Part shown: positions 1 through 64,000 of the stretch, piece by piece
Layout: each line of letters starts with the position of its first letter
How positions within the stretch are numbered: the stretch's first letter is position 1
Origin: Phycisphaerae bacterium
GTDB taxonomy: Bacteria > Planctomycetota > Phycisphaerae > UBA1845 > Fen-1342
Reading direction: 5' to 3'
DNA length: 64,000 bases
Assembly (NCBI GenBank): GCA_028279405.1
Contig: JANQNU010000020.1
Location: 62,001 to 126,000 of the forward strand
Notes under the pieces: model-generated
Database searches by the model: none
What the model was told of the DNA's origin: nothing
What the model saw: the letters and a program-made list of their open reading frames with translations, nothing else
Made by a program: the position numbers and the translations under genes

Positions 1-260
1 TCGTACGGCTGCGCGACGAGTACTCGCGCGAACAGCGCGATTCGGTCCTCGCGGGGCTCCGCGACAACGGCGTCGGCTGCAACAACTATTTCACGCCGAT
101 CCACTTGCAACCGTTCTACCAGGAACAGCACGGCTACAAACCCGGCGACTTCCCGATCACGGAAGCACTTTCCGCACGGACGATCGCGCTGCCGTTCCAC
201 AACCAGCTTACCGAGGCGGAAGTCGACCGCGCCGCCACCGTGTTCCGGTCGCTCTTGTAG
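1..260 (+). CDS. DegT/DnrJ/EryC1/StrS aminotransferase, C-terminal fragment
   Basis: The 5' end lies outside the window. About 85 residues remain, read in the frame that ends with TAG at 258-260. They include 'CNNYFTPIHLQPFYQ', an acidic 'GDFPITEAL' segment and 'TIALPFHNQLTEAEVDRAA', which is the usual end of sugar aminotransferases of the DegT/DnrJ/EryC1/StrS family. These PLP enzymes transfer an amino group to keto-sugars during synthesis of surface polysaccharides and O-antigen sugars. The catalytic lysine would lie upstream and cannot be checked. No terminator is evident; repeat-rich DNA follows. The family call is firm, but the sugar substrate is unknown. Confidence 0.85.
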   Translation, partial: VRLRDEYSREQRDSVLAGLRDNGVGCNNYFTPIHLQPFYQEQHGYKPGDFPITEALSARTIALPFHNQLTEAEVDRAATVFRSLL

Positions 261-594
261 AGAGCGCCCTTCGGAAGCACCCGCGATAGACCCGTCGCTT
301 GCGCTCCGGGCTCGTACAGACGTCCTTGACAATTCATCACGAGCCCCGAGCGCGAGCGAGTGGACCCGCCAGCGCTCGGCGATCTGACGCGCTGGGCATG
401 TTCTCGGACGCCCGCGGCCGGGTGGCACTGGTAGCTTGCTACCAGTGTACAGGGGGTGCTGTGGCCGAAACCGCTGCATCCACCGAACGCTTGATCAAAC
501 GCACGTTCGCAACACTGGCGGACAAGGGGGCATTGCCCCTCTGCGTTGCCAGTGCCATCCGGAGAATGAGCGTATTGCGGCGGCAGGCGGCGGT
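261..594. repeat. Intergenic region with three kinds of dispersed repeat
   Basis: No convincing gene is present between the two flanking stop codons. A copy of the GC-rich repeat (core CGCTTGCGCTCCGGGCTCG) lies at about 294-314 and an inverted copy at 340-360, so the two could pair. A perfect 22-bp palindrome sits at 426-447. A further element at about 487-556, beginning near CGCTTGATCAAAC and containing AACACTGGCGGAC, reappears inverted at 22626-22692. The same repeat types recur in the other large gaps of the window. Confidence 0.75.
426..447. repeat. Perfect 10+2+10 palindrome
   Basis: The arm CACTGGTAGC is followed by TT and then its exact complement GCTACCAGTG. It would form a 10-bp stem with almost no loop, so a cruciform or a protein-bound palindrome is as likely as an RNA hairpin. 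Decayed or variant relatives sharing the AGC(TT/AA)GCT centre occur near 10949, 17969, 22824 and 25074. There is no T-run, so it is not a typical terminator. Confidence 0.8.
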
Positions 595-1209
595 CTATCG
601 ATAGTCGATCCGAACGCTGAGCATTCCGCCGACATCGCGGAGTCGTTCCTCGTGCCGCAATGTGGTTTCGCCATCGAGGGCGCACGCATCGCCACCCTGG
701 CAGCCCGCGCTCGAGACCCGAATGAAGTACTCACCACCAACGATACCGTCTACGTACCCCGGCACGACGTTGTCGGCGCCGAGGACCGCCGCCGGATCGG
801 GCACCGGCTCGCCGGGCGCCCAACTGACCTCGTATTCAAGCGCGGGCGCGTCGGGATTGACGTATCGGACGGTGTACCGGATCGCGAGCGGATCGGTCGG
901 GAACGTGCCGAACAACACCGTGCTGGAGCCCAGAAAACGGGGATTCGCCTGCTCGACATCGTAACTCTTGACGCGCAGGTCCGTCACGTCGAAGAGCTTG
1001 GCGCCGATCGTATTGTCGGTGCCGTCGCCGTCGTTGTTGCTGTTGCCATTGGCGCCATCGGGAGCATCGCCGGTGCCATTGTCGGGCAATCCAAGGCCCG
1101 AGCCGCCACCGGCGTCGTTGCCAACCTCCATCATCGGGCAGCCACCGACTACGCTTATTCCCAGAGAAATCACCAACCAGCCCACGACCGTAGAGACGCG
1201 CTTGTTCAC
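595..1209 (-). CDS. Exported lipoprotein of unknown function
   Basis: This predicted protein has about 204 residues. It starts with a hydrophobic signal segment ending in 'VVGGC', a lipobox, so it is probably lipid-anchored after signal peptidase II cleavage. A low-complexity Gly/Asn/Asp linker ('GNGNSNNDGDG' type) follows, then a folded part with 'LRVKSYDVEQANPRFL' and 'EYEVSWAPGEPVPDP' that may be a small beta domain. I chose the GTG at 1209 because AGGAG lies 7 bases upstream; an in-frame ATG at 1236 would place that ribosome site inside the gene. No family was recognised. It is convergent with the DegT fragment and divergent from moaA. Confidence 0.75.
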   Translation of the reverse strand: MNKRVSTVVGWLVISLGISVVGGCPMMEVGNDAGGGSGLGLPDNGTGDAPDGANGNSNNDGDGTDNTIGAKLFDVTDLRVKSYDVEQANPRFLGSSTVLFGTFPTDPLAIRYTVRYVNPDAPALEYEVSWAPGEPVPDPAAVLGADNVVPGYVDGIVGGEYFIRVSSAGCQGGDACALDGETTLRHEERLRDVGGMLSVRIDYR

Positions 1210-1396
1210 GGAAATACTCCTGTTAAATGAGGTCATCTACAGTCCCTTACCGGTTGGCACCGCTTATTTGACAGAATCCGCGCCTCGCGCTCCGTGCGCG
1301 GGCGGATCCTGGCTGCCACCCGGGGCGCTTCCGACGTCTCCTGGGAATGAGCGCCGGGCATCGCAAGCAACTCGCCCGTTTCGTCACGACTTGGTC

Positions 1397-1402
1397 TATA
1401 AT
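1397..1402 (+). promoter_or_regulatory. TATAAT -10 box, possibly giving a leaderless moaA mRNA
   Basis: A perfect TATAAT lies 8 bases before the moaA ATG. Transcription would be expected to begin about 7 bases downstream, almost at the start codon. No Shine-Dalgarno sequence is visible before this ATG and no good -35 hexamer is seen. The same 8-base spacing occurs between TATGAT (32097-32102) and the GTG at 32111. Confidence 0.5.
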
Positions 1403-1410
1403 CTGCGGGT

Positions 1411-2493
1411 ATGAACGACCCCCAACGCAACTCCGATCCGATCTCCGCGCCGCGGGAGCTCGCGTTGCCGCTGCTACACAGCGCGGAGCGCTTGTCGGCG
1501 GAATCCACACCACTCGCAGAACAGGCGCTGGGGCCGCGTGACATCCGCTTCGTCGACACGTTGCGGATCAGCGTGACCGACCGCTGCAATTTCCGTTGCT
1601 TGTACTGCATGCCGGATGAGGAGCTGGATTGGCTCAGTCGTGACGAGTTACTTCGTTACGAGGAGATCGTCGCGATCGCTCGGACGGCGATCTCGCTCGG
1701 TGTCCGCGACTTCAAGATCACCGGCGGCGAGCCGCTGCTGCGGCGCGATCTCGAATCGCTGGTCCGTGAGCTCCGAGCGCTGGAGGGCACGCGTGAGATT
1801 TCGCTGACTTCGAATGGCATGATTCTGGACCGATTCGCCGACCCGTTAGCGAAGGCCGGGGTCGACCGCGTCACAGTCAGCCTTGATACGCTCGATCCCG
1901 CCAAGTTTCGCGCGATCACGCGTCGTGGCGACCTGGAGCAGGTCTGGGAGGGAATCCGTGCCGCGGAATCCGTCGGGCTTGGGCCGGTCAAGATCAATGT
2001 GGTCGCGATGCGGACGCAGAACCTGGAAGAGTTGGCGGAATTCGCGGCGCTGACCCGCGAATCGGAGCGGACGGTGCGATTCATCGAGTTCATGCCGCTG
2101 GCAGACTCGCAGCTCGACGAGCGGCAGGAGTTCGTGCCGTACACCGAAATCCGTACGCTAATTGAACGCGTCCACGGCCCGCTCGAACCCGCGCAGCGCG
2201 ACACGGGCAACGGACCAGCGAACGTCTTTCGGATTCCGGGCGCACCGGGTCGCATCGGGTTCATCCATGCCATGTCGCAACCATTTTGCGCCACCTGCAA
2301 TCGCCTCCGGCTGACCGCGGAGGGGCAGTTGCGAAGCTGCCTGTTCGACGGCGGCGAGGTGGAACTCAAGCCGTTGGTCCGCCCCCACGTGGATTCGGCG
2401 GCGCTACGCCAGGCGTTCGTGGATTGCGTCCGGCTCAAGCCCGACCAGCACCGTCACTACGGTACGCGCCAGATGAGCCAGATCGGCGGGTAG
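1411..2493 (+). CDS. moaA: GTP 3',8-cyclase MoaA (molybdenum cofactor synthesis)
   Basis: This 360-residue radical-SAM enzyme converts GTP to 3',8-cyclo-GTP, the first step of molybdopterin synthesis. The radical-SAM cluster motif is visible in 'TDRCNFRCLYCMPDEE' (CxxxCxxC), followed by 'ITGGEPLLRRDL'. The second, C-terminal cluster is in 'FCATCNRLRLTAEGQLRSCLF', and the protein ends in the conserved '...GTRQMSQIGG', whose Gly-Gly tail is typical of MoaA. About 45 residues precede the core, slightly more than in many homologues, so a later start is possible. No other moa gene is nearby. Confidence 0.96.
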   Translation: MNDPQRNSDPISAPRELALPLLHSAERLSAESTPLAEQALGPRDIRFVDTLRISVTDRCNFRCLYCMPDEELDWLSRDELLRYEEIVAIARTAISLGVRDFKITGGEPLLRRDLESLVRELRALEGTREISLTSNGMILDRFADPLAKAGVDRVTVSLDTLDPAKFRAITRRGDLEQVWEGIRAAESVGLGPVKINVVAMRTQNLEELAEFAALTRESERTVRFIEFMPLADSQLDERQEFVPYTEIRTLIERVHGPLEPAQRDTGNGPANVFRIPGAPGRIGFIHAMSQPFCATCNRLRLTAEGQLRSCLFDGGEVELKPLVRPHVDSAALRQAFVDCVRLKPDQHRHYGTRQMSQIGG

Positions 2494-2615
2494 CGACCTC
2501 CGGACCGGCCGGTCGTCTGGACCCGGTTTGCCCGATCGCGTACAGTTGGATGGACAGCTGTGCCGCCCGAATAATGCTAGCGGCTGACGGATTGGCCGGG
2601 CTCTTCGGGAATCCT

Positions 2616-4493
2616 ATGCCAGTGCCAATGCAGACGATCAAGCCGGCCATCCCACCTTCACTGGTCGCCGCACCTGACGACGCGGTTAGGCGCGACGGGC
2701 CCAGCGACTTCCGACTCGCCGACGCGGTGTCCGAGGAGCACGATGGGCTGCGCTGGATCATCCGTTCCGGATTCGAGCACGGATTGGCGACAGTGCCCGC
2801 GAGTGCATGGGCGGACCCCGCAGGCCAGGGCTGGAGCTTCGTCAAGAAGAATGGTCGACGCGAGGTCTGGCGGGCCGAAATCGACCAGCAGGTCTATTTC
2901 CTGAAGTATTACTTTCGCGGCGGCCTGGTGGACACGTTGCGGGCGCTGGTCGGTCACTCGTCGTGCCGGGCCGAATGGGACGGCGGCCGCTTTGCGCTGC
3001 GCCACGATATTCCGGCGGTAGAACCGGTCGCGTACACACGCGCCTTGCGCCGCGACGGACGCGCCTGCGAACTGCTGGTGACCGCATCGGTCGAACCGTG
3101 CTATCCGCTCAACCACTTCTGGCGACTGTTGCAGAGCGACGATGACCGCGCACGACGCAGCGCGGACACGGCGCATCTGATCGATCGTCTTGCCGAGTTG
3201 ATCGCGCGCGCTCACCAAGCCGGGTTCGAGCACACGGACATGCACGCGGAAAACATCCTCGTGCAGCCGATCGCACCGCGCACCTATCGCTGCGTGTTCG
3301 TCGACCTGCACAGTTCGCGACGCGATGTACGCGTCTGCGACCGGGCCGTCGTTCGCAACTTGGCGCAGCTCAACCAATGGTTTCGGAGGAACGGCTCCGT
3401 ATCGCTCCGGCTGCGTTTCCTGCGGGCCTACCTGCGCTGGCGCGGGGAGTTCGAGCACGAGTTTACGAATGCGCGGCCACTGGGACTTGGATTCGAGCAA
3501 CTGGTAGACGCGCTCAAGCGCGCCGCTGACACACACGCGCAGCAGCTCTGGGCACAACGGGATCGGCGGATCTTCCGTACCGGGCGCTATTTCGGTCGCG
3601 TCCGGCTCGCGAACGGTTGGCGGGGTCAGGTCTACTGCCGCAGCAAGCATGAGCAGTCCTTTTCGCCGCTTTCGGCGCGTCGCCTGGAACGCGACTGGTG
3701 GCGCCCGGCGCTCGCAACACTGCTTGGTCGGCTCGCCGCGGGGCAACTGAACCTCTGCAAGGACTCGCACTCGGCGATCGTCGCGCGCGAGACGCTCGCC
3801 CACTCTGAAGGCGATGTCACGGTCATCGTAAAGAAGCCGATCCCGCGCAACCTGCGACGACGGTTGGCGATGTGGCTTTCGCAATCGCGAAGCCGCCGCG
3901 GCTGGCGTACCGGCAACGCGCTGTTGCACCGCAATGTCGCAACAGCCCGGCCGTTGGCCCTGCTCGAGCGGCGCGTCGGTCCGTTCGCGCGCGAGAGTGT
4001 GCTGCTGACGGAGGTGGTGCCGGAGGCGGTCGACCTCGAAGCTCACCTTCGCGCGGAGTATCCGCGCCAGGCAAACCACGAGTGGGCTGGGTACAAGCGG
4101 ACCCTGGTCGAACGACTGACGACACAGCTGCGCGAACTCGAGCCGCGCCACTTTCGTCACCGCGATTGCAAGGCAGGGAACATTCTTGTTGTCGAGCAGC
4201 CGACCCTGCAGCTGTTGTGGATCGACATGGACGGGCTGCAACACCTTCGCCGACCACCGAGCGCGAATGAGGTCCGCGCCGCGTTCGTTCGGCTGCATGT
4301 CAGCCTACTGGACATCCCCGGCCTGACGCGGACCGACCGGGTTCGCTTCCTCAAGCGCTACTTCGCTCGCTTTGGCATGCCGGTCGATCGCTGGCGTAAC
4401 GAATGGCGCCGCGCCACACCGATGGTCATCGAGAAGTGCAATCGGCTCGAACGGCGCCGCGCGTGGAAACAAGCACGCTACGGGCGCACCTAG
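2616..4493 (+). CDS. Double kinase-fold protein (lipopolysaccharide-kinase/InaA-like)
   Basis: The protein has about 625 residues and carries two separate protein-kinase-like catalytic loops: 'HTDMHAENIL' near residue 206 followed by 'CVFVDLHSS', and 'HRDCKAGNIL' near residue 515 followed by 'LLWIDMDGL'. Both match the H-x-D-x(4)-N loop and metal-binding Asp of the Kdo/heptose kinase (WaaP, InaA, RIO-like) group. It is therefore probably a tandem fusion acting on lipopolysaccharide core sugars or a similar envelope substrate. The start is uncertain: in-frame ATGs lie at 2550, 2574, 2616 and 2628, and none has a strong ribosome site. It follows moaA by about 120 bases but is probably unrelated to it. 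Confidence 0.75.
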   Translation: MPVPMQTIKPAIPPSLVAAPDDAVRRDGPSDFRLADAVSEEHDGLRWIIRSGFEHGLATVPASAWADPAGQGWSFVKKNGRREVWRAEIDQQVYFLKYYFRGGLVDTLRALVGHSSCRAEWDGGRFALRHDIPAVEPVAYTRALRRDGRACELLVTASVEPCYPLNHFWRLLQSDDDRARRSADTAHLIDRLAELIARAHQAGFEHTDMHAENILVQPIAPRTYRCVFVDLHSSRRDVRVCDRAVVRNLAQLNQWFRRNGSVSLRLRFLRAYLRWRGEFEHEFTNARPLGLGFEQLVDALKRAADTHAQQLWAQRDRRIFRTGRYFGRVRLANGWRGQVYCRSKHEQSFSPLSARRLERDWWRPALATLLGRLAAGQLNLCKDSHSAIVARETLAHSEGDVTVIVKKPIPRNLRRRLAMWLSQSRSRRGWRTGNALLHRNVATARPLALLERRVGPFARESVLLTEVVPEAVDLEAHLRAEYPRQANHEWAGYKRTLVERLTTQLRELEPRHFRHRDCKAGNILVVEQPTLQLLWIDMDGLQHLRRPPSANEVRAAFVRLHVSLLDIPGLTRTDRVRFLKRYFARFGMPVDRWRNEWRRATPMVIEKCNRLERRRAWKQARYGRT

Positions 4494-4553
4494 CCGTTTC
4501 TCCGCCTAACCCCATTGCAACGTCACCCAAATCCGCCAAATGGCGCCCGACCA

Positions 4554-4583
4554 TTGAATCGGGGCTGCCGCAATCCGTATCAT
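4554..4583 (+). promoter_or_regulatory. Sigma70-type promoter for the dockerin protein gene
   Basis: TTGAAT (4554-4559) and TATCAT (4578-4583) are separated by 18 bases in the gap before the secreted protein gene. The ribosome site GGAGG is at 4646-4650, so the predicted leader is about 70 bases long. Confidence 0.55.
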
Positions 4584-4659
4584 GCAGTTGCGAAGTCAGG
4601 GTGTGCCGCAGGTTTCGCTCCTGCGGACTTAGTTACATAGCTCCTGGAGGGTGAATCAA

Positions 4660-5988
4660 ATGAGAGCGTTCCATGCCGCGGGCTTGTTGATCTTGCTTGC
4701 CCCCGTTACCGGTGCTGCCGCACAGAGCGACCTGGCGATCTTCGTGTTCGACCAGACGACGGACACGCTATTACGGATGGTCGACGGGAACGATGATGGT
4801 GACGCGCTGGACCCGGGAGAGACAACCGTGTTCTACAGTGACGCGCCAGGCGCGATGCTCGGGCTGGACAACAGCCAGGGACTCTTCGCCGTAAGCCAGT
4901 GGGAGATGCGCGCCACAGACAACTTCGCCCCGGACAACATCCTTTCGATCCTCGATGTCAACCAGGACGGCGACGGTCTGGACGTCGAAGACGAAGTGGT
5001 CGTGTGGCACGACGGCGCGCTGCCCGGTGGATTCACCCTGACCAACCCGGTATGTCTCAGCCCCGGCCCCGGGCCGGCATCTTACATGATCGACAACAAC
5101 ACGCTCGATCAGGACAATCCCGAAGCCGTCTATCGGCTGGAAGATCTTAACGACGATGGCGACGTCAACGACCCTGGTGAGGTAACGCTGTACTTTCAGC
5201 TCGCGCCCGTCGGCGTCAGCGCCGCGACCACGTTCGACATCGAATTCGACGCGGCCGGCGCCGGTTACGTCGTCGATATTACCGACCCCAACCAGATCGA
5301 ATCGATCGACCGCATCGCGCCCGACGCCAGCACGATCACCGAGTGGGTGGACAGCACGGACCTGCTGCTGCTCATCGGGCTGCTGATCGGCGGCGGATTC
5401 GAGCTCGACTACATCCCCGACACGGACGAACTGCTCATCAGCCTGGTCGACGGTGGTTCACGGACGCATATCGTCGCGCTGCGCGATAACGACGGCAGCG
5501 GCCGGATCGACGTCGCGAGCGAAGCGCGAATCCTCTGGGACGAGGCGGTGCAAGTCGACGGGATCAGTGTTGGTACGCCGCGCGATTTGTGCTACGTGCC
5601 GGCGGATGGGTCGATCGTATTCACCGAGGCACTCAACGATCAGGTCGTGCGGCTCTTCGACCGGAACAACGACGGCGACTACAACGACGCAAACGAGTCA
5701 ATGATCGTCTATGACTCCAAGATTGCGGAAGCGAACGGGCTCCCGCGCGCCCCCCTGATGCTGAGCTGCGCCGTCGCCGTGATCGCGCCCCGTCTGCCCG
5801 GCGACATGAATTGCGACGGAACCGTCTCGGTCGGCGACATCAACCCGTTCGTGCTGGCGCTGACGGATCCGGACGCATACGCCACGATGTTCCCGGATTG
5901 CGATATCCAGAACGGCGATTGCTCCGACGACGGGATGATCTCCGTCGGCGACATCAACTGCTTCGTCGCGCTCGTCACCGGCGGATGA
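4660..5988 (+). CDS. Secreted protein with calcium-loop motifs and C-terminal dockerin-like domain
   Basis: This protein of about 442 residues has a signal peptide ('LLILLAPVTGAAAQ'). Its body repeatedly shows DxNxDGDxxD loops, such as 'DGNDDGDALDPGE', 'DVNQDGDGLDVED', 'DLNDDGDVNDPGE' and 'DRNNDGDYNDANE', which resemble calcium-binding EF-hand loops spaced through a beta-propeller-like protein. Residues from about 381 form a two-part dockerin type I module ('GDMNCDGTVSVGDINPFV' and 'CSDDGMISVGDINCFV'). ATG 4660 is chosen because GGAGG at 4646-4650 is correctly spaced; a GTG at 4651 would abut it. The role is probably at the cell surface, but no ligand can be inferred. Confidence 0.8.
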   Translation: MRAFHAAGLLILLAPVTGAAAQSDLAIFVFDQTTDTLLRMVDGNDDGDALDPGETTVFYSDAPGAMLGLDNSQGLFAVSQWEMRATDNFAPDNILSILDVNQDGDGLDVEDEVVVWHDGALPGGFTLTNPVCLSPGPGPASYMIDNNTLDQDNPEAVYRLEDLNDDGDVNDPGEVTLYFQLAPVGVSAATTFDIEFDAAGAGYVVDITDPNQIESIDRIAPDASTITEWVDSTDLLLLIGLLIGGGFELDYIPDTDELLISLVDGGSRTHIVALRDNDGSGRIDVASEARILWDEAVQVDGISVGTPRDLCYVPADGSIVFTEALNDQVVRLFDRNNDGDYNDANESMIVYDSKIAEANGLPRAPLMLSCAVAVIAPRLPGDMNCDGTVSVGDINPFVLALTDPDAYATMFPDCDIQNGDCSDDGMISVGDINCFVALVTGG

Positions 5989-6002
5989 TGATCCAGCATC
6001 GT

Positions 6003-6029
6003 CGCCCCGTTCCATCCGGGTCCGGGGCG
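6003..6029. terminator. Weak hairpin between convergent genes
   Basis: CGCCCCG (6003-6009) is complementary to CGGGGCG (6023-6029) with a 13-base loop, within the 53-base gap between two convergent genes. No T-run follows on either strand, so it can only be proposed as a bidirectional transcript-end hairpin. Confidence 0.3.
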
Positions 6030-6041
6030 GCGCCGACTGCC

Positions 6042-7037
6042 CTACCAGCCCGGCGACCACATGTACATGAACTGGGGCGTGCCCGCGCTCCAAGGTGTAT
6101 CGATGTTGATCAGGTTCACTACCGGCTGCGGCGCCGCCGGGTGCGCGTAGACGTTCGGCCGATAGCCATGGGGTCGAGCGTACTGCACGACGCGCACCGC
6201 CGCGTCTCCGAGCCCTGCGCGCTGCTTGGCCGCGACGATCGCGTCCTGGACATCTCCGATCTCATCCACCAGGCCCACTTCCTTCGCCTCGCGCCCGAGG
6301 AAGACGCGGCCGTCAGCCAGGGCACGCACGCGCTCCTCGGACAGTCCGCTACGACCGGACGCTACGACGTCGACGAAGTCAGCGTACATCTCGTCGATGA
6401 TCCCCTGAAAATGCGCCCGTTCGGGCGCCCCCATTGCACGGAACGGCGAGCCGGCGTCCTTCATACCGCCGCTCTTGATCGTCTCCATGTGAATGCCGAT
6501 CCGCGCCAACCCGTCCGAGACGTTCGGCAGCATCATGACCACGCCGATCGACCCCGTGACCGTCGCCGGCATCGCGTAGATCGCGTCGCACGCGCACGCG
6601 AGGTAATACCCGCCGGAGGCTGCGAGATCGAGCATGGAAGCGACGACCGGCTTTTCCGTCTTTTCGCGGAATTTGCACAGCTCACGGTACATCAGATCGC
6701 TGGCCGTGACTGTCCCGCCCGGCGAGTTGATCCGCAGGACGACCGCCTTGACGCGCCGGTCCCGCGCCGCACGGTCGAGCTTTTCCTTGAAGAGCGAGAC
6801 CGGGTTCTCGCCACCCACGCCGACAAGCGAACGTTTGCGCTGGTTACTGATCATGCCGTCGACGTCGATGAGCGCGATCTTGTGCCCACTCCAGGCGTTT
6901 TCGGACACGACCACATGTTCTTCCAACTGCCGCGAAGCGGAAACGGGGGTGATCAGCAGCGACATCGGGGCGCACCCGACGAGCAAGAGCAGGGCTGGCG
7001 CGAACGCAAGCACTCGGGTGACGAATGAACGACGCAT
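6042..7037 (-). CDS. sppA: Signal peptide peptidase SppA-type serine protease, lipoprotein form
   Basis: The protein has about 331 residues and belongs to peptidase family S49, which degrades cleaved signal peptides in the membrane. The ClpP-like core shows 'VVLRINSPGGTVTASD', the nucleophile region 'LDLAASGGYYLACACD' (Ser about 141) and 'TIKSGGMKDAGSPFR'. The Lys of 'GMKD' falls 52 residues after the Ser, the spacing I recall for the Bacillus enzyme. The N terminus carries a lipobox ('LLLVGC', Cys 22) instead of a plain membrane anchor. ATG 7037 is preferred because AAGGAG lies 10 bases upstream; a further in-frame ATG at 7067 would be upstream of it. Confidence 0.88.
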   Translation of the reverse strand: MRRSFVTRVLAFAPALLLLVGCAPMSLLITPVSASRQLEEHVVVSENAWSGHKIALIDVDGMISNQRKRSLVGVGGENPVSLFKEKLDRAARDRRVKAVVLRINSPGGTVTASDLMYRELCKFREKTEKPVVASMLDLAASGGYYLACACDAIYAMPATVTGSIGVVMMLPNVSDGLARIGIHMETIKSGGMKDAGSPFRAMGAPERAHFQGIIDEMYADFVDVVASGRSGLSEERVRALADGRVFLGREAKEVGLVDEIGDVQDAIVAAKQRAGLGDAAVRVVQYARPHGYRPNVYAHPAAPQPVVNLINIDTPWSAGTPQFMYMWSPGW

Positions 7038-7101
7038 GTCGGCTATACTCCTTGATGCTCGGTACATGACCTAAACTGGCAGATTCCGGAACACGGGCGC
7101 G

Positions 7102-7485
7102 ATGATAACGATCTCGAATGCGGAGTTCGACCAGCTTGTCGACAATGTCTTACAACAGGTACCGGACGAGTATCGACAGTACCTGGAAAACGTCGTCGTC
7201 GAGGTGCACGATCGACCGTCACGCGCGCTGGATGCCTACGTTGAGGACGACGAGGCCCCCGAAGACTTGTTGGGGCTCTACATTGGCGTACCGCTTGAGG
7301 ACAAGCTGCCGACACTGGGCGAGCCGGGCGGGCCGGATCGAATCCTGCTGTTCCGTGAGAACCTGTGCGCGATGTGCACCACGCGCGCCGAGTTGATCGA
7401 CGAGATTCGCGTAACCCTGCTGCACGAGATCGGTCATTTTTTCGGGATGGACGAAGACCAGCTCGACGAACTAGGCTATGGATGA
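7102..7485 (+). CDS. Zincin-like metallopeptidase family protein
   Basis: This small acidic protein of 127 residues ends in 'LLHEIGHFFGMDEDQLDELGYG'. The HExxH motif with a downstream Asp/Glu-rich tail is that of the short bacterial zincin-like family (Pfam PF06262). The earlier 'LLGLYIGVPLEDK' and 'DRILLFRENLC' segments also fit it. Members are presumed zinc peptidases, but substrates are unknown. It lies divergent from sppA, with 64 bases between start codons. No signal peptide is seen, so a cytoplasmic location is likely. Confidence 0.82.
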   Translation: MITISNAEFDQLVDNVLQQVPDEYRQYLENVVVEVHDRPSRALDAYVEDDEAPEDLLGLYIGVPLEDKLPTLGEPGGPDRILLFRENLCAMCTTRAELIDEIRVTLLHEIGHFFGMDEDQLDELGYG

Positions 7486-7544
7486 TGGGCGCTGGCGCCC
7501 GTCGCGCGAATGGGGCCGTAACCGCTATCGAAAAGGAGCCGTTG

Positions 7545-8759
7545 ATGATTCGCTATTTGCTTCTGTTGGCGTTGCTGCCGGCGCCGGTCATGCAGCCGGC
7601 CGCGGCGCGAAGCGGGTCGGACGACGACACCGCCGAGCAACTTCGGAAGCTGCTCGAGCTGCGCGACAAGCTCAATGCCCAGGAGGCGCAGCGTTATGCG
7701 CGCAAGGCCCACGCAACCGCGCGCAAGGGCGTCGACTACCTGATCGCTCAGCAGGACGACAAGGGCGGCTGGGCCACCGAGACCGGTCCCGGGATCTCGG
7801 CGTTGGTCGTGCGGGCCCTGGTCCGTCAGCCGGGCATCGGCCCCAAACACGCGGCGGTGCAGCGAGGAGTCGAGTTCGTTCTCACTCACCAACGCGACGA
7901 CGGTGGTATCTACTCCGCCGAAGGAATCATCAAGAACTACGAGACGAGTCTGGCCTTGTCGATGCTGTCGGCCCTTGGCGACAAACGCCACGCGAAGGCG
8001 ATCGAACGCGCCCAGAAGTTCCTCGCGGAATTGCAGTGGGACGAAGGCGAAGAGAAGTCGATCGACGACGTTTTCTACGGCGGCGCGGGCTACGGTCGCA
8101 GCAAACGCCCCGACCTCTCCAACACGCAGATGATGCTCGATGCGCTGCACGACAGCGGGCTCCCGAAGGACCATCCCGCGTACAAGAAGGCGCTGGTCTT
8201 CATCAGCCGCTGCCAGATGCTCGGCGAACGCAACGATCAACCGTATGCCAAGGGATCGACGCAAGGCGGCTTCATCTATTCGCCCGCCAATGGCGGCGAG
8301 AGCAAGGCCGGCAAGATACAGGTCAACAATCGCGAGGAGCTGCGTTGCTACGGTTCGATGACCTACGCCGGCTACAAGAGCATGCTCTACGCGGGCCTCT
8401 CCAAGGACGATCCGCGGGTACGGGCAGCATTCGAGTGGATGCAGCGGCATTGGACGCTCGACCACAATCCAAACCTACCGGCGCCGAGCAAGCAAGGGCT
8501 GTTCTACTACTATCAGACGCTGGGCCGGGCGCTTGCCGCCTATGGCGCGCCGACCATTCGAGACCAGTACAACCGCGAGCATCACTGGAAGCGCGAGCTG
8601 ACCGACAAGCTCGCCGAACTGCAAAAGAGCGACGGGAGTTGGGTCAACGAGGCCGACCGCTGGATGGAGGGGATTCCGGCGCTGACCACCGGCTACGCCA
8701 TCCTGGCCCTTCAGGAAGCGTATCCTGGCAACGACGGGTCGGCTGCAAAGAAGCAGTAG
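7545..8759 (+). CDS. Secreted prenyltransferase/squalene-cyclase-like alpha-toroid protein
   Basis: The protein has about 404 residues with a signal peptide ('MIRYLLLLALLPAPVMQPAAA'). It then repeats helical blocks typical of squalene-cyclase/prenyltransferase beta toroids: 'QQDDKGGWATETGPGISALVVRAL', 'HQRDDGGIYSAEGIIKNYETSLALSML' and near the end 'KSDGSWVNEADRWMEGIPALTTGYAILAL'. I do not see the DxDD catalytic motif of squalene-hopene cyclase, so it is probably a non-terpenoid member of the fold that is common in planctomycetes. ATG 7545 has an excellent AAAAGGAG site 6 bases upstream. The function is unknown. Confidence 0.8.
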   Translation: MIRYLLLLALLPAPVMQPAAARSGSDDDTAEQLRKLLELRDKLNAQEAQRYARKAHATARKGVDYLIAQQDDKGGWATETGPGISALVVRALVRQPGIGPKHAAVQRGVEFVLTHQRDDGGIYSAEGIIKNYETSLALSMLSALGDKRHAKAIERAQKFLAELQWDEGEEKSIDDVFYGGAGYGRSKRPDLSNTQMMLDALHDSGLPKDHPAYKKALVFISRCQMLGERNDQPYAKGSTQGGFIYSPANGGESKAGKIQVNNREELRCYGSMTYAGYKSMLYAGLSKDDPRVRAAFEWMQRHWTLDHNPNLPAPSKQGLFYYYQTLGRALAAYGAPTIRDQYNREHHWKRELTDKLAELQKSDGSWVNEADRWMEGIPALTTGYAILALQEAYPGNDGSAAKKQ

Positions 8760-8780
8760 GGTCTCGCACCCCATCTGCGC

Positions 8781-9341
8781 CTAGGCAAAGGCTGCTTCGA
8801 CCCGCTCGCAAACATAATGGTATGCGAGCAGGTGCCCTTCCTGGATGCGCTCTGAGGTGCGCGCCGGCACACGAAGTACGTGATCGCAAAGCGCTGCTAG
8901 GTCGCCGCCGCTCTCGCCGACGAAACCGATCACCACGGCGCCGCGCTCTCGCGCCAATCGGGCAGCGCCGAGGACGTTAGGCGAGTTTCCGGATGTGCTC
9001 AGCGCCCACAAGATGTCGTCTTTTTGCAGCAACGCCTGGAGTTGCCGTTCGAAAACCCGCTCATATCCGAGATCGTTACCGATTGCCGTAACGGTGGACG
9101 AGTCTGTCGTCAGCGCGAGCGCCGGCAGCGCTTGACGGTCTTGCTTGAAACGGCCGAGCAGCTCGGCGGCGATATGTTGCGCATCCGCGGCACTGCCGCC
9201 GTTGCCGATCGTGAGCACTTTCCCGCCGACGCGAAAGCAACCGACGATGCGCTCGACCATCTGATCGATCACAGTGCCGGCGTCGCGCAGCCCCTCGATG
9301 ACCCGCACATGCTCCGCGTGAACCCGCTCCCAGGTACTCAT
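8781..9341 (-). CDS. gmhA: Phosphoheptose isomerase GmhA
   Basis: This 186-residue SIS-domain enzyme isomerises sedoheptulose 7-phosphate to D-glycero-D-manno-heptose 7-phosphate, the first step toward lipopolysaccharide-core heptose. Visible motifs are 'LTIGNGGSAADAQHIAAELLGRF', 'TDSSTVTAIGNDLGYERVF' and 'ALSTSGNSPNVLGAARLARERGA', with conserved 'EGHLLAYHYVCERVE' at the end. Its ATG overlaps the hldE stop codon in an ATGA arrangement, so the two are translationally coupled in one operon. Together they supply three of the activities of the ADP-heptose pathway. Confidence 0.95.
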   Translation of the reverse strand: MSTWERVHAEHVRVIEGLRDAGTVIDQMVERIVGCFRVGGKVLTIGNGGSAADAQHIAAELLGRFKQDRQALPALALTTDSSTVTAIGNDLGYERVFERQLQALLQKDDILWALSTSGNSPNVLGAARLARERGAVVIGFVGESGGDLAALCDHVLRVPARTSERIQEGHLLAYHYVCERVEAAFA

Positions 9342-10837
9342 CGCCGCTGCGCCGCCTCCATGCCCGCGCGAATCCGCTCGAGTTCTCCGGTCGTACTGAA
9401 GCCGTCGACCAGTTCCACCAGCTCGACCCGCCCGCCGCGGGACTCGACGACATCTTGCCCCACCACGCCTTTGCCTGCCCAATCGGCCCCCTTGACCAAC
9501 ACATCGGGACCGAGCTGTTCGATCAACCGTGCCGGGGTCGGCGCATCGAAGATCACGACATAGTCGACGCACGCGAGTGCCGAGAGCATGCGGGCCCGAT
9601 CGCGCTCCTGACGAATCGGTCGATCAGCCCCCTTCTCCAGCGTCCGGACGGAAGCATCGCTGTTGACGCCGACGACCAGAATGCTGCCGTGTGACTTGGC
9701 TTGTTCGAGCAACTCGACATGCCCCGGATGCAACAGGTCGTAACAGCCGTTGGTGAAGACGACCGTTTCGCCGCGCTGGCGCCGGCCGTCGAGCTCGGGC
9801 ACGAGATCCTCGGCCGACCGCAGCTTGCCCCGGCCCTGGCGCGCCCCACGCACGATCTCTTCGACAACTTCCTCGCGCGGAATCGGCACACACCCGAATT
9901 TCTCGACCTCGAGGCCGCCGGCGATGTTCGCGAGCCGCACCGCCTGTACATCCTGCGCGCCAGCCGCGAGCGAGACCGCCATCATCGCCAGCACCGCGTC
10001 ACCGGCCCCGGTGTTGTCGTACACAGCGCGCGGCGTAGTCGGAACGCGCTCGTGACTGCCGTCCTTACGGACCAACAGCGCACCGTCGCGACCGAGGGTA
10101 GTGACCAGCGATTCCAGCTCGACGTCCGCCACCATCTGCCGCGCCGCCTCGAGCAATGCGTCGTCGGCGAGCGGCCGCCCGACGCCGATCTCCAGTTCTG
10201 CACGGTTCGGCGTCATTGTCGTGGCGCCGCGGTACTTGCCCCAGCCGCCGACACGGCCCGGGTCTACGAGGACCGGCAGGCGCCGGGCGCGGGCCATCGC
10301 GATGATTTCCGCGCACAGCGAATCGGTCAGCACCCCCTTGGCGTAGTCCTCCAGGCACAGAACATCGGCTCCGGCCTCCATCGCGCCTTGTATCCGTTCC
10401 AGCAGGCGCCGTCCGTCGGCGGGCGATGGTGCCAGAATCCGCTCGTCGTCGACGCGCAACAGCTGCTGACGATGACGGTGCTCGGCCAGGCCGACGAGTC
10501 GGGTTTTGGTGATCGTCGGGCGGTCGTCTGCGACCAGCAATCCATGGGTATCGGCGCCGGCTGCGTTGAGCATCGTCCGGGCACGCTCGCCAAACCGATC
10601 GTCGCCGAGCAGGCCAAAACAGAACGCCTCGGCCCCCAACGCCTGAACGTTGAGCGCGACGGAACCGGCGCCGCCGACGCGGTCCTCCCGTTCGGTGACG
10701 CGCAGCACGGGCACAGGAGCTTCCGGCGAGATCCGCGCGGCGTCACCCGTCACATAACGATCGAGCATGAAATCGCCGACGACGAGGATCCGCCGACCTG
10801 CGATACGACCGACGATCTCCAGCAGTTGGTTTGTCAT
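9338..10837 (-). CDS. hldE: Bifunctional heptose 7-phosphate kinase / heptose 1-phosphate adenylyltransferase HldE
   Basis: The protein has 499 residues from ATG 10837. The N-terminal part is a ribokinase-type (PfkB) kinase, with 'ILVVGDFMLDRYVTGDAARISPEAPVPVL', 'GGAGSVALNVQALGA' and 'DNTGAGDAVLAMMA' (catalytic Asp). The C-terminal part is a nucleotidyltransferase with 'FTNGCYDLLHPGHVELLEQAK' (HxGH). It makes heptose 1,7-bisphosphate and later ADP-heptose, with GmhB acting in between; no gmhB is nearby. A TTG at 10864 would add nine residues. A heptose pathway implies an outer membrane with heptose-containing glycans. Confidence 0.95.
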   Translation of the reverse strand: MTNQLLEIVGRIAGRRILVVGDFMLDRYVTGDAARISPEAPVPVLRVTEREDRVGGAGSVALNVQALGAEAFCFGLLGDDRFGERARTMLNAAGADTHGLLVADDRPTITKTRLVGLAEHRHRQQLLRVDDERILAPSPADGRRLLERIQGAMEAGADVLCLEDYAKGVLTDSLCAEIIAMARARRLPVLVDPGRVGGWGKYRGATTMTPNRAELEIGVGRPLADDALLEAARQMVADVELESLVTTLGRDGALLVRKDGSHERVPTTPRAVYDNTGAGDAVLAMMAVSLAAGAQDVQAVRLANIAGGLEVEKFGCVPIPREEVVEEIVRGARQGRGKLRSAEDLVPELDGRRQRGETVVFTNGCYDLLHPGHVELLEQAKSHGSILVVGVNSDASVRTLEKGADRPIRQERDRARMLSALACVDYVVIFDAPTPARLIEQLGPDVLVKGADWAGKGVVGQDVVESRGGRVELVELVDGFSTTGELERIRAGMEAAQRR

Positions 10838-11116
10838 ACGCTGGTAGTGTAGCGTCGACGGCAACGCCCGTCGCGGCCCCCGCGAGTGGGGTCAGACTGA
10901 CCATCTCCGAAATCACGCCATGCGGCTGGTCTACGCAATGCCGAACACTGGCAGCAAGCTCCCTGTGCCACGCGACCCGGTTAACCCCTCGCTCGCAAGC
11001 GACGGGTTCTGCCGTCTCGCGCAACGTGAACCGCTCGCTCGCGCTCGCGGCTCGTTTTCGGGATATCTAAGGACGTGGTGTGGAACCAAGGGCGCCATGT
11101 ACGGTGCCCCACCCTT
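10838..11116. repeat. Intergenic region with dispersed repeats
   Basis: A full copy of the GC-rich repeat (core CGCTCGCGCTCGCGGCTCG) lies at 11031-11054, and a decayed copy around 10986-11006. A decayed AACACTGGCAGCAAGCT palindrome element lies near 10942-10965. A hairpin repeat begins at about 11103 and runs into the stop codon of the next gene. No gene is supported. Confidence 0.7.
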
Positions 11117-11125
11117 CTAGGGTGG
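11109..11125. repeat. CTAG-centred hairpin repeat containing the PTPS stop codon
   Basis: CCACCCT-TCT-AGGGTGG is a 7-bp perfect stem. Related copies are at 17836-17856 and 31808-31830, and a half copy is at 61634-61650. The TAG that ends the adjacent minus-strand gene (11117-11119) is read from the CTAG centre. Confidence 0.7.
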
Positions 11126-11509
11126 AGGACACGTTGACGACTCCGTCGGGTAGTAGCGCGCGGTGCAGCCGGGCGCCTCTTCGACTTCGACCCAGGCCGG
11201 CGAGCCGAACCGCAGCCGACCGAAGTGTTCGGCAATCACGGTTGCGACATTCTCGGCAGACGGGCTACGCTCCTGAAACTGCATCAATTCGTTGAGGTGC
11301 CGATCGTGCATGTTCTGGAGCAAGCCGCGTAGCGCGGGTTTCAGCTCCGTGAAGTCCACGAGCACGCCCATCTCGTCGAGGGTGGTTCCTCGATAGCAGA
11401 GGCGGACGCGCCAGTTATGGCCGTGTAGCGGCTCGAGCGCGCCTCCCGGAAGGCGCAATTGATGCGCGGCGGCAAACCAGTCCTCGATGATCACCTCATA
11501 GCATCCCAT
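11117..11509 (-). CDS. 6-pyruvoyltetrahydropterin synthase family enzyme, PTPS-III-like
   Basis: This 130-residue T-fold enzyme keeps the three zinc histidines (H16 of 'AAAHQL', H29 and H31 of 'LHGHNW'), 'LVDFTELK', 'DRHLNEL' and 'PSAENVA'. Where QueD enzymes have CxxxHGH, this protein has Leu 25, and Glu 26 forms ExxHGH ('LEPLHGH'). In the PTPS-III group this change goes with formation of 6-hydroxymethyl-dihydropterin, replacing folate aldolase FolB. I therefore favour a folate role over queuosine. The last residues, 'CPPP' and stop, are encoded by a dispersed hairpin repeat. It is a single gene, divergent from a lipoprotein gene. Confidence 0.82.
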   Translation of the reverse strand: MGCYEVIIEDWFAAAHQLRLPGGALEPLHGHNWRVRLCYRGTTLDEMGVLVDFTELKPALRGLLQNMHDRHLNELMQFQERSPSAENVATVIAEHFGRLRFGSPAWVEVEEAPGCTARYYPTESSTCPPP

Positions 11510-11735
11510 GTCGATCCTCGTGTCGCAGGATGGTCACAGGTCGGGCCTGCACTCGCACCGCCGCGACGTTGGTCGCACGGCCCTTCCCGACACGGCCGTA
11601 TCGGGCCGCGCGCGCGGCATTGTACTCGTCGATAGAGGAAATGGGCACCGCAGCGCGCGACACCGGCCCGATCGGCGTGCCATCGGTGCCACCGGAAACC
11701 GTTCGCAGGCCATGGGCCTCAGTCGGGAGTCGGCT

Positions 11736-11951
11736 ATGAAACGAAATCGTTGGTGGACGATCGGTCTTGCCTCCGTCGCGCTTCTTGGCACCGGCGCGCA
11801 GGGCTGTAGTACGAAAACAGACGTGACATACAATCGGTTCCGCACGTCACAGGCGTCGCCGACCACGCTCGAGCTCGCCGAGGTGAGCGTGAAGTTTGTT
11901 GAAACAGCACTCGACAACTTGGACGAGCGGATGGAGAATGGCCTTGATTAA
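11736..11951 (+). CDS. Small lipoprotein of unknown function
   Basis: This 71-residue protein has a positively charged start ('MKRNRWW'), a hydrophobic stretch and 'GAQGC', a plausible lipobox at about residue 24. The mature part ('TYNRFRTSQASPTTLELAEVSVKFVETALDNLDERME') is probably helical and short. ATG 11736 has GGGAG six bases upstream. The stop lies 33 bases before the phosphoesterase gene, so the two may be co-transcribed. The 226 bases upstream hold no gene I can support. No family was recognised. Confidence 0.65.
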   Translation: MKRNRWWTIGLASVALLGTGAQGCSTKTDVTYNRFRTSQASPTTLELAEVSVKFVETALDNLDERMENGLD

Positions 11952-11984
11952 CGAGGCTCCCACCAGGAGACGGTCCCCGGCCCG

Positions 11985-12821
11985 ATGAAAATCCTCTTTA
12001 CCAGCGACCTGCACGGGACAGATAGTCTCTATGCACAACTCGAGGCCCTGGTCGCGGTTGAACAGCCCGGCCTGCTGATTTTCGGCGGAGACATGCACAA
12101 CGACGGCGACGCCGCGGACCCCGTCGGTACCCAGTGCGCCTTCGTTCGCACGCAGCTCGCGCGCTGGCTCAAGCGGATGCGCGATTCCGTGGAGGGGCTG
12201 GAGATCGGTGCGATCCTCGGGAACCACGACTGGGAATGCACGCGGACGGCACTGGACGAGTTGGTCGCCGACAAACTGCTGACGATTTTCGACGATCAGG
12301 TGCGGACGCTGTGTGGCATCCACTTTGTCGGGTACTGGCGCACCCCTCCCACACCCTTCTGGCTCAAGGATTTCGAACGGCTCGATCGCGCGGGCGATCC
12401 CTTGCCCGAAGGCGAGGCGATCGTCTGGGATGCCGAACAGCAGCGCGGCCTGGTACGCGACTGTGCGGGACTGTTCACGGAGCGCCAGACCATCGAGGAG
12501 GAACTGGATGCGGTCGCGGTGCCGCCGGCGCCGTGGATCTTTTTGTCGCATGCACCACCGTACGGCTCGGCGCTGGACTGGCTGCCGCAGTTGGATCATC
12601 CGATCGGGTCGCGTGCCGTGCGTACCTTCATCGAGCGCACGCAGCCGACGATCGCGCTGCACGGCCACGTGCACGAATCGCCGGAGGTGACGGGGAAGTA
12701 TCTGGACATGATCGGCGGCACCGTTTGCATTAACGGCGGCCAGAGCCACGAACGGTTGCACGCGGTGGTCTTCGACAGCGACCGGCCGCGCGAGACGATT
12801 CGACACACCGTCTACGGGTAG
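11985..12821 (+). CDS. Calcineurin-like metallophosphoesterase
   Basis: This 278-residue protein has all the di-metal motifs of the family in order: 'TSDLHGTD' near residue 7, 'IFGGDMHNDGD' near 31, 'ILGNHDWE' near 77, 'FLSHAPPYGSALD' in the second half and 'LHGHVHES' near the end. It probably hydrolyses a phosphodiester or phosphomonoester in the cytoplasm, as no signal peptide is seen. The substrate cannot be inferred. It lies 10 bases before aroK and probably shares its transcript. Confidence 0.9.
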   Translation: MKILFTSDLHGTDSLYAQLEALVAVEQPGLLIFGGDMHNDGDAADPVGTQCAFVRTQLARWLKRMRDSVEGLEIGAILGNHDWECTRTALDELVADKLLTIFDDQVRTLCGIHFVGYWRTPPTPFWLKDFERLDRAGDPLPEGEAIVWDAEQQRGLVRDCAGLFTERQTIEEELDAVAVPPAPWIFLSHAPPYGSALDWLPQLDHPIGSRAVRTFIERTQPTIALHGHVHESPEVTGKYLDMIGGTVCINGGQSHERLHAVVFDSDRPRETIRHTVYG

Positions 12822-12831
12822 AAGGGGCCGC

Positions 12832-13386
12832 ATGGCTCCCGCGTCGCTCGAACAGATCGTGCTCATCGGCTATCGCGGCTGCGGTAAGACGAGCGTTGGC
12901 CGCGCGCTCGCGGCGCGAATCGGCTACGACTTCGTCGACACCGACGAGTGCGTCCAGGACAGGGCCGGCTCGACGATCGCGGAAATCTTCGCAGAGCGTG
13001 GCGAACAAGGCTTTCGTGACCTGGAGGTTGCCGAAGTCGCTGCCGCCCTGGCCTGCCGCCGAACCGTGATCAGCGTTGGCGGCGGTGCCGTGGAGCGCGA
13101 CGAGAACCGTCTACGGCTGGCCTCCACTTTCGTCGTCTGGCTGACCGCCGATCCGATGACGATCCAGCACCGAATCGAGCACGATCGTGCGTCTCAAGCT
13201 CAGCGGCCGTCGCTGCTCGGGCTTGACCCTTCTGCCGAGATCGCCGTCAAATTGGCGCAGCGCACGCCGCTGTATCGCGGGCTGGCGACGATCACGGTCG
13301 ATACGACCGCCGCGACGATCGGCGAGTTGGTCGATACGATAGCGACCCACTGGCAATCTGCACGGCGCGAACGACGCGAGGGATGA
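12832..13386 (+). CDS. aroK: Shikimate kinase
   Basis: This 184-residue P-loop kinase phosphorylates shikimate in the chorismate pathway. The Walker A loop is 'LIGYRGCGKTSVGRALA', 'FVDTDECVQDRAGSTIAEIF' carries the shikimate-binding Asp, 'GEQGFRDLEVAEV' contains the conserved Arg, and 'VISVGGGAV' is the GGG loop. 'QRPSLLG' corresponds to the lid arginine region. The stop overlaps the ATG of the prepilin peptidase (ATGATG), so the two are translationally coupled although functionally unrelated. Confidence 0.94.
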   Translation: MAPASLEQIVLIGYRGCGKTSVGRALAARIGYDFVDTDECVQDRAGSTIAEIFAERGEQGFRDLEVAEVAAALACRRTVISVGGGAVERDENRLRLASTFVVWLTADPMTIQHRIEHDRASQAQRPSLLGLDPSAEIAVKLAQRTPLYRGLATITVDTTAATIGELVDTIATHWQSARRERREG

Positions 13387-14936
13387 TGTATCTGGCGATC
13401 CTCGAACTCTTCGTCTGGCTGTTCGGCCTGACGGTCGGCAGCTTTCTGAACGTGGTCGTCTATCGGATGCCGCTGGGCCTGTCGGTCGCATCGCCGCGCT
13501 GGTCGTTCTGTCCTAGATGTCGCGCGCGGATTCGCGGATACGACAACATTCCCGTTCTGAGCTGGCTCCTGTTGGGTGGCGGTTGTCGGAACTGCCGTCG
13601 ACCGATCTCGGTGCAGTACCCGCTGATCGAGGCCCTCACCGGCCTGGCATTCGTGCTCACCTTTCACCTCTTGTTCGTCGAACCGGCACGCGTCGGACTT
13701 CCCCTGCCGAGCGTGGCTACCGACTGGCCACTGCTGCTGGCCTGGCTCACGCTGGCCGCAGCGCTGATCGCTTGCTCGGCGATGGACATCGTCTCATACA
13801 TGCTCGACATTCGTCTGACCGAACTCGCGACGGCGGTCGGCATCGCGCTACACGGGATGTGGGCCCGGCCGGGCTACTTCGGCCACCACTCCATTACCGG
13901 GATTGACGGCGGAATCGTCGACGCGCCGGTCGGGGCGGCAGCGGTAGCCTGCGCCGCGGTCATGCTCTGGCGGTTGCGTACCGTCCGACTCGTTCTCGAC
14001 CAGGATGAGCATGAAGACACTGCGCCAAGCGAAGCGCCGGAGGCCACTGAAGAACCGACAGCAGAAGTCGTAAACCGCGGCGCGCGCGGTGGTGTAAGAT
14101 CGGCGGGCCTGCTGGGCGTGCTGCTCGTCGTTGTCGCGAGCCTGGTGCTGTTGGGCTATCCGCTTGTTGACCGGCTCAATAGCGACATCGCCGCGGCGCT
14201 GGTGCCCGCCAGCCTGCTGGTCATCTTCCTGGTAATGGTACTCGCAGCGAGCCAGCAGCGTGACGCGGATCATGAGGTTCACGAAGCGATCGACGCTGAA
14301 TCCGCGGACGCCCGAGGTGTCGCGCTCAGCGAACTCTGGTGGCTCATGCCGATGGTGCTAGCGGCGATCGGTGCCGGCTTGCTTGTCGGAACAGTCGACG
14401 GTGCAGCGGCGGCCTGGCACTTCGTGGTGAACTGGAAGTTTTCCGACCACTGGTATCCGGTTGCCGGGATGGTCTTCAGCGTCCACGGCATGATCGTCGG
14501 CGCCAGCATCGGGTGGGTCCTGCGCCTGGTCTTTACGCTCCTGTTCGGTCGCGAGGCATTCGGCACCGGCGACATCTACATTCTGGGAGCCGCGGGGGCG
14601 CTCGCCGGTTGGGACATCGCACTACTCGGCCTGATGCTGGCGATCGGCATCGCGTTGCTGGGCTGGATCTTGTCGCTGTTGATGAAGAGCACGACGATGA
14701 TCCCGTTCGGACCGCCTCTCGCGCTGGGGTTCGTCGTCGCGCTCTGGCTCAACGTACCCGCAGCCCAACTCGGTCGGCAATATGCGGAGGCCCTGCGACG
14801 GGCGTGGGCCGTGCAGCCGCAGCTTGTGTGGACCGCCGGGGGAATCCTGCTCGTCGGCGGCGCGGCCGCGGTCGTGCTGGCGCGGCTGCTCCGCGGCTGG
14901 CTGGAGCCGCAAACGGAATCCGAGCGGGAGCGGTAG
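13383..14936 (+). CDS. Enlarged prepilin peptidase (A24, PilD-like)
   Basis: This is a 517-residue polytopic membrane protein. The N-terminal methylase-like domain shows 'GSFLNVVVYRMP' and a four-Cys zinc site (Cys 43, 46, 68, 71: 'CPRC' and 'CRNC'). The peptidase half has 'CSAMDIVSYMLDIRLTEL' with Asp 135 or 142 as first catalytic residue and 'FGTGDIYILG' (GxGD, Asp 397) as second. These are normally about 60 residues apart. Here more than 250 intervene, including an acidic linker ('EHEDTAPSEAPEATEEPTAE') and extra membrane segments. It cleaves prepilin leader peptides for type IV pili or type II secretion. pilT follows closely. Confidence 0.88.
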   Translation: MMYLAILELFVWLFGLTVGSFLNVVVYRMPLGLSVASPRWSFCPRCRARIRGYDNIPVLSWLLLGGGCRNCRRPISVQYPLIEALTGLAFVLTFHLLFVEPARVGLPLPSVATDWPLLLAWLTLAAALIACSAMDIVSYMLDIRLTELATAVGIALHGMWARPGYFGHHSITGIDGGIVDAPVGAAAVACAAVMLWRLRTVRLVLDQDEHEDTAPSEAPEATEEPTAEVVNRGARGGVRSAGLLGVLLVVVASLVLLGYPLVDRLNSDIAAALVPASLLVIFLVMVLAASQQRDADHEVHEAIDAESADARGVALSELWWLMPMVLAAIGAGLLVGTVDGAAAAWHFVVNWKFSDHWYPVAGMVFSVHGMIVGASIGWVLRLVFTLLFGREAFGTGDIYILGAAGALAGWDIALLGLMLAIGIALLGWILSLLMKSTTMIPFGPPLALGFVVALWLNVPAAQLGRQYAEALRRAWAVQPQLVWTAGGILLVGGAAAVVLARLLRGWLEPQTESERER

Positions 14937-14951
14937 CGCCGGCCCTGCGTG

Positions 14952-14981
14952 TTGACCGGGGGAATCGTCGAACGATATGCT
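14952..14981 (+). promoter_or_regulatory. Sigma70-type promoter upstream of pilT
   Basis: TTGACC (14952-14957), an 18-base spacer and TATGCT (14976-14981) lie just after the prepilin peptidase stop codon. The predicted leader before ATG 15048 is about 60 bases and contains GAAAGG at the ribosome-binding position. It suggests that pilT can be transcribed independently of aroK. Confidence 0.55.
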
Positions 14982-15047
14982 GGATGCATGGTGGCGTTCG
15001 GCGATCGTCGAACCCCGACACTTCCGCGCAACACGAAAGGCATGCCA

Positions 15048-16175
15048 ATGAATCCGATTCCGGACTCTATCGTCCCGTTGCTGGAGGCGATGCGGCAGCT
15101 CAACGCAAGCGACCTGCACCTCAAAGTTGGCTCGCCGCCGACATATCGATTGGCAAGCCACCTGCGCCGAGCGGACATGCCGGCCTTCGAGGTCAACGAG
15201 CGGAAGATCGAGCAACTGATGGAACCGATTCTTCCGGCAAAGCGGGCCTCTGAGTACGAGCGGCGCGGGGCGCTCGACTTCTCGTTTCACCTGCCCGACG
15301 GCGACCGCTTCCGAATCAACGTACTGCGCTCCTGCGATCACATGCACGCCGCCATCCGACGGGTCAAGGCCGAGATCCCGAATTTCAACGAGCTGCATCT
15401 CCCCGAAGTCTACAAGACGCTCTCCGAAGCGACGCACGACGGCATCATCATCGTGTGTGGCGTCACGGGCAGCGGCAAGAGTTCGACCATGGCCGCGATG
15501 ATCGACCATATCAACGCCACGCAGCACTGCAACATCATCAGCATCGAGGACCCGATCGAATTCGCGCTCAAGCCGAAACAGAGCATCATCAGCCAGCGCG
15601 AAATCGGAATCGACCTGGAAACTTTCGCCGACGGCGTACGCTCCGCAGTCCGGCAGGACCCGGACGTGATCTTCGTCGGCGAGATGCGCGATCGCGATAC
15701 CGTCTACGCCGCACTGCAAGCCGCGGAGACCGGACACCTCGTGTTCGGCACGCTGCATACCGCCGACACGATGCAGTCGCTGACGCGCATGCTCGAGTTC
15801 TTCCCGCAGGACCAACACCACTTCATCCGCACCGCGATTGCCAACAGCCTTCGCGCCGTCCTGGCCCAGCGACTACTCCCGTCCATCGACGAGCAGGTCG
15901 CGCGTGTACCGGCAACCGAAGTGCTGATCGTCGACGGCGTCGTCCGCGAAAAGATCCGAGACGGCGAAGACGAGGATCTGCCGGAAATCATTACGAGCAA
16001 CCCCGGCCTGGGAATGCAGAGCTTCAACATGTCATTGGCCGAGCTGGTCGACCGCGACATGGTCTACGTCGACACGGCGATGGAGTACTCCCCGAACCGC
16101 GATCAGCTGCGCGGTCACCTGCGCGGCATCAAGACCTCGGCCTCGACGATGGTGCATCGCGTCAAGAATCGCTAG
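15048..16175 (+). CDS. pilT: PilT/PilU-type twitching motility ATPase
   Basis: This 375-residue secretion/retraction ATPase powers type IV pilus depolymerisation at the inner membrane. It has 'LNASDLHLKVGSPP' at the start, Walker A 'GVTGSGKSS' (residues 138-146), the Asp box 'SIEDPIEF', Walker B 'RQDPDVIFVGEMRD', the His box 'ETGHLVFGTLHTAD' and a C-terminal 'AMEYSPNRDQL' similar to PilT and PilU. ATG 15048 is preferred over 15042 because GAAAGG is then properly spaced. No other pilus gene follows. Confidence 0.92.
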   Translation: MNPIPDSIVPLLEAMRQLNASDLHLKVGSPPTYRLASHLRRADMPAFEVNERKIEQLMEPILPAKRASEYERRGALDFSFHLPDGDRFRINVLRSCDHMHAAIRRVKAEIPNFNELHLPEVYKTLSEATHDGIIIVCGVTGSGKSSTMAAMIDHINATQHCNIISIEDPIEFALKPKQSIISQREIGIDLETFADGVRSAVRQDPDVIFVGEMRDRDTVYAALQAAETGHLVFGTLHTADTMQSLTRMLEFFPQDQHHFIRTAIANSLRAVLAQRLLPSIDEQVARVPATEVLIVDGVVREKIRDGEDEDLPEIITSNPGLGMQSFNMSLAELVDRDMVYVDTAMEYSPNRDQLRGHLRGIKTSASTMVHRVKNR

Positions 16176-16182
16176 CGCCGGC

Positions 16183-16587
16183 TCAGCCGGGCTTGCGATC
16201 GTTGATCCCGTGCGGGATCGGCTTTCCGTGGGAGTCGACGGAGACATACACGAGCGTCGCCGCGGTCACCGCGATGACCTCTTCGGGGCTCTCGAAACGT
16301 TCCGCCTCGACATCCACGCGAATCGTCATGGACGTCCGCCCGGCACTCAACAGCGACGTATTGAAGCTCAGCACGTCGCCAACGAACACCGGCTGCTTGA
16401 ACTCCACCTCGTGCATCGCGACCGTCACGAACTTGTCCGGCGTGTGTTTCCGCGCCTCGATCGCCCCGGCCTGGTCAATGTAGCTGAGGAGCACGCCGCC
16501 GAAGATCGTGCCGTGCGCGTTCGTGTCGCGCGGCATCATCATTACCCGAATCGCCGGGCAACGGCTCGCACCGTGATCGTTGCTCAT
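16183..16587 (-). CDS. Hotdog-fold acyl-CoA thioesterase
   Basis: The protein has 134 residues. 'MPRDTNAHGTIFGGVLLSYIDQAGAIEARKH' is the characteristic YciA/BFIT-type segment with a conserved Asn-Ala-His-Gly turn and the catalytic Asp in 'YIDQAG'. 'AMHEVEFKQPVFVGDVLSF' and 'TSMTIRVDVEAE' follow as expected. It probably hydrolyses medium or long-chain acyl-CoA. ATG 16587 has AAAGGAG immediately upstream, whereas a longer reading frame continues through the next gene. It is convergent with pilT, with seven bases between stops. Confidence 0.9.
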   Translation of the reverse strand: MSNDHGASRCPAIRVMMMPRDTNAHGTIFGGVLLSYIDQAGAIEARKHTPDKFVTVAMHEVEFKQPVFVGDVLSFNTSLLSAGRTSMTIRVDVEAERFESPEEVIAVTAATLVYVSVDSHGKPIPHGINDRKPG

Positions 16588-16624
16588 GGATCTCCTTTCG
16601 GCTATGCCGCGAACGGTACCCGGA

Positions 16625-17689
16625 TCATAGCGCGCCCGGCCCGGTGGGAAACGGCGCGTGCGGCTCCTGCTGGTACCAGAATGCGGTCGACGCGATCTCG
16701 TCCTCGAGCGGGCGAAACGTGTTGTCCGGCCACCAGCCAAGCGCCTGCACCGTCGCGCGCAACCGCGAGCGGAACCGTATCGGATCGGGAACGTGCCAGC
16801 GATACATACCAAATCGCGGCGGTCGATCACCATCGTACAGCACGAGCGGCAGACCGAGGTAAGGCCCGGAGTAGGGCACCTCGCGCTTGTGCTCGTCATA
16901 GAAACTCCAGGCGCCGCCGAAGTAGTCCTCCGTACCCGTACCGCAGATGGTCGGATGGTCGGCATCGTCGTCGTCCAGGAAGAACTTGACCTCGCCCTCC
17001 CCCCACCAACCCTCGGCGAACTGGGTCCACGCGAGGTAGGTCCCGACATAATGGCCCCGCCCCTCCACGCCATCGAGCAGAACATGCTCGGGGCAATCGC
17101 TCGTCGTGCGCGATTGTCGCCACTGGGCGTGAAACGTCGCGGCGTTGCCCGGCAGGCCACGCAGTGCATAGGTAATCTGGTAGAAAAAGTGCGGCAGATC
17201 CTGGCCGGTAGCGTTCTCGACCGTGATCCGCGCGGACTTGTGAAACGGCATCGGCCAGTAACAGTTCAGACCGCCACGCGGATTGACCGCGACGACCGCC
17301 GACTGCACCGGCCGATAGCAACCGTGACCGCAAGCGAAGAAGTCGCCTAACGGAACCGCCACCGACGGCGTCGACTCATCGTCCCAGTACATCCTGAGAA
17401 TCAACCCGGAATATGCCGGCTCATCGGTCGTAATCCAGATATGCTGAATGATGCCGGGGCCATCGATCTCGGCGATCGTGACGGTCGTGTCCGCGGCGAT
17501 CGGAATGAACGGCCGCGCCTTCCATCCCTTACCCAGACGTCTGGCCGGGCTGCCATCTTCGGGGTGTGCGCGCGCTCCGCCACCCCGTCTTCCGTCCGGG
17601 TTCTCGGCGGAAATGGATCGCGTCTCGGCATCGTCAAGCAGCCCCAGATTTCCCAGGTGCGGCCACAAATGAATCGATGAATCGTGCAT
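16625..17689 (-). CDS. DUF2961 (GH172-type) glycoside hydrolase-like protein
   Basis: This 354-residue protein shows the DUF2961 signatures 'ITTDEPAYSGLILRMYWDDESTPSVAVPLGDFFACGHG', 'GLNCYWPMPFHKSARITVENATG', 'WWGEGEVKFFLDDD', 'TICGTGTEDYFGGAW' and 'FGMYRWHVPDPIRF'. The family founded GH172, which includes fructofuranose and arabinofuranose-active enzymes; the two acidic catalytic residues are probably in 'GEGEVKFF' and 'GTGTEDYF'. No signal peptide is evident with start 17689, which has AAGG upstream. The substrate is not predictable. It follows the thioesterase gene on the minus strand but has no obvious partner. Confidence 0.85.
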   Translation of the reverse strand: MHDSSIHLWPHLGNLGLLDDAETRSISAENPDGRRGGGARAHPEDGSPARRLGKGWKARPFIPIAADTTVTIAEIDGPGIIQHIWITTDEPAYSGLILRMYWDDESTPSVAVPLGDFFACGHGCYRPVQSAVVAVNPRGGLNCYWPMPFHKSARITVENATGQDLPHFFYQITYALRGLPGNAATFHAQWRQSRTTSDCPEHVLLDGVEGRGHYVGTYLAWTQFAEGWWGEGEVKFFLDDDDADHPTICGTGTEDYFGGAWSFYDEHKREVPYSGPYLGLPLVLYDGDRPPRFGMYRWHVPDPIRFRSRLRATVQALGWWPDNTFRPLEDEIASTAFWYQQEPHAPFPTGPGAL

Positions 17690-18063
17690 AAACACCTTCG
17701 AGCCAGCGAGTGCGAACCGCAACACCAAGCCGCGTACAGTAATGGAATCCCGCAGGATTGGGAAACTCCCTGACGCTGCGCCGCGAGCGCCCCAGTGTGT
17801 GACAGGCGGGACCGGCACGCGCGCAACGGATGGTGCCCCACCCTTCTAGGATGGGGAACGTGTTTGGCGCAGCAAGTTAATGCGTCCGCCAGGTAGACCC
17901 GGGCACCAGACGATCTGCAATACCAGCCCAAGATGCCACGTAAGGGTGGGACGGGCGTCTCGGGCAGCAAGCTGCCGGGATGAGCCAAGCGTCTACGCCG
18001 CTTGCCCCAGCGAGAACGATCCCTGGAAACACAGGGTCTGGCGGGTGGCTCGCCCACCGACCG
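17690..18063. repeat. Intergenic region with decayed repeats
   Basis: A CTAG-centred hairpin repeat (CCCCACCCTTCTAGGATGGGG) lies at 17836-17856. A GGCAGCAAGCTGCC palindrome lies at about 17968-17981, and 'GGGACGGGCGTCTCG' resembles DNA flanking other repeat clusters. No gene is supported. Confidence 0.6.
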
Positions 18064-19233
18064 CTAGAGCGGGCGCAATGGCGAACGGTCCGTTCGGGCA
18101 ATCGCGAACTTGACCGCGGGCAACCGTTGGGCGAGCCGTTGCTGGAGGACGTCCAGCACGGGACGCTCGCTGGCGTAGTGGTCGAGGTAGACCGCCGTAA
18201 CGCCGCGCCGGAGCAGTTCGAGCGCCTCGTGATGCCGAAACTCGCCGGTCAACACAAGCGCATCGGGGTCCCGGAACGACCGCACACCAAAGCTTCCGGC
18301 CGCCGTGACGACGCGCGAAAAGGTCCGCCGCAGGTCGCCGACGACCGCGGCCCGTCGCAGGTCGACCCGCCCACCCAGTGCTTTCACCAGCGTGCTACCG
18401 CGGGTCGGCCGTCGCAACTCCCCGACACGTCCGAGCCCCACTGCCCCCCGGCCCGCAACTGTTGCCACGGGATACAGATCGAAGGCCGGCTCCTCGTACG
18501 AGTGACCGGCGTACAGCGCCCGCACGACGGGCGCCAGCCGTTTGGCCGGAACGACCATCTCGAGTCGGACCTCGTCGACATGTTCGAGTCGCTGGCGACG
18601 GCCGATGGTCGGATTGGTCGTTTCGTCGCCACGGAACGAGCCGCGGCCGTGCAACGCATAGCTGCACTCGGTGTACGCACCGATCACACCGGCGCCAGCT
18701 GCGGCAAGCGCCGCGCGCAATCCGTCGACCTCGGCATCCGGGACGAACACGACGAGCTTGTAGCCGGATTCGCGCTCGACGGAGACGTCCAGCGGGTAGC
18801 GGTCCGTGAGCGCGAACACGTCGAGCAAGACGTCGTTGGTCCCGCCGACGGCCACGTCCAATGCCGTGTGCAGTGCCACGATCGACGTTCGGGCGGCGAG
18901 CAGATCCGGAAACCGCCGGGTCGCGCTGTGGTCGTCCGTGATCCGCTGGATCGGCTTGAAGATCGGTGGATGGTAGAGGACCAGCGCGTCGGCCTGCTTC
19001 GCAAGCGCCTCGTCCGCAACCGCATCGGTCAGATCGATCGCGATCAACGCGCGTGAAACCGGCCAATCGGCGCTACCTGCCAGCAGTCCGACGTTGTCCC
19101 AATCCGCCGCCGCTTGTAGCGGCGCGATCTCGTCGACGGCCGTCACCAGCTCGTGCGTACTGCAAACCCGCCTCCGGCCGCCGGCATTCGCACCGCCCCG
19201 CTTCCGGCCGCTCGACTTACCCGATCGCTTCAT
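18064..19233 (-). CDS. Nif3-like dinuclear metal-centre protein
   Basis: This 389-residue protein belongs to the Nif3/YbgI/DUF34 family. It has 'QAAADWDNVGLLAG' near the start, 'LVLYHPPIFKP' and 'IVALHTALDVAVGGTNDVLLD' with metal-binding His/Asp, and at the end 'DALVLTGEFRHHEALELLRRGVTAVYLDHYASERP'. The middle domain ('ESGYKLVVFVPDAEVDGLRAALAAAGAGVIGAYTECSY') is the inserted PII-like module present in longer members. The N terminus is very basic. Biochemical function is still debated in the family. It overlaps the 3' end of the upstream pabC-like gene by 17 bases, indicating one operon. Confidence 0.9.
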   Translation of the reverse strand: MKRSGKSSGRKRGGANAGGRRRVCSTHELVTAVDEIAPLQAAADWDNVGLLAGSADWPVSRALIAIDLTDAVADEALAKQADALVLYHPPIFKPIQRITDDHSATRRFPDLLAARTSIVALHTALDVAVGGTNDVLLDVFALTDRYPLDVSVERESGYKLVVFVPDAEVDGLRAALAAAGAGVIGAYTECSYALHGRGSFRGDETTNPTIGRRQRLEHVDEVRLEMVVPAKRLAPVVRALYAGHSYEEPAFDLYPVATVAGRGAVGLGRVGELRRPTRGSTLVKALGGRVDLRRAAVVGDLRRTFSRVVTAAGSFGVRSFRDPDALVLTGEFRHHEALELLRRGVTAVYLDHYASERPVLDVLQQRLAQRLPAVKFAIARTDRSPLRPL

Positions 19234-20089
19234 CGCCGCACTCCCGCTTGATGGCGTCTTTGTACGCCGCTCCGAGCTGTCGGGTGATCTCGCCGGGCTT
19301 CTCGTCGGCGATCGGCTGCCGTCCGATACGCACGACCGGCATGATCTCCATCAGGCTGTTGGTCAGGAAGACCTCGTCAGCGTCCAGCAGGTCCTGCTGG
19401 GTGAGGTTGGCCTCGAGAGCTTCGATCCCCTCGGACTGCGCAAGCTCCAGCACGCACGCACGCGCGATTCCGGGAAGGATCGGCGTGTCCCGAGGAGGCG
19501 TCAGGACCTCCTCGTTCACCACCAGGAACACATTGCTGATGGCGCCTTCCGCGAGGAACTCCTCGGTCGTGAACCAGAGTGCCTCCAGCGCGCCGACGGC
19601 GTGCGCTTCCCGCAACGACGCCAGGCGCGAAAAATAGCTGGTTGTCTTGTGTCCGACGACCGGGTCGTTGCGATGCTGACGATAGCGCGACAGCACGGCC
19701 GTCACGCCCTTCAAGTACATTTCGTCGGGGTAGCGCCCGCCTGCAGAGGCCGACGCCACCACGGTCAGCCGCGCGGGCTCGTCCTCCAGGATGCGCAGCG
19801 ACCCAGTGGTGACCGTCAGTCGTACGCGAACGTCCGCCTGCTCACACGCGCCCACGACCTGTCGAACGGCGTCCTCCAGCGACTCGCTATCGGGCACCTC
19901 TGCCCAACCCAGGGCGGCAGCTGACGCCTGCAGGCGGCCAAGGTGATGCTCGAGTCGGAACACGTTGCCGCGATAGGCCCGCATCGTTTCGAAAAGGCCG
20001 ATCCCCTGCATGAAGCCCGAGTCGAACACGCTAATCTGCGCATCGTCGGCCGAAAGCAGCGTGCCGTTGACGCAAACCCATTCACGCAC
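19217..20089 (-). CDS. pabC: Class IV aminotransferase, probably aminodeoxychorismate lyase
   Basis: This 290-residue PLP enzyme of fold type IV has catalytic Lys 148 in 'VVGHKTTSYFSRL', the cofactor-phosphate region 'LAEGAISNVFLV' and 'TNSLMEIMPV'. The N-terminal 'GIGLFETMRAYRGNVFRLEHHLGRL' closely resembles PabC, which makes p-aminobenzoate for folate. D-amino-acid or branched-chain aminotransferase activity cannot be excluded. The presence of a PTPS-III-like enzyme about 8 kb away adds mild support for folate synthesis. It is co-directional and overlapping with the Nif3-like gene. Confidence 0.78.
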   Translation of the reverse strand: MREWVCVNGTLLSADDAQISVFDSGFMQGIGLFETMRAYRGNVFRLEHHLGRLQASAAALGWAEVPDSESLEDAVRQVVGACEQADVRVRLTVTTGSLRILEDEPARLTVVASASAGGRYPDEMYLKGVTAVLSRYRQHRNDPVVGHKTTSYFSRLASLREAHAVGALEALWFTTEEFLAEGAISNVFLVVNEEVLTPPRDTPILPGIARACVLELAQSEGIEALEANLTQQDLLDADEVFLTNSLMEIMPVVRIGRQPIADEKPGEITRQLGAAYKDAIKRECGDEAIG

Positions 20090-20271
20090 GTAAGTTGTCC
20101 TTTCTTCCGGCCGCCCTGGAGCGCACTTGACGGCCCCGGAGCAGCTGGGTCTGATAAGAGAAATTTTGCCCGCAGCGCCCAGTTCGCGGGTTTAAGAGTG
20201 CCATTTCAGCAACCGTTTTCGTATCATGGCCGCAATCGGGAGTTGTGGGAAGAAGAAGCACTGGGGATGGC

Positions 20272-21096
20272 ATGTTGCCAGACACCTTCAGCCACTTGAT
20301 GGAGCTGGATACCGAGCTCATCCGACTCGATTGCGCTGCGCTGCATATCGCGCGCGATGCATACCCCGGTCTGCGAATCGGCGCCTACCTGGAACGGCTC
20401 GACGCACTGGCCGACCGCGTGGCGGCCCGCCGCCCCGGCCTGTCGATCGATCAACGCTACGAAGCGCTGCGCGAGGTCCTTGTCGAAGAACTCGACTATC
20501 GCGGTGAGGGCCCTCCGGGCGCCGCCGATCCGGAGTTGTGTTATCTGAATCACGCGCTCGAGCGGAAGCGCGGAATGCCGATCACGCTTTCGGCGATCTG
20601 GATCGAAGTCGGTCGACGCCTCAAATGGCCGATCGCCGGCGTCGGGCTCCCCGGTCATTTTCTCGTCCGGATGGACGACCCCGAATACTACATCATCGCG
20701 GACCCCTTCGACGGCGGAACGACGCTCTCGCTGACCGACTGTCGGCGATTGCTCGACAAGCAATTCGACGGCGCCTTGGAATTCTCCGTCGACCTGCTGG
20801 CACCTGTCGATACGCGGACCATTCTGAAGCGGATGCTCGGCAATCTGCGAAACATCTACCTTCAGAGTGCCCGGTTCGAGCCGCTTCTACCGGTCCTGAT
20901 GCGGCTCTGCGCGGTCGAGCCCGAGAATGGCCGGCATTTGCAGGATCTCGCCGCCGTCTGCTGCAAGCTCGGCGATGTTCCCGGTGCCCACGCCTGCCTC
21001 ACCGAATACCTTCGGCGGATGCCCGAAGCGGCCGATATCACCATCGTCCGCCGAAACCTGAAACGGCTCGAAGCCGCCATCCACACGCGGAATTAG
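20272..21096 (+). CDS. SirB1-family transglutaminase-like/TPR protein
   Basis: The protein has about 274 residues. The central block 'YLNHALERKRGMPITLSAIWIEVGRRLKWPIAGVGLPGHFLVRM' is the SirB1 N-domain (transglutaminase-like fold), and the following 'IIADPFDGGTTLSL' and 'KRMLGNLRNIYLQSARFEPLLPVLMRLCAVEPEN' lead into TPR-like helices. Its exact biochemical role is unknown. ATG 20272 is used; a GTG at 20245 would add nine residues. No signal peptide is seen. It is divergent from the pabC-like gene. Confidence 0.85.
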   Translation: MLPDTFSHLMELDTELIRLDCAALHIARDAYPGLRIGAYLERLDALADRVAARRPGLSIDQRYEALREVLVEELDYRGEGPPGAADPELCYLNHALERKRGMPITLSAIWIEVGRRLKWPIAGVGLPGHFLVRMDDPEYYIIADPFDGGTTLSLTDCRRLLDKQFDGALEFSVDLLAPVDTRTILKRMLGNLRNIYLQSARFEPLLPVLMRLCAVEPENGRHLQDLAAVCCKLGDVPGAHACLTEYLRRMPEAADITIVRRNLKRLEAAIHTRN

Positions 21097-21200
21097 ACCC
21101 GGGCGGACGCGTTCCCGGAATTCGGGAACCCATGGGGCTTCCGGCCGTCGAATCCGCGTGCCCCGCCCGGAAAAAGCCGGACGCGAGCTCGGGAATCGGG

Positions 21201-21206
21201 TATGAT
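21201..21206 (+). promoter_or_regulatory. TATGAT -10-like element in a repeated 15-base context
   Basis: The sequence ATCGGGTATGATCGC (21195-21209) occurs again at 32091-32105 before another exported protein gene. No convincing -35 hexamer is present. It lies about 45 bases before the ATG at 21252. Confidence 0.45.
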
Positions 21207-21251
21207 CGCGGACTGCGGGGTAGGAGTCGTCCCCAGGCGAGGAGTGCAACC

Positions 21252-22040
21252 ATGATGCGTCTGATCGGAATCGCTTCGTTGACCGCCCTGACCGCCCTGA
21301 TGGTACCCTGGGCCACAGCCCAGTCCGCCAAGTCTCAGAACACACGCGCGTTATTGAACCAGCGAATCCCCGAGGTGATCTTCGAAGGCGCCCCCTTCGA
21401 GCAGGTCATGGAATGGGTGTCCGAATTCACCCAGGCCAATGTCGTCATCCGCTGGCAGGTCATCGAGGACGCCGGCATCGAACGCGACAAGCCGATCAGC
21501 ATGAAGGTCCGCAACCTCCGGCTGGCCCAGATCCTCTGGATGATCATGAACGAGGCCGGCGGAAGCGACGTCAAGCTTGCCTATCGCGCCTCCGGACAAC
21601 TTCTGATCATGTCCACCGAGGAAGACCTTTCCAAGGAAATGATCACCAAGGTCTACGACATCAGTGACCTGTTGGTCCGCGCCCCGCGATTCACCAACGC
21701 GGCCCAGCTCGATCCCGGTCAGGCCCTGCAAGCTGTCGCACAACAGGGCGGCGGCGGGTTCGGCGGCGGTGGCGGCGGCGGTTTCGGCGGCGGTGGCGGC
21801 GGCGGCGGCGGCCAGAACCTCTTCCAGAACACCAACCAGAACAACAATAACGAAGACTTCGCCAACCCGGCCGACGACATTCAGCGGATCATCGAGCTGA
21901 TTACCCAGACGATCGAACCCGACACCTGGGTCGAAGGCGGCGGCCTCGGCAGCATTCAATCGTTCCGCAACCTGCTCGTCGTCCGCAACACGATCCTGGT
22001 CCATCAACGAATCGGCGGCCCGATCTACGACGCCGACTAG
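21252..22040 (+). CDS. Exported protein with secretin-N-like domain and glycine-rich linker
   Basis: This protein of 262 residues has a signal peptide ('LTALTALMVPWATAQ'). Next comes 'IPEVIFEGAPFEQVMEWVSEFTQANVVIRW' with 'KVRNLRLAQILWMIMNEAGG', resembling the STN/secretin N0 domain that recognises an envelope partner. 'VYDISDLLVRAPRF' is another element found near secretin-like proteins. A Gly-rich run (about residues 165-188) and an Asn/Gln stretch separate a C-terminal 'IELITQTIEPDTWVEGGGLGSIQSFRNLLVV' domain. There is no secretin beta-barrel, so it is a stand-alone periplasmic protein. ATG 21252 has AGGAG 7 bases upstream, and a strong terminator follows. Confidence 0.75.
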   Translation: MMRLIGIASLTALTALMVPWATAQSAKSQNTRALLNQRIPEVIFEGAPFEQVMEWVSEFTQANVVIRWQVIEDAGIERDKPISMKVRNLRLAQILWMIMNEAGGSDVKLAYRASGQLLIMSTEEDLSKEMITKVYDISDLLVRAPRFTNAAQLDPGQALQAVAQQGGGGFGGGGGGGFGGGGGGGGGQNLFQNTNQNNNNEDFANPADDIQRIIELITQTIEPDTWVEGGGLGSIQSFRNLLVVRNTILVHQRIGGPIYDAD

Positions 22041-22064
22041 AACGCGACGACCACGCAATACACA

Positions 22065-22097
22065 GGGTGCGTTCCCGTCGGGGAGCGCACCCTTTTT
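22065..22097 (+). terminator. Rho-independent terminator
   Basis: The 12-base arms 22065-22076 and 22081-22092 pair (one G-T) around the loop GTCG and are followed by TTTTT at 22093-22097. It lies 25 bases after the stop of the secretin-N-like gene. Confidence 0.9.
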
Positions 22098-22131
22098 CAT
22101 TCGTCGACCGAATGGACCGCCCCGGACGCGC

Positions 22132-22620
22132 CTACGTCCCGGAAGCATCGTCCTCCAAAGCGTCCTCCGCCCCGGCCGGCTTGCCACACTCAGGGCAACG
22201 CTCAACCGTGTGTCGCAGGTCATAACCACACGCGCTACACGTCAGTGCGACTGTTCCGCGACGCGGTTCGGTAGCCAGCACGATCGCCGCGCCGGCAATG
22301 AGGTAAACGAGCGGAATCCGTAGGCGCAACCGATAAAGGGGTCCCTGAATCGTGAGCGCGGGCCGCACCGCCACACCAAACGTGGGAACAAGCCACGCGT
22401 AGACGGCGACGCGCTCGCCGATCCGAAACCACGGAGCGCGATACGTCGTCCTTTTCGCGACCGCGGGAAAGTCAGCCTGATACCACTCGACCTCGAACGC
22501 CCAAGACTCGAACCCAACCATGAAATCGCCGACCGCTGCGAACGGATGGAAGCAACTGACGATCGCAAATCCGCTACAGACAACCAACACGACGAGCGCA
22601 GCGAGCCGCCACCATGGCAT
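22132..22620 (-). CDS. Membrane protein with C-terminal zinc ribbon
   Basis: This 162-residue protein has a hydrophobic N-terminal segment ('LAALVVLVVCSGFAIVSCF'), a second hydrophobic segment ('LVYLIAGAAIVLATEP') and a C-terminal 'CSACGYDLRHTVERCPECGKPA' zinc ribbon with two CxxC knuckles. Proteins of this arrangement are frequent in planctomycetes, with unknown function. The reading frame is open up to an ATG at 22695, but those 25 codons are made by a dispersed repeat also found at 487-556. ATG 22620, with AGGA upstream, is therefore the more likely start. Confidence 0.72.
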   Translation of the reverse strand: MPWWRLAALVVLVVCSGFAIVSCFHPFAAVGDFMVGFESWAFEVEWYQADFPAVAKRTTYRAPWFRIGERVAVYAWLVPTFGVAVRPALTIQGPLYRLRLRIPLVYLIAGAAIVLATEPRRGTVALTCSACGYDLRHTVERCPECGKPAGAEDALEDDASGT

Positions 22621-23029
22621 CGAGCGTCCTGGTCCGTCAATGACAGTGCCCCCTGGTCCGCCAGTGTTCGTACCGCGTGTTTGATCAAGCGCCATGAGAG
22701 ACGTACCGCACTAGGGTGGAGCGGGCGTCCCGCTCACCATCGACCGCTCGCTTGCGCTCGCGGCTCGTTGCGTTGAGCGCCGGGTTCGCGCCGGGGCCTG
22801 TGGCGTAGACACAGGCCTCACAGAGGGAGCTTGCTCCCCCGCTCGCTTGCGCTCGCGGCTCGCATTGAAGCCTATGGCTTCCACCACGAGCCCCGAGCGC
22901 AAGCGAGGGGGCCAAGGTGCGTTGAGACAAACAGATCCCGTCGCTTGTGTTCCGGGCCCCGTCGCTTAAACGCGGTTCTCATCCCGGGAGCCGCTCCCTG
23001 TTCCGCTCAAGGAGCGCACCACTCCCCAC
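22621..23029. repeat. Repeat-rich intergenic region
   Basis: At 22626-22692 lies the inverted form of the CGCTTGATCAAAC/AACACTGGCGGAC element seen at 487-556. GC-rich repeat copies lie at 22744-22767 and 22839-22862 with an inverted copy at 22887-22907. GGGAGCTTGCTCCC is a perfect palindrome at about 22826. Near the next gene's stop, CGCTCC (22992-22997) pairs with GGAGCG (23011-23016). No gene is supported after 22695. Confidence 0.75.
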
Positions 23030-25018
23030 TTACTCCGGCCGGAAGCGGTAGAGCGGATCGTCCTCGCTGACGTCGTCCGCCGGCTCCCAACGAACGAACG
23101 CCTCAATCGCCTGATACTCGGGCAGCCCGAGTTCGTCATACACCGCCGCCGATCGGCGATTGCGCTCCTCGGCGCGTTTCCAGAACTCGCGCGTGTCCCA
23201 CGGGCCAGGGAAGAGCGCCCGGTCCTTCTGCGATTCGTGCTTGAAGATCGCCATCCGCTTACGATCCTCTTCGTCAGGGCTCAGCGGGACGGCCAGATCG
23301 ATCTGATGCGGCTCCCACTCCTGCCACGCGCCGCGGTAGTGCCATACCTCACAGTCCTTCATCCATGCAGCAGCGCGCAGCTTGATCAGGCCGGCATTGA
23401 TCGCTGCCAGGCAAACGCGGTGCGTCCCGTGCGGATCCGACAGATCGCCGGCAGCGTAAACATGATGCGGCTTCACACGCTCCAGCAGCTCGACAACGAT
23501 CTGCACGTCCGCTTCTGCGAGCGGTTTCTTCTTGACCCGCCCCGTCTCATAGAAGGGCATGTCGAGGAAATGGATGTTGCCCGCGGGCACGCCGGAGTAG
23601 CGCGCCGCGGCGCGCGCCTCGGTGCGCCGGATCAGCCCCTTGATCCGCTGTAGCTCGACGCTGTCGACCTCGCCTGGCTTCTTGGTCCGCATGAACGACT
23701 GGACCGCGTTCTTGATCTGGTCGGCCTGCTGCTCACTGAACAACTCGAAGGCATCGCAGAACTCCGCGACGAAGTCCGCGTGCCGCAGCGCCTCGTCGTC
23801 CCAGACCGCGATGTTGCCGGAGGTCTGGTACGCGACATGTACCTCGTGCCCCTGCTCGCACAAACGGATCAGCGTGCCGCCCATGCTGATGACGTCGTCA
23901 TCGGGGTGCGGGCTGAAGACGACTACCCGCTTCGGAAAGATGTCCGGCCCGTTCGCGACGTCCACGCCCTTGCCGGGCACGAACTTCGGCCGACCGGGCT
24001 TGCCGCCGGGCCATCCTGTAATGGTTTTCTGCAGCGCCTGGAAGACCTCGATGTTCACGCGATAAGCCGAGCCGCGCGCCGCGATCAGTTCCTGCAGGCC
24101 GTTTTCGTTATAGTCCTCGTTGACGAGCTTCAGGATCGGCTTCTTCTGCTTCTGGGCCAGCCAGATCACGGCGCGCTTTGTCGTCGGCTTGTCCCACTCG
24201 CCGTCGTGTCGACCGAGCGGCCCGAGCACCCACGGCGTCTTGATCGGCGTCAGCTCGCCGGCCGCCGCGGGATCGAGCAGGAATTGCGCGTCGTCATGCT
24301 GCTGCAGGAAACTGGCGGCGACCGTCGGCGTCATCGGCCCCTCCACCGCCTCGCGGACGACCCGCGCCTTCGCCTCACCAAACGCCAGCAGCAGCACGCG
24401 CCGGGCGTCCAGGATCGTGCCCACCCCCATGGTGATCGCTTGCCGCGGAACGTTCCACTCGCCGAAGAAATCGCTGGCCGCGTCGAGCCGCGTGACGCCA
24501 TCGAGCGTAATCAGACGCGTACGACTGCTCCGGGACGAACCCGGCTCGTTGAACCCGATATGCCCGGTCCGGCCAATGCCCAGAACCTGAAGATCGATGC
24601 CGCCGACGTCGCGGATCTTCTGCTCGTAGTCCGCGCAATGCGCAGCCACCTCGTCCAACGCCACCGTCCCGTCCGGGATGTGGATGTTGCGCGGGTCGAT
24701 GTCCACGTGATCGAACAAGTACTCGCGCATGAACCGGTGATAGCTCTGCAGCTCGTTGGGCTGCATCGGCCAATACTCGTCCAGGTTGAAGGTGACCACG
24801 TTTGCAAAGCTGAGCCCTTCGTCGCGGTGTAGCCGAACCAGCTCGTCATACACCCCCTGCGGGGTCGAACCGGTAGCCAAACCAAGCACTGCCGTCTTGG
24901 ACTGCGCGGCGCGCTCCCGAATCAAGGTCGCAATGGTTCCGGCGACCGCCTTGCTCGCGGCCCGACTGGAGTCGTAAACGTCAACGGGCATCCGAATGGG
25001 GTTCTGGTCGTTCATCAT
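23030..25018 (-). CDS. nagB: Glucosamine-6-phosphate deaminase fused to a LmbE/PIG-L-type deacetylase
   Basis: The protein has about 662 residues. The N-terminal third is NagB-like, with 'VLGLATGSTPQGVYDEL', 'TFNLDEYWPMQPNELQSYHRFM' and 'GIGRTGHIGFNEPGS' containing the catalytic His. The C-terminal part has 'VVVFSPHPDDDVISMGGTLIRL' and 'GDLSDPHGTHRVCLAAI', the zinc-binding signature of PIG-L/LmbE N-deacetylases. One chain could thus deacetylate an N-acetylglucosamine derivative and deaminate glucosamine 6-phosphate, but whether both domains are active is not known. ATG 25018 (MMNDQ) is a compromise; a GTG at 25054 is possible. The fusion is known in some bacteria. Confidence 0.87.
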   Translation of the reverse strand: MMNDQNPIRMPVDVYDSSRAASKAVAGTIATLIRERAAQSKTAVLGLATGSTPQGVYDELVRLHRDEGLSFANVVTFNLDEYWPMQPNELQSYHRFMREYLFDHVDIDPRNIHIPDGTVALDEVAAHCADYEQKIRDVGGIDLQVLGIGRTGHIGFNEPGSSRSSRTRLITLDGVTRLDAASDFFGEWNVPRQAITMGVGTILDARRVLLLAFGEAKARVVREAVEGPMTPTVAASFLQQHDDAQFLLDPAAAGELTPIKTPWVLGPLGRHDGEWDKPTTKRAVIWLAQKQKKPILKLVNEDYNENGLQELIAARGSAYRVNIEVFQALQKTITGWPGGKPGRPKFVPGKGVDVANGPDIFPKRVVVFSPHPDDDVISMGGTLIRLCEQGHEVHVAYQTSGNIAVWDDEALRHADFVAEFCDAFELFSEQQADQIKNAVQSFMRTKKPGEVDSVELQRIKGLIRRTEARAAARYSGVPAGNIHFLDMPFYETGRVKKKPLAEADVQIVVELLERVKPHHVYAAGDLSDPHGTHRVCLAAINAGLIKLRAAAWMKDCEVWHYRGAWQEWEPHQIDLAVPLSPDEEDRKRMAIFKHESQKDRALFPGPWDTREFWKRAEERNRRSAAVYDELGLPEYQAIEAFVRWEPADDVSEDDPLYRFRPE

Positions 25019-25099
25019 CGATCCGTAGCGGGTATCAACAGGAATCGTAGTCACAAACAGCGTCCCGACACGCGCAGCAAGCTACCCGTGCCCCCCACC

Positions 25100-25122
25100 A
25101 CGCTCCCCTTTGGAGCGTTTTT
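25100..25122. terminator. GCTCC/GGAGC hairpin after the prolyl oligopeptidase gene
   Basis: ACGCTCC (25100-25106) and GGAGCGT (25112-25118) pair around CCTTT, with a T-run to 25122 on the plus strand. The neighbouring genes are on the minus strand, so it may protect the 3' end of the peptidase mRNA and also stop antisense transcription. Similar GCTCC/GGAGC hairpins are at 22992-23016 and 30326-30343. Confidence 0.55.
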
Positions 25123-25139
25123 CTTCCGGGTCGCTGCAA

Positions 25140-27350
25140 TTAGCGGGTTTTCTCGCTCATTGGCGTCTCTTCCTTGCTCATCGAGCCGTTGAGGCGTAGC
25201 TCACGGACCAGAAACGCCCAACGGTCCGCGGCTTCCTCGATAATCTTCGACGTCGGCTTGCCGGCACCATGACCGGCGCGGGTCTCGATTCGAATCAGCA
25301 CCGGGTTGTCGCCATGATGCGCGGCCTGAAGCGCCGATGCGAACTTGAAGCTGTGCGACGGCACGACGCGATCATCGTGGTCGCCGGTCGTAATCAGCGT
25401 GGAGGGGTAGCGGGTCCCCTCCTTGAGGTTGTGCAACGGGCTGTATGCGTACAACACCCGGAAGTCATCGGGGTTCTCAGCGCTGCCATAGTCGGATACC
25501 CAGGCCCAACCGATCGTGAATTTGTGGAATCGCAGCATGTCGAGCACGCCGACTGCCGGCAGTGCGGCTCCGAACAGTTCCGGCCGCTGGGTCATGCAGG
25601 CGCCAACCAGCAGACCGCCGTTGCTGCCGCCGCCGATAGCCAGCCGCTCGGAGCGGGTGTACTTGTTCTCGATCAACCACTCGGCCGCCGCGATGAAGTC
25701 GTCGAAGACGTTCTGCTTGTTCTTGAGCCGACCGCTATTGTGCCACTCCTTGCCGTATTCGCCACCGCCGCGAATGTTGGCCACCGCATAAACCCCGCCC
25801 ATTTCGAGCCACACGAGATTGCTGACGGAAAAACGCGGCGTCACCGGGATGTTGAAACCGCCGTAACCGTAGAGATATGTCGGGTGCGTCCCGTCGAGCG
25901 TCAGGCCCTTGCGGTGCGTAATGAACATCGGCACCCGGGTGCCGTCCTTACTGGTGTAGAAGACCTGTCGCGTCTCGTACGCCGACGGGTCGAAGTCCAC
26001 CTTTGCCGATCGGAAGACCGCGCTCTTGCCGGTCCGCATATCGTAGCGATAGATCGTCGGCGGCCGGGTGAAGCTCTCGAACTCATAGAACGTCTCGGTG
26101 TCATCACGATCGCCGGAGAACCCGGAGGCCGCTCCGATCCCCGGCAGATCGACGTCGCGCAAATGCTTGCCCGAGAGGTCGAAGATCCGCACGACGGTTT
26201 GCGCATCCTTGAGGTACGTGCAGACGAACTTGTCGTCGATCACATCGACGCCATTGAGCGTCTCATCGACCTGCGGAATGATGGTCTTCCACGCAGACCG
26301 CTCCGGTTGGCGCGTGTCGATCGCAATCACCTGACCGCGCGGCGCACCGACATCCGTGAAGAACCAGAACGTCGAACCGTCGTTGTCGATAAACGAGTAC
26401 TGGGCATCAAAGTCGTCGAGCAGCGGCACGACCGCACTCTCGGGCGCGCTCAGCGACTTGTAGTAGACGCGGTTCTTGCGCTCGGTACCCTTCCAGATCG
26501 TGATGATGAGATACTGACCGTCATCACTCACGCTCCCGGAAAACCCCCATTCCTTCTGATCGGGCCGCTGGTAGACGATCGTGTCCGCCGATTGCGGCGT
26601 GCCCAGCTTGTGATAGCAGAGCTTCTGGTAATAGTTCAGGGCTTCGTACTCATTGCTGCCGGCCTTCGGCTCGTCGTAGCGACTGTAATAGAAGCCATCC
26701 CCGTTCTTGTCCCAGGCGGCGCCGGAGAATTTCACCCATTTCAGATGGTCCTCCAGGTCCTTGCCGGTCGCGATATCGCGGACCCGAAACTCGACCCAGT
26801 CGGAACCGGCAGCCGACGTGCCATACACCATCCGGTTCCCGTCGTCACTGACGGCGGTCGCGCCCAACGCGACCGTACCGTCCGCGGAAAGCCGGTTAGG
26901 GTCGATCAACACGCGTGGCGAATCGTCCAGCGACCGCGCGGTGTAGAGCACGGACTGGTTCTGCAGGCCGTCGTTGCGACGGTAGAAGTACCGACCGCCC
27001 TCCTCGCGCGGCACCGAGAACTTCTCGTAGTCCCACAATGACGTCAGACGCTCCTGGATCGCCTTCCGCTCCGAGATTTGCTCGAGGTATCCGAAGGTGA
27101 CCTCGTTCTGCGCCGCAACCCACGCCGCTGTCTCGGCCGAATCGAGATCTTCCAGCCAGCGATACGGGTCGGCAACCTTCGTCCCGTGGTAGTCGTCGAT
27201 GACGGCGTCCTTCCGGGTCGGCGGATACTCCCCCACGGTGCCGGAAACGGCGGTCCCGCCCAGGAGGGCGAGCGTGGCAAGCACCGACGCGTAAGCAACG
27301 CCGCGTGCGGCGTGACGCCGGCCGCGAAAACGGAAATGTGCGTCGTTCAT
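25140..27350 (-). CDS. Exported prolyl oligopeptidase (S9A)
   Basis: This protein of 736 residues has an N-terminal export segment ('ASVLATLALLGGTAVSG'). The propeller part opens with 'DDYHGTKVADPYRWLEDLDSAET', a signature of prolyl oligopeptidases. The alpha/beta hydrolase part has 'IGGGSNGGLLVGACMTQRP' (Ser about 576), 'TTGDHDDRVVPSHSFKF' (Asp about 660) and 'ETRAGHGAGKPTSK' (His about 694). It cleaves short peptides after proline, probably in the periplasm. ATG 27350 has GGAGG six bases upstream. It is divergent from fumC. The NagB fusion downstream has no evident functional link. Confidence 0.94.
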   Translation of the reverse strand: MNDAHFRFRGRRHAARGVAYASVLATLALLGGTAVSGTVGEYPPTRKDAVIDDYHGTKVADPYRWLEDLDSAETAAWVAAQNEVTFGYLEQISERKAIQERLTSLWDYEKFSVPREEGGRYFYRRNDGLQNQSVLYTARSLDDSPRVLIDPNRLSADGTVALGATAVSDDGNRMVYGTSAAGSDWVEFRVRDIATGKDLEDHLKWVKFSGAAWDKNGDGFYYSRYDEPKAGSNEYEALNYYQKLCYHKLGTPQSADTIVYQRPDQKEWGFSGSVSDDGQYLIITIWKGTERKNRVYYKSLSAPESAVVPLLDDFDAQYSFIDNDGSTFWFFTDVGAPRGQVIAIDTRQPERSAWKTIIPQVDETLNGVDVIDDKFVCTYLKDAQTVVRIFDLSGKHLRDVDLPGIGAASGFSGDRDDTETFYEFESFTRPPTIYRYDMRTGKSAVFRSAKVDFDPSAYETRQVFYTSKDGTRVPMFITHRKGLTLDGTHPTYLYGYGGFNIPVTPRFSVSNLVWLEMGGVYAVANIRGGGEYGKEWHNSGRLKNKQNVFDDFIAAAEWLIENKYTRSERLAIGGGSNGGLLVGACMTQRPELFGAALPAVGVLDMLRFHKFTIGWAWVSDYGSAENPDDFRVLYAYSPLHNLKEGTRYPSTLITTGDHDDRVVPSHSFKFASALQAAHHGDNPVLIRIETRAGHGAGKPTSKIIEEAADRWAFLVRELRLNGSMSKEETPMSEKTR

Positions 27351-27622
27351 GTGGTTCCTCCGACGAAATTCGTCCGTCTCGTACGGCTCCAAACCCGAAC
27401 AACCCATTATGGGGCAAACCGCTCCCGCACGAAAGACACGCCCCCGCGAGAGAAGATAGAGCCCCGGATTACGCCAATCGCTCCTCATCATGCAGGTTGC
27501 CGTCCGAGAGCCCGCTGCCGCTCGGGACCGGCGCCGCCGTTCTTTCGCGCCGTACGCGAATCCGCTACCATCGGTGGTAGACGATCGGCGATGAGAACAC
27601 GACCCATTCGAGGAGCGGATTG
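27351..27622. promoter_or_regulatory. Divergent intergenic region of the peptidase and fumC genes
   Basis: This 272-base gap carries the start signals of two divergent genes. CTACCA-TCGG-TGGTAG, a 6-bp inverted repeat, lies at about 27567-27582 and could be a regulatory site. No clear -35/-10 pair was found. AGGAG at 27611-27615 serves fumC. Confidence 0.35.
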
Positions 27623-29017
27623 ATGTCCGAAACGCGTATCGAAAAGGATTCCATGGGCGAGATGCAGGTGCCCGCGGACGCCCTGTGGGGAGCCTCCACC
27701 CAACGGGCCCACCTGAACTTCCCCATCAGCGGCACCCGCTTCGGGCGCAAGTTCATTCGGGCACTCGGACTGGTCAAATACGCATGCGCGATGGCCAACG
27801 AGTCGCTCGGCAAGCTCGACGGAAAACTGGCCGGCGCCATCAAGCAGGCGGCGCGGGAAGTCGCCGACGGCAAGTGGGATGACCATTTCATCGTCGACAT
27901 CTTTCAGACCGGCTCCGGCACCAGCACCAACATGAACGCCAACGAGGTCATCGCCAACCGCGCGATGCAGATCGGCGGCGACACCCTGGCCGGCACGCGA
28001 ATCCATCCCAACGACCATGTCAACATGGGTCAGTCCTCGAACGACGTGATCCCGACCGTTGCCCATGTCGCGGTCACCGAAGCGCTGCACCACGAGTTGA
28101 TGCCCCACCTGCACGGCCTGTGCAAGTCCCTGACGGCCAAGGCCGAAGAGTTCAAGGAGATCATCAAGATCGGCCGCACGCACTTGATGGACGCCACGCC
28201 GATCACGCTCGGACAGGAGTTCTCAGGCTACGTCAGCCAGATCAGCCACGCCGAGCGACGGGTCATGAACTGCGTCATCAAACTGCGCGAGCTTCCGATC
28301 GGCGGCACCGCAGTCGGCACCGGCATCAATACGCATCCGGAATTCGCGCAGCGCGTCTGCGAGGTGTTGAACCACGAGACCGAAGAGGCGTATCACGAAG
28401 CCCCGAACCACTTCGAGGCACAGGCAGCGAACGATGCGATGATCGAAATCGCCGCCGTGCTCAAGACCGTCGCCGTCAGCATCGCGAAGATCGCCAACGA
28501 CATCCGCCTCATGGGTAGCGGACCGCGTTGCGGCGTCGGCGAGCTGATCCTCCCCGCGATCCAACCGGGAAGCTCGATCATGCCCGGAAAGGTCAACCCG
28601 GTGGTATGCGAATCCGTCATTCAGGTCGCGGCGCAGGTTGTCGGCTGTGACGCGACGGTCACCTGGGCCGCAGGCATGCTCAGCAACTTCGAGTTGCACG
28701 TCGGACACCCGGTGATCGCACGCAACATTCTCGAAGCCGTCCGGATCCTCGGAAACGCCTGCGACGTGTTCGTCGATAAGTGCATCGACGGGCTCAAGGC
28801 TAACCGCGCCCGCTGTGCCGAGCTGGTCGAGCAATCACTGGCGATGTGCACGAGCCTCGCACCGCATATCGGCTACGACCAGGCTGCGGCCATCGCCAAA
28901 GAGGCCCACGCATCCGGTCGTACTGTGCGAGAGGTCGCGCTTGAGAAGAAGGTGCTGGACGCCGACCGGCTCGAAGCGTTGCTCGACCCGACGACCATGA
29001 CGCGCCCGAGCGAGTAG
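27623..29017 (+). CDS. fumC: Class II fumarate hydratase
   Basis: This 464-residue enzyme interconverts fumarate and L-malate in the citric acid cycle. Diagnostic segments are 'FQTGSGTSTNMNANEVIANRA', 'HVNMGQSSNDVIPT', 'GRTHLMDATPITLGQEFSGY', 'PIGGTAVGTGIN' and the superfamily signature 'GSSIMPGKVNP' near residues 316-326, all as in fumarase C. ATG 27623 is preferred over TTG 27620 because AGGAG is then seven bases away. The length matches the family. An aminotransferase gene follows 53 bases downstream, on the same strand. Confidence 0.96.
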   Translation: MSETRIEKDSMGEMQVPADALWGASTQRAHLNFPISGTRFGRKFIRALGLVKYACAMANESLGKLDGKLAGAIKQAAREVADGKWDDHFIVDIFQTGSGTSTNMNANEVIANRAMQIGGDTLAGTRIHPNDHVNMGQSSNDVIPTVAHVAVTEALHHELMPHLHGLCKSLTAKAEEFKEIIKIGRTHLMDATPITLGQEFSGYVSQISHAERRVMNCVIKLRELPIGGTAVGTGINTHPEFAQRVCEVLNHETEEAYHEAPNHFEAQAANDAMIEIAAVLKTVAVSIAKIANDIRLMGSGPRCGVGELILPAIQPGSSIMPGKVNPVVCESVIQVAAQVVGCDATVTWAAGMLSNFELHVGHPVIARNILEAVRILGNACDVFVDKCIDGLKANRARCAELVEQSLAMCTSLAPHIGYDQAAAIAKEAHASGRTVREVALEKKVLDADRLEALLDPTTMTRPSE

Positions 29018-29070
29018 TTTATTTCCTCGACGTCATTACGGCCCCCTACCGGCGCCTGAGTATCCGAGCC

Positions 29071-30279
29071 ATGAAAATCAGCCAGTTGGCCCAGTCCATC
29101 GAGCCGTCCGCGACCCTGCATCTGAACCAGACGGCCGCCAGCCTGAAAGCGCAAGGCGAACCGGTGATTCACCTCGGCGGCGGCGAACCGCTGAGCAAGT
29201 CGCCGGATAGTGCGATCACCGGAGCGGAGCAGATCCTCCAGACAGGTGAGATCCGTTACGGACCGGTGGACGGCATCGCGCCACTCAAGGAAGCAATCGT
29301 CGACTACACCGAGCAGTTTTACGGCCGACGAGTCCTGCCCGACCACATCATCGCCTCGGCGGGCGCCAAGCAGTCGGTAATGCTCGCGTTGCAGGCGATC
29401 GTAAACCCGGGTGATGAGGTCGTGTTCTGCTCCCCCTACTGGGTCAGCTATCCCGACATGGTTCGGCTGGCGGGTGGCGTGCCGGTCATCGTCGGGCCAC
29501 AGGACGGGCTGCGGCCGCGCCTGGACGATGTTCGCGACGCGCTGACGCCCAAGACCAAGGCGGTGATTCTCAACAGCCCGTCGAACCCGTCGGGCCTGAT
29601 CGTATCGCGCGAGTTCGTCGCAGAACTCGTGAAGCTGTGTGAGAGTCGCGGCCTCTACCTGCTGATGGACGACATCTACCACCGCTTGCAGTTCGATGGC
29701 CGGGAGCCGATCAGCGCGTACGCGTTCTCGAACGCGGCGCAAGATGATACCCAACTCATCATCCTCAACGGCGTTTCCAAAACCTATGCGATGACCGGGT
29801 TTCGCATCGGCTGGGCGATCGCCAACCCGACCGTCCGCAAGGCGATGGCCCGCATTCAGGGGCACACGACATCCGGGCCGTGCATGGTTTCGCAGCACGC
29901 TGCGGTCGGCGCGCTCCGCGGACCGCAGGACGCCGCGGACCAGCTCAGATCTCAATTGGAACGCAACCGTGACGTGCTGGTCGAAGAGTTTCGCACGATA
30001 CCGGGCGCGGCGCTGACACCGCCGGACGCGACGTTCTACTGCTTCCCGGATTTTAGCGCAGTCGATCCGGACTCGATGAAGCTCGCCGAGATGATCCTGA
30101 AGACGGTAAAGGTCGTGGTCGTACCGGGAACCGCGTTCGGCCTCGACGGTCACCATCGCATCAGCACATGTGGTTCGGAGGCCCAGCTCCGCGAAGGCCT
30201 GGCGCGCATCCGCTGGGCGGTTAGCGCTGACGGACCACGCGAGATCGAGATCGCCGGCAAGCGCTTCGCGAAACTGTAG
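29071..30279 (+). CDS. Class I/II aminotransferase (aspartate aminotransferase-like)
   Basis: This 402-residue PLP enzyme has the 'GEPLSKSPDSA' start, 'RYGPVDGIAPLKEAI', 'NSPSNPSGLIVSREFVAEL' and 'YLLMDDIYHRLQF', with the PLP-binding lysine K237 in 'LNGVSKTYAMTGFRIGWAIA'. It fits the class Ib (AspC-like) group that transaminates aspartate, and sometimes prephenate, with 2-oxoglutarate. The end has 'FGLDGHHRISTCGSEAQLREGLARI' with the substrate-binding Arg. It is probably co-transcribed with fumC, which fits a link between fumarate/oxaloacetate and aspartate metabolism. Confidence 0.9.
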   Translation: MKISQLAQSIEPSATLHLNQTAASLKAQGEPVIHLGGGEPLSKSPDSAITGAEQILQTGEIRYGPVDGIAPLKEAIVDYTEQFYGRRVLPDHIIASAGAKQSVMLALQAIVNPGDEVVFCSPYWVSYPDMVRLAGGVPVIVGPQDGLRPRLDDVRDALTPKTKAVILNSPSNPSGLIVSREFVAELVKLCESRGLYLLMDDIYHRLQFDGREPISAYAFSNAAQDDTQLIILNGVSKTYAMTGFRIGWAIANPTVRKAMARIQGHTTSGPCMVSQHAAVGALRGPQDAADQLRSQLERNRDVLVEEFRTIPGAALTPPDATFYCFPDFSAVDPDSMKLAEMILKTVKVVVVPGTAFGLDGHHRISTCGSEAQLREGLARIRWAVSADGPREIEIAGKRFAKL

Positions 30280-30325
30280 CGGTCGCGCGTCGCTGCTCTG
30301 CCGTGTAACAAGCAGTCGTCGGGTA

Positions 30326-30343
30326 CGCTCCCTTCAAGGAGCG
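30326..30343. terminator. GCTCC/GGAGC hairpin between convergent genes
   Basis: CGCTCC pairs with GGAGCG around CTTCAA, between two convergent genes. No T-run follows. It matches the hairpin family at 22992-23016 and 25100-25118. Confidence 0.4.
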
Positions 30344-30385
30344 CTCCATCGCCGAGGATCCAGCAAGACGCCGAGATTCTGCGGC

Positions 30386-31657
30386 TTATTCGAAGACCAA
30401 CTCGTCGCCGACCTGAAACGGCTCGAACACCGTCCGCTCGATCGGCACGACAACCGCTTCGGTCGCTGTCTGCCGAACGATCCATGCGCCGCCGACGATC
30501 CGGCCCGCGCGCGTCACCAATACCGGCTGCGTCGTCATCGCGTCAGATAGCGGACGGTGAAGCGAAATGCGCCAACCCGACGCCGTATCCGCCACGAGCG
30601 CGCCAAACACGCGCCGAGGCGCTGGATCACGCTGCCCGAGCAACCGAAACTCGTCGAACGGACGAACATCGGCGCCGTCCGTGACCTCCACAATCGAGTA
30701 GCGAGCCTTGACGCTACGGAGCGTTCCGGTACCGATGACTTGTCCGTCGCGCAAAAAACGCCCGGCGGCGTCTGCCATCACGCCGTCGTCGAGGCCGGCA
30801 TCAATCACGGCGCCGGTCGTGCCCACGTCCAGCACGCGATAACGCACGCGCCCCGCCGTCACGTCGGCCGACGTCCGGAACCGGACCGCATCGCCGACCA
30901 TGATCGGCGACATCGACGTCGGTCGGCCGGCCGACTGCCAGGGCATCACCGCCAGGCCGCGCCATAACGCCTGCACAACGCGCGTCCACGACGCGCCACC
31001 CGTAGGCGCCACGGGCTGCGTTGACGGCTGTCGCGCGCTATCGCGCGGCGTGGTGCCGTCCGCGCCCGACGGCATCGTCCGCTCGGCGAGCACGCGTACA
31101 TACGCGAATAAATCGTCGGTGCGTTCAATCACGCCCAGGCCGATGATGTAACCCTCGCGGACGATCTGGACTTGCGGCCGGATGTTGGCCAGCGATCCAG
31201 GATGTGCAACCCAGGCCCGCGGCTGCTCCTGCCCGCGATCAAGCAGCGAAACGGCGCTGCGCAACGCTCCTCGCTCCCGCCGAGCCGGCGACGGCCAGAG
31301 CGCGACGCGTTGACCGATCGTGATCGGCGGATTCTCCGCCAGCGGCTCAACGCGACAGAAACTGACTTGCCCCTCCACCGACACGACGTCCAACCGAGCG
31401 ATCGGCTGACGACGATATCGAGCCAGGAACCGGTCGCCGACAACCACGCCGTGCGCCGCGCCCGCGTCGATCCATAGCGCGGCTCGGCCCGGCCCGATTG
31501 TCGTCACCCGCGCAAACCACTCGAGCGCAGTTGGACCAACCCGCAGGCCAACGATCGTATCGCCCGGAACCGCCGGCGGTCGCGACTCGTCCGCGCGCAC
31601 TCCCGTAATGAGTACGATCGCCACGAGAATTCGATGGATGGTCTCCTGCCGACTCAC
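30386..31657 (-). CDS. Exported protein with repeated beta-barrel-like modules
   Basis: This protein of about 423 residues has an export signal ('QETIHRILVAIVLITGVRADE'). It contains at least two or three similar modules: 'AALWIDAGAAHGVVVGDRFLARYRRQPIARLDVVSVEGQVSFCRVEP', 'GAVIDAGLDDGVMADAAGRFLRDGQVIGTGTLRSVKARYSIVEV' and, more weakly, 'TQPVLVTRAGRIVGGAWIVRQTATEAVVVPIE'. Each reads as a small beta barrel with 'DaGlddGV...GDrFL' spacing, resembling the repeats of MreC-like periplasmic proteins. I did not recognise a family. The start is a GTG with no clear ribosome site and is uncertain. Confidence 0.6.
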   Translation of the reverse strand: MSRQETIHRILVAIVLITGVRADESRPPAVPGDTIVGLRVGPTALEWFARVTTIGPGRAALWIDAGAAHGVVVGDRFLARYRRQPIARLDVVSVEGQVSFCRVEPLAENPPITIGQRVALWPSPARRERGALRSAVSLLDRGQEQPRAWVAHPGSLANIRPQVQIVREGYIIGLGVIERTDDLFAYVRVLAERTMPSGADGTTPRDSARQPSTQPVAPTGGASWTRVVQALWRGLAVMPWQSAGRPTSMSPIMVGDAVRFRTSADVTAGRVRYRVLDVGTTGAVIDAGLDDGVMADAAGRFLRDGQVIGTGTLRSVKARYSIVEVTDGADVRPFDEFRLLGQRDPAPRRVFGALVADTASGWRISLHRPLSDAMTTQPVLVTRAGRIVGGAWIVRQTATEAVVVPIERTVFEPFQVGDELVFE

Positions 31658-32110
31658 AACCGCGAATTTTGGTCGCGGGAAGCGCGCCGAGCAAGCTATC
31701 GCAATGCTCACCGGGGGACTGAAGAGATGCCTCGGTCCGTCCCCCGCCAAGGACAGGGTGTGGCACCGACACCCGACCAGACGCTCGACACAACGAGCCC
31801 GCGGGTGCCCCATCCCTTCTAGGGATGGGGGACTGAGAAAAGCCTCTGTCCATCCTCCGCTCCAGGATGGTGGGACACCGACAGACACTCGACACAACGA
31901 GCCCCGAGCGCAAGCGAGCGGTCCATGGCGGGCGAGACGCCCGCCCCACCCCTTTGGCTCTTGATCCCCTCGCTCGCGCTCGGGGCTCGTGGCGTTCGAT
32001 CCGCGCGGGCCGGAGCCGAGCACCGTCAATGCGAGCCGCGAGCGCGAGCGAGCGGTCCGCCGTGATCGTCGCGGCGCGCTCAGTGCCCCGATCGGGTATG
32101 ATCGCCTTTC
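31658..32110. repeat. Largest composite repeat cluster
   Basis: A GGGGGACTGA-type element lies near 31710 and again near 31827, each followed by a CACCGACA/ACACTCGACACAACGAGCC segment (31765-31800 and 31872-31901), so the unit appears duplicated. A CTAG hairpin lies at 31808-31830 and a CCATCCT/AGGATGG hairpin near 31850-31870. GC-rich repeat copies are at 31898-31921 (inverted), 31968-31989 and 32032-32055 (inverted). TATGAT at 32097-32102 precedes the next gene. Confidence 0.75.
32097..32102 (+). promoter_or_regulatory. TATGAT -10-like element before the YdjY-type gene
   Basis: TATGAT lies 8 bases before the GTG at 32111, the same spacing as at moaA, and is embedded in the 15-base sequence shared with 21195-21209. 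A leaderless transcript is possible. Confidence 0.4.
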
Positions 32111-33052
32111 GTGGAACGCAAACGAAACAGCTTCGTTCGGCGCTGGCGGCCAGTGCTAAGCTTGGCCGCGTCCATTCTGTTCGTGCTCGCTGCGGACGCA
32201 CCGCCGACCACCAGCCGCCCGAGCGGTCGGGCCGCGTCGAAGCCGGCGCGGATGGGCCAGTTTCAGCCTGGGGTGCGTATCGACTGGGCCCGTATGCGGG
32301 TGCTGGTTCAGGCGCGGGTCGTTCTGCGCGAAGGTCCGCTCGAGTTCTTCGCGTGCTTCCCGGGCAAACAACACGAGAGCATTCTTTTGATCGAGGCCAG
32401 CGCCGAGTCCGTCTATCGAGCGCTCGGACTGATCGGCATCGAGCCTGGGGCGCCCGCGCGCTGGGATCCCCGCGAGGAAACGTGGACACGCGCCAGTGGC
32501 GATTTGGTCGATGTCTTCGTCCAAGTCGACAATAAGACGCCCCTCCCCGCTTTCTCCTGGCTGAAGTCGATCGAATACGACACGGTCCCCGTCGCGCAGC
32601 CGTGGGTGTTCGCAGGCTCGCAACGCACCAACGACGGCACACTCGCGGCGCAGTTGAGTGGCGCGGGCATCGCGCTGGTCGACTTCAGCGACAGCCTACT
32701 CAGCCTTCGCGGCAGCCATTCCAGTAGCGATACGGCTTTGTGGGTGGTGGTCAACCAACCGCGCGTTCCGCCTAAAGATGCGCAAGTGCAGCTGGTGTTG
32801 CAAGCGGCGCGGGTCGTCGAACGACATTTCACGGTGGACCCGCGCGGCGCAACATTTGTCGGTGGCCGCTACGTTCCGCTGCCCACGTTCGTCGAACTCG
32901 TAGCATTGCAGCATCGCCTAACGAACGAAACGGTCCGCATCGAAAACGCCTGCCGCATTCGCAGCGTGTCGGATCGACTCGGCCAGATACTGACCGACGC
33001 CGAGCTTACGCCCGCCGACTGGCAGTGGGTGCCTGCAACCGCGGTCCAATAG
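32111..33052 (+). CDS. Exported YdjY-domain protein
   Basis: This 313-residue protein has an export signal ('PVLSLAASILFVLAADA'). Residues about 50-110 contain 'VRIDWARMRVLVQARVVLREGPLEFFACFPGKQHESILLIEASAESVYRALGLIGIEPG', which is the YdjY domain of planctomycete-type exported proteins. A second similar half follows ('SGDLVDVFVQVDNKTPLPAFSWLKSIEYDTVPVAQPWVFAGSQ'). The role is unknown. The start is a GTG at 32111. It is convergent with the S9 peptidase, with only five bases between stops. Confidence 0.8.
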   Translation: MERKRNSFVRRWRPVLSLAASILFVLAADAPPTTSRPSGRAASKPARMGQFQPGVRIDWARMRVLVQARVVLREGPLEFFACFPGKQHESILLIEASAESVYRALGLIGIEPGAPARWDPREETWTRASGDLVDVFVQVDNKTPLPAFSWLKSIEYDTVPVAQPWVFAGSQRTNDGTLAAQLSGAGIALVDFSDSLLSLRGSHSSSDTALWVVVNQPRVPPKDAQVQLVLQAARVVERHFTVDPRGATFVGGRYVPLPTFVELVALQHRLTNETVRIENACRIRSVSDRLGQILTDAELTPADWQWVPATAVQ

Positions 33053-33057
33053 CGCCG

Positions 33058-35148
33058 TTACTCGTCTGCAATGTCGTCTTCGACCGTATCCTCGTCAGCG
33101 AGCCCGTAATCGAGGGTGTGCGCCGGGGGATCGCCGCCAGGCCCCATGAGGTAGTGCTCGAACCAGCGCATCATTCGCAGGCAGTAATCGTACTGCGCGC
33201 CCATCTTACGATTGCCATGCCCTTCGCCCGGATACAATACGAGCCGCACAGGCGTCTTGCCGATCACTTTCAGGAACCGGTACAGCTCGAGCGACTGGCT
33301 CGGGTGGACGCGCGGGTCCTCTTTTCCGTGCAGGATCAGCAGCGGAGTCCGGGCCTGCTTGACGTAAGTGATCGGGCTGCGCTCGCGGAAGAACTCCCAC
33401 TCGTCCCACGGCCAGGCACGCGCATGCACGAGATACATCTCCTGCGGAATGTCGGTCGTACCGGCCTTGGAGACCTGATCGCTGATGCCGACGAACATGA
33501 CCGATGCGGCGAAGTGTTCGGTCAGCTTCGTCGCGGCCCACGCCGATGCGAACCCGCCATATGAACCGCCGGTGATGCCGACCTTGCTGCGATCGACGAG
33601 TCCGATCTTCACGAAGTGTTCGATCGCGTCGACGAGGTCGTTGAATTCCTTTCCGCCGTAGTCGTGTTGATGGGCTTTGGTAAACGCGACGCCACGTCCG
33701 GTGCTACCACGGTAGTTCGGATAAAAGATCGCGAACCCGCGCTGCGCGCCGAGCTGCCCGGGATCCGCGTAGCGGGTCAGCCAGCCGTTTGCATCACGCG
33801 ACTCGGGGCCACCGTGGACCGCCAGGATCAGGGGGTAGCGCTTCCCCGCTGTCTCGTTCATCGGGCGAATCAGCAGCCCCTGAATCGTCTCGCCATCCCG
33901 CGCAGGATACTCGACGACTTCCTGTCGCGCGATCTGCATGTCGGCCAACCAAGGATTGCTGTCCGTCAATCGCCGCGGCGCGCGATCACCGTGCCGCATG
34001 TGGTAGACTTCGCTCGGATGATCGGGCTTTTGCCCCACGAAACATGCCGATTGGCCATCATCAGACAACGACAATCCGGCAAGCACCGGCGGCGCATCCG
34101 GCTCGAACAATGTCCGCTGTTGTTCGTCCAACCCGATCTTCGCGAAGCGCGAGTGCACGCCCTCGGCCCCCAAGTACATGATCGTGTCGGCACTCTGCCA
34201 AGCAATCGCCTCCACATGGCCGGGATAGCCGGGCAGCAGTTCGCGCGGCGCGCCGCCCGACGCGGGAATCACCATCAAACGGCCGTCGGCCGGGTCGTTG
34301 ATGTCGATTCCGGAGACGTACGCCAGGTGCTTGCCGTCCGGCGCCCACGCGAAGTCGCCCAGCTTGCCGACGTTGTCCACCGGCCGCTCGTTTCCGCCCC
34401 GATCGACCATCATCAGCTTGCGAAACATCAGGCCATCGTCGACCGACGGCGTCGCCGCAATCGCGACAGCCAGTCCGTCACCGGTCGGATTCCAGCGTAC
34501 AGCACTGACCGAGCCGTCCACTTCGATCTTTTGCGGTCCGTCGTCGTCATCCTCGGCATCGACCCGCGCGATCCAGAGGTGCGTGTTGCGCCAGTCTTCC
34601 TCGTAAACCTCGGCCTTGAAGCCGCGATCGGCCTGCTTCTCGAGGGCCTCGGACTTCTTCGCCTTGGCGGTGAACGCCACGCGCTCCCCGTCGGGACTCC
34701 AGGAGTAGCTGCCGATTCCGGCCTCATGCGTAAGAACCGCTCGCGCTTCGCCGCCGTCGATCGGAATCACGTACAGCCGCGCATGCTTGTCATCCCCGCG
34801 CTTGGCGGTGAAAGAGATGCCGCTGCCGTCCGGCGTCCATGCGATGCCCCCCACGTTGACCTTGCCGGTCACGAAAGGACGCGTGTGACCCTGGAGATCG
34901 ACGACGTGCAGTTCGGTCCAGGGTGCACCATCGTTGTCCGATCCAACGGGTCGCGGAACGCGGAGCGTAAACGCGATATGCCGACCGTCGGGCGCCATCT
35001 TCGCAGTGCCCACCCGTCGAATTTTCATCACGTGCTCTGGCGTCCAAGCCTCGGCACCAGCGCCAAACGTGCGAACGCTCACGAACAATGTGCCGACCAG
35101 GCAAACCAGGCACGCCGCCTTGCCGGCCCGCTCCCGAGCTCGAATCAT
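33058..35148 (-). CDS. Exported S9-family peptidase with beta-propeller (acylaminoacyl-peptidase-like)
   Basis: This 696-residue protein has an N-terminal signal ('ACLVCLVGTLFVSVRTFGAGA'). TolB/propeller blades follow ('AWTPDGSGISFTAKRGDD', 'SYSWSPDGERVAFTAK', 'DFAWAPDGKHLAYVSG'). The alpha/beta hydrolase part has 'VGITGGSYGGFASAWAATK' (Ser about 529), 'LHGKEDPRVHPSQS' (Asp about 611) and 'YPGEGHGNRK' (His about 644), typical of S9C peptidases. 'AKKSEALEKQADRGFKAEVYEEDWRNTHLWI' is a usual insertion near blade 3. It has AAGGAG just upstream of ATG 35148. Confidence 0.93.
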   Translation of the reverse strand: MIRARERAGKAACLVCLVGTLFVSVRTFGAGAEAWTPEHVMKIRRVGTAKMAPDGRHIAFTLRVPRPVGSDNDGAPWTELHVVDLQGHTRPFVTGKVNVGGIAWTPDGSGISFTAKRGDDKHARLYVIPIDGGEARAVLTHEAGIGSYSWSPDGERVAFTAKAKKSEALEKQADRGFKAEVYEEDWRNTHLWIARVDAEDDDDGPQKIEVDGSVSAVRWNPTGDGLAVAIAATPSVDDGLMFRKLMMVDRGGNERPVDNVGKLGDFAWAPDGKHLAYVSGIDINDPADGRLMVIPASGGAPRELLPGYPGHVEAIAWQSADTIMYLGAEGVHSRFAKIGLDEQQRTLFEPDAPPVLAGLSLSDDGQSACFVGQKPDHPSEVYHMRHGDRAPRRLTDSNPWLADMQIARQEVVEYPARDGETIQGLLIRPMNETAGKRYPLILAVHGGPESRDANGWLTRYADPGQLGAQRGFAIFYPNYRGSTGRGVAFTKAHQHDYGGKEFNDLVDAIEHFVKIGLVDRSKVGITGGSYGGFASAWAATKLTEHFAASVMFVGISDQVSKAGTTDIPQEMYLVHARAWPWDEWEFFRERSPITYVKQARTPLLILHGKEDPRVHPSQSLELYRFLKVIGKTPVRLVLYPGEGHGNRKMGAQYDYCLRMMRWFEHYLMGPGGDPPAHTLDYGLADEDTVEDDIADE

Positions 35149-35180
35149 TTGCTCTCCTTTTGCCGAAACTCGCCGTCGTG

Positions 35181-35197
35181 GCCGCTATCGTAGCGGC
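35181..35197. terminator. Perfect hairpin after the marR gene
   Basis: GCCGCTA-TCG-TAGCGGC is a 7-bp perfect stem between the MarR stop and the S9 peptidase start, both on the minus strand. No T-run is present, so it could be a weak terminator or a regulatory site for the peptidase. Confidence 0.4.
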
Positions 35198-35238
35198 ACC
35201 GAGCGGAAAATCACAAACAGCCCCGCCGACGACCCGTG

Positions 35239-35697
35239 TCACGGCGCATCCGGCGCGATTGCCAGCATTTGTTCGACCAGATCCGCGGCGCGGCCCAGCG
35301 CCAGCACATCCTGCCGCCCAAGGGACTCCATCATCGCGACGAGAGTCTCGACCCGGTTTTGTTGCCCGCGGCGCAAGAGCCGCTCGCCGGCCGCCGTCAC
35401 CCGTAACCGACGCACACGCCGGTCACTCGGATCCCCCTCCGAGCGCACCAATCCCTGCCGGGTAAGCCCTTGGACCAGACTCGTCATCGTCGGCTGCGAA
35501 ACCTGCTCGATCGCGGCCAGTTCGCTCACCGTCTTCGGCCCCCCGAAAACCAACACCGATAGGGCAGACAGCCGAGCCGTGCTGACGCCGAGCTCCACGT
35601 CCGTCCGCCGCAACCGGCGCAGCAGCCGCAAGGCAGCGCCGTGCAGCCGCACCGCCACCTCACGATTCCCAACCGACTTTGCACTTGACTTCTTCAT
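35239..35697 (-). CDS. MarR-family transcriptional regulator
   Basis: This 152-residue winged-helix protein has the recognition segment 'SQPTMTSLVQGLTRQGLVRSEGDPSDRRVRRLRVTAAGERLLRRG', with the DxRxxR wing typical of MarR proteins, preceded by 'TVSELAAIEQV'. The C-terminal helix ('RAADLVEQMLAI') would dimerise. Such regulators often repress their own gene and a divergent neighbour and release DNA on binding a small ligand. A 15-base palindrome lies seven bases before this start codon, and an exported ankyrin protein gene is transcribed the other way. The S9 peptidase is downstream on the same strand. Confidence 0.9.
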   Translation of the reverse strand: MKKSSAKSVGNREVAVRLHGAALRLLRRLRRTDVELGVSTARLSALSVLVFGGPKTVSELAAIEQVSQPTMTSLVQGLTRQGLVRSEGDPSDRRVRRLRVTAAGERLLRRGQQNRVETLVAMMESLGRQDVLALGRAADLVEQMLAIAPDAP

Positions 35698-35718
35698 TTT
35701 AGTTAGATAGCCTATCTA
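35685..35718. promoter_or_regulatory. Putative MarR operator and promoter region
   Basis: TAGATAG-C-CTATCTA (35704-35718) is a perfect 7+1+7 inverted repeat in an AT-rich island. TTGACT at 35685-35690 lies 17 bases before TAGCCT (35708-35713), inside the palindrome, so binding would overlap a plus-strand -10 region for the ankyrin gene. It would also sit on the marR translation start region. This is the clearest operator-like site in the window. Confidence 0.65.
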
Positions 35719-35749
35719 TGTATCTTAGTTCGTTCGGAGGAGGATGTCG

Positions 35750-36550
35750 ATGCGTCGTCATGTAACTCGCCAGTTCGTCGTGGTTACCGTGATTCTTACC
35801 GGTGGAGCGTTTGCCATGAACACCGATCAGAACGCCGCTGAACAGTCAGCTCGCGTTGTCACCCTTCGCGAGGCGATTGCCGCCGAGGACCAGGCACGCG
35901 TCGAAGGCCTCCTGCGAGAGGCTCCGGCACTTGCAAGCGCGACCACGGACGAGGGTGTGTCGTTGATCTTGTTCGCAAAGTATCGCGGGCTTGACGCGAT
36001 CGCAAAGCAACTGGCAGCGGTTCGAACCGAACTGAGCCTCTTCGAGGCCTCGGCGCTAGGCGATCTCGACCGCGTCCGCGCCGCTATGGCGAGCGAGCCG
36101 GCCGTAGTTAGCCACTATTCCGCGGACGGGTTTACGGCTTTGCATCTCGCCGCTTTTTTCCGGAACACAACTGTCGCACGCTTCCTCCTGGCGAACGGTG
36201 CCGATGTCGAGGCAACGGCTCGGAATAACTCCGGCGTGCGGCCGCTTCACAGCGCGGCGGCGACGCGCGACCCCCGCATCGTCCAGCTGATTCTCTCGGC
36301 CGGCGCCGATCCCGACAGTCCACAACGTGGGGGATTCACGGCGCTCCACTCAGCGGCAAAGCACGGAGATCTGCGGATGGCCACCCTGTTGCTGGCAGCC
36401 GGGGCCGACCCGGCACTCACATGCGACGACGGTCGGTCGGCGTTCAGCTTCGCTCAAGCGGCTGACGCGGCCGATGTCTCCCGACGCCTGCGTCAGTTCG
36501 CGACGACGTCCCAATCGGTAGAGACGGATCCAACCTCGAAGTCGAACTAG
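35750..36550 (+). CDS. Exported ankyrin-repeat protein
   Basis: This 266-residue protein begins with a signal segment ('FVVVTVILTGGAFA'). It contains ankyrin repeats: 'DGFTALHLAAFFRNTTVARFLLANGADVEA', 'SGVRPLHSAAATRDPRIVQLILSAGADPDSP', 'GGFTALHSAAKHGDLRMATLLLAAGADPAL' and a degenerate earlier one. These usually mediate protein binding; here probably in the periplasm. ATG 35750 is favoured because GGAGGAGG then sits six bases upstream, whereas ATG 35744 directly abuts it. Divergent from marR and probably controlled by it. Confidence 0.85.
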   Translation: MRRHVTRQFVVVTVILTGGAFAMNTDQNAAEQSARVVTLREAIAAEDQARVEGLLREAPALASATTDEGVSLILFAKYRGLDAIAKQLAAVRTELSLFEASALGDLDRVRAAMASEPAVVSHYSADGFTALHLAAFFRNTTVARFLLANGADVEATARNNSGVRPLHSAAATRDPRIVQLILSAGADPDSPQRGGFTALHSAAKHGDLRMATLLLAAGADPALTCDDGRSAFSFAQAADAADVSRRLRQFATTSQSVETDPTSKSN

Positions 36551-36560
36551 GGCAAGAAGA

Positions 36561-36612
36561 GTAGCGCTCGCGAGGCGCCCAAACGCGCCGCGATCGCCGA
36601 TACGAGCGCTAC
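36561..36612. terminator. Inverted repeat after the ankyrin gene
   Basis: GTAGCGCTCG (36561-36570) is exactly complementary to CGAGCGCTAC (36603-36612) with a 32-base loop. It lies 10 bases after the ankyrin stop codon. A GC-rich stem without a T-run is only a candidate transcript end. Confidence 0.35.
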
Positions 36613-36723
36613 GGCCGTGCAGCGCTCGTGCCGGCTAATGAAGAGTGAATAGCAGGCACGTGATGACGCGCTTCGGCCGGGAACGTGCCGCGCCACGGTC
36701 GCTGTGCCAAACCCGCACCGCCG

Positions 36724-38412
36724 CTACTCCAGGTAGCCCAGTTCGCTGAGCCGCTGCTCGAGAATCTTGCGGTCCGCGTCGGTGTAAACCTCCGCCGCGC
36801 TCTCGAAGACCTTGCGCACCGGCGGTTCGCGCTCGACCACTGGCTCGGGCGTGAACGCCTCACGCAACACCCGCCCCTCCATGTCCAGCGGCACGCGCAA
36901 CCCCAACGCCGCCAGTAACGTCGGTGCCATGTCCGCAATGTGCGACTCGAAACGCTCGCCGGCACGCACATGCGGGCCGCCCAGCGCATACACCCCTTCC
37001 TCACGGTGGGTCCCTTCGAGCCGTTTCTCCGGACACCAACGCACCGCCGAGTAACCGCGGATCTTCCTCACCACCGCCAACCCAGGGTGCGGCGACAACA
37101 ACAGGTCCGGCAAGTTCGGGTTCTCCTCCCGACTGCAATCGTACAGTTCTTCGGCTTTGTAAACGTTTGGAAAGACCTGGATGGTCTCACCCTGCGGATT
37201 CCGAACCGCCACGCTCATCAGCTTCTGCGAGATCTCGTCCCGCAGGCGCTCATAGTCCGCAGGCTCCACGATCCCGTGCGGACCGCGTCCCTTCAGGTTG
37301 ATGTACAGGAACCCGTAGATCCCCGCATGCATGACGCAAGCCGTCGTTCGGCTCCAATCGACCGCCAGTTCGCGCTCGATCCCTCGACTGCCCTGCTCGA
37401 ACCGAGTCACCTTGCCCTTCGTCAGACGATGCAGCAAGTGCTTGGCCCGCGTTCCCGTCCGCTCCAACGGACTGCGCAACTTGAGGTACCCCCAACGGTT
37501 GAGCAGCAGGTTCGGCTGTGCCTTGCCATCCAGACTCCCATGCCCATGATCGGACATGATCATCACCGTCGCACCTGCGTCTTCAGCATATCCGAACAGC
37601 TTGCCGAGCGTCTCGTCCAGCCGACTGAAGCAATCCGCCGCCATCCGCGCCCGCTTCGGATAGCGGTGGTTGAACCGCGGGTCCAGATACTTCCATGCCT
37701 TGTGCTGAAGGTTGTCGACGAGCTTGTACAGCACCATCAGCACGTCCCAACCATACTTCTGCCCACAATGCTCCGTCAGCCGCCAACCCTGCTCAAAACT
37801 CCGACAGATGTAATCGAGATTGTCCGCGAGAATCGCATCGCCGCCGACCGCGTTCCGACGCCAGTTGGTGCGATAGTCGTAGTCCGGCAGCAGATCGAAG
37901 ATCTCACCCTTCAACTCCGGCGGATAGGTAAACTCCGCATCAATGCTCGGCGTTTCGAACCCGCTGATCACGAACCCGTTCACCGGCTTCGGCGGATACA
38001 TCATCGGCACATTGATGCTGCCGACGCGGAACCCCTTCTCACTCAGAATCTCCCAGATCGTCTTCTCGCGAATCTCATACGTGCTGTTAAACGTCAACGT
38101 GTGCGTCTGTGCATCGTACTTCTCGAAATCCAGGATCCCGTGCCGACCCGGCCCCTTGCCCGTCATGAACGTCGTCCACGCCGCCGGCGTGATCGGCGGC
38201 TTCGTCGACCGCAGAATCCCACTCACACCACGGTCCAGAAACCGACGAAGGTGCGGCATCCGACCGTCATCCATCATCGGATCCAGCACGTCAAACGTCG
38301 CACCATCAAGCCCGACGATCAATACCCGCTCAGCCACCGGCTTGAACGGTCGCTCCACCGCACCCGCCGAAGTCGGCTGGTGCGATTGAGCTGCTGCTGT
38401 CGTTGGAGACAT
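36724..38412 (-). CDS. Alkaline-phosphatase-superfamily phosphodiesterase/nucleotide pyrophosphatase-like protein
   Basis: This 562-residue protein has the superfamily order 'LIVGLDGATFDVLDPMMDDGRMPHLRRFLDRGVSG' (first metal Asp), 'PPITPAAWTTFMTGKGPGRHGILDF' (nucleophile Thr region), and 'VMIMSDHGHGSLDG' (Asp/His metal ligands). Later segments 'VNVPMMYPP' style and 'HREEGVYALGGPHVRAGERFESHIADMAPTLLAALGL' are typical of type I phosphodiesterases. ATG 38412 is used, with GAGGATAGGG upstream. Substrate is unknown, and no clear signal peptide is visible. Confidence 0.85.
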   Translation of the reverse strand: MSPTTAAAQSHQPTSAGAVERPFKPVAERVLIVGLDGATFDVLDPMMDDGRMPHLRRFLDRGVSGILRSTKPPITPAAWTTFMTGKGPGRHGILDFEKYDAQTHTLTFNSTYEIREKTIWEILSEKGFRVGSINVPMMYPPKPVNGFVISGFETPSIDAEFTYPPELKGEIFDLLPDYDYRTNWRRNAVGGDAILADNLDYICRSFEQGWRLTEHCGQKYGWDVLMVLYKLVDNLQHKAWKYLDPRFNHRYPKRARMAADCFSRLDETLGKLFGYAEDAGATVMIMSDHGHGSLDGKAQPNLLLNRWGYLKLRSPLERTGTRAKHLLHRLTKGKVTRFEQGSRGIERELAVDWSRTTACVMHAGIYGFLYINLKGRGPHGIVEPADYERLRDEISQKLMSVAVRNPQGETIQVFPNVYKAEELYDCSREENPNLPDLLLSPHPGLAVVRKIRGYSAVRWCPEKRLEGTHREEGVYALGGPHVRAGERFESHIADMAPTLLAALGLRVPLDMEGRVLREAFTPEPVVEREPPVRKVFESAAEVYTDADRKILEQRLSELGYLE

Positions 38413-38904
38413 CCCTATCCTCGCATCCGGGTGACATTCACTCCGAAAATGTAGCACAGGCTACATATTATTGCAAGTCACCGCGCCTTGTGTGTAACCC
38501 CAGACCCTACCCGACCTTCGCGAATCCAGCAATAAAATCTGAGACGATCGGCGCACTCCCGGGGTCCCCCATCGCCCCCCGATCGGCAGGTCGCCTCATC
38601 CTTCCAGGGATAGGGGGACTGACGTCCGTCCCCTCCCCAAATGGAGATGAGGCACCGACAGCCACCACCCCTCGCACGCAACCCGTGACCGCTCGCTCGC
38701 GCTCGCGGCTCGCATCAACTGTCCCTGCACTTAGGACGCCCATCGCCAACCTCGCGCACTGTGACCGCTCGCTCGCGCTCGCGGCTCGCATCGACGTCCC
38801 GTGCATTCGGGGCTCAACATCGACCGACCCACGCACACAGCGAGCCGCGAGCGCAAGCGAGCGGTCAACATTCGTCGGCGAACCCGTCGAGCGCCTCGGG
38901 CCAG
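38413..38904. repeat. Repeat-rich intergenic region
   Basis: GC-rich repeat copies are at 38689-38712 and 38765-38788 and an inverted copy at 38841-38864. A decayed hairpin element with AGGGATAGGGGGACTGA lies near 38609-38626, followed by a CACCGACAG segment at about 38653. An AT-rich stretch (TACATATTATTGC) near 38463 may hold the promoter for the phosphodiesterase gene. No gene is supported. Confidence 0.7.
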
Positions 38905-41163
38905 CTACCCCCCACCCGTCGGCGCCGGCGCCTGCGACGCCAGCCCGTGATAAGGGATCTCCGCTTCAAACAGGCCGATCTTCACAACAACGATTTGTTT
39001 GTCACGGTTCACCCGCAGCACCGTCCCGAACCGATGAAACCGCTTCGCGTAGACCGACGTGCCTGCCGTGAGCGCTTCCGCCTGTGCTGCAGTCAACGAG
39101 GGGTTTACGGGCCGCGGGCGCGCTGGTCGGCGCGGGGGCTTCTTCTGCGAATCGGTCGGCGTTTCCCCCGTACGTCGCGGCGTCGCACCGCCCTTCCGTT
39201 TCTTCCGCTTTTCAGGCACTTCCGGATCCGGCACGGCTCGCGCGGGCGGCGCGACAGCGCTTGGCGGCAGGATGTCTCCCAGCGGCACTTCGATCGAGAA
39301 CGCGCCCAAATCCACCTCGGCCCGGTGCCGGTCGAGACGCATCCGCACAATCCGTCCGTCGCGGTCGAAGTTTCGCACGCGTACCGCGTCGCCGACCTGC
39401 AGGTGCACGACGCGCTGTACCCAATCCTGGAAATCGGACTGTTGCCGAGCGAGCTTCTCACGCTCGCGCTCCGCGAACGCAACCGCTTTCTTCGCCTCGG
39501 CGCGGGCCGTGTCCGCCTCTTTCCGCGCCTCTTCCGCCTGGCGCTTGACCTGCGACGTTCCGTCGAGCGCATCGCGCAGGGCGCGCGCCGATTGGGAGAG
39601 GTTCCGCTCGGCACGCGTGACGAGTCGCGGCGGCATGCCGAGTCGCTCCGCGATCCGAATCGCGTGGCTGCGGCCAGGCTCGCCGATGCTCAATTCATAC
39701 GTCGGCCGCAATGTCTCCATGTCGAACTCGACGCACGCGTTCTCCGCAGTCGGTCGCGTCAGCGGAAAGCTCTTCAGCGCGCCCAGATGCGTGGTCACGA
39801 CGCAGCGCGCCTTACGCCGCAACAACTCGTCCAGCATCGCGGTGCCGATCGCGGCGCCCTCGTCCGGATCCGTACCCGCCCCCAGTTCGTCGATCAGCAC
39901 GAGCGTATCCTCGCGCGCCCGGCGCAGCATCGCGAGCAACTGCCGCAAGTGTGCGCTGAACGTACTCAGGTTCTGCTGCATCGATTGTTCGTCGCCGATG
40001 TCGATCAGCACGTCGCGGAAGAGGCACATCGTCGACCCCTCCGCCACCGGCACGGGCAACCCGGCCTGCACCATCAGCGCCACCAGGCCGATCGTCTTCA
40101 ATGTTACGGTCTTGCCGCCGGTGTTGGGCCCGGTGAGGATCAGCATGCGGAAGTCGTCACCCAAGCGATAATCGATCGGTACCACTTTGCTCGGCGGATG
40201 CCCCTCCTTCTCCCGCTGGCGGAACAGGTCCAACAGCAGTGGGTGCCGCGCATCGCGAACGTTCAATCTTCCGTCATCCGTGATAGTCGGACAGCGCGCG
40301 CCGAATTCCTTCGCGAAGCGTACCTTCGCCGTGATGAAATCGAGCAGTGCGATGGCATCGAGGGTCTTGCGGATTTCGTCGGCGTTGAGATAGATCTCGT
40401 GCGTCAGGTCCCAGAGCAGCCGATTGATTTCCTCCTGTTCAGCGATCCGCAACTGGCTGACCGTGTTGTTCATCTCGACCGCGACCGACGGCTCGACGAA
40501 GATCGTCGCACCGCTATCGGACGTTCGATGGATGATGCCCGGAACGCGTCCGCGACATTCCGTCCGAACCGGCAGCACGATGCGGTCGTTGAACACGGTG
40601 TGATTCGCGTACTGCAGCACGCGCCGTACCGATGCATCGCGCAAGAGCCGATCGACCGCATCGAGGATGCTGCCCTGCACCTGTTCGATCTCACGCCGAA
40701 TGCGCATCAGCTTCGGGCTGGCATCGTCGCGAACCTCGCCGCGCGGATCGATGACCTGTGCGATACGGTCCGCAATCGTCAGGAAATCACCGACCCGCTG
40801 CGCGATCACGTGCAGTTCAGGCTGCGCGGCGGGGCGCACCGCCGACAGATACCGCGTCAGGTCGTGCGTTGCCGCCAACGTTGCGCCGATCTGCGACACC
40901 TGTTCTGCGGTCACGCGCAACGGCGGGGCACACTTCTCGATCAACGGCCGTACGTCGGTGATACCGCCGAACGGGGGCAGACCGCGCTCCTCGACGAGCC
41001 CTGTGAGTTCGCGGACCTGATCCAGCCAGCGCGTGACCAGCGTGGCCCGAGGCGTCGGGCGCATCCGCTCGATCCGCCCACGGCCGAGCGCGCACGATGC
41101 GTAGCGCGCCAGCACGACCCGTACGCCGGCGAAGTCCAGACAATCGATTGCGTGTGCGTCCAT
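38905..41163 (-). CDS. mutS2: MutS2-family ATPase lacking an Smr domain
   Basis: This protein of about 752 residues has the MutS2 core: 'LILTGPNTGGKTVTLKTIGL' (Walker A), 'EQSMQQNLSTFSAHLRQLLAML' and 'TLVLIDELGAGTDPDEGAAIG' (Walker B), then a long coiled coil. In MutS2 the C terminus normally carries an Smr nuclease domain. Here the end is instead a basic linker ('KRKKRKGGATPRR') and a small 'AKRFHRFGTVLRVNRDKQIVVVKIGLFEAEIPYHGL' beta domain. ATG 41163 is used in preference to TTG 41199. MutS2 acts on stalled ribosomes or recombination intermediates; nuclease activity is doubtful here. Confidence 0.88.
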   Translation of the reverse strand: MDAHAIDCLDFAGVRVVLARYASCALGRGRIERMRPTPRATLVTRWLDQVRELTGLVEERGLPPFGGITDVRPLIEKCAPPLRVTAEQVSQIGATLAATHDLTRYLSAVRPAAQPELHVIAQRVGDFLTIADRIAQVIDPRGEVRDDASPKLMRIRREIEQVQGSILDAVDRLLRDASVRRVLQYANHTVFNDRIVLPVRTECRGRVPGIIHRTSDSGATIFVEPSVAVEMNNTVSQLRIAEQEEINRLLWDLTHEIYLNADEIRKTLDAIALLDFITAKVRFAKEFGARCPTITDDGRLNVRDARHPLLLDLFRQREKEGHPPSKVVPIDYRLGDDFRMLILTGPNTGGKTVTLKTIGLVALMVQAGLPVPVAEGSTMCLFRDVLIDIGDEQSMQQNLSTFSAHLRQLLAMLRRAREDTLVLIDELGAGTDPDEGAAIGTAMLDELLRRKARCVVTTHLGALKSFPLTRPTAENACVEFDMETLRPTYELSIGEPGRSHAIRIAERLGMPPRLVTRAERNLSQSARALRDALDGTSQVKRQAEEARKEADTARAEAKKAVAFAEREREKLARQQSDFQDWVQRVVHLQVGDAVRVRNFDRDGRIVRMRLDRHRAEVDLGAFSIEVPLGDILPPSAVAPPARAVPDPEVPEKRKKRKGGATPRRTGETPTDSQKKPPRRPARPRPVNPSLTAAQAEALTAGTSVYAKRFHRFGTVLRVNRDKQIVVVKIGLFEAEIPYHGLASQAPAPTGGG

Positions 41164-41251
41164 GGGTTTTTCGTTGCAAATCCCGATCGCGGTCGCCAAA
41201 ATACGCCTCGGCGTTTGAAATCCCGAAACCGGCCAGCGAACAATTTACCGT

Positions 41252-42601
41252 ATGCGACCACTCCTTGTCGTGACCAATGTCATCGTCCTGTCGTATTTGC
41301 CGACGGTCCCGGCATTCTCACAATCTGCCGACCCGGCCGCGGCGCAAGGACACTCGGCAAAGGAGCTGTTCGACCGCGGCTGCCAGGCGCTCGAGCGCGC
41401 CGACACCACGAACGCAGTCCAGCTATTGCGCCGGGCGGTCGCTGCCCGACCGGACCCCGCGTACGTCTGCAAGCTCGCGGAAGCATTCTGTACCGCGTCC
41501 CAGGCCCGGAACGCCGAACGCGTGCTGACAATCGCCCTCGAACGCAACCCGCACGCCCTGAACCTGCACGTGGCACTCGCGCGTCAACTCACGGCGCGCG
41601 CCGCGTTCGCCGAAGCGATTCCGCATTATCGGGCTGCGGACGAGTGTCTATCGCCGACCGACTATCTGGATCTCGCGCGCGGGTACCGCGCCACGGACGC
41701 GCCGCGGTTAGCGAGCAACCGGTTGGACGCGGGCGTCAAACGTCACCCGGCTGATCGCGCGCTGCGCGCTGCCTGGATCAACGACGCGCTCGATCGTGCA
41801 CAATGGGCCACGGCGCTTCATCGTATCCGGGACTCGGTGGAGCGACTCGGACCTTGTCCGCAATACAACTTCTATGCGGCGCGGGCCTACTTCCATCAAG
41901 GGACCCACCTGGGTCCGATCAGAGCGCTACGAGTTCGGAACGGTCGGGTCGGCGATTTCGCACGCGGCTGCCTGCTGTTCCGGGCCCTACGTGGCCAGCA
42001 CGCATTCGCGGCGTGCCCCGCGGAGTCGGCGCTGTATCAGGTCCGGAAAGCCATTGACGACGGCCTGGACACGCCGGAGGTTCACTTGTTGCATGCGCGG
42101 ATCTGGTTGACGGTCGGCCGCGCTGATGTCGCTCACGCGATCCTCGAGAGCCGGGCGGCGGTACTGCTCGGCGAACCCATCGACGATGCCCTCGCGTTGT
42201 TTGCTGACGTCTCATTGGCGCGCGGCGACCTCGCTGACTACCTACAGTTCATGCACCGTCGAGCGGCGCTCGACCTCGAGAAGCGGGACGACTTGCTGTT
42301 CGACGCCTACCTGAAACTCGCCGAGGCCTATAACGCCCGCGGCGAAGAGGTGCTCTTCGGCGCGTTCCTTTACCGTGCCCTCCAGTTGCGACCGCATGAC
42401 GCTACCCTCCTCGCGCGCGTCGCGAATATCGAGTGGGAAGCGGGCCGGGAACGGATTGCGGCCAAGCTCTATCGGAAGCTGCTCGCACTCGACCCTGCAC
42501 ATGAACAACGAATGCTCGCGCTGGAGCGCCTCGCAGCGCCTCCGGATGCCGACCCTCATCCCGGGCGCGTCGTCATACCCACCAGCGGCAATACCCCCTG
42601 A
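41252..42601 (+). CDS. Exported TPR-repeat protein
   Basis: This 449-residue protein has a signal sequence ('VVTNVIVLSYLPTVPAFSQ'). TPR-like helical pairs run through the chain: 'AKELFDRGCQALERADTTNAVQLLRRAVAARPD', 'PAYVCKLAEAFCTASQARNAERVLTIALERNPH', 'ALNLHVALARQLTARAAFAEAIPHYRAADE' and, near the end, 'ATLLARVANIEWEAGRERIAAKLYRKLLALDPA'. It probably scaffolds other periplasmic proteins. Its direction is divergent from mutS2, with 88 bases between starts. Confidence 0.75.
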   Translation: MRPLLVVTNVIVLSYLPTVPAFSQSADPAAAQGHSAKELFDRGCQALERADTTNAVQLLRRAVAARPDPAYVCKLAEAFCTASQARNAERVLTIALERNPHALNLHVALARQLTARAAFAEAIPHYRAADECLSPTDYLDLARGYRATDAPRLASNRLDAGVKRHPADRALRAAWINDALDRAQWATALHRIRDSVERLGPCPQYNFYAARAYFHQGTHLGPIRALRVRNGRVGDFARGCLLFRALRGQHAFAACPAESALYQVRKAIDDGLDTPEVHLLHARIWLTVGRADVAHAILESRAAVLLGEPIDDALALFADVSLARGDLADYLQFMHRRAALDLEKRDDLLFDAYLKLAEAYNARGEEVLFGAFLYRALQLRPHDATLLARVANIEWEAGRERIAAKLYRKLLALDPAHEQRMLALERLAAPPDADPHPGRVVIPTSGNTP

Positions 42602-42967
42602 CGCACGCCCGGTAATCTCCTTACGACGATCGTTTGGGCCCTCGCTTTCCGCGTCCTTACCGGGCGCCGACCGGTTGAAATCACCGCCGTGATCTTCGAC
42701 TTTTTTTGATTGTCAGGCACTTCGTCCGCTGGACGCTGCTTCCGGTAATCGTTCGGAAACGGTCACGGAACTCGGCACCGTGACCGATTGCGGCCCGGTA
42801 ACAATGAGGATGGGGCGCTTCGAGGCCGCCTGTACCGCTCCCGATTTCCCTGCTCGGAGTTGTCGCTCCGGGACTTGAATGGAACCGTTCCCGTACGCTT
42901 TCCGTGGTGGGAAGGAGCAATCAAATCGGTGCGGTCGCGGTTGCGGCCGGGGAATGGAGATCGAAGC
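42602..42967 (+). promoter_or_regulatory. Structured leader region of the flagellin gene
   Basis: A hairpin with T-run lies at 42677-42707, probably ending the TPR transcript. Further on, GGTCACGG (42761-42768) pairs with CCGTGACC (42777-42784). Between 42850 and 42900, GGAAC-C-GTTCC and CGGAG/CTCCG are further short palindromes. No classical sigma28 or sigma54 consensus was found by eye. GGAG at about 42953 serves the flagellin ATG. Confidence 0.5.
42677..42707 (+). terminator. Probable terminator after the TPR gene
   Basis: GAAATCAC pairs (with one bulge) with GTGATCTTC around CGCC and is followed by GAC and seven T residues (42701-42707). It lies about 75 bases after the TPR stop. Confidence 0.6.
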
Positions 42968-44380
42968 ATGCTGACAGTCACGAACACAAACACACTTTCG
43001 CTGCTGAGCATTCTCAATCGCACACAGTCGCAGCAAAGCAACGTCCTCACGCAACTCTCGACCGGTCTCCGAATCAACAAAGGCAGTGACGATCCTGCGG
43101 GTCTGATCGCGCTCCGTAGCTTGGAAACCGAGCTGGCCGGCGTCAACGCCGCCATCGACGGCACGCAACGCACCGATGCGATGCTGGGGGTGGCCGATAA
43201 TGCGCTGGGTGAAATCGCCTCGCAGATCGAGCAGATTGCGACGCTCGCCGCTTCGTCGGCGAACTCGGGTGGGCTGTCCGCTGCCGAGATCTCCGCCAAT
43301 CAGTCGCAGATCGACAATGCCATCGACGCGATCGACCGAATCGCGCGCACCACGGAATTCAACGGCAAGCGACTGCTCGACGGATCGCTCGGGGTCGGCG
43401 TCACCAAGGGCGGCACCAACCCGACGAACTTCAACAACGTCCAGGTCTTCAGCCGCAGCTCGGGCTCGTCGAACGAAGCGCTGACCGTGGCCAAGACGGC
43501 CGACGCCGCCCAGGCCGACCTGGTGATCTTCAACGCTGCCAACGACACCACTGCGACCGGTGCGGCCGGGTCCTTCAGCATCACCGGGGAAAAGGGTACA
43601 GCGGTGATCGACGTGCTCGCGACTGACACGGCCGTTGAGCTGCGCGCCAAGATCAACGCCGTCACATCCGAGACCGGCATCACAGCCGACAACGGTGGTA
43701 CGGCCAACTCCGGTGACGTTGAATTGTCGTCACAGAGCTATGGTTCGAACATCAGTGTTCGGGCGACGAACATCGACGGCAATATCGCGACCGCCGGCAC
43801 AGCGAGCGGCACGGATGCGACCGTAACTGTCAACGGTACGGCCGTGGCCGTCGACGGGACGCGTGTGTTCTACAACAGCAACGGCACGAACGTCGCGTTC
43901 GACGTCACCGCCACAGGCGGTGCGCACAGCGCGACCATCACCCTGCTCGGCGACACCGGCGCGACCTTCCAGCTGGGAACGGACAGTTCGACCCGTACAA
44001 CGATCGGGATCGACGGTGTGTACGCCAGCCAGCTCGGCAGCTCCGCGCTGGGGTTCCTGAACGACCTTAAATCCGGCGGCGCATCCGACCTGCTGACCGA
44101 CCCGAACAAGGCGTCGCAGATCGCCGACGCGGCCGCGACATCGGTTGCCGAGATCCAGGGACGCCTGGGCGGATTCCAGAAGTTCCAGGTTAACGCCGCG
44201 TTGAACCAGATGAACGCGGTAAAGGAAGGGCTGACGTCCGCCAAGAGCGTGATCGGCGACGTCGACTTCGCGGAAGCGAGTTCGGAATTGAACCGCCAGA
44301 ACGTTCTGTTGCAGTCGGCCATCTCGCTGCTCGGCCTGGCCAACCAGCAGAGCGCTCAGGTTCTCTCGCTGCTCCGTTAG
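42968..44380 (+). CDS. fliC: Flagellin
   Basis: This 470-residue flagellin forms the flagellar filament. The D0/D1 N terminus is 'VTNTNTLSLLSILNRTQSQQSNVLTQLSTGLRINKGSDDPAGLIALRSLETELAG', and the C-terminal D0 is 'NVLLQSAISLLGLANQQSAQVLSLLR'. The variable middle contains Flagellin_IN-like stretches ('GSFSITGEKGTAVIDVLATDTAVELRAKINAVTSETGI' and 'VELSSQSYGSNISVRATN'). ATG 42968 has GGAG eight bases upstream. No other flagellar gene is adjacent, so assembly genes are elsewhere. A terminator follows at 44524. Confidence 0.96.
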   Translation: MLTVTNTNTLSLLSILNRTQSQQSNVLTQLSTGLRINKGSDDPAGLIALRSLETELAGVNAAIDGTQRTDAMLGVADNALGEIASQIEQIATLAASSANSGGLSAAEISANQSQIDNAIDAIDRIARTTEFNGKRLLDGSLGVGVTKGGTNPTNFNNVQVFSRSSGSSNEALTVAKTADAAQADLVIFNAANDTTATGAAGSFSITGEKGTAVIDVLATDTAVELRAKINAVTSETGITADNGGTANSGDVELSSQSYGSNISVRATNIDGNIATAGTASGTDATVTVNGTAVAVDGTRVFYNSNGTNVAFDVTATGGAHSATITLLGDTGATFQLGTDSSTRTTIGIDGVYASQLGSSALGFLNDLKSGGASDLLTDPNKASQIADAAATSVAEIQGRLGGFQKFQVNAALNQMNAVKEGLTSAKSVIGDVDFAEASSELNRQNVLLQSAISLLGLANQQSAQVLSLLR

Positions 44381-44523
44381 TGATTCTCAACTGCGGGGGG
44401 TTGGTCGTTCGACCCTGGGGGCACCGAGCCCCAGGGGTCGTCCGACCCGGGGGACTGCCGCTCGATGGGAGGTCGAGCAATGGTCCTTTGCCGCCGCGTT
44501 CGACGAACGTGATCCTCCCTGGG

Positions 44524-44558
44524 AACGCTGGGCCACCGGGGCCCGGCGTTCTTTCTTT
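44524..44558 (+). terminator. Rho-independent-type terminator of flagellin
   Basis: AACGCTGGGCC (44524-44534) pairs with GGCCCGGCGTT (44540-44550), one wobble, followed by CTTTCTTT. An additional GACCCTGGGG/CCCCAGGGGTC hairpin lies at 44412-44440. Together they would end the flagellin transcript. Confidence 0.7.
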
Positions 44559-44683
44559 CATGAAACCCCGAGCGCACGATCGCACGATACAATACGCAGC
44601 GGGTTGTTCGTCGGGCGCCGTTTGCGCCGGGCCAACATCCACTCGCAATGCCCACGGCCGACCAAGGTCGTTCAGGAGTCGGC

Positions 44684-45433
44684 ATGATTTGCGCGGAGGC
44701 GCTGAGCAAGCATTTCCCCAACGCGGATGGGACCGAGAAGGTAGCGGTCGCGGACGTGAGTTTCAGCGTCGAACCCGGCGAGATCTACGGCCTGCTCGGG
44801 CCTAACGGTGCCGGCAAAACAACAACCCTGCGGATGATCAGCGGCTTGCTGCGCCCGACGTCGGGTCGGGTCTTCATCGGCGGCGATGATGTGACATCCG
44901 ACCCGAACGCAGTCAAACGCAAGATTGGCTACATGACGGCCAATACGGGTCTGTATGCCCGCCTGACGCCGCTCGAAACGCTGCGGTACTTCGCTACCCT
45001 TTATGGGATCGAGCGTGACAGGGCCGATCGGCGTATCGAGGAGCTCGTCGAGTGGCTCACGATGGGGCCGTTTCTGCGCCTGCGCTGCGGGGCCTTGTCG
45101 ACCGGGCAGCGGCAACGAACCAATATTGCGCGAGCCCTGATTGCGGACCCGCCGATCCTCGTGATGGACGAGCCGACGCTCGGCCTGGACGTCATGAGCA
45201 ATCGGTTGATCCTCGAGTTCATCTCGACGCAAGCCGAGGCGGGTAAGGCGATCCTGCTTTCGACACATGCACTCGACGAGATCGAGCGGATGTGCGGCCG
45301 AATCGGGCTGATTCACCAGGGACATCTGATCGCCGAAGGCGATTTGCCGTCGCTGCGCGAGCAATCGGGTGAAGAGCGTCTGAGCGATATCTTCCTCAAA
45401 CTGGTGAGCCATGAACCGCTTTTGGCGGATTAA
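44684..45433 (+). CDS. ABC transporter ATP-binding protein (NatA-like)
   Basis: This 249-residue ATPase has Walker A 'LLGPNGAGKTTTLRMISG', the signature 'ALSTGQRQRTNIARALI' and Walker B 'ILVMDEPTLGLDV', followed by the H-loop 'LLSTHALDEIERM'. The Q-loop region reads 'IGYMTANTGLYARLTPLETL'. It would energise the adjacent permease. Its 3' end overlaps the permease start by 23 bases, so both are co-translated. ATG 44684 is chosen because AGGAG is five bases upstream. The pair resembles sodium-exporting NatAB, but the substrate is not certain. Confidence 0.93.
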   Translation: MICAEALSKHFPNADGTEKVAVADVSFSVEPGEIYGLLGPNGAGKTTTLRMISGLLRPTSGRVFIGGDDVTSDPNAVKRKIGYMTANTGLYARLTPLETLRYFATLYGIERDRADRRIEELVEWLTMGPFLRLRCGALSTGQRQRTNIARALIADPPILVMDEPTLGLDVMSNRLILEFISTQAEAGKAILLSTHALDEIERMCGRIGLIHQGHLIAEGDLPSLREQSGEERLSDIFLKLVSHEPLLAD

Positions 45434-47672
45434 CACGATCTGGCGCAAAGAACTCGCGGACACGCTTCGCGATCGCCGAACGGTGGTCGCGATGGTGCTG
45501 GTCCCGATGGTGCTCTACCCGGCGTTGATGCTTGGCTCGCTCCAGGCGTTCGAACTGCAAACGACGCAACTCAAGCAAGAGGAGTACACGGTCGGCGTCG
45601 ATGACCAGGACACGCACGACTGGCTGCGGCATGTAATCGACACCGACCTGGCACGCCGACCGGGAGCACGGGGCGGGCCCGCCGAAGACCTGGAACAACG
45701 GGTCGCGGAAGCGGAAGCGCGTCAGGACGGGAAACGCCGCGGACCACCGGGCGAAGCTGTGCAGGACGACGTTGGAGCACGTGCCCGCGTTACCGTCTAC
45801 GACAGCCCGCCAGACATTCGCGTGAAACTGGTGTCGGACATCCCCGCCGCGATTCAATCCGAAGAAATCCACCTCGGCCTGCAACTCGCCGGCGGCATTC
45901 CCGGCGCGACCGACAAGCCGGTCCAATTGGCGATCATCGCAGACGAGACGGACTTCCGCGGCCGCATCGCTCAAACGGCAATGAGCGGCATTATCGATCG
46001 TCTGAATCGGAGGCTGGTGGAAGAAAACCTGGAGAAGGCCGGCCTGCCGGTGACCACCATTCAACCGATCGAGCTGGCGACGATCAACATCGCGTCCGCT
46101 GAACGTCAAAGCGCATCGGTGATCGGTCAGATCGTGCCGTTGATCCTGATCATCATGACCATCACGGGCGCCATCTATCCGGCAATCGATCTAACAGCCG
46201 GCGAGCGCGAACGTGGAACGCTGGAAACGCTGATGGTTGCTCCGGTGCCGAGCGTGGACTTGATCGCCGGCAAGTTTGTCGTCGTCGCGATGATCGGGAT
46301 GCTGAGCGCCCTGCTCAATCTGCTCTCCATTGGCGGCACGATTTACCTTGGCGGCCTTGGCAAGATGCTCGCGCCGGGCGGTGGAATCGCGATCCCGATC
46401 CACGTCCTGCCCTGGGTTCTGCTGCTGCTGGTTCCGCTGGCGATCATGTTCAGCGCGCTCTTGCTCGCGGTGTGCAGTTTCGCGCGCAGCTTCAAGGAGG
46501 CCCAGAATTACATCATGCCGGTGATGGTCGCGGCGATGATCCCCGCGATCGTCGGTATCCTCCCGGGAATACGATTGACCGCGCCGATCCTGGTGATGCC
46601 GGTTACGAACATTGTCATTCTGACGCGTGACCTGTTCCTGGGCGACGTGAATTTCTGGCACATCGGGTGGGTGTTCGGTTCGACGTCGATCTACGCCGCA
46701 GCGGCCGTGAGTATTGCAGCCAGGCTGTTTGGCCAGGAGGCAGTGCTGTTCTCCGACACGGCCTCCATGAAGACGATCTTCATCCGCAAGTTCTTCAAGC
46801 CGAGCGACACGCCGTCGGCAGCGCAGGCATTCCTGCTGATGGCCCTGCTGTTCTCGCTCAACTACTTCCTGCAAATCGGCCTGAGCAAAGGTACGGAGAT
46901 CAATGCCACGTTCCTCAGCGGCACCGCAACGATCCTGATCCTGCTCTTCGCAGGCCTGCCGCTGGCGACCGCGCTATACATGAAGGTGCGAATCGCGTCG
47001 GGGTTCCACCTCGAATTTCCACGATTCACGGGCATCCTCGCCGGTGTCTGCTTTGGGCTATCGACATGGGTGCTCGGGTTTTGGATATCTGAACTCGTGC
47101 AGCACTGGCTCCCGATGCCGCCCGAGTTCGCGGCGCGCGCCGCGGCGCTCAACGCGCAGCTCCTGCAAGTAAACCCGTACATGATCCTCTTTTGTCTCGC
47201 CGTCGTACCGGCTTTTTGTGAGGAGTTCTTTTTCCGCGGGTTCGCCCTGTCGGGATTGCGCAGCGAGCTGGGCGCGGCCATTGCAATCCTGGTCACTGCC
47301 GTCGGCTTCGCGGTGAGTCACGGCTCGGTCATCCGCATACCCTTCACGTTTGCAATGGGTCTGGTGCTGGCATTGCTGGTGATCCGATTCCGGTCCATCT
47401 GGCCGGCAATGATCGCACACCTGCTACACAACGGCATTACAACTGCTGTCGTGCACGAAGAGTTGCTCCGTCCGACGGCGGAGTCGCTCGGGTTTCTGAT
47501 CGCCGGCGAGTCTCCGTTGCCCCCGTTAGCGTGGAGAATGACGGCCATCGCGATTGCCGGCATCGGCTTGCTGCTAACGTTCCTCGCAGGAAAACACACC
47601 GACGCACATCCCCGTGCACAGGCGCCTCACGGCACGTCACACACGACTCCGGAGGCTGCCGAGCCATCCTAA
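45411..47672 (+). CDS. ABC-2 permease fused to a CPBP intramembrane protease domain
   Basis: This is a 753-residue membrane protein. The first two thirds form a NatB-like ABC-2 permease ('IWRKELADTLRDRRTVVAMVLVPMVLYPALMLGSL', a large exported loop, then 'GERERGTLETLMVAPVPSVDLIAGKFVVVAMIGML'). The last third is a CPBP/Rce1-type protease: 'AVVPAFCEEFFFRGFALSGL' has Glu 604 and Glu 605 with the downstream Arg, and the histidines come in 'GFAVSHGSVIRIP' and 'MIAHLLHNGI'. Such fusions occur in other phyla. The protease could process or modulate the transporter, but that is inference. Confidence 0.9.
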   Translation: MNRFWRINTIWRKELADTLRDRRTVVAMVLVPMVLYPALMLGSLQAFELQTTQLKQEEYTVGVDDQDTHDWLRHVIDTDLARRPGARGGPAEDLEQRVAEAEARQDGKRRGPPGEAVQDDVGARARVTVYDSPPDIRVKLVSDIPAAIQSEEIHLGLQLAGGIPGATDKPVQLAIIADETDFRGRIAQTAMSGIIDRLNRRLVEENLEKAGLPVTTIQPIELATINIASAERQSASVIGQIVPLILIIMTITGAIYPAIDLTAGERERGTLETLMVAPVPSVDLIAGKFVVVAMIGMLSALLNLLSIGGTIYLGGLGKMLAPGGGIAIPIHVLPWVLLLLVPLAIMFSALLLAVCSFARSFKEAQNYIMPVMVAAMIPAIVGILPGIRLTAPILVMPVTNIVILTRDLFLGDVNFWHIGWVFGSTSIYAAAAVSIAARLFGQEAVLFSDTASMKTIFIRKFFKPSDTPSAAQAFLLMALLFSLNYFLQIGLSKGTEINATFLSGTATILILLFAGLPLATALYMKVRIASGFHLEFPRFTGILAGVCFGLSTWVLGFWISELVQHWLPMPPEFAARAAALNAQLLQVNPYMILFCLAVVPAFCEEFFFRGFALSGLRSELGAAIAILVTAVGFAVSHGSVIRIPFTFAMGLVLALLVIRFRSIWPAMIAHLLHNGITTAVVHEELLRPTAESLGFLIAGESPLPPLAWRMTAIAIAGIGLLLTFLAGKHTDAHPRAQAPHGTSHTTPEAAEPS

Positions 47673-47748
47673 AGGGCGCGACGTTTCCCTGGAGATGGGG
47701 CGAATGCCGCAGGCTCTTCGTGCGCACTGATTCCGGCGTTTCTTTGTC

Positions 47749-47797
47749 GTAAATTTACAAGGAAACCGTCCGCGCCGTGGGGCGGGTGGATTATATT
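47749..47797 (+). promoter_or_regulatory. AT-rich promoter-like region before the giant secreted protein gene
   Basis: GTAAATTTAC (47749-47758) is a perfect 10-base palindrome and TATATT (47792-47797) is a good -10 hexamer, both unusual in this GC-rich DNA. No clear -35 was found. The start codon is about 100 bases downstream, and GGGAG precedes it. Confidence 0.4.
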
Positions 47798-47899
47798 CCC
47801 CGCTCGAAGTTCTCTGAGTGCTGGCCCCCCTTTCTGCCGGCAGGGACGCCGCACGATTCACTTCACGTCAACCAGAGGCTGGCAACCGGGAGTATCGTC

Positions 47900-50800
47900 A
47901 TGTGTTGCGATCGTTCTATCGGCGTTGGTGCCGAACGCAGGGATTGTCTGTCCGGTACGGCGCGGACCGCACTGCTGTTGTCGATTCTGGCGGGTGCCGG
48001 TCCGGCGTGGTCACAAATCGTCGGCGGTGGGTCCACGACTCCGATCGGCCCGCCTCAAATCGCGCCATGGATCAAGGTCAACGGCGGTTTCGAGGTCGAC
48101 GCCGCAGACGCGGTTCTAGCTCCGAGCGCAATGTCATTGCTGCGCACTGACGATGGCGACTTGCGGTACTTCTTCCGATCGAAGAACTACGGCATGGTCA
48201 TGGGTCGGCTGAGTGCCGATCGTGCCTGGCAGCTCTGGAGTGATCCGACGTGGGCGGCCAACCCAGGCCTCGTTCCGGCCTCAATCAACCACGCATATGG
48301 CATGTATCTTGATGGACTGCAGCTGTACGCAAGCACGGCCCGGCCCGGGGAGTACGTCGGTGTCGCGCGCAACTGCCGCCTTCGCCTGGCTTCGAGGAGT
48401 TTCAACGCCCACGGCTTCGACACGAGTGTGCGGTTCGACGGATCCACCTTTCGTCAGTGGTCAGACGGCGCCGCGTACGCGGAGAACCGGATGTCCCCGG
48501 TGTTGCGTTCGTGGCCCCCTAACTCCGGCGACTTCGATTTCGATCCGGCCAGTGGCACCGGAATCCTCGTCGGGCAAGTCGGTCCGGCGAATCAATTCAA
48601 AACCGGATTGACGGCCGCCCTGTTCACCGATACCGATTCCGGCCCGAACTGGCGGCGCTGGACGCGCGACTCCACCGCCGGTGACCCCGATCCGATCGAA
48701 TGCGACGAGGACGGGTTTCTGGTGTACGAAGCCGGCGACTGGGGAACGGACGACGACGCCTCGTGCCGGCGCGCTACGCTTCTGTTCGAGGCCAATGCTG
48801 ATTGGACGGCCACGGACCAGCACGACGTTCGCGTCACACACATCGATGGCTCCAATCGATACCTGGTGACTTTCTCCGACGAGGTATCCAGGCAGGGCTA
48901 CGCCGCGCGCTACCTCGGCGACGCTCCGGGCGGGCCGGAATGGCAGTGGTGGGACGGCAGCGCCTGGCAGACGGGCTCACCGTACGCGTTTGCGCCGCTC
49001 TGGACGGACGAATGGCCTGAAGCGCGGCTGCAACTCTGTACGGAGTCGGGCAAGGTCTCGATCTTCGCGAACGACGGAACGAACCTGAACGAGATCATCT
49101 ACGACGACGTTACCGAGACATTCTTTCCAGCGACGGTGATCGGCCCGATCGCGCCCGGCACCAAGACAGCATCGGGTTTTTGCGTGGGTCAGGCATCGAA
49201 CGGGCAACTGTGGCTGGCCACCACCGCGGACCAGCACGCGATCACCCTTCGTCGACGGGCGCTTTGGCAAAACGGATGGACCAACCCGCAGACGATCTAC
49301 CAGGAAATGTCGCAGGAGATCCTCCCAGTGGCGCTCGGCTTCGCCGGTAACTCGATTCCGGTGCTGTTCGTGGCCGCCGAGATCGGCGACTACGAGTTTC
49401 GACTGAGCGCTATATCGCGACAAAGCACGTTCTGGAACAGCGAGGTACCATTCCGCGCCGAGTTGCCGGCCCCGGTCCAACTGGACGCCGCGATACTTGC
49501 CTACGACCGATCCGTTCCCAACGATGCACCGGAGGCCTCTTATGGGGCCGGGATTCCCGCCAGCATGGGTGTTGATGCGGACGGTTACATCTACAGTGGA
49601 CGTCTCGGTAATCCCTGCGTCGTGGTCCACCCGCCCACTGGAATGAGTGTCGCCGACAATCAGATCTGGGGGCACTTCTGGGACTACTTCGACCTTCCCG
49701 GCGGCGCTGACGTCGATGACCTGCGCGGCAAGGTTTACGTCGCGGTGCATATGACCGCTACTGGACAAGGCGGCATCACGACGGCAAGCAAGGTCGAGAT
49801 CTGGGAACCATCGCTCCGCGACGAAAGCGTCGGCTACCAGGCATTCAGCGGCGGCGTTCCGAGTCACTACAACAGGGAGTACTTCGGGCAACTGCTCGGG
49901 AACTTCTCATGGGCCGCGGACGTCGCGGTAGACGAGGCGGCTGGACTGCTATACGTCGTCAACGCGCTCGAGTCCAAGATCGAAGTGTTCGACATCGAGA
50001 ATCTCTGGGACAACCCGAATCGGTTCTCCCAATCGGGACTGTTTGCAGCACGCATAGGCGACGCCTATCGAGGCGAGGTCGCGCAACTCGTGGCTGATCT
50101 CATCGACCAGAACTACCTCGACGATGCCGGTATCCCGGAGGGAGACGTGCTGTGGGTGAGCCAGTCCCTCGAGGGCGAGGTCGTTCCGTTCCTCAAGGAG
50201 CGGGCAGCCTTTGACGCGATGCCCGCCAGCGAGCAGAATCGCTTCCTTCGCAACGTCCGGCAGCAATACAAGCAGCGCAATGACCGTCCCGTACGAGTCA
50301 CCACCTTCGGGTCCCTCGGAGCCGGTCCCGGCGAGTTCCGTTTTCCACAAGGGATCGACCTGGACAGCAACGGGGACATTTACGTCGTCGATTGTGAGAA
50401 TCACCGCATCCAGCGTTGGACACGCGACGGCCTCACCTTCACACCCGCCGGCGAATGGGGCCAGAGCGGTCGCGACCCCGGCGAATTTGCATACCCGCTC
50501 GGAATCGCGATCGATGATGCGTACGGCATCGCGTATGTAACGGACACCGGCAACTTTCGGATCCAGGCCTTCTCACTCGCCGGAGACCATCTGTTCGAGT
50601 GGGGTAGCTGGGACGACGGACAAGGCTTACGGTTGCTGGACCGGACAATCGGGATCGGGACCAACGAACGGGGCCAACTCTACGTCGGCGTCGGAACCGA
50701 CCTCGTGCGGTTCACAGTACCGGATGAACCACCCAAGGTCACGATTCTCGATCCCGTTACCTGCGACGTCATTCCATACGGCACCAACAACCTGCTCCTC

Positions 50801-52600
50801 CAGGCCGTGGACGACTACGGCATCGAGACCGTGCGTTTGCGCGTCTACGCCGGGAACACCCTGATCGTTGACCAGACTCATCCCGGCACGCAAGGGCCTT
50901 CCACGATCTCCTGGACGCTGGACAATGGAGTACCGAAGGGCGCCGCGGGGAAGATCGAGATCACGGCCTTCGACGCGATCGGGCAACAGGCGACGCGGGT
51001 CGTGCGTGTGCGACTCGGGGGACCCGGCGATGGTTCGGACATCGACGGCGACGGCTTGCCAGACAACTGTGACAATTGCCCGAATCACGCTAACGGGGAT
51101 CAAGCCGACTGCGACCATGACGGGCTCGGCGACGTATGCGAGATCGCAGACGGCAGCGACCCCGATTGCAACGGCAACGGCATACCCGACAGTTGCGACA
51201 TCGCGGCCGGACGAGTGTTCGACTGCGACGGAAGCGGCGTTCCGGACCTCTGCGAAACAGACTGCAACGACAATGGCCTGCACGACCAATGCGATCTCGA
51301 TAGCGGCTACAGCGAGGATTGCAACGGCAACGGTATTCCCGACGAGTGCGACATCGCGAGCGGCACGAGCACCGATTGCGATGCCGACGAGATTCCGGAC
51401 GAATGCCAGCTCTCGGTGCTGACCGACTGCAACGGGAACAACACCTACGATGCCTGCGAGATCCTTAGCGGAGACGTCCTCGACTGCGATCCCAACGGCA
51501 TTCCCGACGACTGCGAGAACGCGCGCACGCTGGGAACGATCGCATCCGGCGCACCGCTGGTGGGTATCGCTGCCATCATCAGCGACACGCACTCCGAGGA
51601 CTTGTTCCTCCTCGACCAAACTGAAGTGCGACGGCTGGCACCCGATGGCACGCTGACCACGTTCGCAGCCCTTGGCTCATTCGCCGGTGCGCAGGACCCC
51701 GCGACGGGCAACTTGGTCGTCGCACGGCTCGTGACCCTCACTTCGTGGAGAATTCAGCAGATCGCCCCTGACGGCACCGTCACCGAACTGGCCGACGTCG
51801 GTCAAGCGTATGTGCTGGGCATCGCAATCGAACCATCGACCGGCCGCATCTTCTTTACCCGGGCGCTGGATGGCACGATCGACGAGCTGCTTCCCGATGG
51901 CTCATCCCAGACGATCGCCAGCGGTGCACCGTTGGCGAATCCGTCAGCACTGCTCTACGAGGCAACCACCGGCTCTCTGATCTGCGCCGACCAGAACAGC
52001 AAGCTGTTCCGCGTGGCGCTGGATGGAACAGTCGACTTGATCGCGGATCTCGGCGTTGCCGGCCCCTTGGCCACGCTGGCGAAGGATTACCGCACCGGTG
52101 ACTACCTCGGCGCGAACAGTGTCGGCGAGATTGTCCGCGTCACGCCCACCGGCACCGTCGACATCCTCATGCGTTTGCCCTCCGCTATCGGGGCTCGTGG
52201 TATCGCCCGACACTCGGCAACCGGGCGCTTTGCAATCTCGACCCTTCTCCCGCCTGACGTGCAGATCCGCTGGATCTTGCCGGAACTGGACTGCAACGGC
52301 AACGGCGTCCACGACGGCTGCGACGTTGCGGACGACCCGACGATCGATCTGAACGGTAACGGCGTCCCGGACACCTGCGATCCAGTCTCGCGATTGGGCG
52401 ATGTCGACTGCAGCGGCGTGATCGATGCCGCCGACCTGACGGCGTTCGATCTGGCCGTGCTCGGCGAAGAGTTGTATCTCGCGACCTACCCGAATTGCGA
52501 CTGGTACAATGCCGACCTGGATTGTGACGGGCGGGTAACGACCGCCGACCGACAACTCCTCGTGACCTGTATGAGCGCAGGTGTCTGCGATTGCCCGTAG
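47900..52600 (+). CDS. Giant secreted NHL-repeat/TSP3-like/dockerin protein
   Basis: The protein has 1,566 residues with an export signal ('TALLLSILAGAGPAWSQ'). The N-terminal half is a large beta-rich part that I did not assign. NHL-type blades follow at about residues 799-905 ('GAGPGEFRFPQGIDLDSNGDIYVVDCENHRIQRW'). Residues about 1048-1210 contain a run of calcium loops of the 'DxDxDGLPDxCD' and 'DCNGNGIPDSCD' type, like thrombospondin type 3 repeats. After another beta-rich block, a further 'DCNGNGVHDGCD' pair and a dockerin-like module ('GDVDCSGVIDAADLTAFD' and 'DLDCDGRVTTADRQLLV') end the chain. A calcium-stabilised surface protein is likely. Confidence 0.85.
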   Translation: MCCDRSIGVGAERRDCLSGTARTALLLSILAGAGPAWSQIVGGGSTTPIGPPQIAPWIKVNGGFEVDAADAVLAPSAMSLLRTDDGDLRYFFRSKNYGMVMGRLSADRAWQLWSDPTWAANPGLVPASINHAYGMYLDGLQLYASTARPGEYVGVARNCRLRLASRSFNAHGFDTSVRFDGSTFRQWSDGAAYAENRMSPVLRSWPPNSGDFDFDPASGTGILVGQVGPANQFKTGLTAALFTDTDSGPNWRRWTRDSTAGDPDPIECDEDGFLVYEAGDWGTDDDASCRRATLLFEANADWTATDQHDVRVTHIDGSNRYLVTFSDEVSRQGYAARYLGDAPGGPEWQWWDGSAWQTGSPYAFAPLWTDEWPEARLQLCTESGKVSIFANDGTNLNEIIYDDVTETFFPATVIGPIAPGTKTASGFCVGQASNGQLWLATTADQHAITLRRRALWQNGWTNPQTIYQEMSQEILPVALGFAGNSIPVLFVAAEIGDYEFRLSAISRQSTFWNSEVPFRAELPAPVQLDAAILAYDRSVPNDAPEASYGAGIPASMGVDADGYIYSGRLGNPCVVVHPPTGMSVADNQIWGHFWDYFDLPGGADVDDLRGKVYVAVHMTATGQGGITTASKVEIWEPSLRDESVGYQAFSGGVPSHYNREYFGQLLGNFSWAADVAVDEAAGLLYVVNALESKIEVFDIENLWDNPNRFSQSGLFAARIGDAYRGEVAQLVADLIDQNYLDDAGIPEGDVLWVSQSLEGEVVPFLKERAAFDAMPASEQNRFLRNVRQQYKQRNDRPVRVTTFGSLGAGPGEFRFPQGIDLDSNGDIYVVDCENHRIQRWTRDGLTFTPAGEWGQSGRDPGEFAYPLGIAIDDAYGIAYVTDTGNFRIQAFSLAGDHLFEWGSWDDGQGLRLLDRTIGIGTNERGQLYVGVGTDLVRFTVPDEPPKVTILDPVTCDVIPYGTNNLLLQAVDDYGIETVRLRVYAGNTLIVDQTHPGTQGPSTISWTLDNGVPKGAAGKIEITAFDAIGQQATRVVRVRLGGPGDGSDIDGDGLPDNCDNCPNHANGDQADCDHDGLGDVCEIADGSDPDCNGNGIPDSCDIAAGRVFDCDGSGVPDLCETDCNDNGLHDQCDLDSGYSEDCNGNGIPDECDIASGTSTDCDADEIPDECQLSVLTDCNGNNTYDACEILSGDVLDCDPNGIPDDCENARTLGTIASGAPLVGIAAIISDTHSEDLFLLDQTEVRRLAPDGTLTTFAALGSFAGAQDPATGNLVVARLVTLTSWRIQQIAPDGTVTELADVGQAYVLGIAIEPSTGRIFFTRALDGTIDELLPDGSSQTIASGAPLANPSALLYEATTGSLICADQNSKLFRVALDGTVDLIADLGVAGPLATLAKDYRTGDYLGANSVGEIVRVTPTGTVDILMRLPSAIGARGIARHSATGRFAISTLLPPDVQIRWILPELDCNGNGVHDGCDVADDPTIDLNGNGVPDTCDPVSRLGDVDCSGVIDAADLTAFDLAVLGEELYLATYPNCDWYNADLDCDGRVTTADRQLLVTCMSAGVCDCP

Positions 52601-52635
52601 ACGCGCACGCTCCCTCTCGGTTTTTTTGAAAGGAA

Positions 52636-52663
52636 GCGGCCCTCGACGTGAATCGAGGGCCGC
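52636..52663 (+). terminator. Perfect 11-bp hairpin after the giant gene
   Basis: GCGGCCCTCGA (52636-52646) pairs exactly with TCGAGGGCCGC (52653-52663) around CGTGAA. A seven-T run precedes it on this strand rather than following it. It lies between the giant protein gene and the nuoA promoter and probably ends the upstream transcript. Confidence 0.55.
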
Positions 52664-52669
52664 TGTCCG

Positions 52670-52698
52670 TTGCAGGAAATCAACGCGAGGACTAGACT
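52670..52698 (+). promoter_or_regulatory. Sigma70-type promoter of the nuo operon
   Basis: TTGCAG (52670-52675), a 17-base spacer and TAGACT (52693-52698) lie directly after the hairpin. The predicted leader before nuoA is about 30 bases and contains GGGAG. Confidence 0.6.
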
Positions 52699-52734
52699 CC
52701 TCGTGAACGATAAAGCCCTTGGGAGAGCGGCCGT

Positions 52735-53157
52735 ATGACCGATTACAGCACCGTTGCAATCCTGATTCTCGCCGTCACCGGCCTGGCACTCGTGATCGCG
52801 CTCGCGACTCACGTTATCGGCCCTTCACGGACGGGGGCGTTGAAGTTCGGGACCTATGAATCGGGGATGACCCCGACCGGCGACGCGCGGAAGCGGTTCA
52901 ACGTTCGCTTTTACCTGGTTGCGGTGCTCTTCATCGTTTTCGACGTCGAGTTGGTCTTCCTCTATCCCGGCGGACAGGTGTTCGCATCGATGCCGGCAGC
53001 CTTGAAGGCGGAAGCGGCGGGTGGAAACTGGGCGACGCAGTTGGCCGAACAGGGGTACTCGCTGGGGTACATCTTCGGCGCGCTGATGATCTTTTTTGTT
53101 CTACTGCTTGTCGGATTCGCATACGAATGGAGAAAGGGGATCTTCAAGTGGGATTGA
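52735..53157 (+). CDS. nuoA: NADH-quinone oxidoreductase subunit A
   Basis: This 140-residue subunit is a membrane part of respiratory complex I. It has three hydrophobic segments ('[19 protein letters not shown]', '[20 protein letters not shown]', '[21 protein letters not shown]') and the conserved '[38 protein letters not shown]' block. It is the first gene of nuoABCDEFGHI and overlaps nuoB slightly. Complex I oxidises NADH and pumps protons or sodium. Confidence 0.95.
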
Positions 53158-53753
53158 AGAGCTTCGATCCGGTCCATTTCAACCCTGGCGGCAACGATTT
53201 CAGCGTCACGCGGCTGGATTATGTCACGGACATGATCAAGCGGCACGGGCTGAACTGGGGGCGCAAGAACAGCATCTGGCCGATGCCGTTTGCGACGGCG
53301 TGTTGCGGCATCGAGTTGATGGCGACTGCTGCGAGTCGGTATGACATTTCGCGCTTCGGGGCCGAGGCGATGCGCTTCAGCCCGCGGCAGTGTGACTTGT
53401 TGATTGTCGCCGGCCGCGTGGTGATGAAGATGCTGCCGGTTCTTCAAAAAATCTACGTGCAGATGACCGAGCCGAAGTGGGTGATCTCGATGGGCGCGTG
53501 CGCCTCGACAGGCGGCGTCTTCGACACCTATGCGGTCGTTCAGGGTATCGATCAGTTCGTGCCCGTGGATGTATACGTCCCGGGTTGCCCGCCGCGGCCG
53601 GAGACGCTGCTGGAAGGGCTGATGGCCATCCAGCGGATCATCACGGAAGATGGCGTCAAAAGCAGCCGGGAGCGCGGTCGCGGGTTGGGGTTGGTCGTCC
53701 AGCCGCCGCGGCAAGCAGTGGAACTCGGGCCGGGATTCGCGGACAAGAATTAG
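53148..53753 (+). CDS. nuoB: NADH-quinone oxidoreductase subunit B
   Basis: This 201-residue subunit carries the N2 iron-sulfur cluster. The four cysteines are visible at residues 52, 53, 118 and 147 ('[11 protein letters not shown]', 'GACAST', 'VPGCPPRP') with the same spacing as in E. coli. The GTG at 53148 is preferred (AAAGGGGA upstream) over ATG 53127, which would lie deeper in nuoA. The last residues ('[17 protein letters not shown]') are encoded by the first copy of an 88-bp tandem repeat that runs past the stop codon. The subunit binds quinone together with NuoD. Confidence 0.95.
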
Positions 53754-53927
53754 ATGGAGGTTTCCCTGGCAAACAGCCGATGGCTGCCAGCCGCCGCGGC
53801 AAGCGGTGGAACTCGGGCCGGGATTCGCGGACAAGAATTAGATGGAGGTTTCCCTGGCAAACAGCCGATGGCTGCCGGCCGCCGCGGCAAGCGGTGGAAC
53901 TCGGGCCGGGATTCGCGGACAAGAATT
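53701..53927. repeat. 88-bp tandem repeat spanning the nuoB stop codon
   Basis: Copy 1 is 53701-53788, copy 2 is 53789-53876, and a partial copy 3 is 53877-53927. Copies differ at only a few bases (for example at 53717/53805 and at 53789/53877). Copy 1 contains the last codons and the TAG of nuoB. The period of 88 is not a multiple of three, so later copies are out of frame. The rest of the gap to nuoC (53928-54051) holds nothing I recognise except a ribosome site. Confidence 0.93.
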
Positions 53928-54051
53928 CGGTGGAAGAGGGGCAGTGCCCTCCTTGTCGGACGGTGTTGGTAGCGGTTTCGTGTTGCGTGCGTGACGTTCG
54001 GGTAGGCTCGCTTGCGGGCCATTAGCGGTCTGATGAAAGAGTGAGAAGGAC

Positions 54052-54585
54052 ATGGCGACAGAAGGCGCCGTACAGGCGTTGCAGCAGCAGTTCCCGGAAC
54101 TCCAGATCGAATCCAAGCCGTTGTGCACGTATCTCGACGGCCGTTCTTCGGGTCAGCTTTTCGTGCGGATTCCCGCCGATCGGCTGCTCGAGGTCATGCA
54201 GTTCCTTTTTGACGACGCGCGCTGCAAATTCGAACAGCTCAGCGACGTCACTTGCGTGGACTACCTCAACTACCCGGATGCCGACGATCGTTTCGGAGTG
54301 ACCTATTCGCTGCTGAGTCTTTCGTTGAATCACCGCCTGTGGGTCAAGGTGTTCGTCAATGATCCCGAGCCCACGGTTCCGACGATGACGTCGATTTGGC
54401 GTGGCGCGGAGTGGACCGAGCGCGAGGTCTACGACATGTTCGGCATCCTCTTCGAAGGGCATCCCGACCTTCGGCGGATTCTCATGCCACAGAATTTCGA
54501 GGACCATCCGTTGCGTAAGGATTATCCGTTGCGTGGCAAGGGTGAGCGCGAGAACTTCGAGATCGTCACGCGCGACTCGGCGTAA
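54052..54585 (+). CDS. nuoC: NADH-quinone oxidoreductase subunit C
   Basis: This 177-residue peripheral-arm subunit contains 'EQLSDVTCVDYLNYPD' and 'VPTMTSIWRGAEWTEREVYDMFGILFEGHPDLRRILMPQNFEDHPLRKDYPLRG', the family signature. It is separated from nuoB by the 298-base region that contains the 88-bp repeat. An AGAAGGA ribosome site precedes ATG 54052. It contacts NuoD in the hydrophilic arm of complex I; in many bacteria nuoC and nuoD are fused, but here they are separate. Confidence 0.95.
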   Translation: MATEGAVQALQQQFPELQIESKPLCTYLDGRSSGQLFVRIPADRLLEVMQFLFDDARCKFEQLSDVTCVDYLNYPDADDRFGVTYSLLSLSLNHRLWVKVFVNDPEPTVPTMTSIWRGAEWTEREVYDMFGILFEGHPDLRRILMPQNFEDHPLRKDYPLRGKGERENFEIVTRDSA

Positions 54586-54609
54586 CCGGTTACGAAACAA
54601 GGGTTGAAG

Positions 54610-55866
54610 ATGTCAATCTCGTATGACTTGGAACCGACCCGGCTGATCCACGAGGACGGCGACGGCGACCGCTGGACGCTGAACTTCGGACCGCAGCACC
54701 CGGCGACACACACGACGCTTCGATTGGTGATCGAGCTGGACGGCGAGCGCGTGATCGGGTGTACGCCGGACATTGGATTCCTGCACAGCGGCTTTGAGAA
54801 GCTGGGCGAGCACCTCAATTACAACCAGTATGTCGTCGTCACGGACCGGATGAACTATGTGTCGCCGATCGTGAACAACATCGCTTGGCACACGGCGTGC
54901 GAGAAGTTGTTCGGGATCGAACTGACGCCGCGTTGCAAGGCGATTCGCACGATTCTGGCGGAGTTGGGCCGCATTCAGGACCACCTACTGTGCGTCGGCA
55001 CGGCGGCGATGGACCTCGGAGCGCTGACGGCGTTCTTCTACGGCTTCAACGAGCGCGAAATCATCTACGATCTGCTGGAGGAGATTTGCGGGGCCCGGTT
55101 CACGGTCAGCTACACGCGGGTCGGCGGACTGATGCAGGACGCACCGCCGGGCTGGCTCGATAAGGTCTTGAAGTTCGTTCGCAATGATGTGCCGCGTGCA
55201 ATGAAAGATCTCGAGGACCTGCTGGTTCGCAACCGGATCTTCATCGAGCGCACCAAGGGCATCGGCGTTGTCTCCTATGACGATGCGATCAACTGGTCGA
55301 TCACCGGGCCGATCGCCCGCGCTTCCGGCGTTCGGCGGGATCTGCGCAAGGATGAGCCTTATCTCTGCTACGCGGATGATTGGGACGGCAAGGGTGCTCC
55401 GGGCGTGAAGTTCAAGGTGCCGATCGCCACGGGCGGCGACGTTTTCTGTCGCTTTCTGGTACGGGTCGAAGAGATTCGGCAATCGTGCGCGATCATCGAG
55501 CAGTTAGTGCCGATGGTTCCGGAAGGACCGATCGACATCGTGGCCGATGCCAAGCAGACCCTACCGGACAAGCGTGAGATCTACTTCTCGATCGAAGGGC
55601 TGATCCACCATTTCGAGAAGATCATGACCAACCGCGGTCTGGAGCCGCCGGTGGGCGAGGCCTATGGGGCGATCGAATCCCCGACGGGCGAGCTGGGTTT
55701 CCATCTCGCGAGCGACGGCGGTAACTCGGCGTACCGAGCGCGCTGCCGACCGCCGGGCTTCATCAACTACCAGATCTTTCCGCATATCCTGTGCGGGCAT
55801 CAGATCAGCGACCTGGTTTCGATTCTGGGCAGCCTGGAGGTCATCGCAGCGGAACTGGATCGGTAG
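54610..55866 (+). CDS. nuoD: NADH-quinone oxidoreductase subunit D
   Basis: This 418-residue 49-kDa-type subunit forms the quinone pocket with NuoB. It has 'NFGPQHPATHTTLRLVIELDGERVIGCTPDIGFLHSGFEK', 'YNQYVVVTDRMNYVSPIVNN' and 'IESPTGELGFHLASDGGNSAYRARCRPPGFINYQ', and ends in 'DLVSILGSLEVIAAELDR', as in all NuoD proteins. ATG 54610 has AAGGG six bases upstream; TTG 54604 is less likely. It follows nuoC after a short gap. Confidence 0.96.
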   Translation: MSISYDLEPTRLIHEDGDGDRWTLNFGPQHPATHTTLRLVIELDGERVIGCTPDIGFLHSGFEKLGEHLNYNQYVVVTDRMNYVSPIVNNIAWHTACEKLFGIELTPRCKAIRTILAELGRIQDHLLCVGTAAMDLGALTAFFYGFNEREIIYDLLEEICGARFTVSYTRVGGLMQDAPPGWLDKVLKFVRNDVPRAMKDLEDLLVRNRIFIERTKGIGVVSYDDAINWSITGPIARASGVRRDLRKDEPYLCYADDWDGKGAPGVKFKVPIATGGDVFCRFLVRVEEIRQSCAIIEQLVPMVPEGPIDIVADAKQTLPDKREIYFSIEGLIHHFEKIMTNRGLEPPVGEAYGAIESPTGELGFHLASDGGNSAYRARCRPPGFINYQIFPHILCGHQISDLVSILGSLEVIAAELDR

Positions 55867-55917
55867 ATCCGGGGCCGGTGCCGAAGCGGCTTCGAACGCA
55901 GTGAGAGAGGGCACGAC

Positions 55918-56490
55918 GTGAGCTGGAACGCGATTGACCGCAAGACGGTTCCTGCAGAAGAGATGGGGCCGGGCATCAGCGAGGCGACGAAGGAGAAGAT
56001 CCGCTCCTTCTTCCCGCGGTATCCGAGCAAGCAGGCGTGCATGCTTCCGGCGCTGCACATTGCGCAGGACGAGCTTGGCTACGTCTCATTGCAGGCGATG
56101 CGCGACATCGCGCAGGTTCTCGAACTCCCTCCGGCGGCGGTGATGGACGTCGTCAGTTTCTACACGCACTTCTGGACACATCCGCGCGGCGAGAAAATGC
56201 TGATGCTCTGCCGCTCGCTGACGTGCGAGTTGCTGGGATCGGAGAAGCTACGGGCCCGGATCGAAGAGAAGCTCGGGATCGGGGATCACGAGACGACGCC
56301 GGACGGAAAGTTCTCGTTCATGACTGAGGAGTGTCTGGCGGCGTGCGACCACGGTCCGTGCCTGATGGTCAACGAAAAGATGCACAAGTGCGTGTCCGTC
56401 GAGGACGTGGACCGCATTCTGGACGATCCCGCGAGCGACCGGCTCGACATCCCGCGGAGCGACACCTACGACGCCCCGCCCAAAGCGTAA
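55918..56490 (+). CDS. nuoE: NADH-quinone oxidoreductase subunit E
   Basis: This 190-residue thioredoxin-like subunit holds the N1a [2Fe-2S] cluster. Its ligands are visible in 'MLCRSLTCELLGSEKL' (CxxxxC) and 'TEECLAACDHGPCLMVN' (CxxxC). The N-terminal helix block 'FFPRYPSKQACMLPALHIAQDELGYVSLQAMRDIAQVLEL' is standard. The start is a GTG with GAGAGGG upstream. It passes electrons between FMN in NuoF and the chain or acts as a radical buffer. Fifteen bases separate it from nuoF. Confidence 0.95.
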   Translation: MSWNAIDRKTVPAEEMGPGISEATKEKIRSFFPRYPSKQACMLPALHIAQDELGYVSLQAMRDIAQVLELPPAAVMDVVSFYTHFWTHPRGEKMLMLCRSLTCELLGSEKLRARIEEKLGIGDHETTPDGKFSFMTEECLAACDHGPCLMVNEKMHKCVSVEDVDRILDDPASDRLDIPRSDTYDAPPKA

Positions 56491-56505
56491 GGACGCAGCA
56501 CGACG

Positions 56506-57918
56506 ATGGCTTACGACAAGGTGTTATTGAAGCGGGTCGGAACGCCGAACAGCGTCTCGATCGACACGTACAAGGCTGACGGCGGATACCAAGGGCTGGC
56601 AGCGGCGCTGAAGATGCAGCCGGGCGAACTGGTCGATCTGGTCAAGGGTGCCAATCTCCGCGGCCGGGGCGGCGCCGGTTTCCCCGCCGGCGTGAAATGG
56701 AGCTTCCTGCCGCCGGACCGCGAGGTCACCTACCTGTGCATCAACGCGGACGAATCGGAGCCGCCGACGTTTTCGAACCGGGTGTTGATGGAGGAAGATC
56801 CGCATCAGGTGATCGAAGGCGTGATCATCGCCGGCTACGCGACGAGAACGACCACCGCGTACATTTACATGCGGGGCGAGTTCACCGAGCAGTATCACGT
56901 CATGCAAAAGGCGGTCGATGAGGCTTACGCCGCCGGTTACCTGGGCGAGAACATCCAGGGCAGCGGCTGGTCGATGAATCTCTACGTCCACCGCGGAGCC
57001 GGTGCCTATGTTTGCGGCGAGGAGACCGGCCTGATCGAGAGCCTGGAGGGCAAGCGCGGCTGGCCGCGGATCAAGCCGCCCTTCCCCGCTGTCGAAGGGG
57101 CGTTTCGCAAGCCGACGGTCGTGAACAACATCGAGACGGTCGCGTGTCTGCCACATATCCTGTCGCGCGGGATGGACTGGTGGAAGTCGGTCGGCCCCGA
57201 ACACTCCCTGGGACCGAAACTGTTTTGCATCAGTGGCGCGGTGAACCGACCGGGCTGCTATGAAGCCCCGTGTACGATCACGATGCGGGACCTGATCTAC
57301 GACGACGCGTTCGGCGGCGGGATGCGCGACGGAAAGAAGTGCAAAGCGGTCTTCCCCGGCGGGTTATCGATGGGCGTCCTACGCGGCGACACGTTCCCGC
57401 AACGACCGGCAGGCAGCAAGATCGACCTCAGTGAAGACCATGACGAACTCGATTGCATACTCGATTTCGAAGACATCAAGCAATATGGAATGTTGGGGCT
57501 CGGGACCGCCGCGGCGGTCGTCGTCCCGGAGGACGTCGACATTCGCGACGTGCTGGTCAATACCTGCCGCTTCTATGCGCATGAGTCATGCGGCCAGTGT
57601 ACGCAGTGCCGCGAGGGGACGGGTTGGATGTACTCGATCGCGAAGCGGATCCGCGCCGGCGCGGGACGCTCGGTCGACCTGGACCTGATCGAGGAACTGA
57701 CGAACAACATGGGAATGATGCCCGGCATGAGCATCTGCGGTTTGCCGGATGGCGCAGCCTGGCCGATCCGCACGCTGGTGCAGAAGTTTCGGGCGGAGTT
57801 CGAATCGTACATCGCACAGCAGCACGCGGGCAGCGTCGAGGAGACGATCCGGCGCGTCAACCCAGCGGCCTATGAGCTACCGATCCTCGGCGGTCGGCAG
57901 ATGGCACCAGCGACCTAA
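56506..57918 (+). CDS. nuoF: NADH-quinone oxidoreductase subunit F
   Basis: This 470-residue subunit binds NADH and FMN. 'LRGRGGAGFPAGVKWSFLP' (residues about 51-69) and 'GAGAYVCGEETGLIESLEGKRGWPRIKPPFPA' form the NADH/FMN site, and 'ESCGQCTQCREGTGWM' (Cys about 361, 364, 367) with a later Cys in 'SICGLPDG' binds the N3 [4Fe-4S] cluster. The length and order match NuoF proteins. It lies between nuoE and nuoG, with 81 bases before nuoG. Confidence 0.96.
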   Translation: MAYDKVLLKRVGTPNSVSIDTYKADGGYQGLAAALKMQPGELVDLVKGANLRGRGGAGFPAGVKWSFLPPDREVTYLCINADESEPPTFSNRVLMEEDPHQVIEGVIIAGYATRTTTAYIYMRGEFTEQYHVMQKAVDEAYAAGYLGENIQGSGWSMNLYVHRGAGAYVCGEETGLIESLEGKRGWPRIKPPFPAVEGAFRKPTVVNNIETVACLPHILSRGMDWWKSVGPEHSLGPKLFCISGAVNRPGCYEAPCTITMRDLIYDDAFGGGMRDGKKCKAVFPGGLSMGVLRGDTFPQRPAGSKIDLSEDHDELDCILDFEDIKQYGMLGLGTAAAVVVPEDVDIRDVLVNTCRFYAHESCGQCTQCREGTGWMYSIAKRIRAGAGRSVDLDLIEELTNNMGMMPGMSICGLPDGAAWPIRTLVQKFRAEFESYIAQQHAGSVEETIRRVNPAAYELPILGGRQMAPAT

Positions 57919-57999
57919 GGACGTCCACGAACGCGGGTCGAAACACCCGCCGAGCACGAATGATCACGAGTCGGCCCCGATGGGCCCTGTGAGAGGATC

Positions 58000-59598
58000 A
58001 TGCCGAAGATCACGATAGACGGGAAGACGGTCGAGTGTCGGGAGAACATCCCGGTCTTGCGGGCCGCGTTGGAGGCGGGCTTCGAGGTGCCGCATTACTG
58101 CTACCACCCCGGCCTGTCGGTCGTGGCGAGCTGCCGGCTGTGCCTGATGCAGATGAAGATGCCGCACCCCAAGACCAAGGAGTTGGACTGGGCACCAAAA
58201 CTGTTCCCGTCCTGTCAGACGCCGGTCAAGGACGGGATGGAGGTGAAGTTCGACAGTCAGTTGGTACACAACAACACGAACCACGTGATGGAGTACTACC
58301 TGATCAACCATCCGCTGGACTGTCCCGTTTGCGACAAGGCCGGCGAGTGCTATCTACAGGACTACACCGAGGACTACGGCCCTGCGACGTCGCGGATGGT
58401 GGAAGAGAAAAACAAGAACCCGAAGAAGGACATCGGCTCGCAGACGCTGCTCTACCAGGACCGTTGCGTGCTGTGCACGCGTTGCGTGCGGTTCACGCAG
58501 GAAGTCGCCGGCACGAGCGAGCTGACCGTCATCAACCGCGGCAATCGCGGCGAGATTGACGTCTTCCCGGGTGAGCCGCTCGAGAATCCACTGCAGGCCA
58601 ACGTCGTCGACATCTGCCCGGTGGGCGCACTGCTGGACAAGAACTTCCTGTTCCAGCAGCGGGTGTGGCTGCTCAAACCGACCAAGTCGGTAAGCCCGGC
58701 GGACGCTCGCGGCAGCACGGTCTATATTGATGTGAACGACGATCGCGTCTGGCGTATCCGTCCGCGGTTCAACGAGAAGGTCAACGAATGGTGGATTAGC
58801 GACGAAAGTCGCTTCTCGTGGCAGCACGTCCACAGTCCGGATCGGCTGAACATTCCCATGATCCGCGAGGAGTCGGCGTTGCGCCCGACGCGCTGGCCGG
58901 TCGTGCAGGAGCAGATTCGCGCCCAACTCAACACGGTCGCGAGTGACGGCGGCAGCCGGGTAGCGATCGTGCTGAGCCCGATGATGAGTTGCGAGGAGGC
59001 TTGGCTACTGGCCTCGTTCGTACGCCAGTCGGCGCCGCAGGCCACGTTCGTGATCGGCTACGTGCCGGTCGAGGGCACGGATCAGACGTTCCCGAAGGGC
59101 TTCGTCATCAGCGCCGAGAAGTGCCCGAACCGTCGCGGCGTCGAAACGGTCATCGAGCAGGCCGGGGGACCGTCGGCCTCCTGGGACGAGTTCCTGACCA
59201 AGGCGGGTGGCGGTGAGTACCGCTTTGCATTGGTCACTGGCGGATACCCGAAGGCCTGGATCGACAGCACGCTGGCCGACACGCTGCGCAAGATCGAGAC
59301 GGTAGTGCTGCATGACGTATGGGCCTCGGCGCTCGACGACCATCTCTGGTTGCAGCTGCCGAGCGCGACGTGGGTCGAGCGTGAGGGTTCGTTCATGAAC
59401 GCCGACGGGCTGGTGCAGCCGTTCGACCGGGCGCTCAAGCCGCTGGACGGCGTCGTTGGCGATGGACAGTTCTACTACGAGTTGGCTGGGCATCAGGGAC
59501 TGTTTCGGAGCCGCAAGGTCCGCGAGCTGATGGCGGCCGAGTTGCCGACGTTTGGTGAGGTCTTCGTTCCGCGCGAAGAGCCGGAGTATGCACACTAG
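58000..59598 (+). CDS. nuoG: NADH-quinone oxidoreductase subunit G, short form
   Basis: This 532-residue subunit extends the electron path. The [2Fe-2S] site lies in 'VPHYCYHPGLSVVASCRLCLMQ' with 'PSCQTPV', the His-Cys3 [4Fe-4S] site in 'NHPLDCPVCDKAGECYLQ', and the second [4Fe-4S] site in 'CVLCTRCVRFTQEVAG' with 'DICPVGALLDKNF'. The molybdopterin-oxidoreductase-like C-terminal part is shortened compared with the 900-residue E. coli type, although 'RWPVVQEQIRAQL' and 'SATWVEREGSFMNADGLVQ' remain. GAGAGG lies just before the ATG. Confidence 0.93.
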   Translation: MPKITIDGKTVECRENIPVLRAALEAGFEVPHYCYHPGLSVVASCRLCLMQMKMPHPKTKELDWAPKLFPSCQTPVKDGMEVKFDSQLVHNNTNHVMEYYLINHPLDCPVCDKAGECYLQDYTEDYGPATSRMVEEKNKNPKKDIGSQTLLYQDRCVLCTRCVRFTQEVAGTSELTVINRGNRGEIDVFPGEPLENPLQANVVDICPVGALLDKNFLFQQRVWLLKPTKSVSPADARGSTVYIDVNDDRVWRIRPRFNEKVNEWWISDESRFSWQHVHSPDRLNIPMIREESALRPTRWPVVQEQIRAQLNTVASDGGSRVAIVLSPMMSCEEAWLLASFVRQSAPQATFVIGYVPVEGTDQTFPKGFVISAEKCPNRRGVETVIEQAGGPSASWDEFLTKAGGGEYRFALVTGGYPKAWIDSTLADTLRKIETVVLHDVWASALDDHLWLQLPSATWVEREGSFMNADGLVQPFDRALKPLDGVVGDGQFYYELAGHQGLFRSRKVRELMAAELPTFGEVFVPREEPEYAH

Positions 59599-59616
59599 AG
59601 GAGCACGGACGGCTTC

Positions 59617-60978
59617 ATGAAACCGACGAGATATCAACCGGACCCACTGGTGACGCGAATCGAGCACCTCTTGCGCGATTTGCGCTTGATTGCGCCGGTC
59701 GGCCTGATCCTGGGCGTCCTGCCGGTGGTGCTGATCTGGGCGCTACTCGCGATGGGCGTGTTGCAGCCGATCCTTGCGAGCCAGTTCTGGTTTTCGGTGC
59801 TGCTGATCGCGGCGATCATCTTCATCATCCTGCATCTTTGCGGCGGCGCCACGCTGGCCGAACGCAAGATCGCGAGCTTCATCCAGGACCGTAAGGGCCC
59901 CAATCGCGTCGGATTCTGGGGCGTGCTCCAGCCGCTCGCGGATGGGATCAAGTTTATCCTGAAAGAGGATATCATCCCGGGCAACGTCGATAAGCCGACG
60001 TTCATTCTGGCACCGTTTCTGGCGTTCGTGATCGGTTTCATCACGTTTGCGGTGATCCCATGGGCCGGCGAAGTCCGCTGGCCGTGGATGGCCCCGGACG
60101 CGGAGCCCATCCGCACGCAGGTCGCGAGTCTCGACATCGGCTTCCTTTACATTCTGGCGGTCTCCTCGCTCAGTGTTTACGGCGTCGTCATCGGCGGCTG
60201 GGCCAGCAACAACAAGTACTCGTTCTACGGCGGGATGCGCGCCACGGCCCAGATGCTGAGCTATGAAGTGCCGCTCGGGCTTGGTCTACTGATCATCCTG
60301 CTCACATCCGGCAGCCTCCGCCTGGAAACGATCGTGGCCGATCAGGTGACGTCCGGCTGGTGGTACATCTTCCTGCAACCGGTTGCGTTCCTGCTGGTGC
60401 TCGTGAGCGCGTTCGCAGAGACCAACCGGACGCCGTTCGATCTTGCCGAAGCCGAACAGGAGCTGGTGGGCGGCTATCACACGGAATACAGCGCGATGAA
60501 GCTGGCACTGTTCCTGCTCACCGAGTATGCACACATGACGATCAACGGTGCGCTGATCATGGTCGTCTTCTTTGGTGGTTACGCCCCCCTGCCCTGGCTG
60601 AACTTCGGCCTCGGCGAGGAGAACGTCGCGTGGTGGGCGATGTTGCTCAAATTCGCGATCTTGTGGGGCAAGATCTCGCTGATGCTCGGCTTCTACATGC
60701 TGATTCGCTGGACGATCCCGCGTTTCCGGTTCGACCAGCTGATGAAGATGGCCTGGAAGGGTCTGGTGCCGGCCGGCATCCTGATGGTGATTCTGTCGGC
60801 GACGCTGGTCGTATTCGATCTGCACACCACGCGTACGTGGTGGGCGCCGCTGGGTGTCAACCTCGCGGTGATCGTACTGGCGCTGGTGCTCGCGGGACGC
60901 TCGAAGACGCCGATTACGGGTCGGCAGGAGAACATGCCGGAGCTGTCGACTCACCGGCAGCAGGCTGCGGTCGGGTGA
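59617..60978 (+). CDS. nuoH: NADH-quinone oxidoreductase subunit H
   Basis: This 453-residue polytopic protein links the peripheral arm to the membrane arm and lines the quinone channel. It has 'AERKIASFIQDRKGPNRVGFWGVLQPLADGIKFILKEDIIP', 'VSAFAETNRTPFDLAEAEQELVGGYHTEYSAMKLALFLLTEYAHM' and 'LGFYMLIRWTIPRFRFDQLMKMAWKGLVP'. It is longer than many NuoH proteins because of the N-terminal extension ('PTRYQPDPLVTRIEHLLRDL') and a C-terminal tail ('SKTPITGRQENMPELSTHRQQ'). Confidence 0.96.
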   Translation: MKPTRYQPDPLVTRIEHLLRDLRLIAPVGLILGVLPVVLIWALLAMGVLQPILASQFWFSVLLIAAIIFIILHLCGGATLAERKIASFIQDRKGPNRVGFWGVLQPLADGIKFILKEDIIPGNVDKPTFILAPFLAFVIGFITFAVIPWAGEVRWPWMAPDAEPIRTQVASLDIGFLYILAVSSLSVYGVVIGGWASNNKYSFYGGMRATAQMLSYEVPLGLGLLIILLTSGSLRLETIVADQVTSGWWYIFLQPVAFLLVLVSAFAETNRTPFDLAEAEQELVGGYHTEYSAMKLALFLLTEYAHMTINGALIMVVFFGGYAPLPWLNFGLGEENVAWWAMLLKFAILWGKISLMLGFYMLIRWTIPRFRFDQLMKMAWKGLVPAGILMVILSATLVVFDLHTTRTWWAPLGVNLAVIVLALVLAGRSKTPITGRQENMPELSTHRQQAAVG

Positions 60979-61041
60979 TACACTGAGCAACGACGTGACG
61001 TGGTGAACAACGTGTTTCAGCGGTAACACAGGGTAGGACAC

Positions 61042-61638
61042 ATGGCGATTCCGGACGAAGACATCATCATCATTCAGGAACCGGAACTGACCGCATCCGA
61101 GCGGCTTTTCCTGCCCCAGATCGTCGGCGGCCTGCGCACGACCCTGCGGCACATGTTCAACACCAAGCGCCGGAACCAGGTCGTGGTGCAATACCCCGAA
61201 CAGAAGCGGCAGATGCGCGTCGAGAATTACCGCGGCGTGCATCGACTCAACAAGGACCCGGATGGCCGCGTCGCTTGCGTCGCTTGTTTCATGTGCTCGA
61301 CCGCGTGCCCGGCACATTGCATTCACATCGAAGCCGGGGAGTCGCCGTGGCCCGACCGCGAGAAGTACCCGGTCAAGTTCGACATCGACGAGTTGCGTTG
61401 CATCTATTGCGGGATGTGCGAAGAGGCCTGTCCGTGCGACGCGATCGAGCTGACGCCGCAGTATGACGTGATCGGCCACACGCGCGAGGAGATGATCTTC
61501 GACAAAGAGAAGCTGCTCGACGTGTACGAGAAGACCAAGGACGTCAAGCCCCGCAAGAACCCGCCCGTCACCGACTACGGCCTGACCGGCGGCCAGGACA
61601 AGTCGGTCGCGAAGCCCAACGTCGAACGCAAGATCTAG
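61042..61638 (+). CDS. nuoI: NADH-quinone oxidoreductase subunit I
   Basis: This 198-residue subunit has two [4Fe-4S] ferredoxin motifs: 'CVACFMCSTACPAHCIHI' and 'CIYCGMCEEACPCDAIEL'. They carry clusters N6a and N6b between NuoG and NuoB. The N terminus contains 'GLRTTLRHMFNTKRRNQVVVQYPEQKR', which docks on the membrane side. The TAG that stops the gene is part of a dispersed repeat (TCTAGGGTGGGGGACTG, 61634-61650). nuoJ does not follow; repeat-rich DNA comes next. Confidence 0.96.
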   Translation: MAIPDEDIIIIQEPELTASERLFLPQIVGGLRTTLRHMFNTKRRNQVVVQYPEQKRQMRVENYRGVHRLNKDPDGRVACVACFMCSTACPAHCIHIEAGESPWPDREKYPVKFDIDELRCIYCGMCEEACPCDAIELTPQYDVIGHTREEMIFDKEKLLDVYEKTKDVKPRKNPPVTDYGLTGGQDKSVAKPNVERKI

Positions 61639-61972
61639 GGTGGGGGACTGACCGCTCGCTTGCGCTCGCGGCTCGCAGTGGGCGTTTCAATGCTCCAAGC
61701 CGAGCCCTCAGGCAACGAACCACTACGAGCCCCGAGCGCAAGCGAGGGGTTCAAAGTGCGCGCAGTGCCAGGCCCTATCGCTTGCGCTCCGGGCTCGCAT
61801 TGGCGCCCGCTACAGACAGGTCGCCGTCAGTTTTCCGTGAGTCACCATCGAAAACGTCGCTCCTTCCATCAGCCGACTGGGTGAGAAGTCGGGACGGAAG
61901 CGCTGTGCCCGGACGGCGCGAGGCAGCCTCGTCCGGGCCACAGCGTCCTCTTGAAACGTTGGAAAGGGCATC
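61639..61972. repeat. Repeat-rich intergenic region after nuoI
   Basis: The right half of a CTAG hairpin repeat begins in the nuoI stop codon (61634-61650) and runs directly into a GC-rich repeat copy at 61652-61675. An inverted copy is at 61726-61746, and a degenerate forward copy is at about 61776-61799. There is no nuoJ and no other gene I can support here. Confidence 0.75.
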
Positions 61973-62878
61973 ATGCACCGAGTCACCCGTTGCGGGCGAT
62001 CCATCTTCTTGAGTTTGATCGGTTCGAGCGTAGCGATCGCCGGCGGGCCGGTATCGATCCCGATCGCGAATCCTGGATTCGAGGAGGATGTGGTCAGCCC
62101 TGGCTGCTTCCAGGCATTGCCGTCGATTTCCGGGTGGATCACCTACGACCCCGAGCTGCTGCTGGATGGCGGTTCGAACGCGATCGGTGGCATCAACATC
62201 CCGCCGGGATCGGTGTTTTTCCCCGCCGGCGCGCCGGAAGGCGAGCACGCCGCCCTGATCTTCCTCGAAACCGTCGCCGGCCTAGGACCGGTCGGCCTGC
62301 GTCAGGAGTTGGGCGTGACCCTGGAGCCCAACACGACCTACACGCTGACCGTACAGGTCGGGGACATCGCGTCCGGCACCGGGCCGCCGCCCTGCGATGT
62401 GTTCGGGGAGTTCGACCTGGATGGCTTCCCGGGCTACCAGGTGCAGCTGCTCGCGGGTGATCTGGTGATCGGTCAGGACGACAACACGCTCGCTGGCGTG
62501 ATCGACGACGGCGAGTTCGGTCTAAGCACGACGCGCGTTTGCATCGGCGCGAACCACCCGCAGCTCGGCACGACGCTCGAGATTCGGCTAATCAACCTCA
62601 ACCTCGCGGAGACACCCGAGGATCCGGGTATCGAGGTCGACTTCGATGATGTTCAGCTTGTCGTCGAACCGAACCTGGATCCGTTGCTCGGTGACATCGA
62701 CGTGGACTGCGATGTGGACTTCGCTGACTTCGGCCAGCTGACGCTGTGCTGGAGCGGACCGGCACAGCCGCCGCTCGCGGGCTGCCCACTCGGTGCTGAC
62801 GCGGACTTTGATAACGACAACGACGTGGACTTGCTCGACTTTGCGGAGTTGTCGCGGCAATTCACAGGCGACCTATGA
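61973..62878 (+). CDS. Secreted protein with C-terminal dockerin-like domain
   Basis: This 301-residue protein has an N-terminal signal ('SIFLSLIGSSVAIAGGP'). The body ('IPIANPGFEEDVVSPGCFQ', 'LEPNTTYTLTVQVGDIASGTGP', 'TLEIRLINLNLAE') resembles the beta-sandwich of secreted carbohydrate- or protein-binding domains. The end, 'GDIDVDCDVDFADFGQLTLCWSG' and 'GADADFDNDNDVDLLDFAELSRQF', is a dockerin-like pair of calcium loops. It is convergent with the SDR gene, with eight bases between stops. The function is unknown. Confidence 0.8.
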   Translation: MHRVTRCGRSIFLSLIGSSVAIAGGPVSIPIANPGFEEDVVSPGCFQALPSISGWITYDPELLLDGGSNAIGGINIPPGSVFFPAGAPEGEHAALIFLETVAGLGPVGLRQELGVTLEPNTTYTLTVQVGDIASGTGPPPCDVFGEFDLDGFPGYQVQLLAGDLVIGQDDNTLAGVIDDGEFGLSTTRVCIGANHPQLGTTLEIRLINLNLAETPEDPGIEVDFDDVQLVVEPNLDPLLGDIDVDCDVDFADFGQLTLCWSGPAQPPLAGCPLGADADFDNDNDVDLLDFAELSRQFTGDL

Positions 62879-62886
62879 CCGTGACA

Positions 62887-63690
62887 CTAGCGTTTGGTTT
62901 GCGCCACGCGGTCCATCATGCGGGGGAAGACGGTCATCAACGCAGCGATGACACGGAACGAGAAGCTCGTCCAGACCTCGGGCCGCGGCTTGCGTAGACA
63001 GCGAAGCACGGCGCGCGCCACGCGCTCCGGCGGCTGCATGAACAGGCTCGGCGGCTGTTTGGCACTGACCGGCCAATCGTCGCCGCCGCGCTTCTCCATC
63101 TCGTCGAAGAACTCTGTGCGGGTTCCGACCGGGTGCACGGACGAGACCTGGATTCCGAACGGTCGCAGTTCCATGCGCATCGCACGGCAGACGTGGTGCT
63201 GTGCGGATTTTGTCGCTGTGTAAGCGCCATGGGCGGGCATTGTCAGACGAGCCAGGCAGCTGGACGTCATCAGCAGGTGTCCCGACTGTTGCTGCTCGAG
63301 CAGGCGCTGGGCCGCATGTTGCAACAAGTCCGTCGCCGCAAAGAAGTTGGCCTCGAAGATCGCACGCCATTCCTCCCCGGACATGCGGTGGATCGGGCGC
63401 TCCAGGCCATAGCCGGCGTTTGCAAACACGACATCGAATCCGCCGAACGCGTTCCGCGCTTCATCGAGCAAGCGAGTCGAATGGCCTGCGACGGTCACAT
63501 CTCCCACGAACGTCGCGACCTTGCCGCCCGCTGCACGAATCTCGGAGGCAACCTGTTCGAGCTTGTCGGCACGCCGCGCGTTCAGCAGGAGGTACATGCC
63601 CGCCTGACTGCACAATCTCGCGGTCGCAGCGCCGATTCCGGCGCTCGCACCGGTAATGATCATCACCTTGTCGCGCACGTCGCGTGCCAT
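62887..63690 (-). CDS. Short-chain dehydrogenase/reductase
   Basis: This 267-residue Rossmann-fold enzyme has the cofactor motif 'IITGASAGIGAATARL', 'VFANAGYGLERPI' and the catalytic 'MTSSCLARLTMPAHGAYTATKSAQHH' (Ser and YxxxK). 'ADKLEQVASEIRAAGGKVATFVGDVT' and 'MRMELRPFGIQVSSVHPVGTRTEF' fit classical SDRs. The substrate is unknown. Only a single clear start at 63690 is supported. No operon partner is visible. Confidence 0.92.
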   Translation of the reverse strand: MARDVRDKVMIITGASAGIGAATARLCSQAGMYLLLNARRADKLEQVASEIRAAGGKVATFVGDVTVAGHSTRLLDEARNAFGGFDVVFANAGYGLERPIHRMSGEEWRAIFEANFFAATDLLQHAAQRLLEQQQSGHLLMTSSCLARLTMPAHGAYTATKSAQHHVCRAMRMELRPFGIQVSSVHPVGTRTEFFDEMEKRGGDDWPVSAKQPPSLFMQPPERVARAVLRCLRKPRPEVWTSFSFRVIAALMTVFPRMMDRVAQTKR

Positions 63691-63746
63691 TCACACGCTC
63701 CTCTCCACGCACAGACACCTGGGTTGCGCCGATAGCGGCCGTTGGA

Positions 63747-64000
63747 TCATTGCCGCTCCAGGGTAGTCTCAACGTTGTCGGCACGAAAGACCTGCCCATT
63801 CTCGGTAATCTGTACGGTCACACGGCCGTCGACCTCAGCGGGTCCGTCGAAGCTGCCATTGAAGATCAGTGCGCTCGCGCCGCGCAGGGTCGCACGAATC
63901 TCGACGTCGTTCCCGAGAACGTTGGTGCTGGACGATACGATCTCGCCGCTACTCGCTTGGCCATCGATCTCGTACTCGAAATCCGTCAAATTGCCGTTCA
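63747..64000 (-). CDS. C-terminal part of an unidentified protein, truncated by the window edge
   Basis: The open frame continues past position 64000, reading '...NGNLTDFEYEIDGQASSGEIVSSS...' and ending 'GQVFRADNVETTLERQ'. The visible 84 residues are probably beta-rich and acidic ('VEIRATLRGASALIFNGSFDGPAEVDGRVTVQI'). No family was recognised, and the start codon is outside the window. Confidence 0.5.
   Translation of the reverse strand, partial: NGNLTDFEYEIDGQASSGEIVSSSTNVLGNDVEIRATLRGASALIFNGSFDGPAEVDGRVTVQITENGQVFRADNVETTLERQ

Follow-up and report, generated by a model that had tools for sequence, protein, structure and literature searches.

A PTPS-family protein without the QueD catalytic triad as a probable FolB substitute in Phycisphaerae

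The gene and its predicted product

The window, i.e., the whole stretch of 64,000 nucleotides that was analysed, comes from a bacterium of the class Phycisphaerae. On its minus strand, at 11117–11509, the open reading frame, Pfam and an AlphaFold2 model together delimited a coding sequence for a PTPS-III-like protein of 130 aa, referred to here as P0001. The start codon is the ATG at 11509, with a GAGGA-like ribosome site ahead of it. Within the region 8781–14936, the gene has hldE/gmhA-like genes on one side and a metallophosphoesterase-aroK-prepilin peptidase run on the other; this run is partly conserved in its family.

The sole Pfam match of P0001 was PTPS (PF01242, E = 1.8e-22), scoring 80 bits where the cut-off is 22.4; membership of the PTPS family is defined by PF01242 or COG0720, and it is the former that was observed. 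The Pfam scan found no FolB domain (PF02152). The AlphaFold2 model had a mean pLDDT of 95.2 and a pTM of 0.88, and QueD/PTPS proteins were its best matches among solved structures (Z up to 16.8). The top matches were to QueD (PTPS-I, e.g., E. coli 4NTK; Z = 16.6–16.8), with which P0001 shares both the fold and the zinc site, while FolB (dihydroneopterin aldolase) showed only a distant T-fold similarity (Z about 9). Among curated families the best was again QueD (NCBIfam TIGR03367). This ranking, like the common fold, would suit a divergent QueD, that is, a 6-carboxytetrahydropterin synthase acting in queuosine synthesis; however, the score of 60.3 bits falls below the QueD cut-off of 89.25, and the active site departs from that of QueD in lacking Cys and Asp-His and in having an additional Glu.

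These departures are centred on the motif LEPLHGH (residues 25–31; 11417–11437, minus strand), where Leu25 occupies the place of the QueD Cys and is followed by Glu26 (11432–11434, minus strand), with His29 and His31 as zinc ligands; the first zinc ligand, His16, is at 11462–11464 (minus strand). The sequence-only reading had described just this ExxHGH motif with Leu for Cys, and it was confirmed. It had also described the zinc histidines, DFTELK and HLNE as intact; all are present, but the catalytic Asp-His pair immediately before HLNE is lost. Where QueD/PTPS read LDHRYLNE, P0001 reads MHDRHLNE, placing His68-Asp69 (11303–11308, minus strand) at the position of the pair. Two further acidic residues, Glu86 (11252–11254) and Glu111 (11177–11179), are encoded on the same strand; we take Glu111 to be the pterin-anchoring Glu of T-fold enzymes. 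Neither the QueD motif CxxxHGH, owing to the Leu, nor the PTPS-II (biopterin) motif CxxxxxHGH occurs in P0001, whereas the ExxHGH motif of PTPS-III (PMC5041015) is found as EPLHGH. To the extent that sequence can decide, P0001 qualifies as a PTPS-III under the published criteria. The Asp-His pair is absent from the published definition, and His-Asp therefore marks P0001 as a variant without excluding it.

Pathway genes in the source genome

The source genome (5.63 Mb, 95.5% complete) contained FolE, FolK, FolP and QueC. No folB was detected in it; the best match (L004), of 12.7 bits, was rejected as a hidden FolB since it was antisense to a pilin-like ORF. This combination, folB missing with folE, folK and folP present, is the one that the sequence-only reading had proposed as a check. 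Two PTPS genes were present besides P0001. One is a separate, true QueD, which reads CRRLHGH and scores above the NCBIfam cut-off; its presence counts against P0001 being a divergent QueD. The other, a two-domain PTPS of 273 aa (L003; G000:C35:36828-37118), has a degenerate N-terminal half and a C-terminal half with the PTPS-II motif, C(x5)HGH; long frames of this kind recur across the class.

Elsewhere in the window, a DUF34/NIF3 gene adjoins a class IV aminotransferase (18064–20089). The aminotransferase itself (19217–20089) had been cited as a PabC-like enzyme in support of folate synthesis. Its best match was of the branched-chain type and it fell below every cut-off; it is not specifically PabC, therefore, and gives no support to the folate reading.

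Active-site residues among relatives

In total, 150 P0001-like proteins from the class were read by sequence, of which 142 were Cys-less and 8 had Cys. Glu was found at the position of Glu26 in all 150; it is not a chance change in P0001. Among the Cys-less proteins, Glu26, His16, His29, His31 and Glu86 were each present in 142/142, and Glu111 in 141/142. The Asp-His pair was present in none of the 142, the commonest replacements being His-Asn, His-Asp, Glu-Gly and Asn-His. The Gly of HGH was retained in only 90/142; in L057, L060, L063 and L160, HGH has become HEH or HKH with both zinc histidines retained. Seven of the eight relatives with Cys were CExxHGH hybrids, and all seven had Asp-His, as did almost all CExxHGH proteins outside the class. 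Other Cys-less proteins, from other families or phyla (L128, L159, L351, L357, L358), read Asp-Tyr or His-Tyr, while a myxobacterial example (L140) retained Asp-His. By sequence, then, all three residues of the QueD-like catalytic triad are gone from the Cys-less PTPS of the class, and the Glu and zinc histidines are kept. We know of no description of the loss of the full triad in a PTPS-III.

Loss of Asp-His could also mean lost activity, which speaks against the folate reading. P0001 would then be a catalytically weak or dead relative, with another enzyme performing the FolB step; the disappearance of the whole Cys-Asp-His triad and the variable Gly of HGH are consistent with this. Yet across 142 divergent proteins no change was seen in the zinc ligands, Glu26 or Glu86, and only one at Glu111; moreover, genomes that have FolB lack the gene (see below). 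A weak or dead enzyme is therefore very improbable.

Mutual exclusion with FolB

The survey covered 198 genomes of the class Phycisphaerae (Planctomycetota). P0001-like proteins occurred in 163 genomes and FolB above the cut-off in 23, with no overlap. Sequences were read for 149 of these 163 proteins, and a handful of those with the lowest scores among the 163 (e.g., G144) were QueD, another type. One further P0001-like relative (G140) came from a profile search, in which the PTPS proteins that accompany FolB also proved to be QueD-like or two-domain, with no Glu. Neither a P0001-like gene nor FolB was found in 11 genomes, 9 of which were less than 90% complete. Six weak, sub-threshold FolB matches in genomes with P0001-like genes were rejected; four were read (G145 and G157 being left out), and their sequences resembled uricases, which Pfam confirmed for one.

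Kinship was handled in these statistics only by counting families, and both states occurred inside families f4, f10, f14, f18 and f20. Since at least five families are involved, several independent swaps between a P0001-like gene and FolB must have taken place. Furthermore, folK was present at 10 of 12 folB loci (L064–L074 among them) and many FolB-bearing genomes had a second FolK, which suggests that folB and folK were imported as a pair. FolK was found in 154 of 155 good genomes of the class; the folate pathway therefore exists nearly everywhere within it. The exclusion would be left unexplained if P0001 were a divergent QueD. Approximately 70 genomes had a P0001-like gene and no QueD match, which counts against that explanation also, and for the same reason PTPS copy number was rejected as proof of QueD.

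Gene neighbourhoods

At the loci examined, no folate genes adjoined P0001 or its relatives. Proximity to queC in relatives had been another matter for checking, and no Cys-less gene of the P0001 type was beside queC at any locus examined; queC was nearby at 12/69 loci from other phyla, mostly with CExxHGH. Together with the missing Cys and Asp-His, the sub-threshold score, the true QueD of the same genome and the distribution across the class, this leaves a divergent QueD with very little credence.

In 20 of 30 class loci, the protein-arginine kinase pair mcsA-mcsB lay within 1.5 kb of the Cys-less PTPS gene, and it was also near the PTPS gene in some Brocadiales hybrids (loci L039–L063, L205–L210, L214, L081, L088 and L095). 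PTPS is not known to be linked functionally to mcsA-mcsB.

Comparison with known enzymes and origin of the Cys-less group

PTPS-III is a described substitute for FolB (PMC5041015, PMC3223725), and the absence of folB in Planctomycetes is cited in PMC4674097. The PTPS-III of Plasmodium (PDB 1Y13, 2A0S) resembles P0001 in its PTPS fold, in having Glu three residues before HGH and no Cys, and in the absence of folB. Its Glu, in the motif RET-LHGH, is the equivalent of Glu26, the proposed general base, and yields 6-hydroxymethyl-dihydropterin; the folate role was established by assay and with Glu38 mutants, among which Glu to Cys gave the conventional product only and Glu to Leu gave none (PMC2229834). 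However, the Plasmodium enzyme keeps Asp-His (LDHHF) and makes two products, whereas the P0001 group is without Asp-His. Similarly, PH0634 of Pyrococcus horikoshii (2DJ6), the strongest PDB match to the group profile, has a Cys-less ExxHGH motif (EDVHGH) but keeps Asp-His (LDHRN). The bacterial PTPS-I/III hybrids (CExxHGH) have Glu at the same place and are the nearest relatives on the tree; unlike P0001, 68/71 of them keep both Cys and Asp-His.

Phylogenetic analysis, with the trait columns removed, showed that the Cys-less proteins of the class were nested inside the CExxHGH group and that the QueDs of the class formed a separate, supported branch, although many forks were unresolved. On this tree, joint changes of Cys and Asp-His account for no more than two or three independent events. 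The association of Cys with Asp-His is therefore suggestive only, despite striking pooled counts, which were rejected as strong statistics for this reason. Within the class, the hybrids stand alone: their genomes had a single PTPS and no QueD in 7/7 cases, which fits an enzyme with a dual function in queuosine and folate synthesis, and this, with queC near some of the mostly CExxHGH loci of other phyla and never near Cys-less ones, fits sub-functionalisation. Most likely, a dual-function CExxHGH ancestor turned folate-only; Cys would have been lost after this switch, and the Asp-His pair, its partner, may then have drifted freely.

Proposed function and mechanism

The absence of folB, the exclusion of FolB over 198 genomes and the invariant Glu all argue for the folate-type PTPS-III proposed from sequence in the first place. 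P0001 probably supplies 6-hydroxymethyl-7,8-dihydropterin for folate in place of a phosphatase plus FolB, a reading to which we give a probability of about 0.86 on comparative sequence evidence. Its substrate would be 7,8-dihydroneopterin triphosphate from FolE; zinc, held by His16, His29 and His31, would polarise the side chain, and Glu26 would be the base for retro-aldol cleavage, by analogy with the Plasmodium PTPS. FolK and then FolP would act on the product. FolB, whose step P0001 is predicted to fill, uses dephosphorylated dihydroneopterin and no zinc. It is also conceivable that P0001 is a pterin enzyme of the folate or another pathway whose substrate or product differs from those above, such as the monophosphate or a non-folate pterin; the monophosphate is a possible substrate of archaeal PTPS-III (PMC5041015), and the surroundings of the active site are more altered here than in known PTPS-III. 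This is unlikely, however, because the exclusion links P0001 to the step of FolB irrespective of how the substrate is phosphorylated.

If P0001 does replace FolB, Glu and zinc may suffice for the reaction, and Asp-His would be dispensable for making 6-hydroxymethyl-dihydropterin, since it is gone from 142 proteins whose behaviour is in other respects that of a FolB substitute. On balance, we lean towards the view that most of the class obtains this compound from a PTPS-fold enzyme needing neither Cys nor the Asp-His relay, and that loss of the relay may have yielded a clean aldolase with one product, where the enzyme of Plasmodium has two.

That PTPS-III can substitute for FolB was established already. 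What is new, as far as we know, is a class-wide natural experiment, in which folate function would persist with the triad of the parent family gone from every Cys-less member read. With the group lacking Asp-His it becomes possible to test what the reaction to 6-hydroxymethyl-dihydropterin requires of the active site, and whether the role of the Asp-His pair is confined to the pyruvoyl/carboxy product. It also offers a better rule for annotation: proteins for which databases would suggest QueD can be told apart by a Glu ahead of HxH when both Cys and Asp-His are missing.
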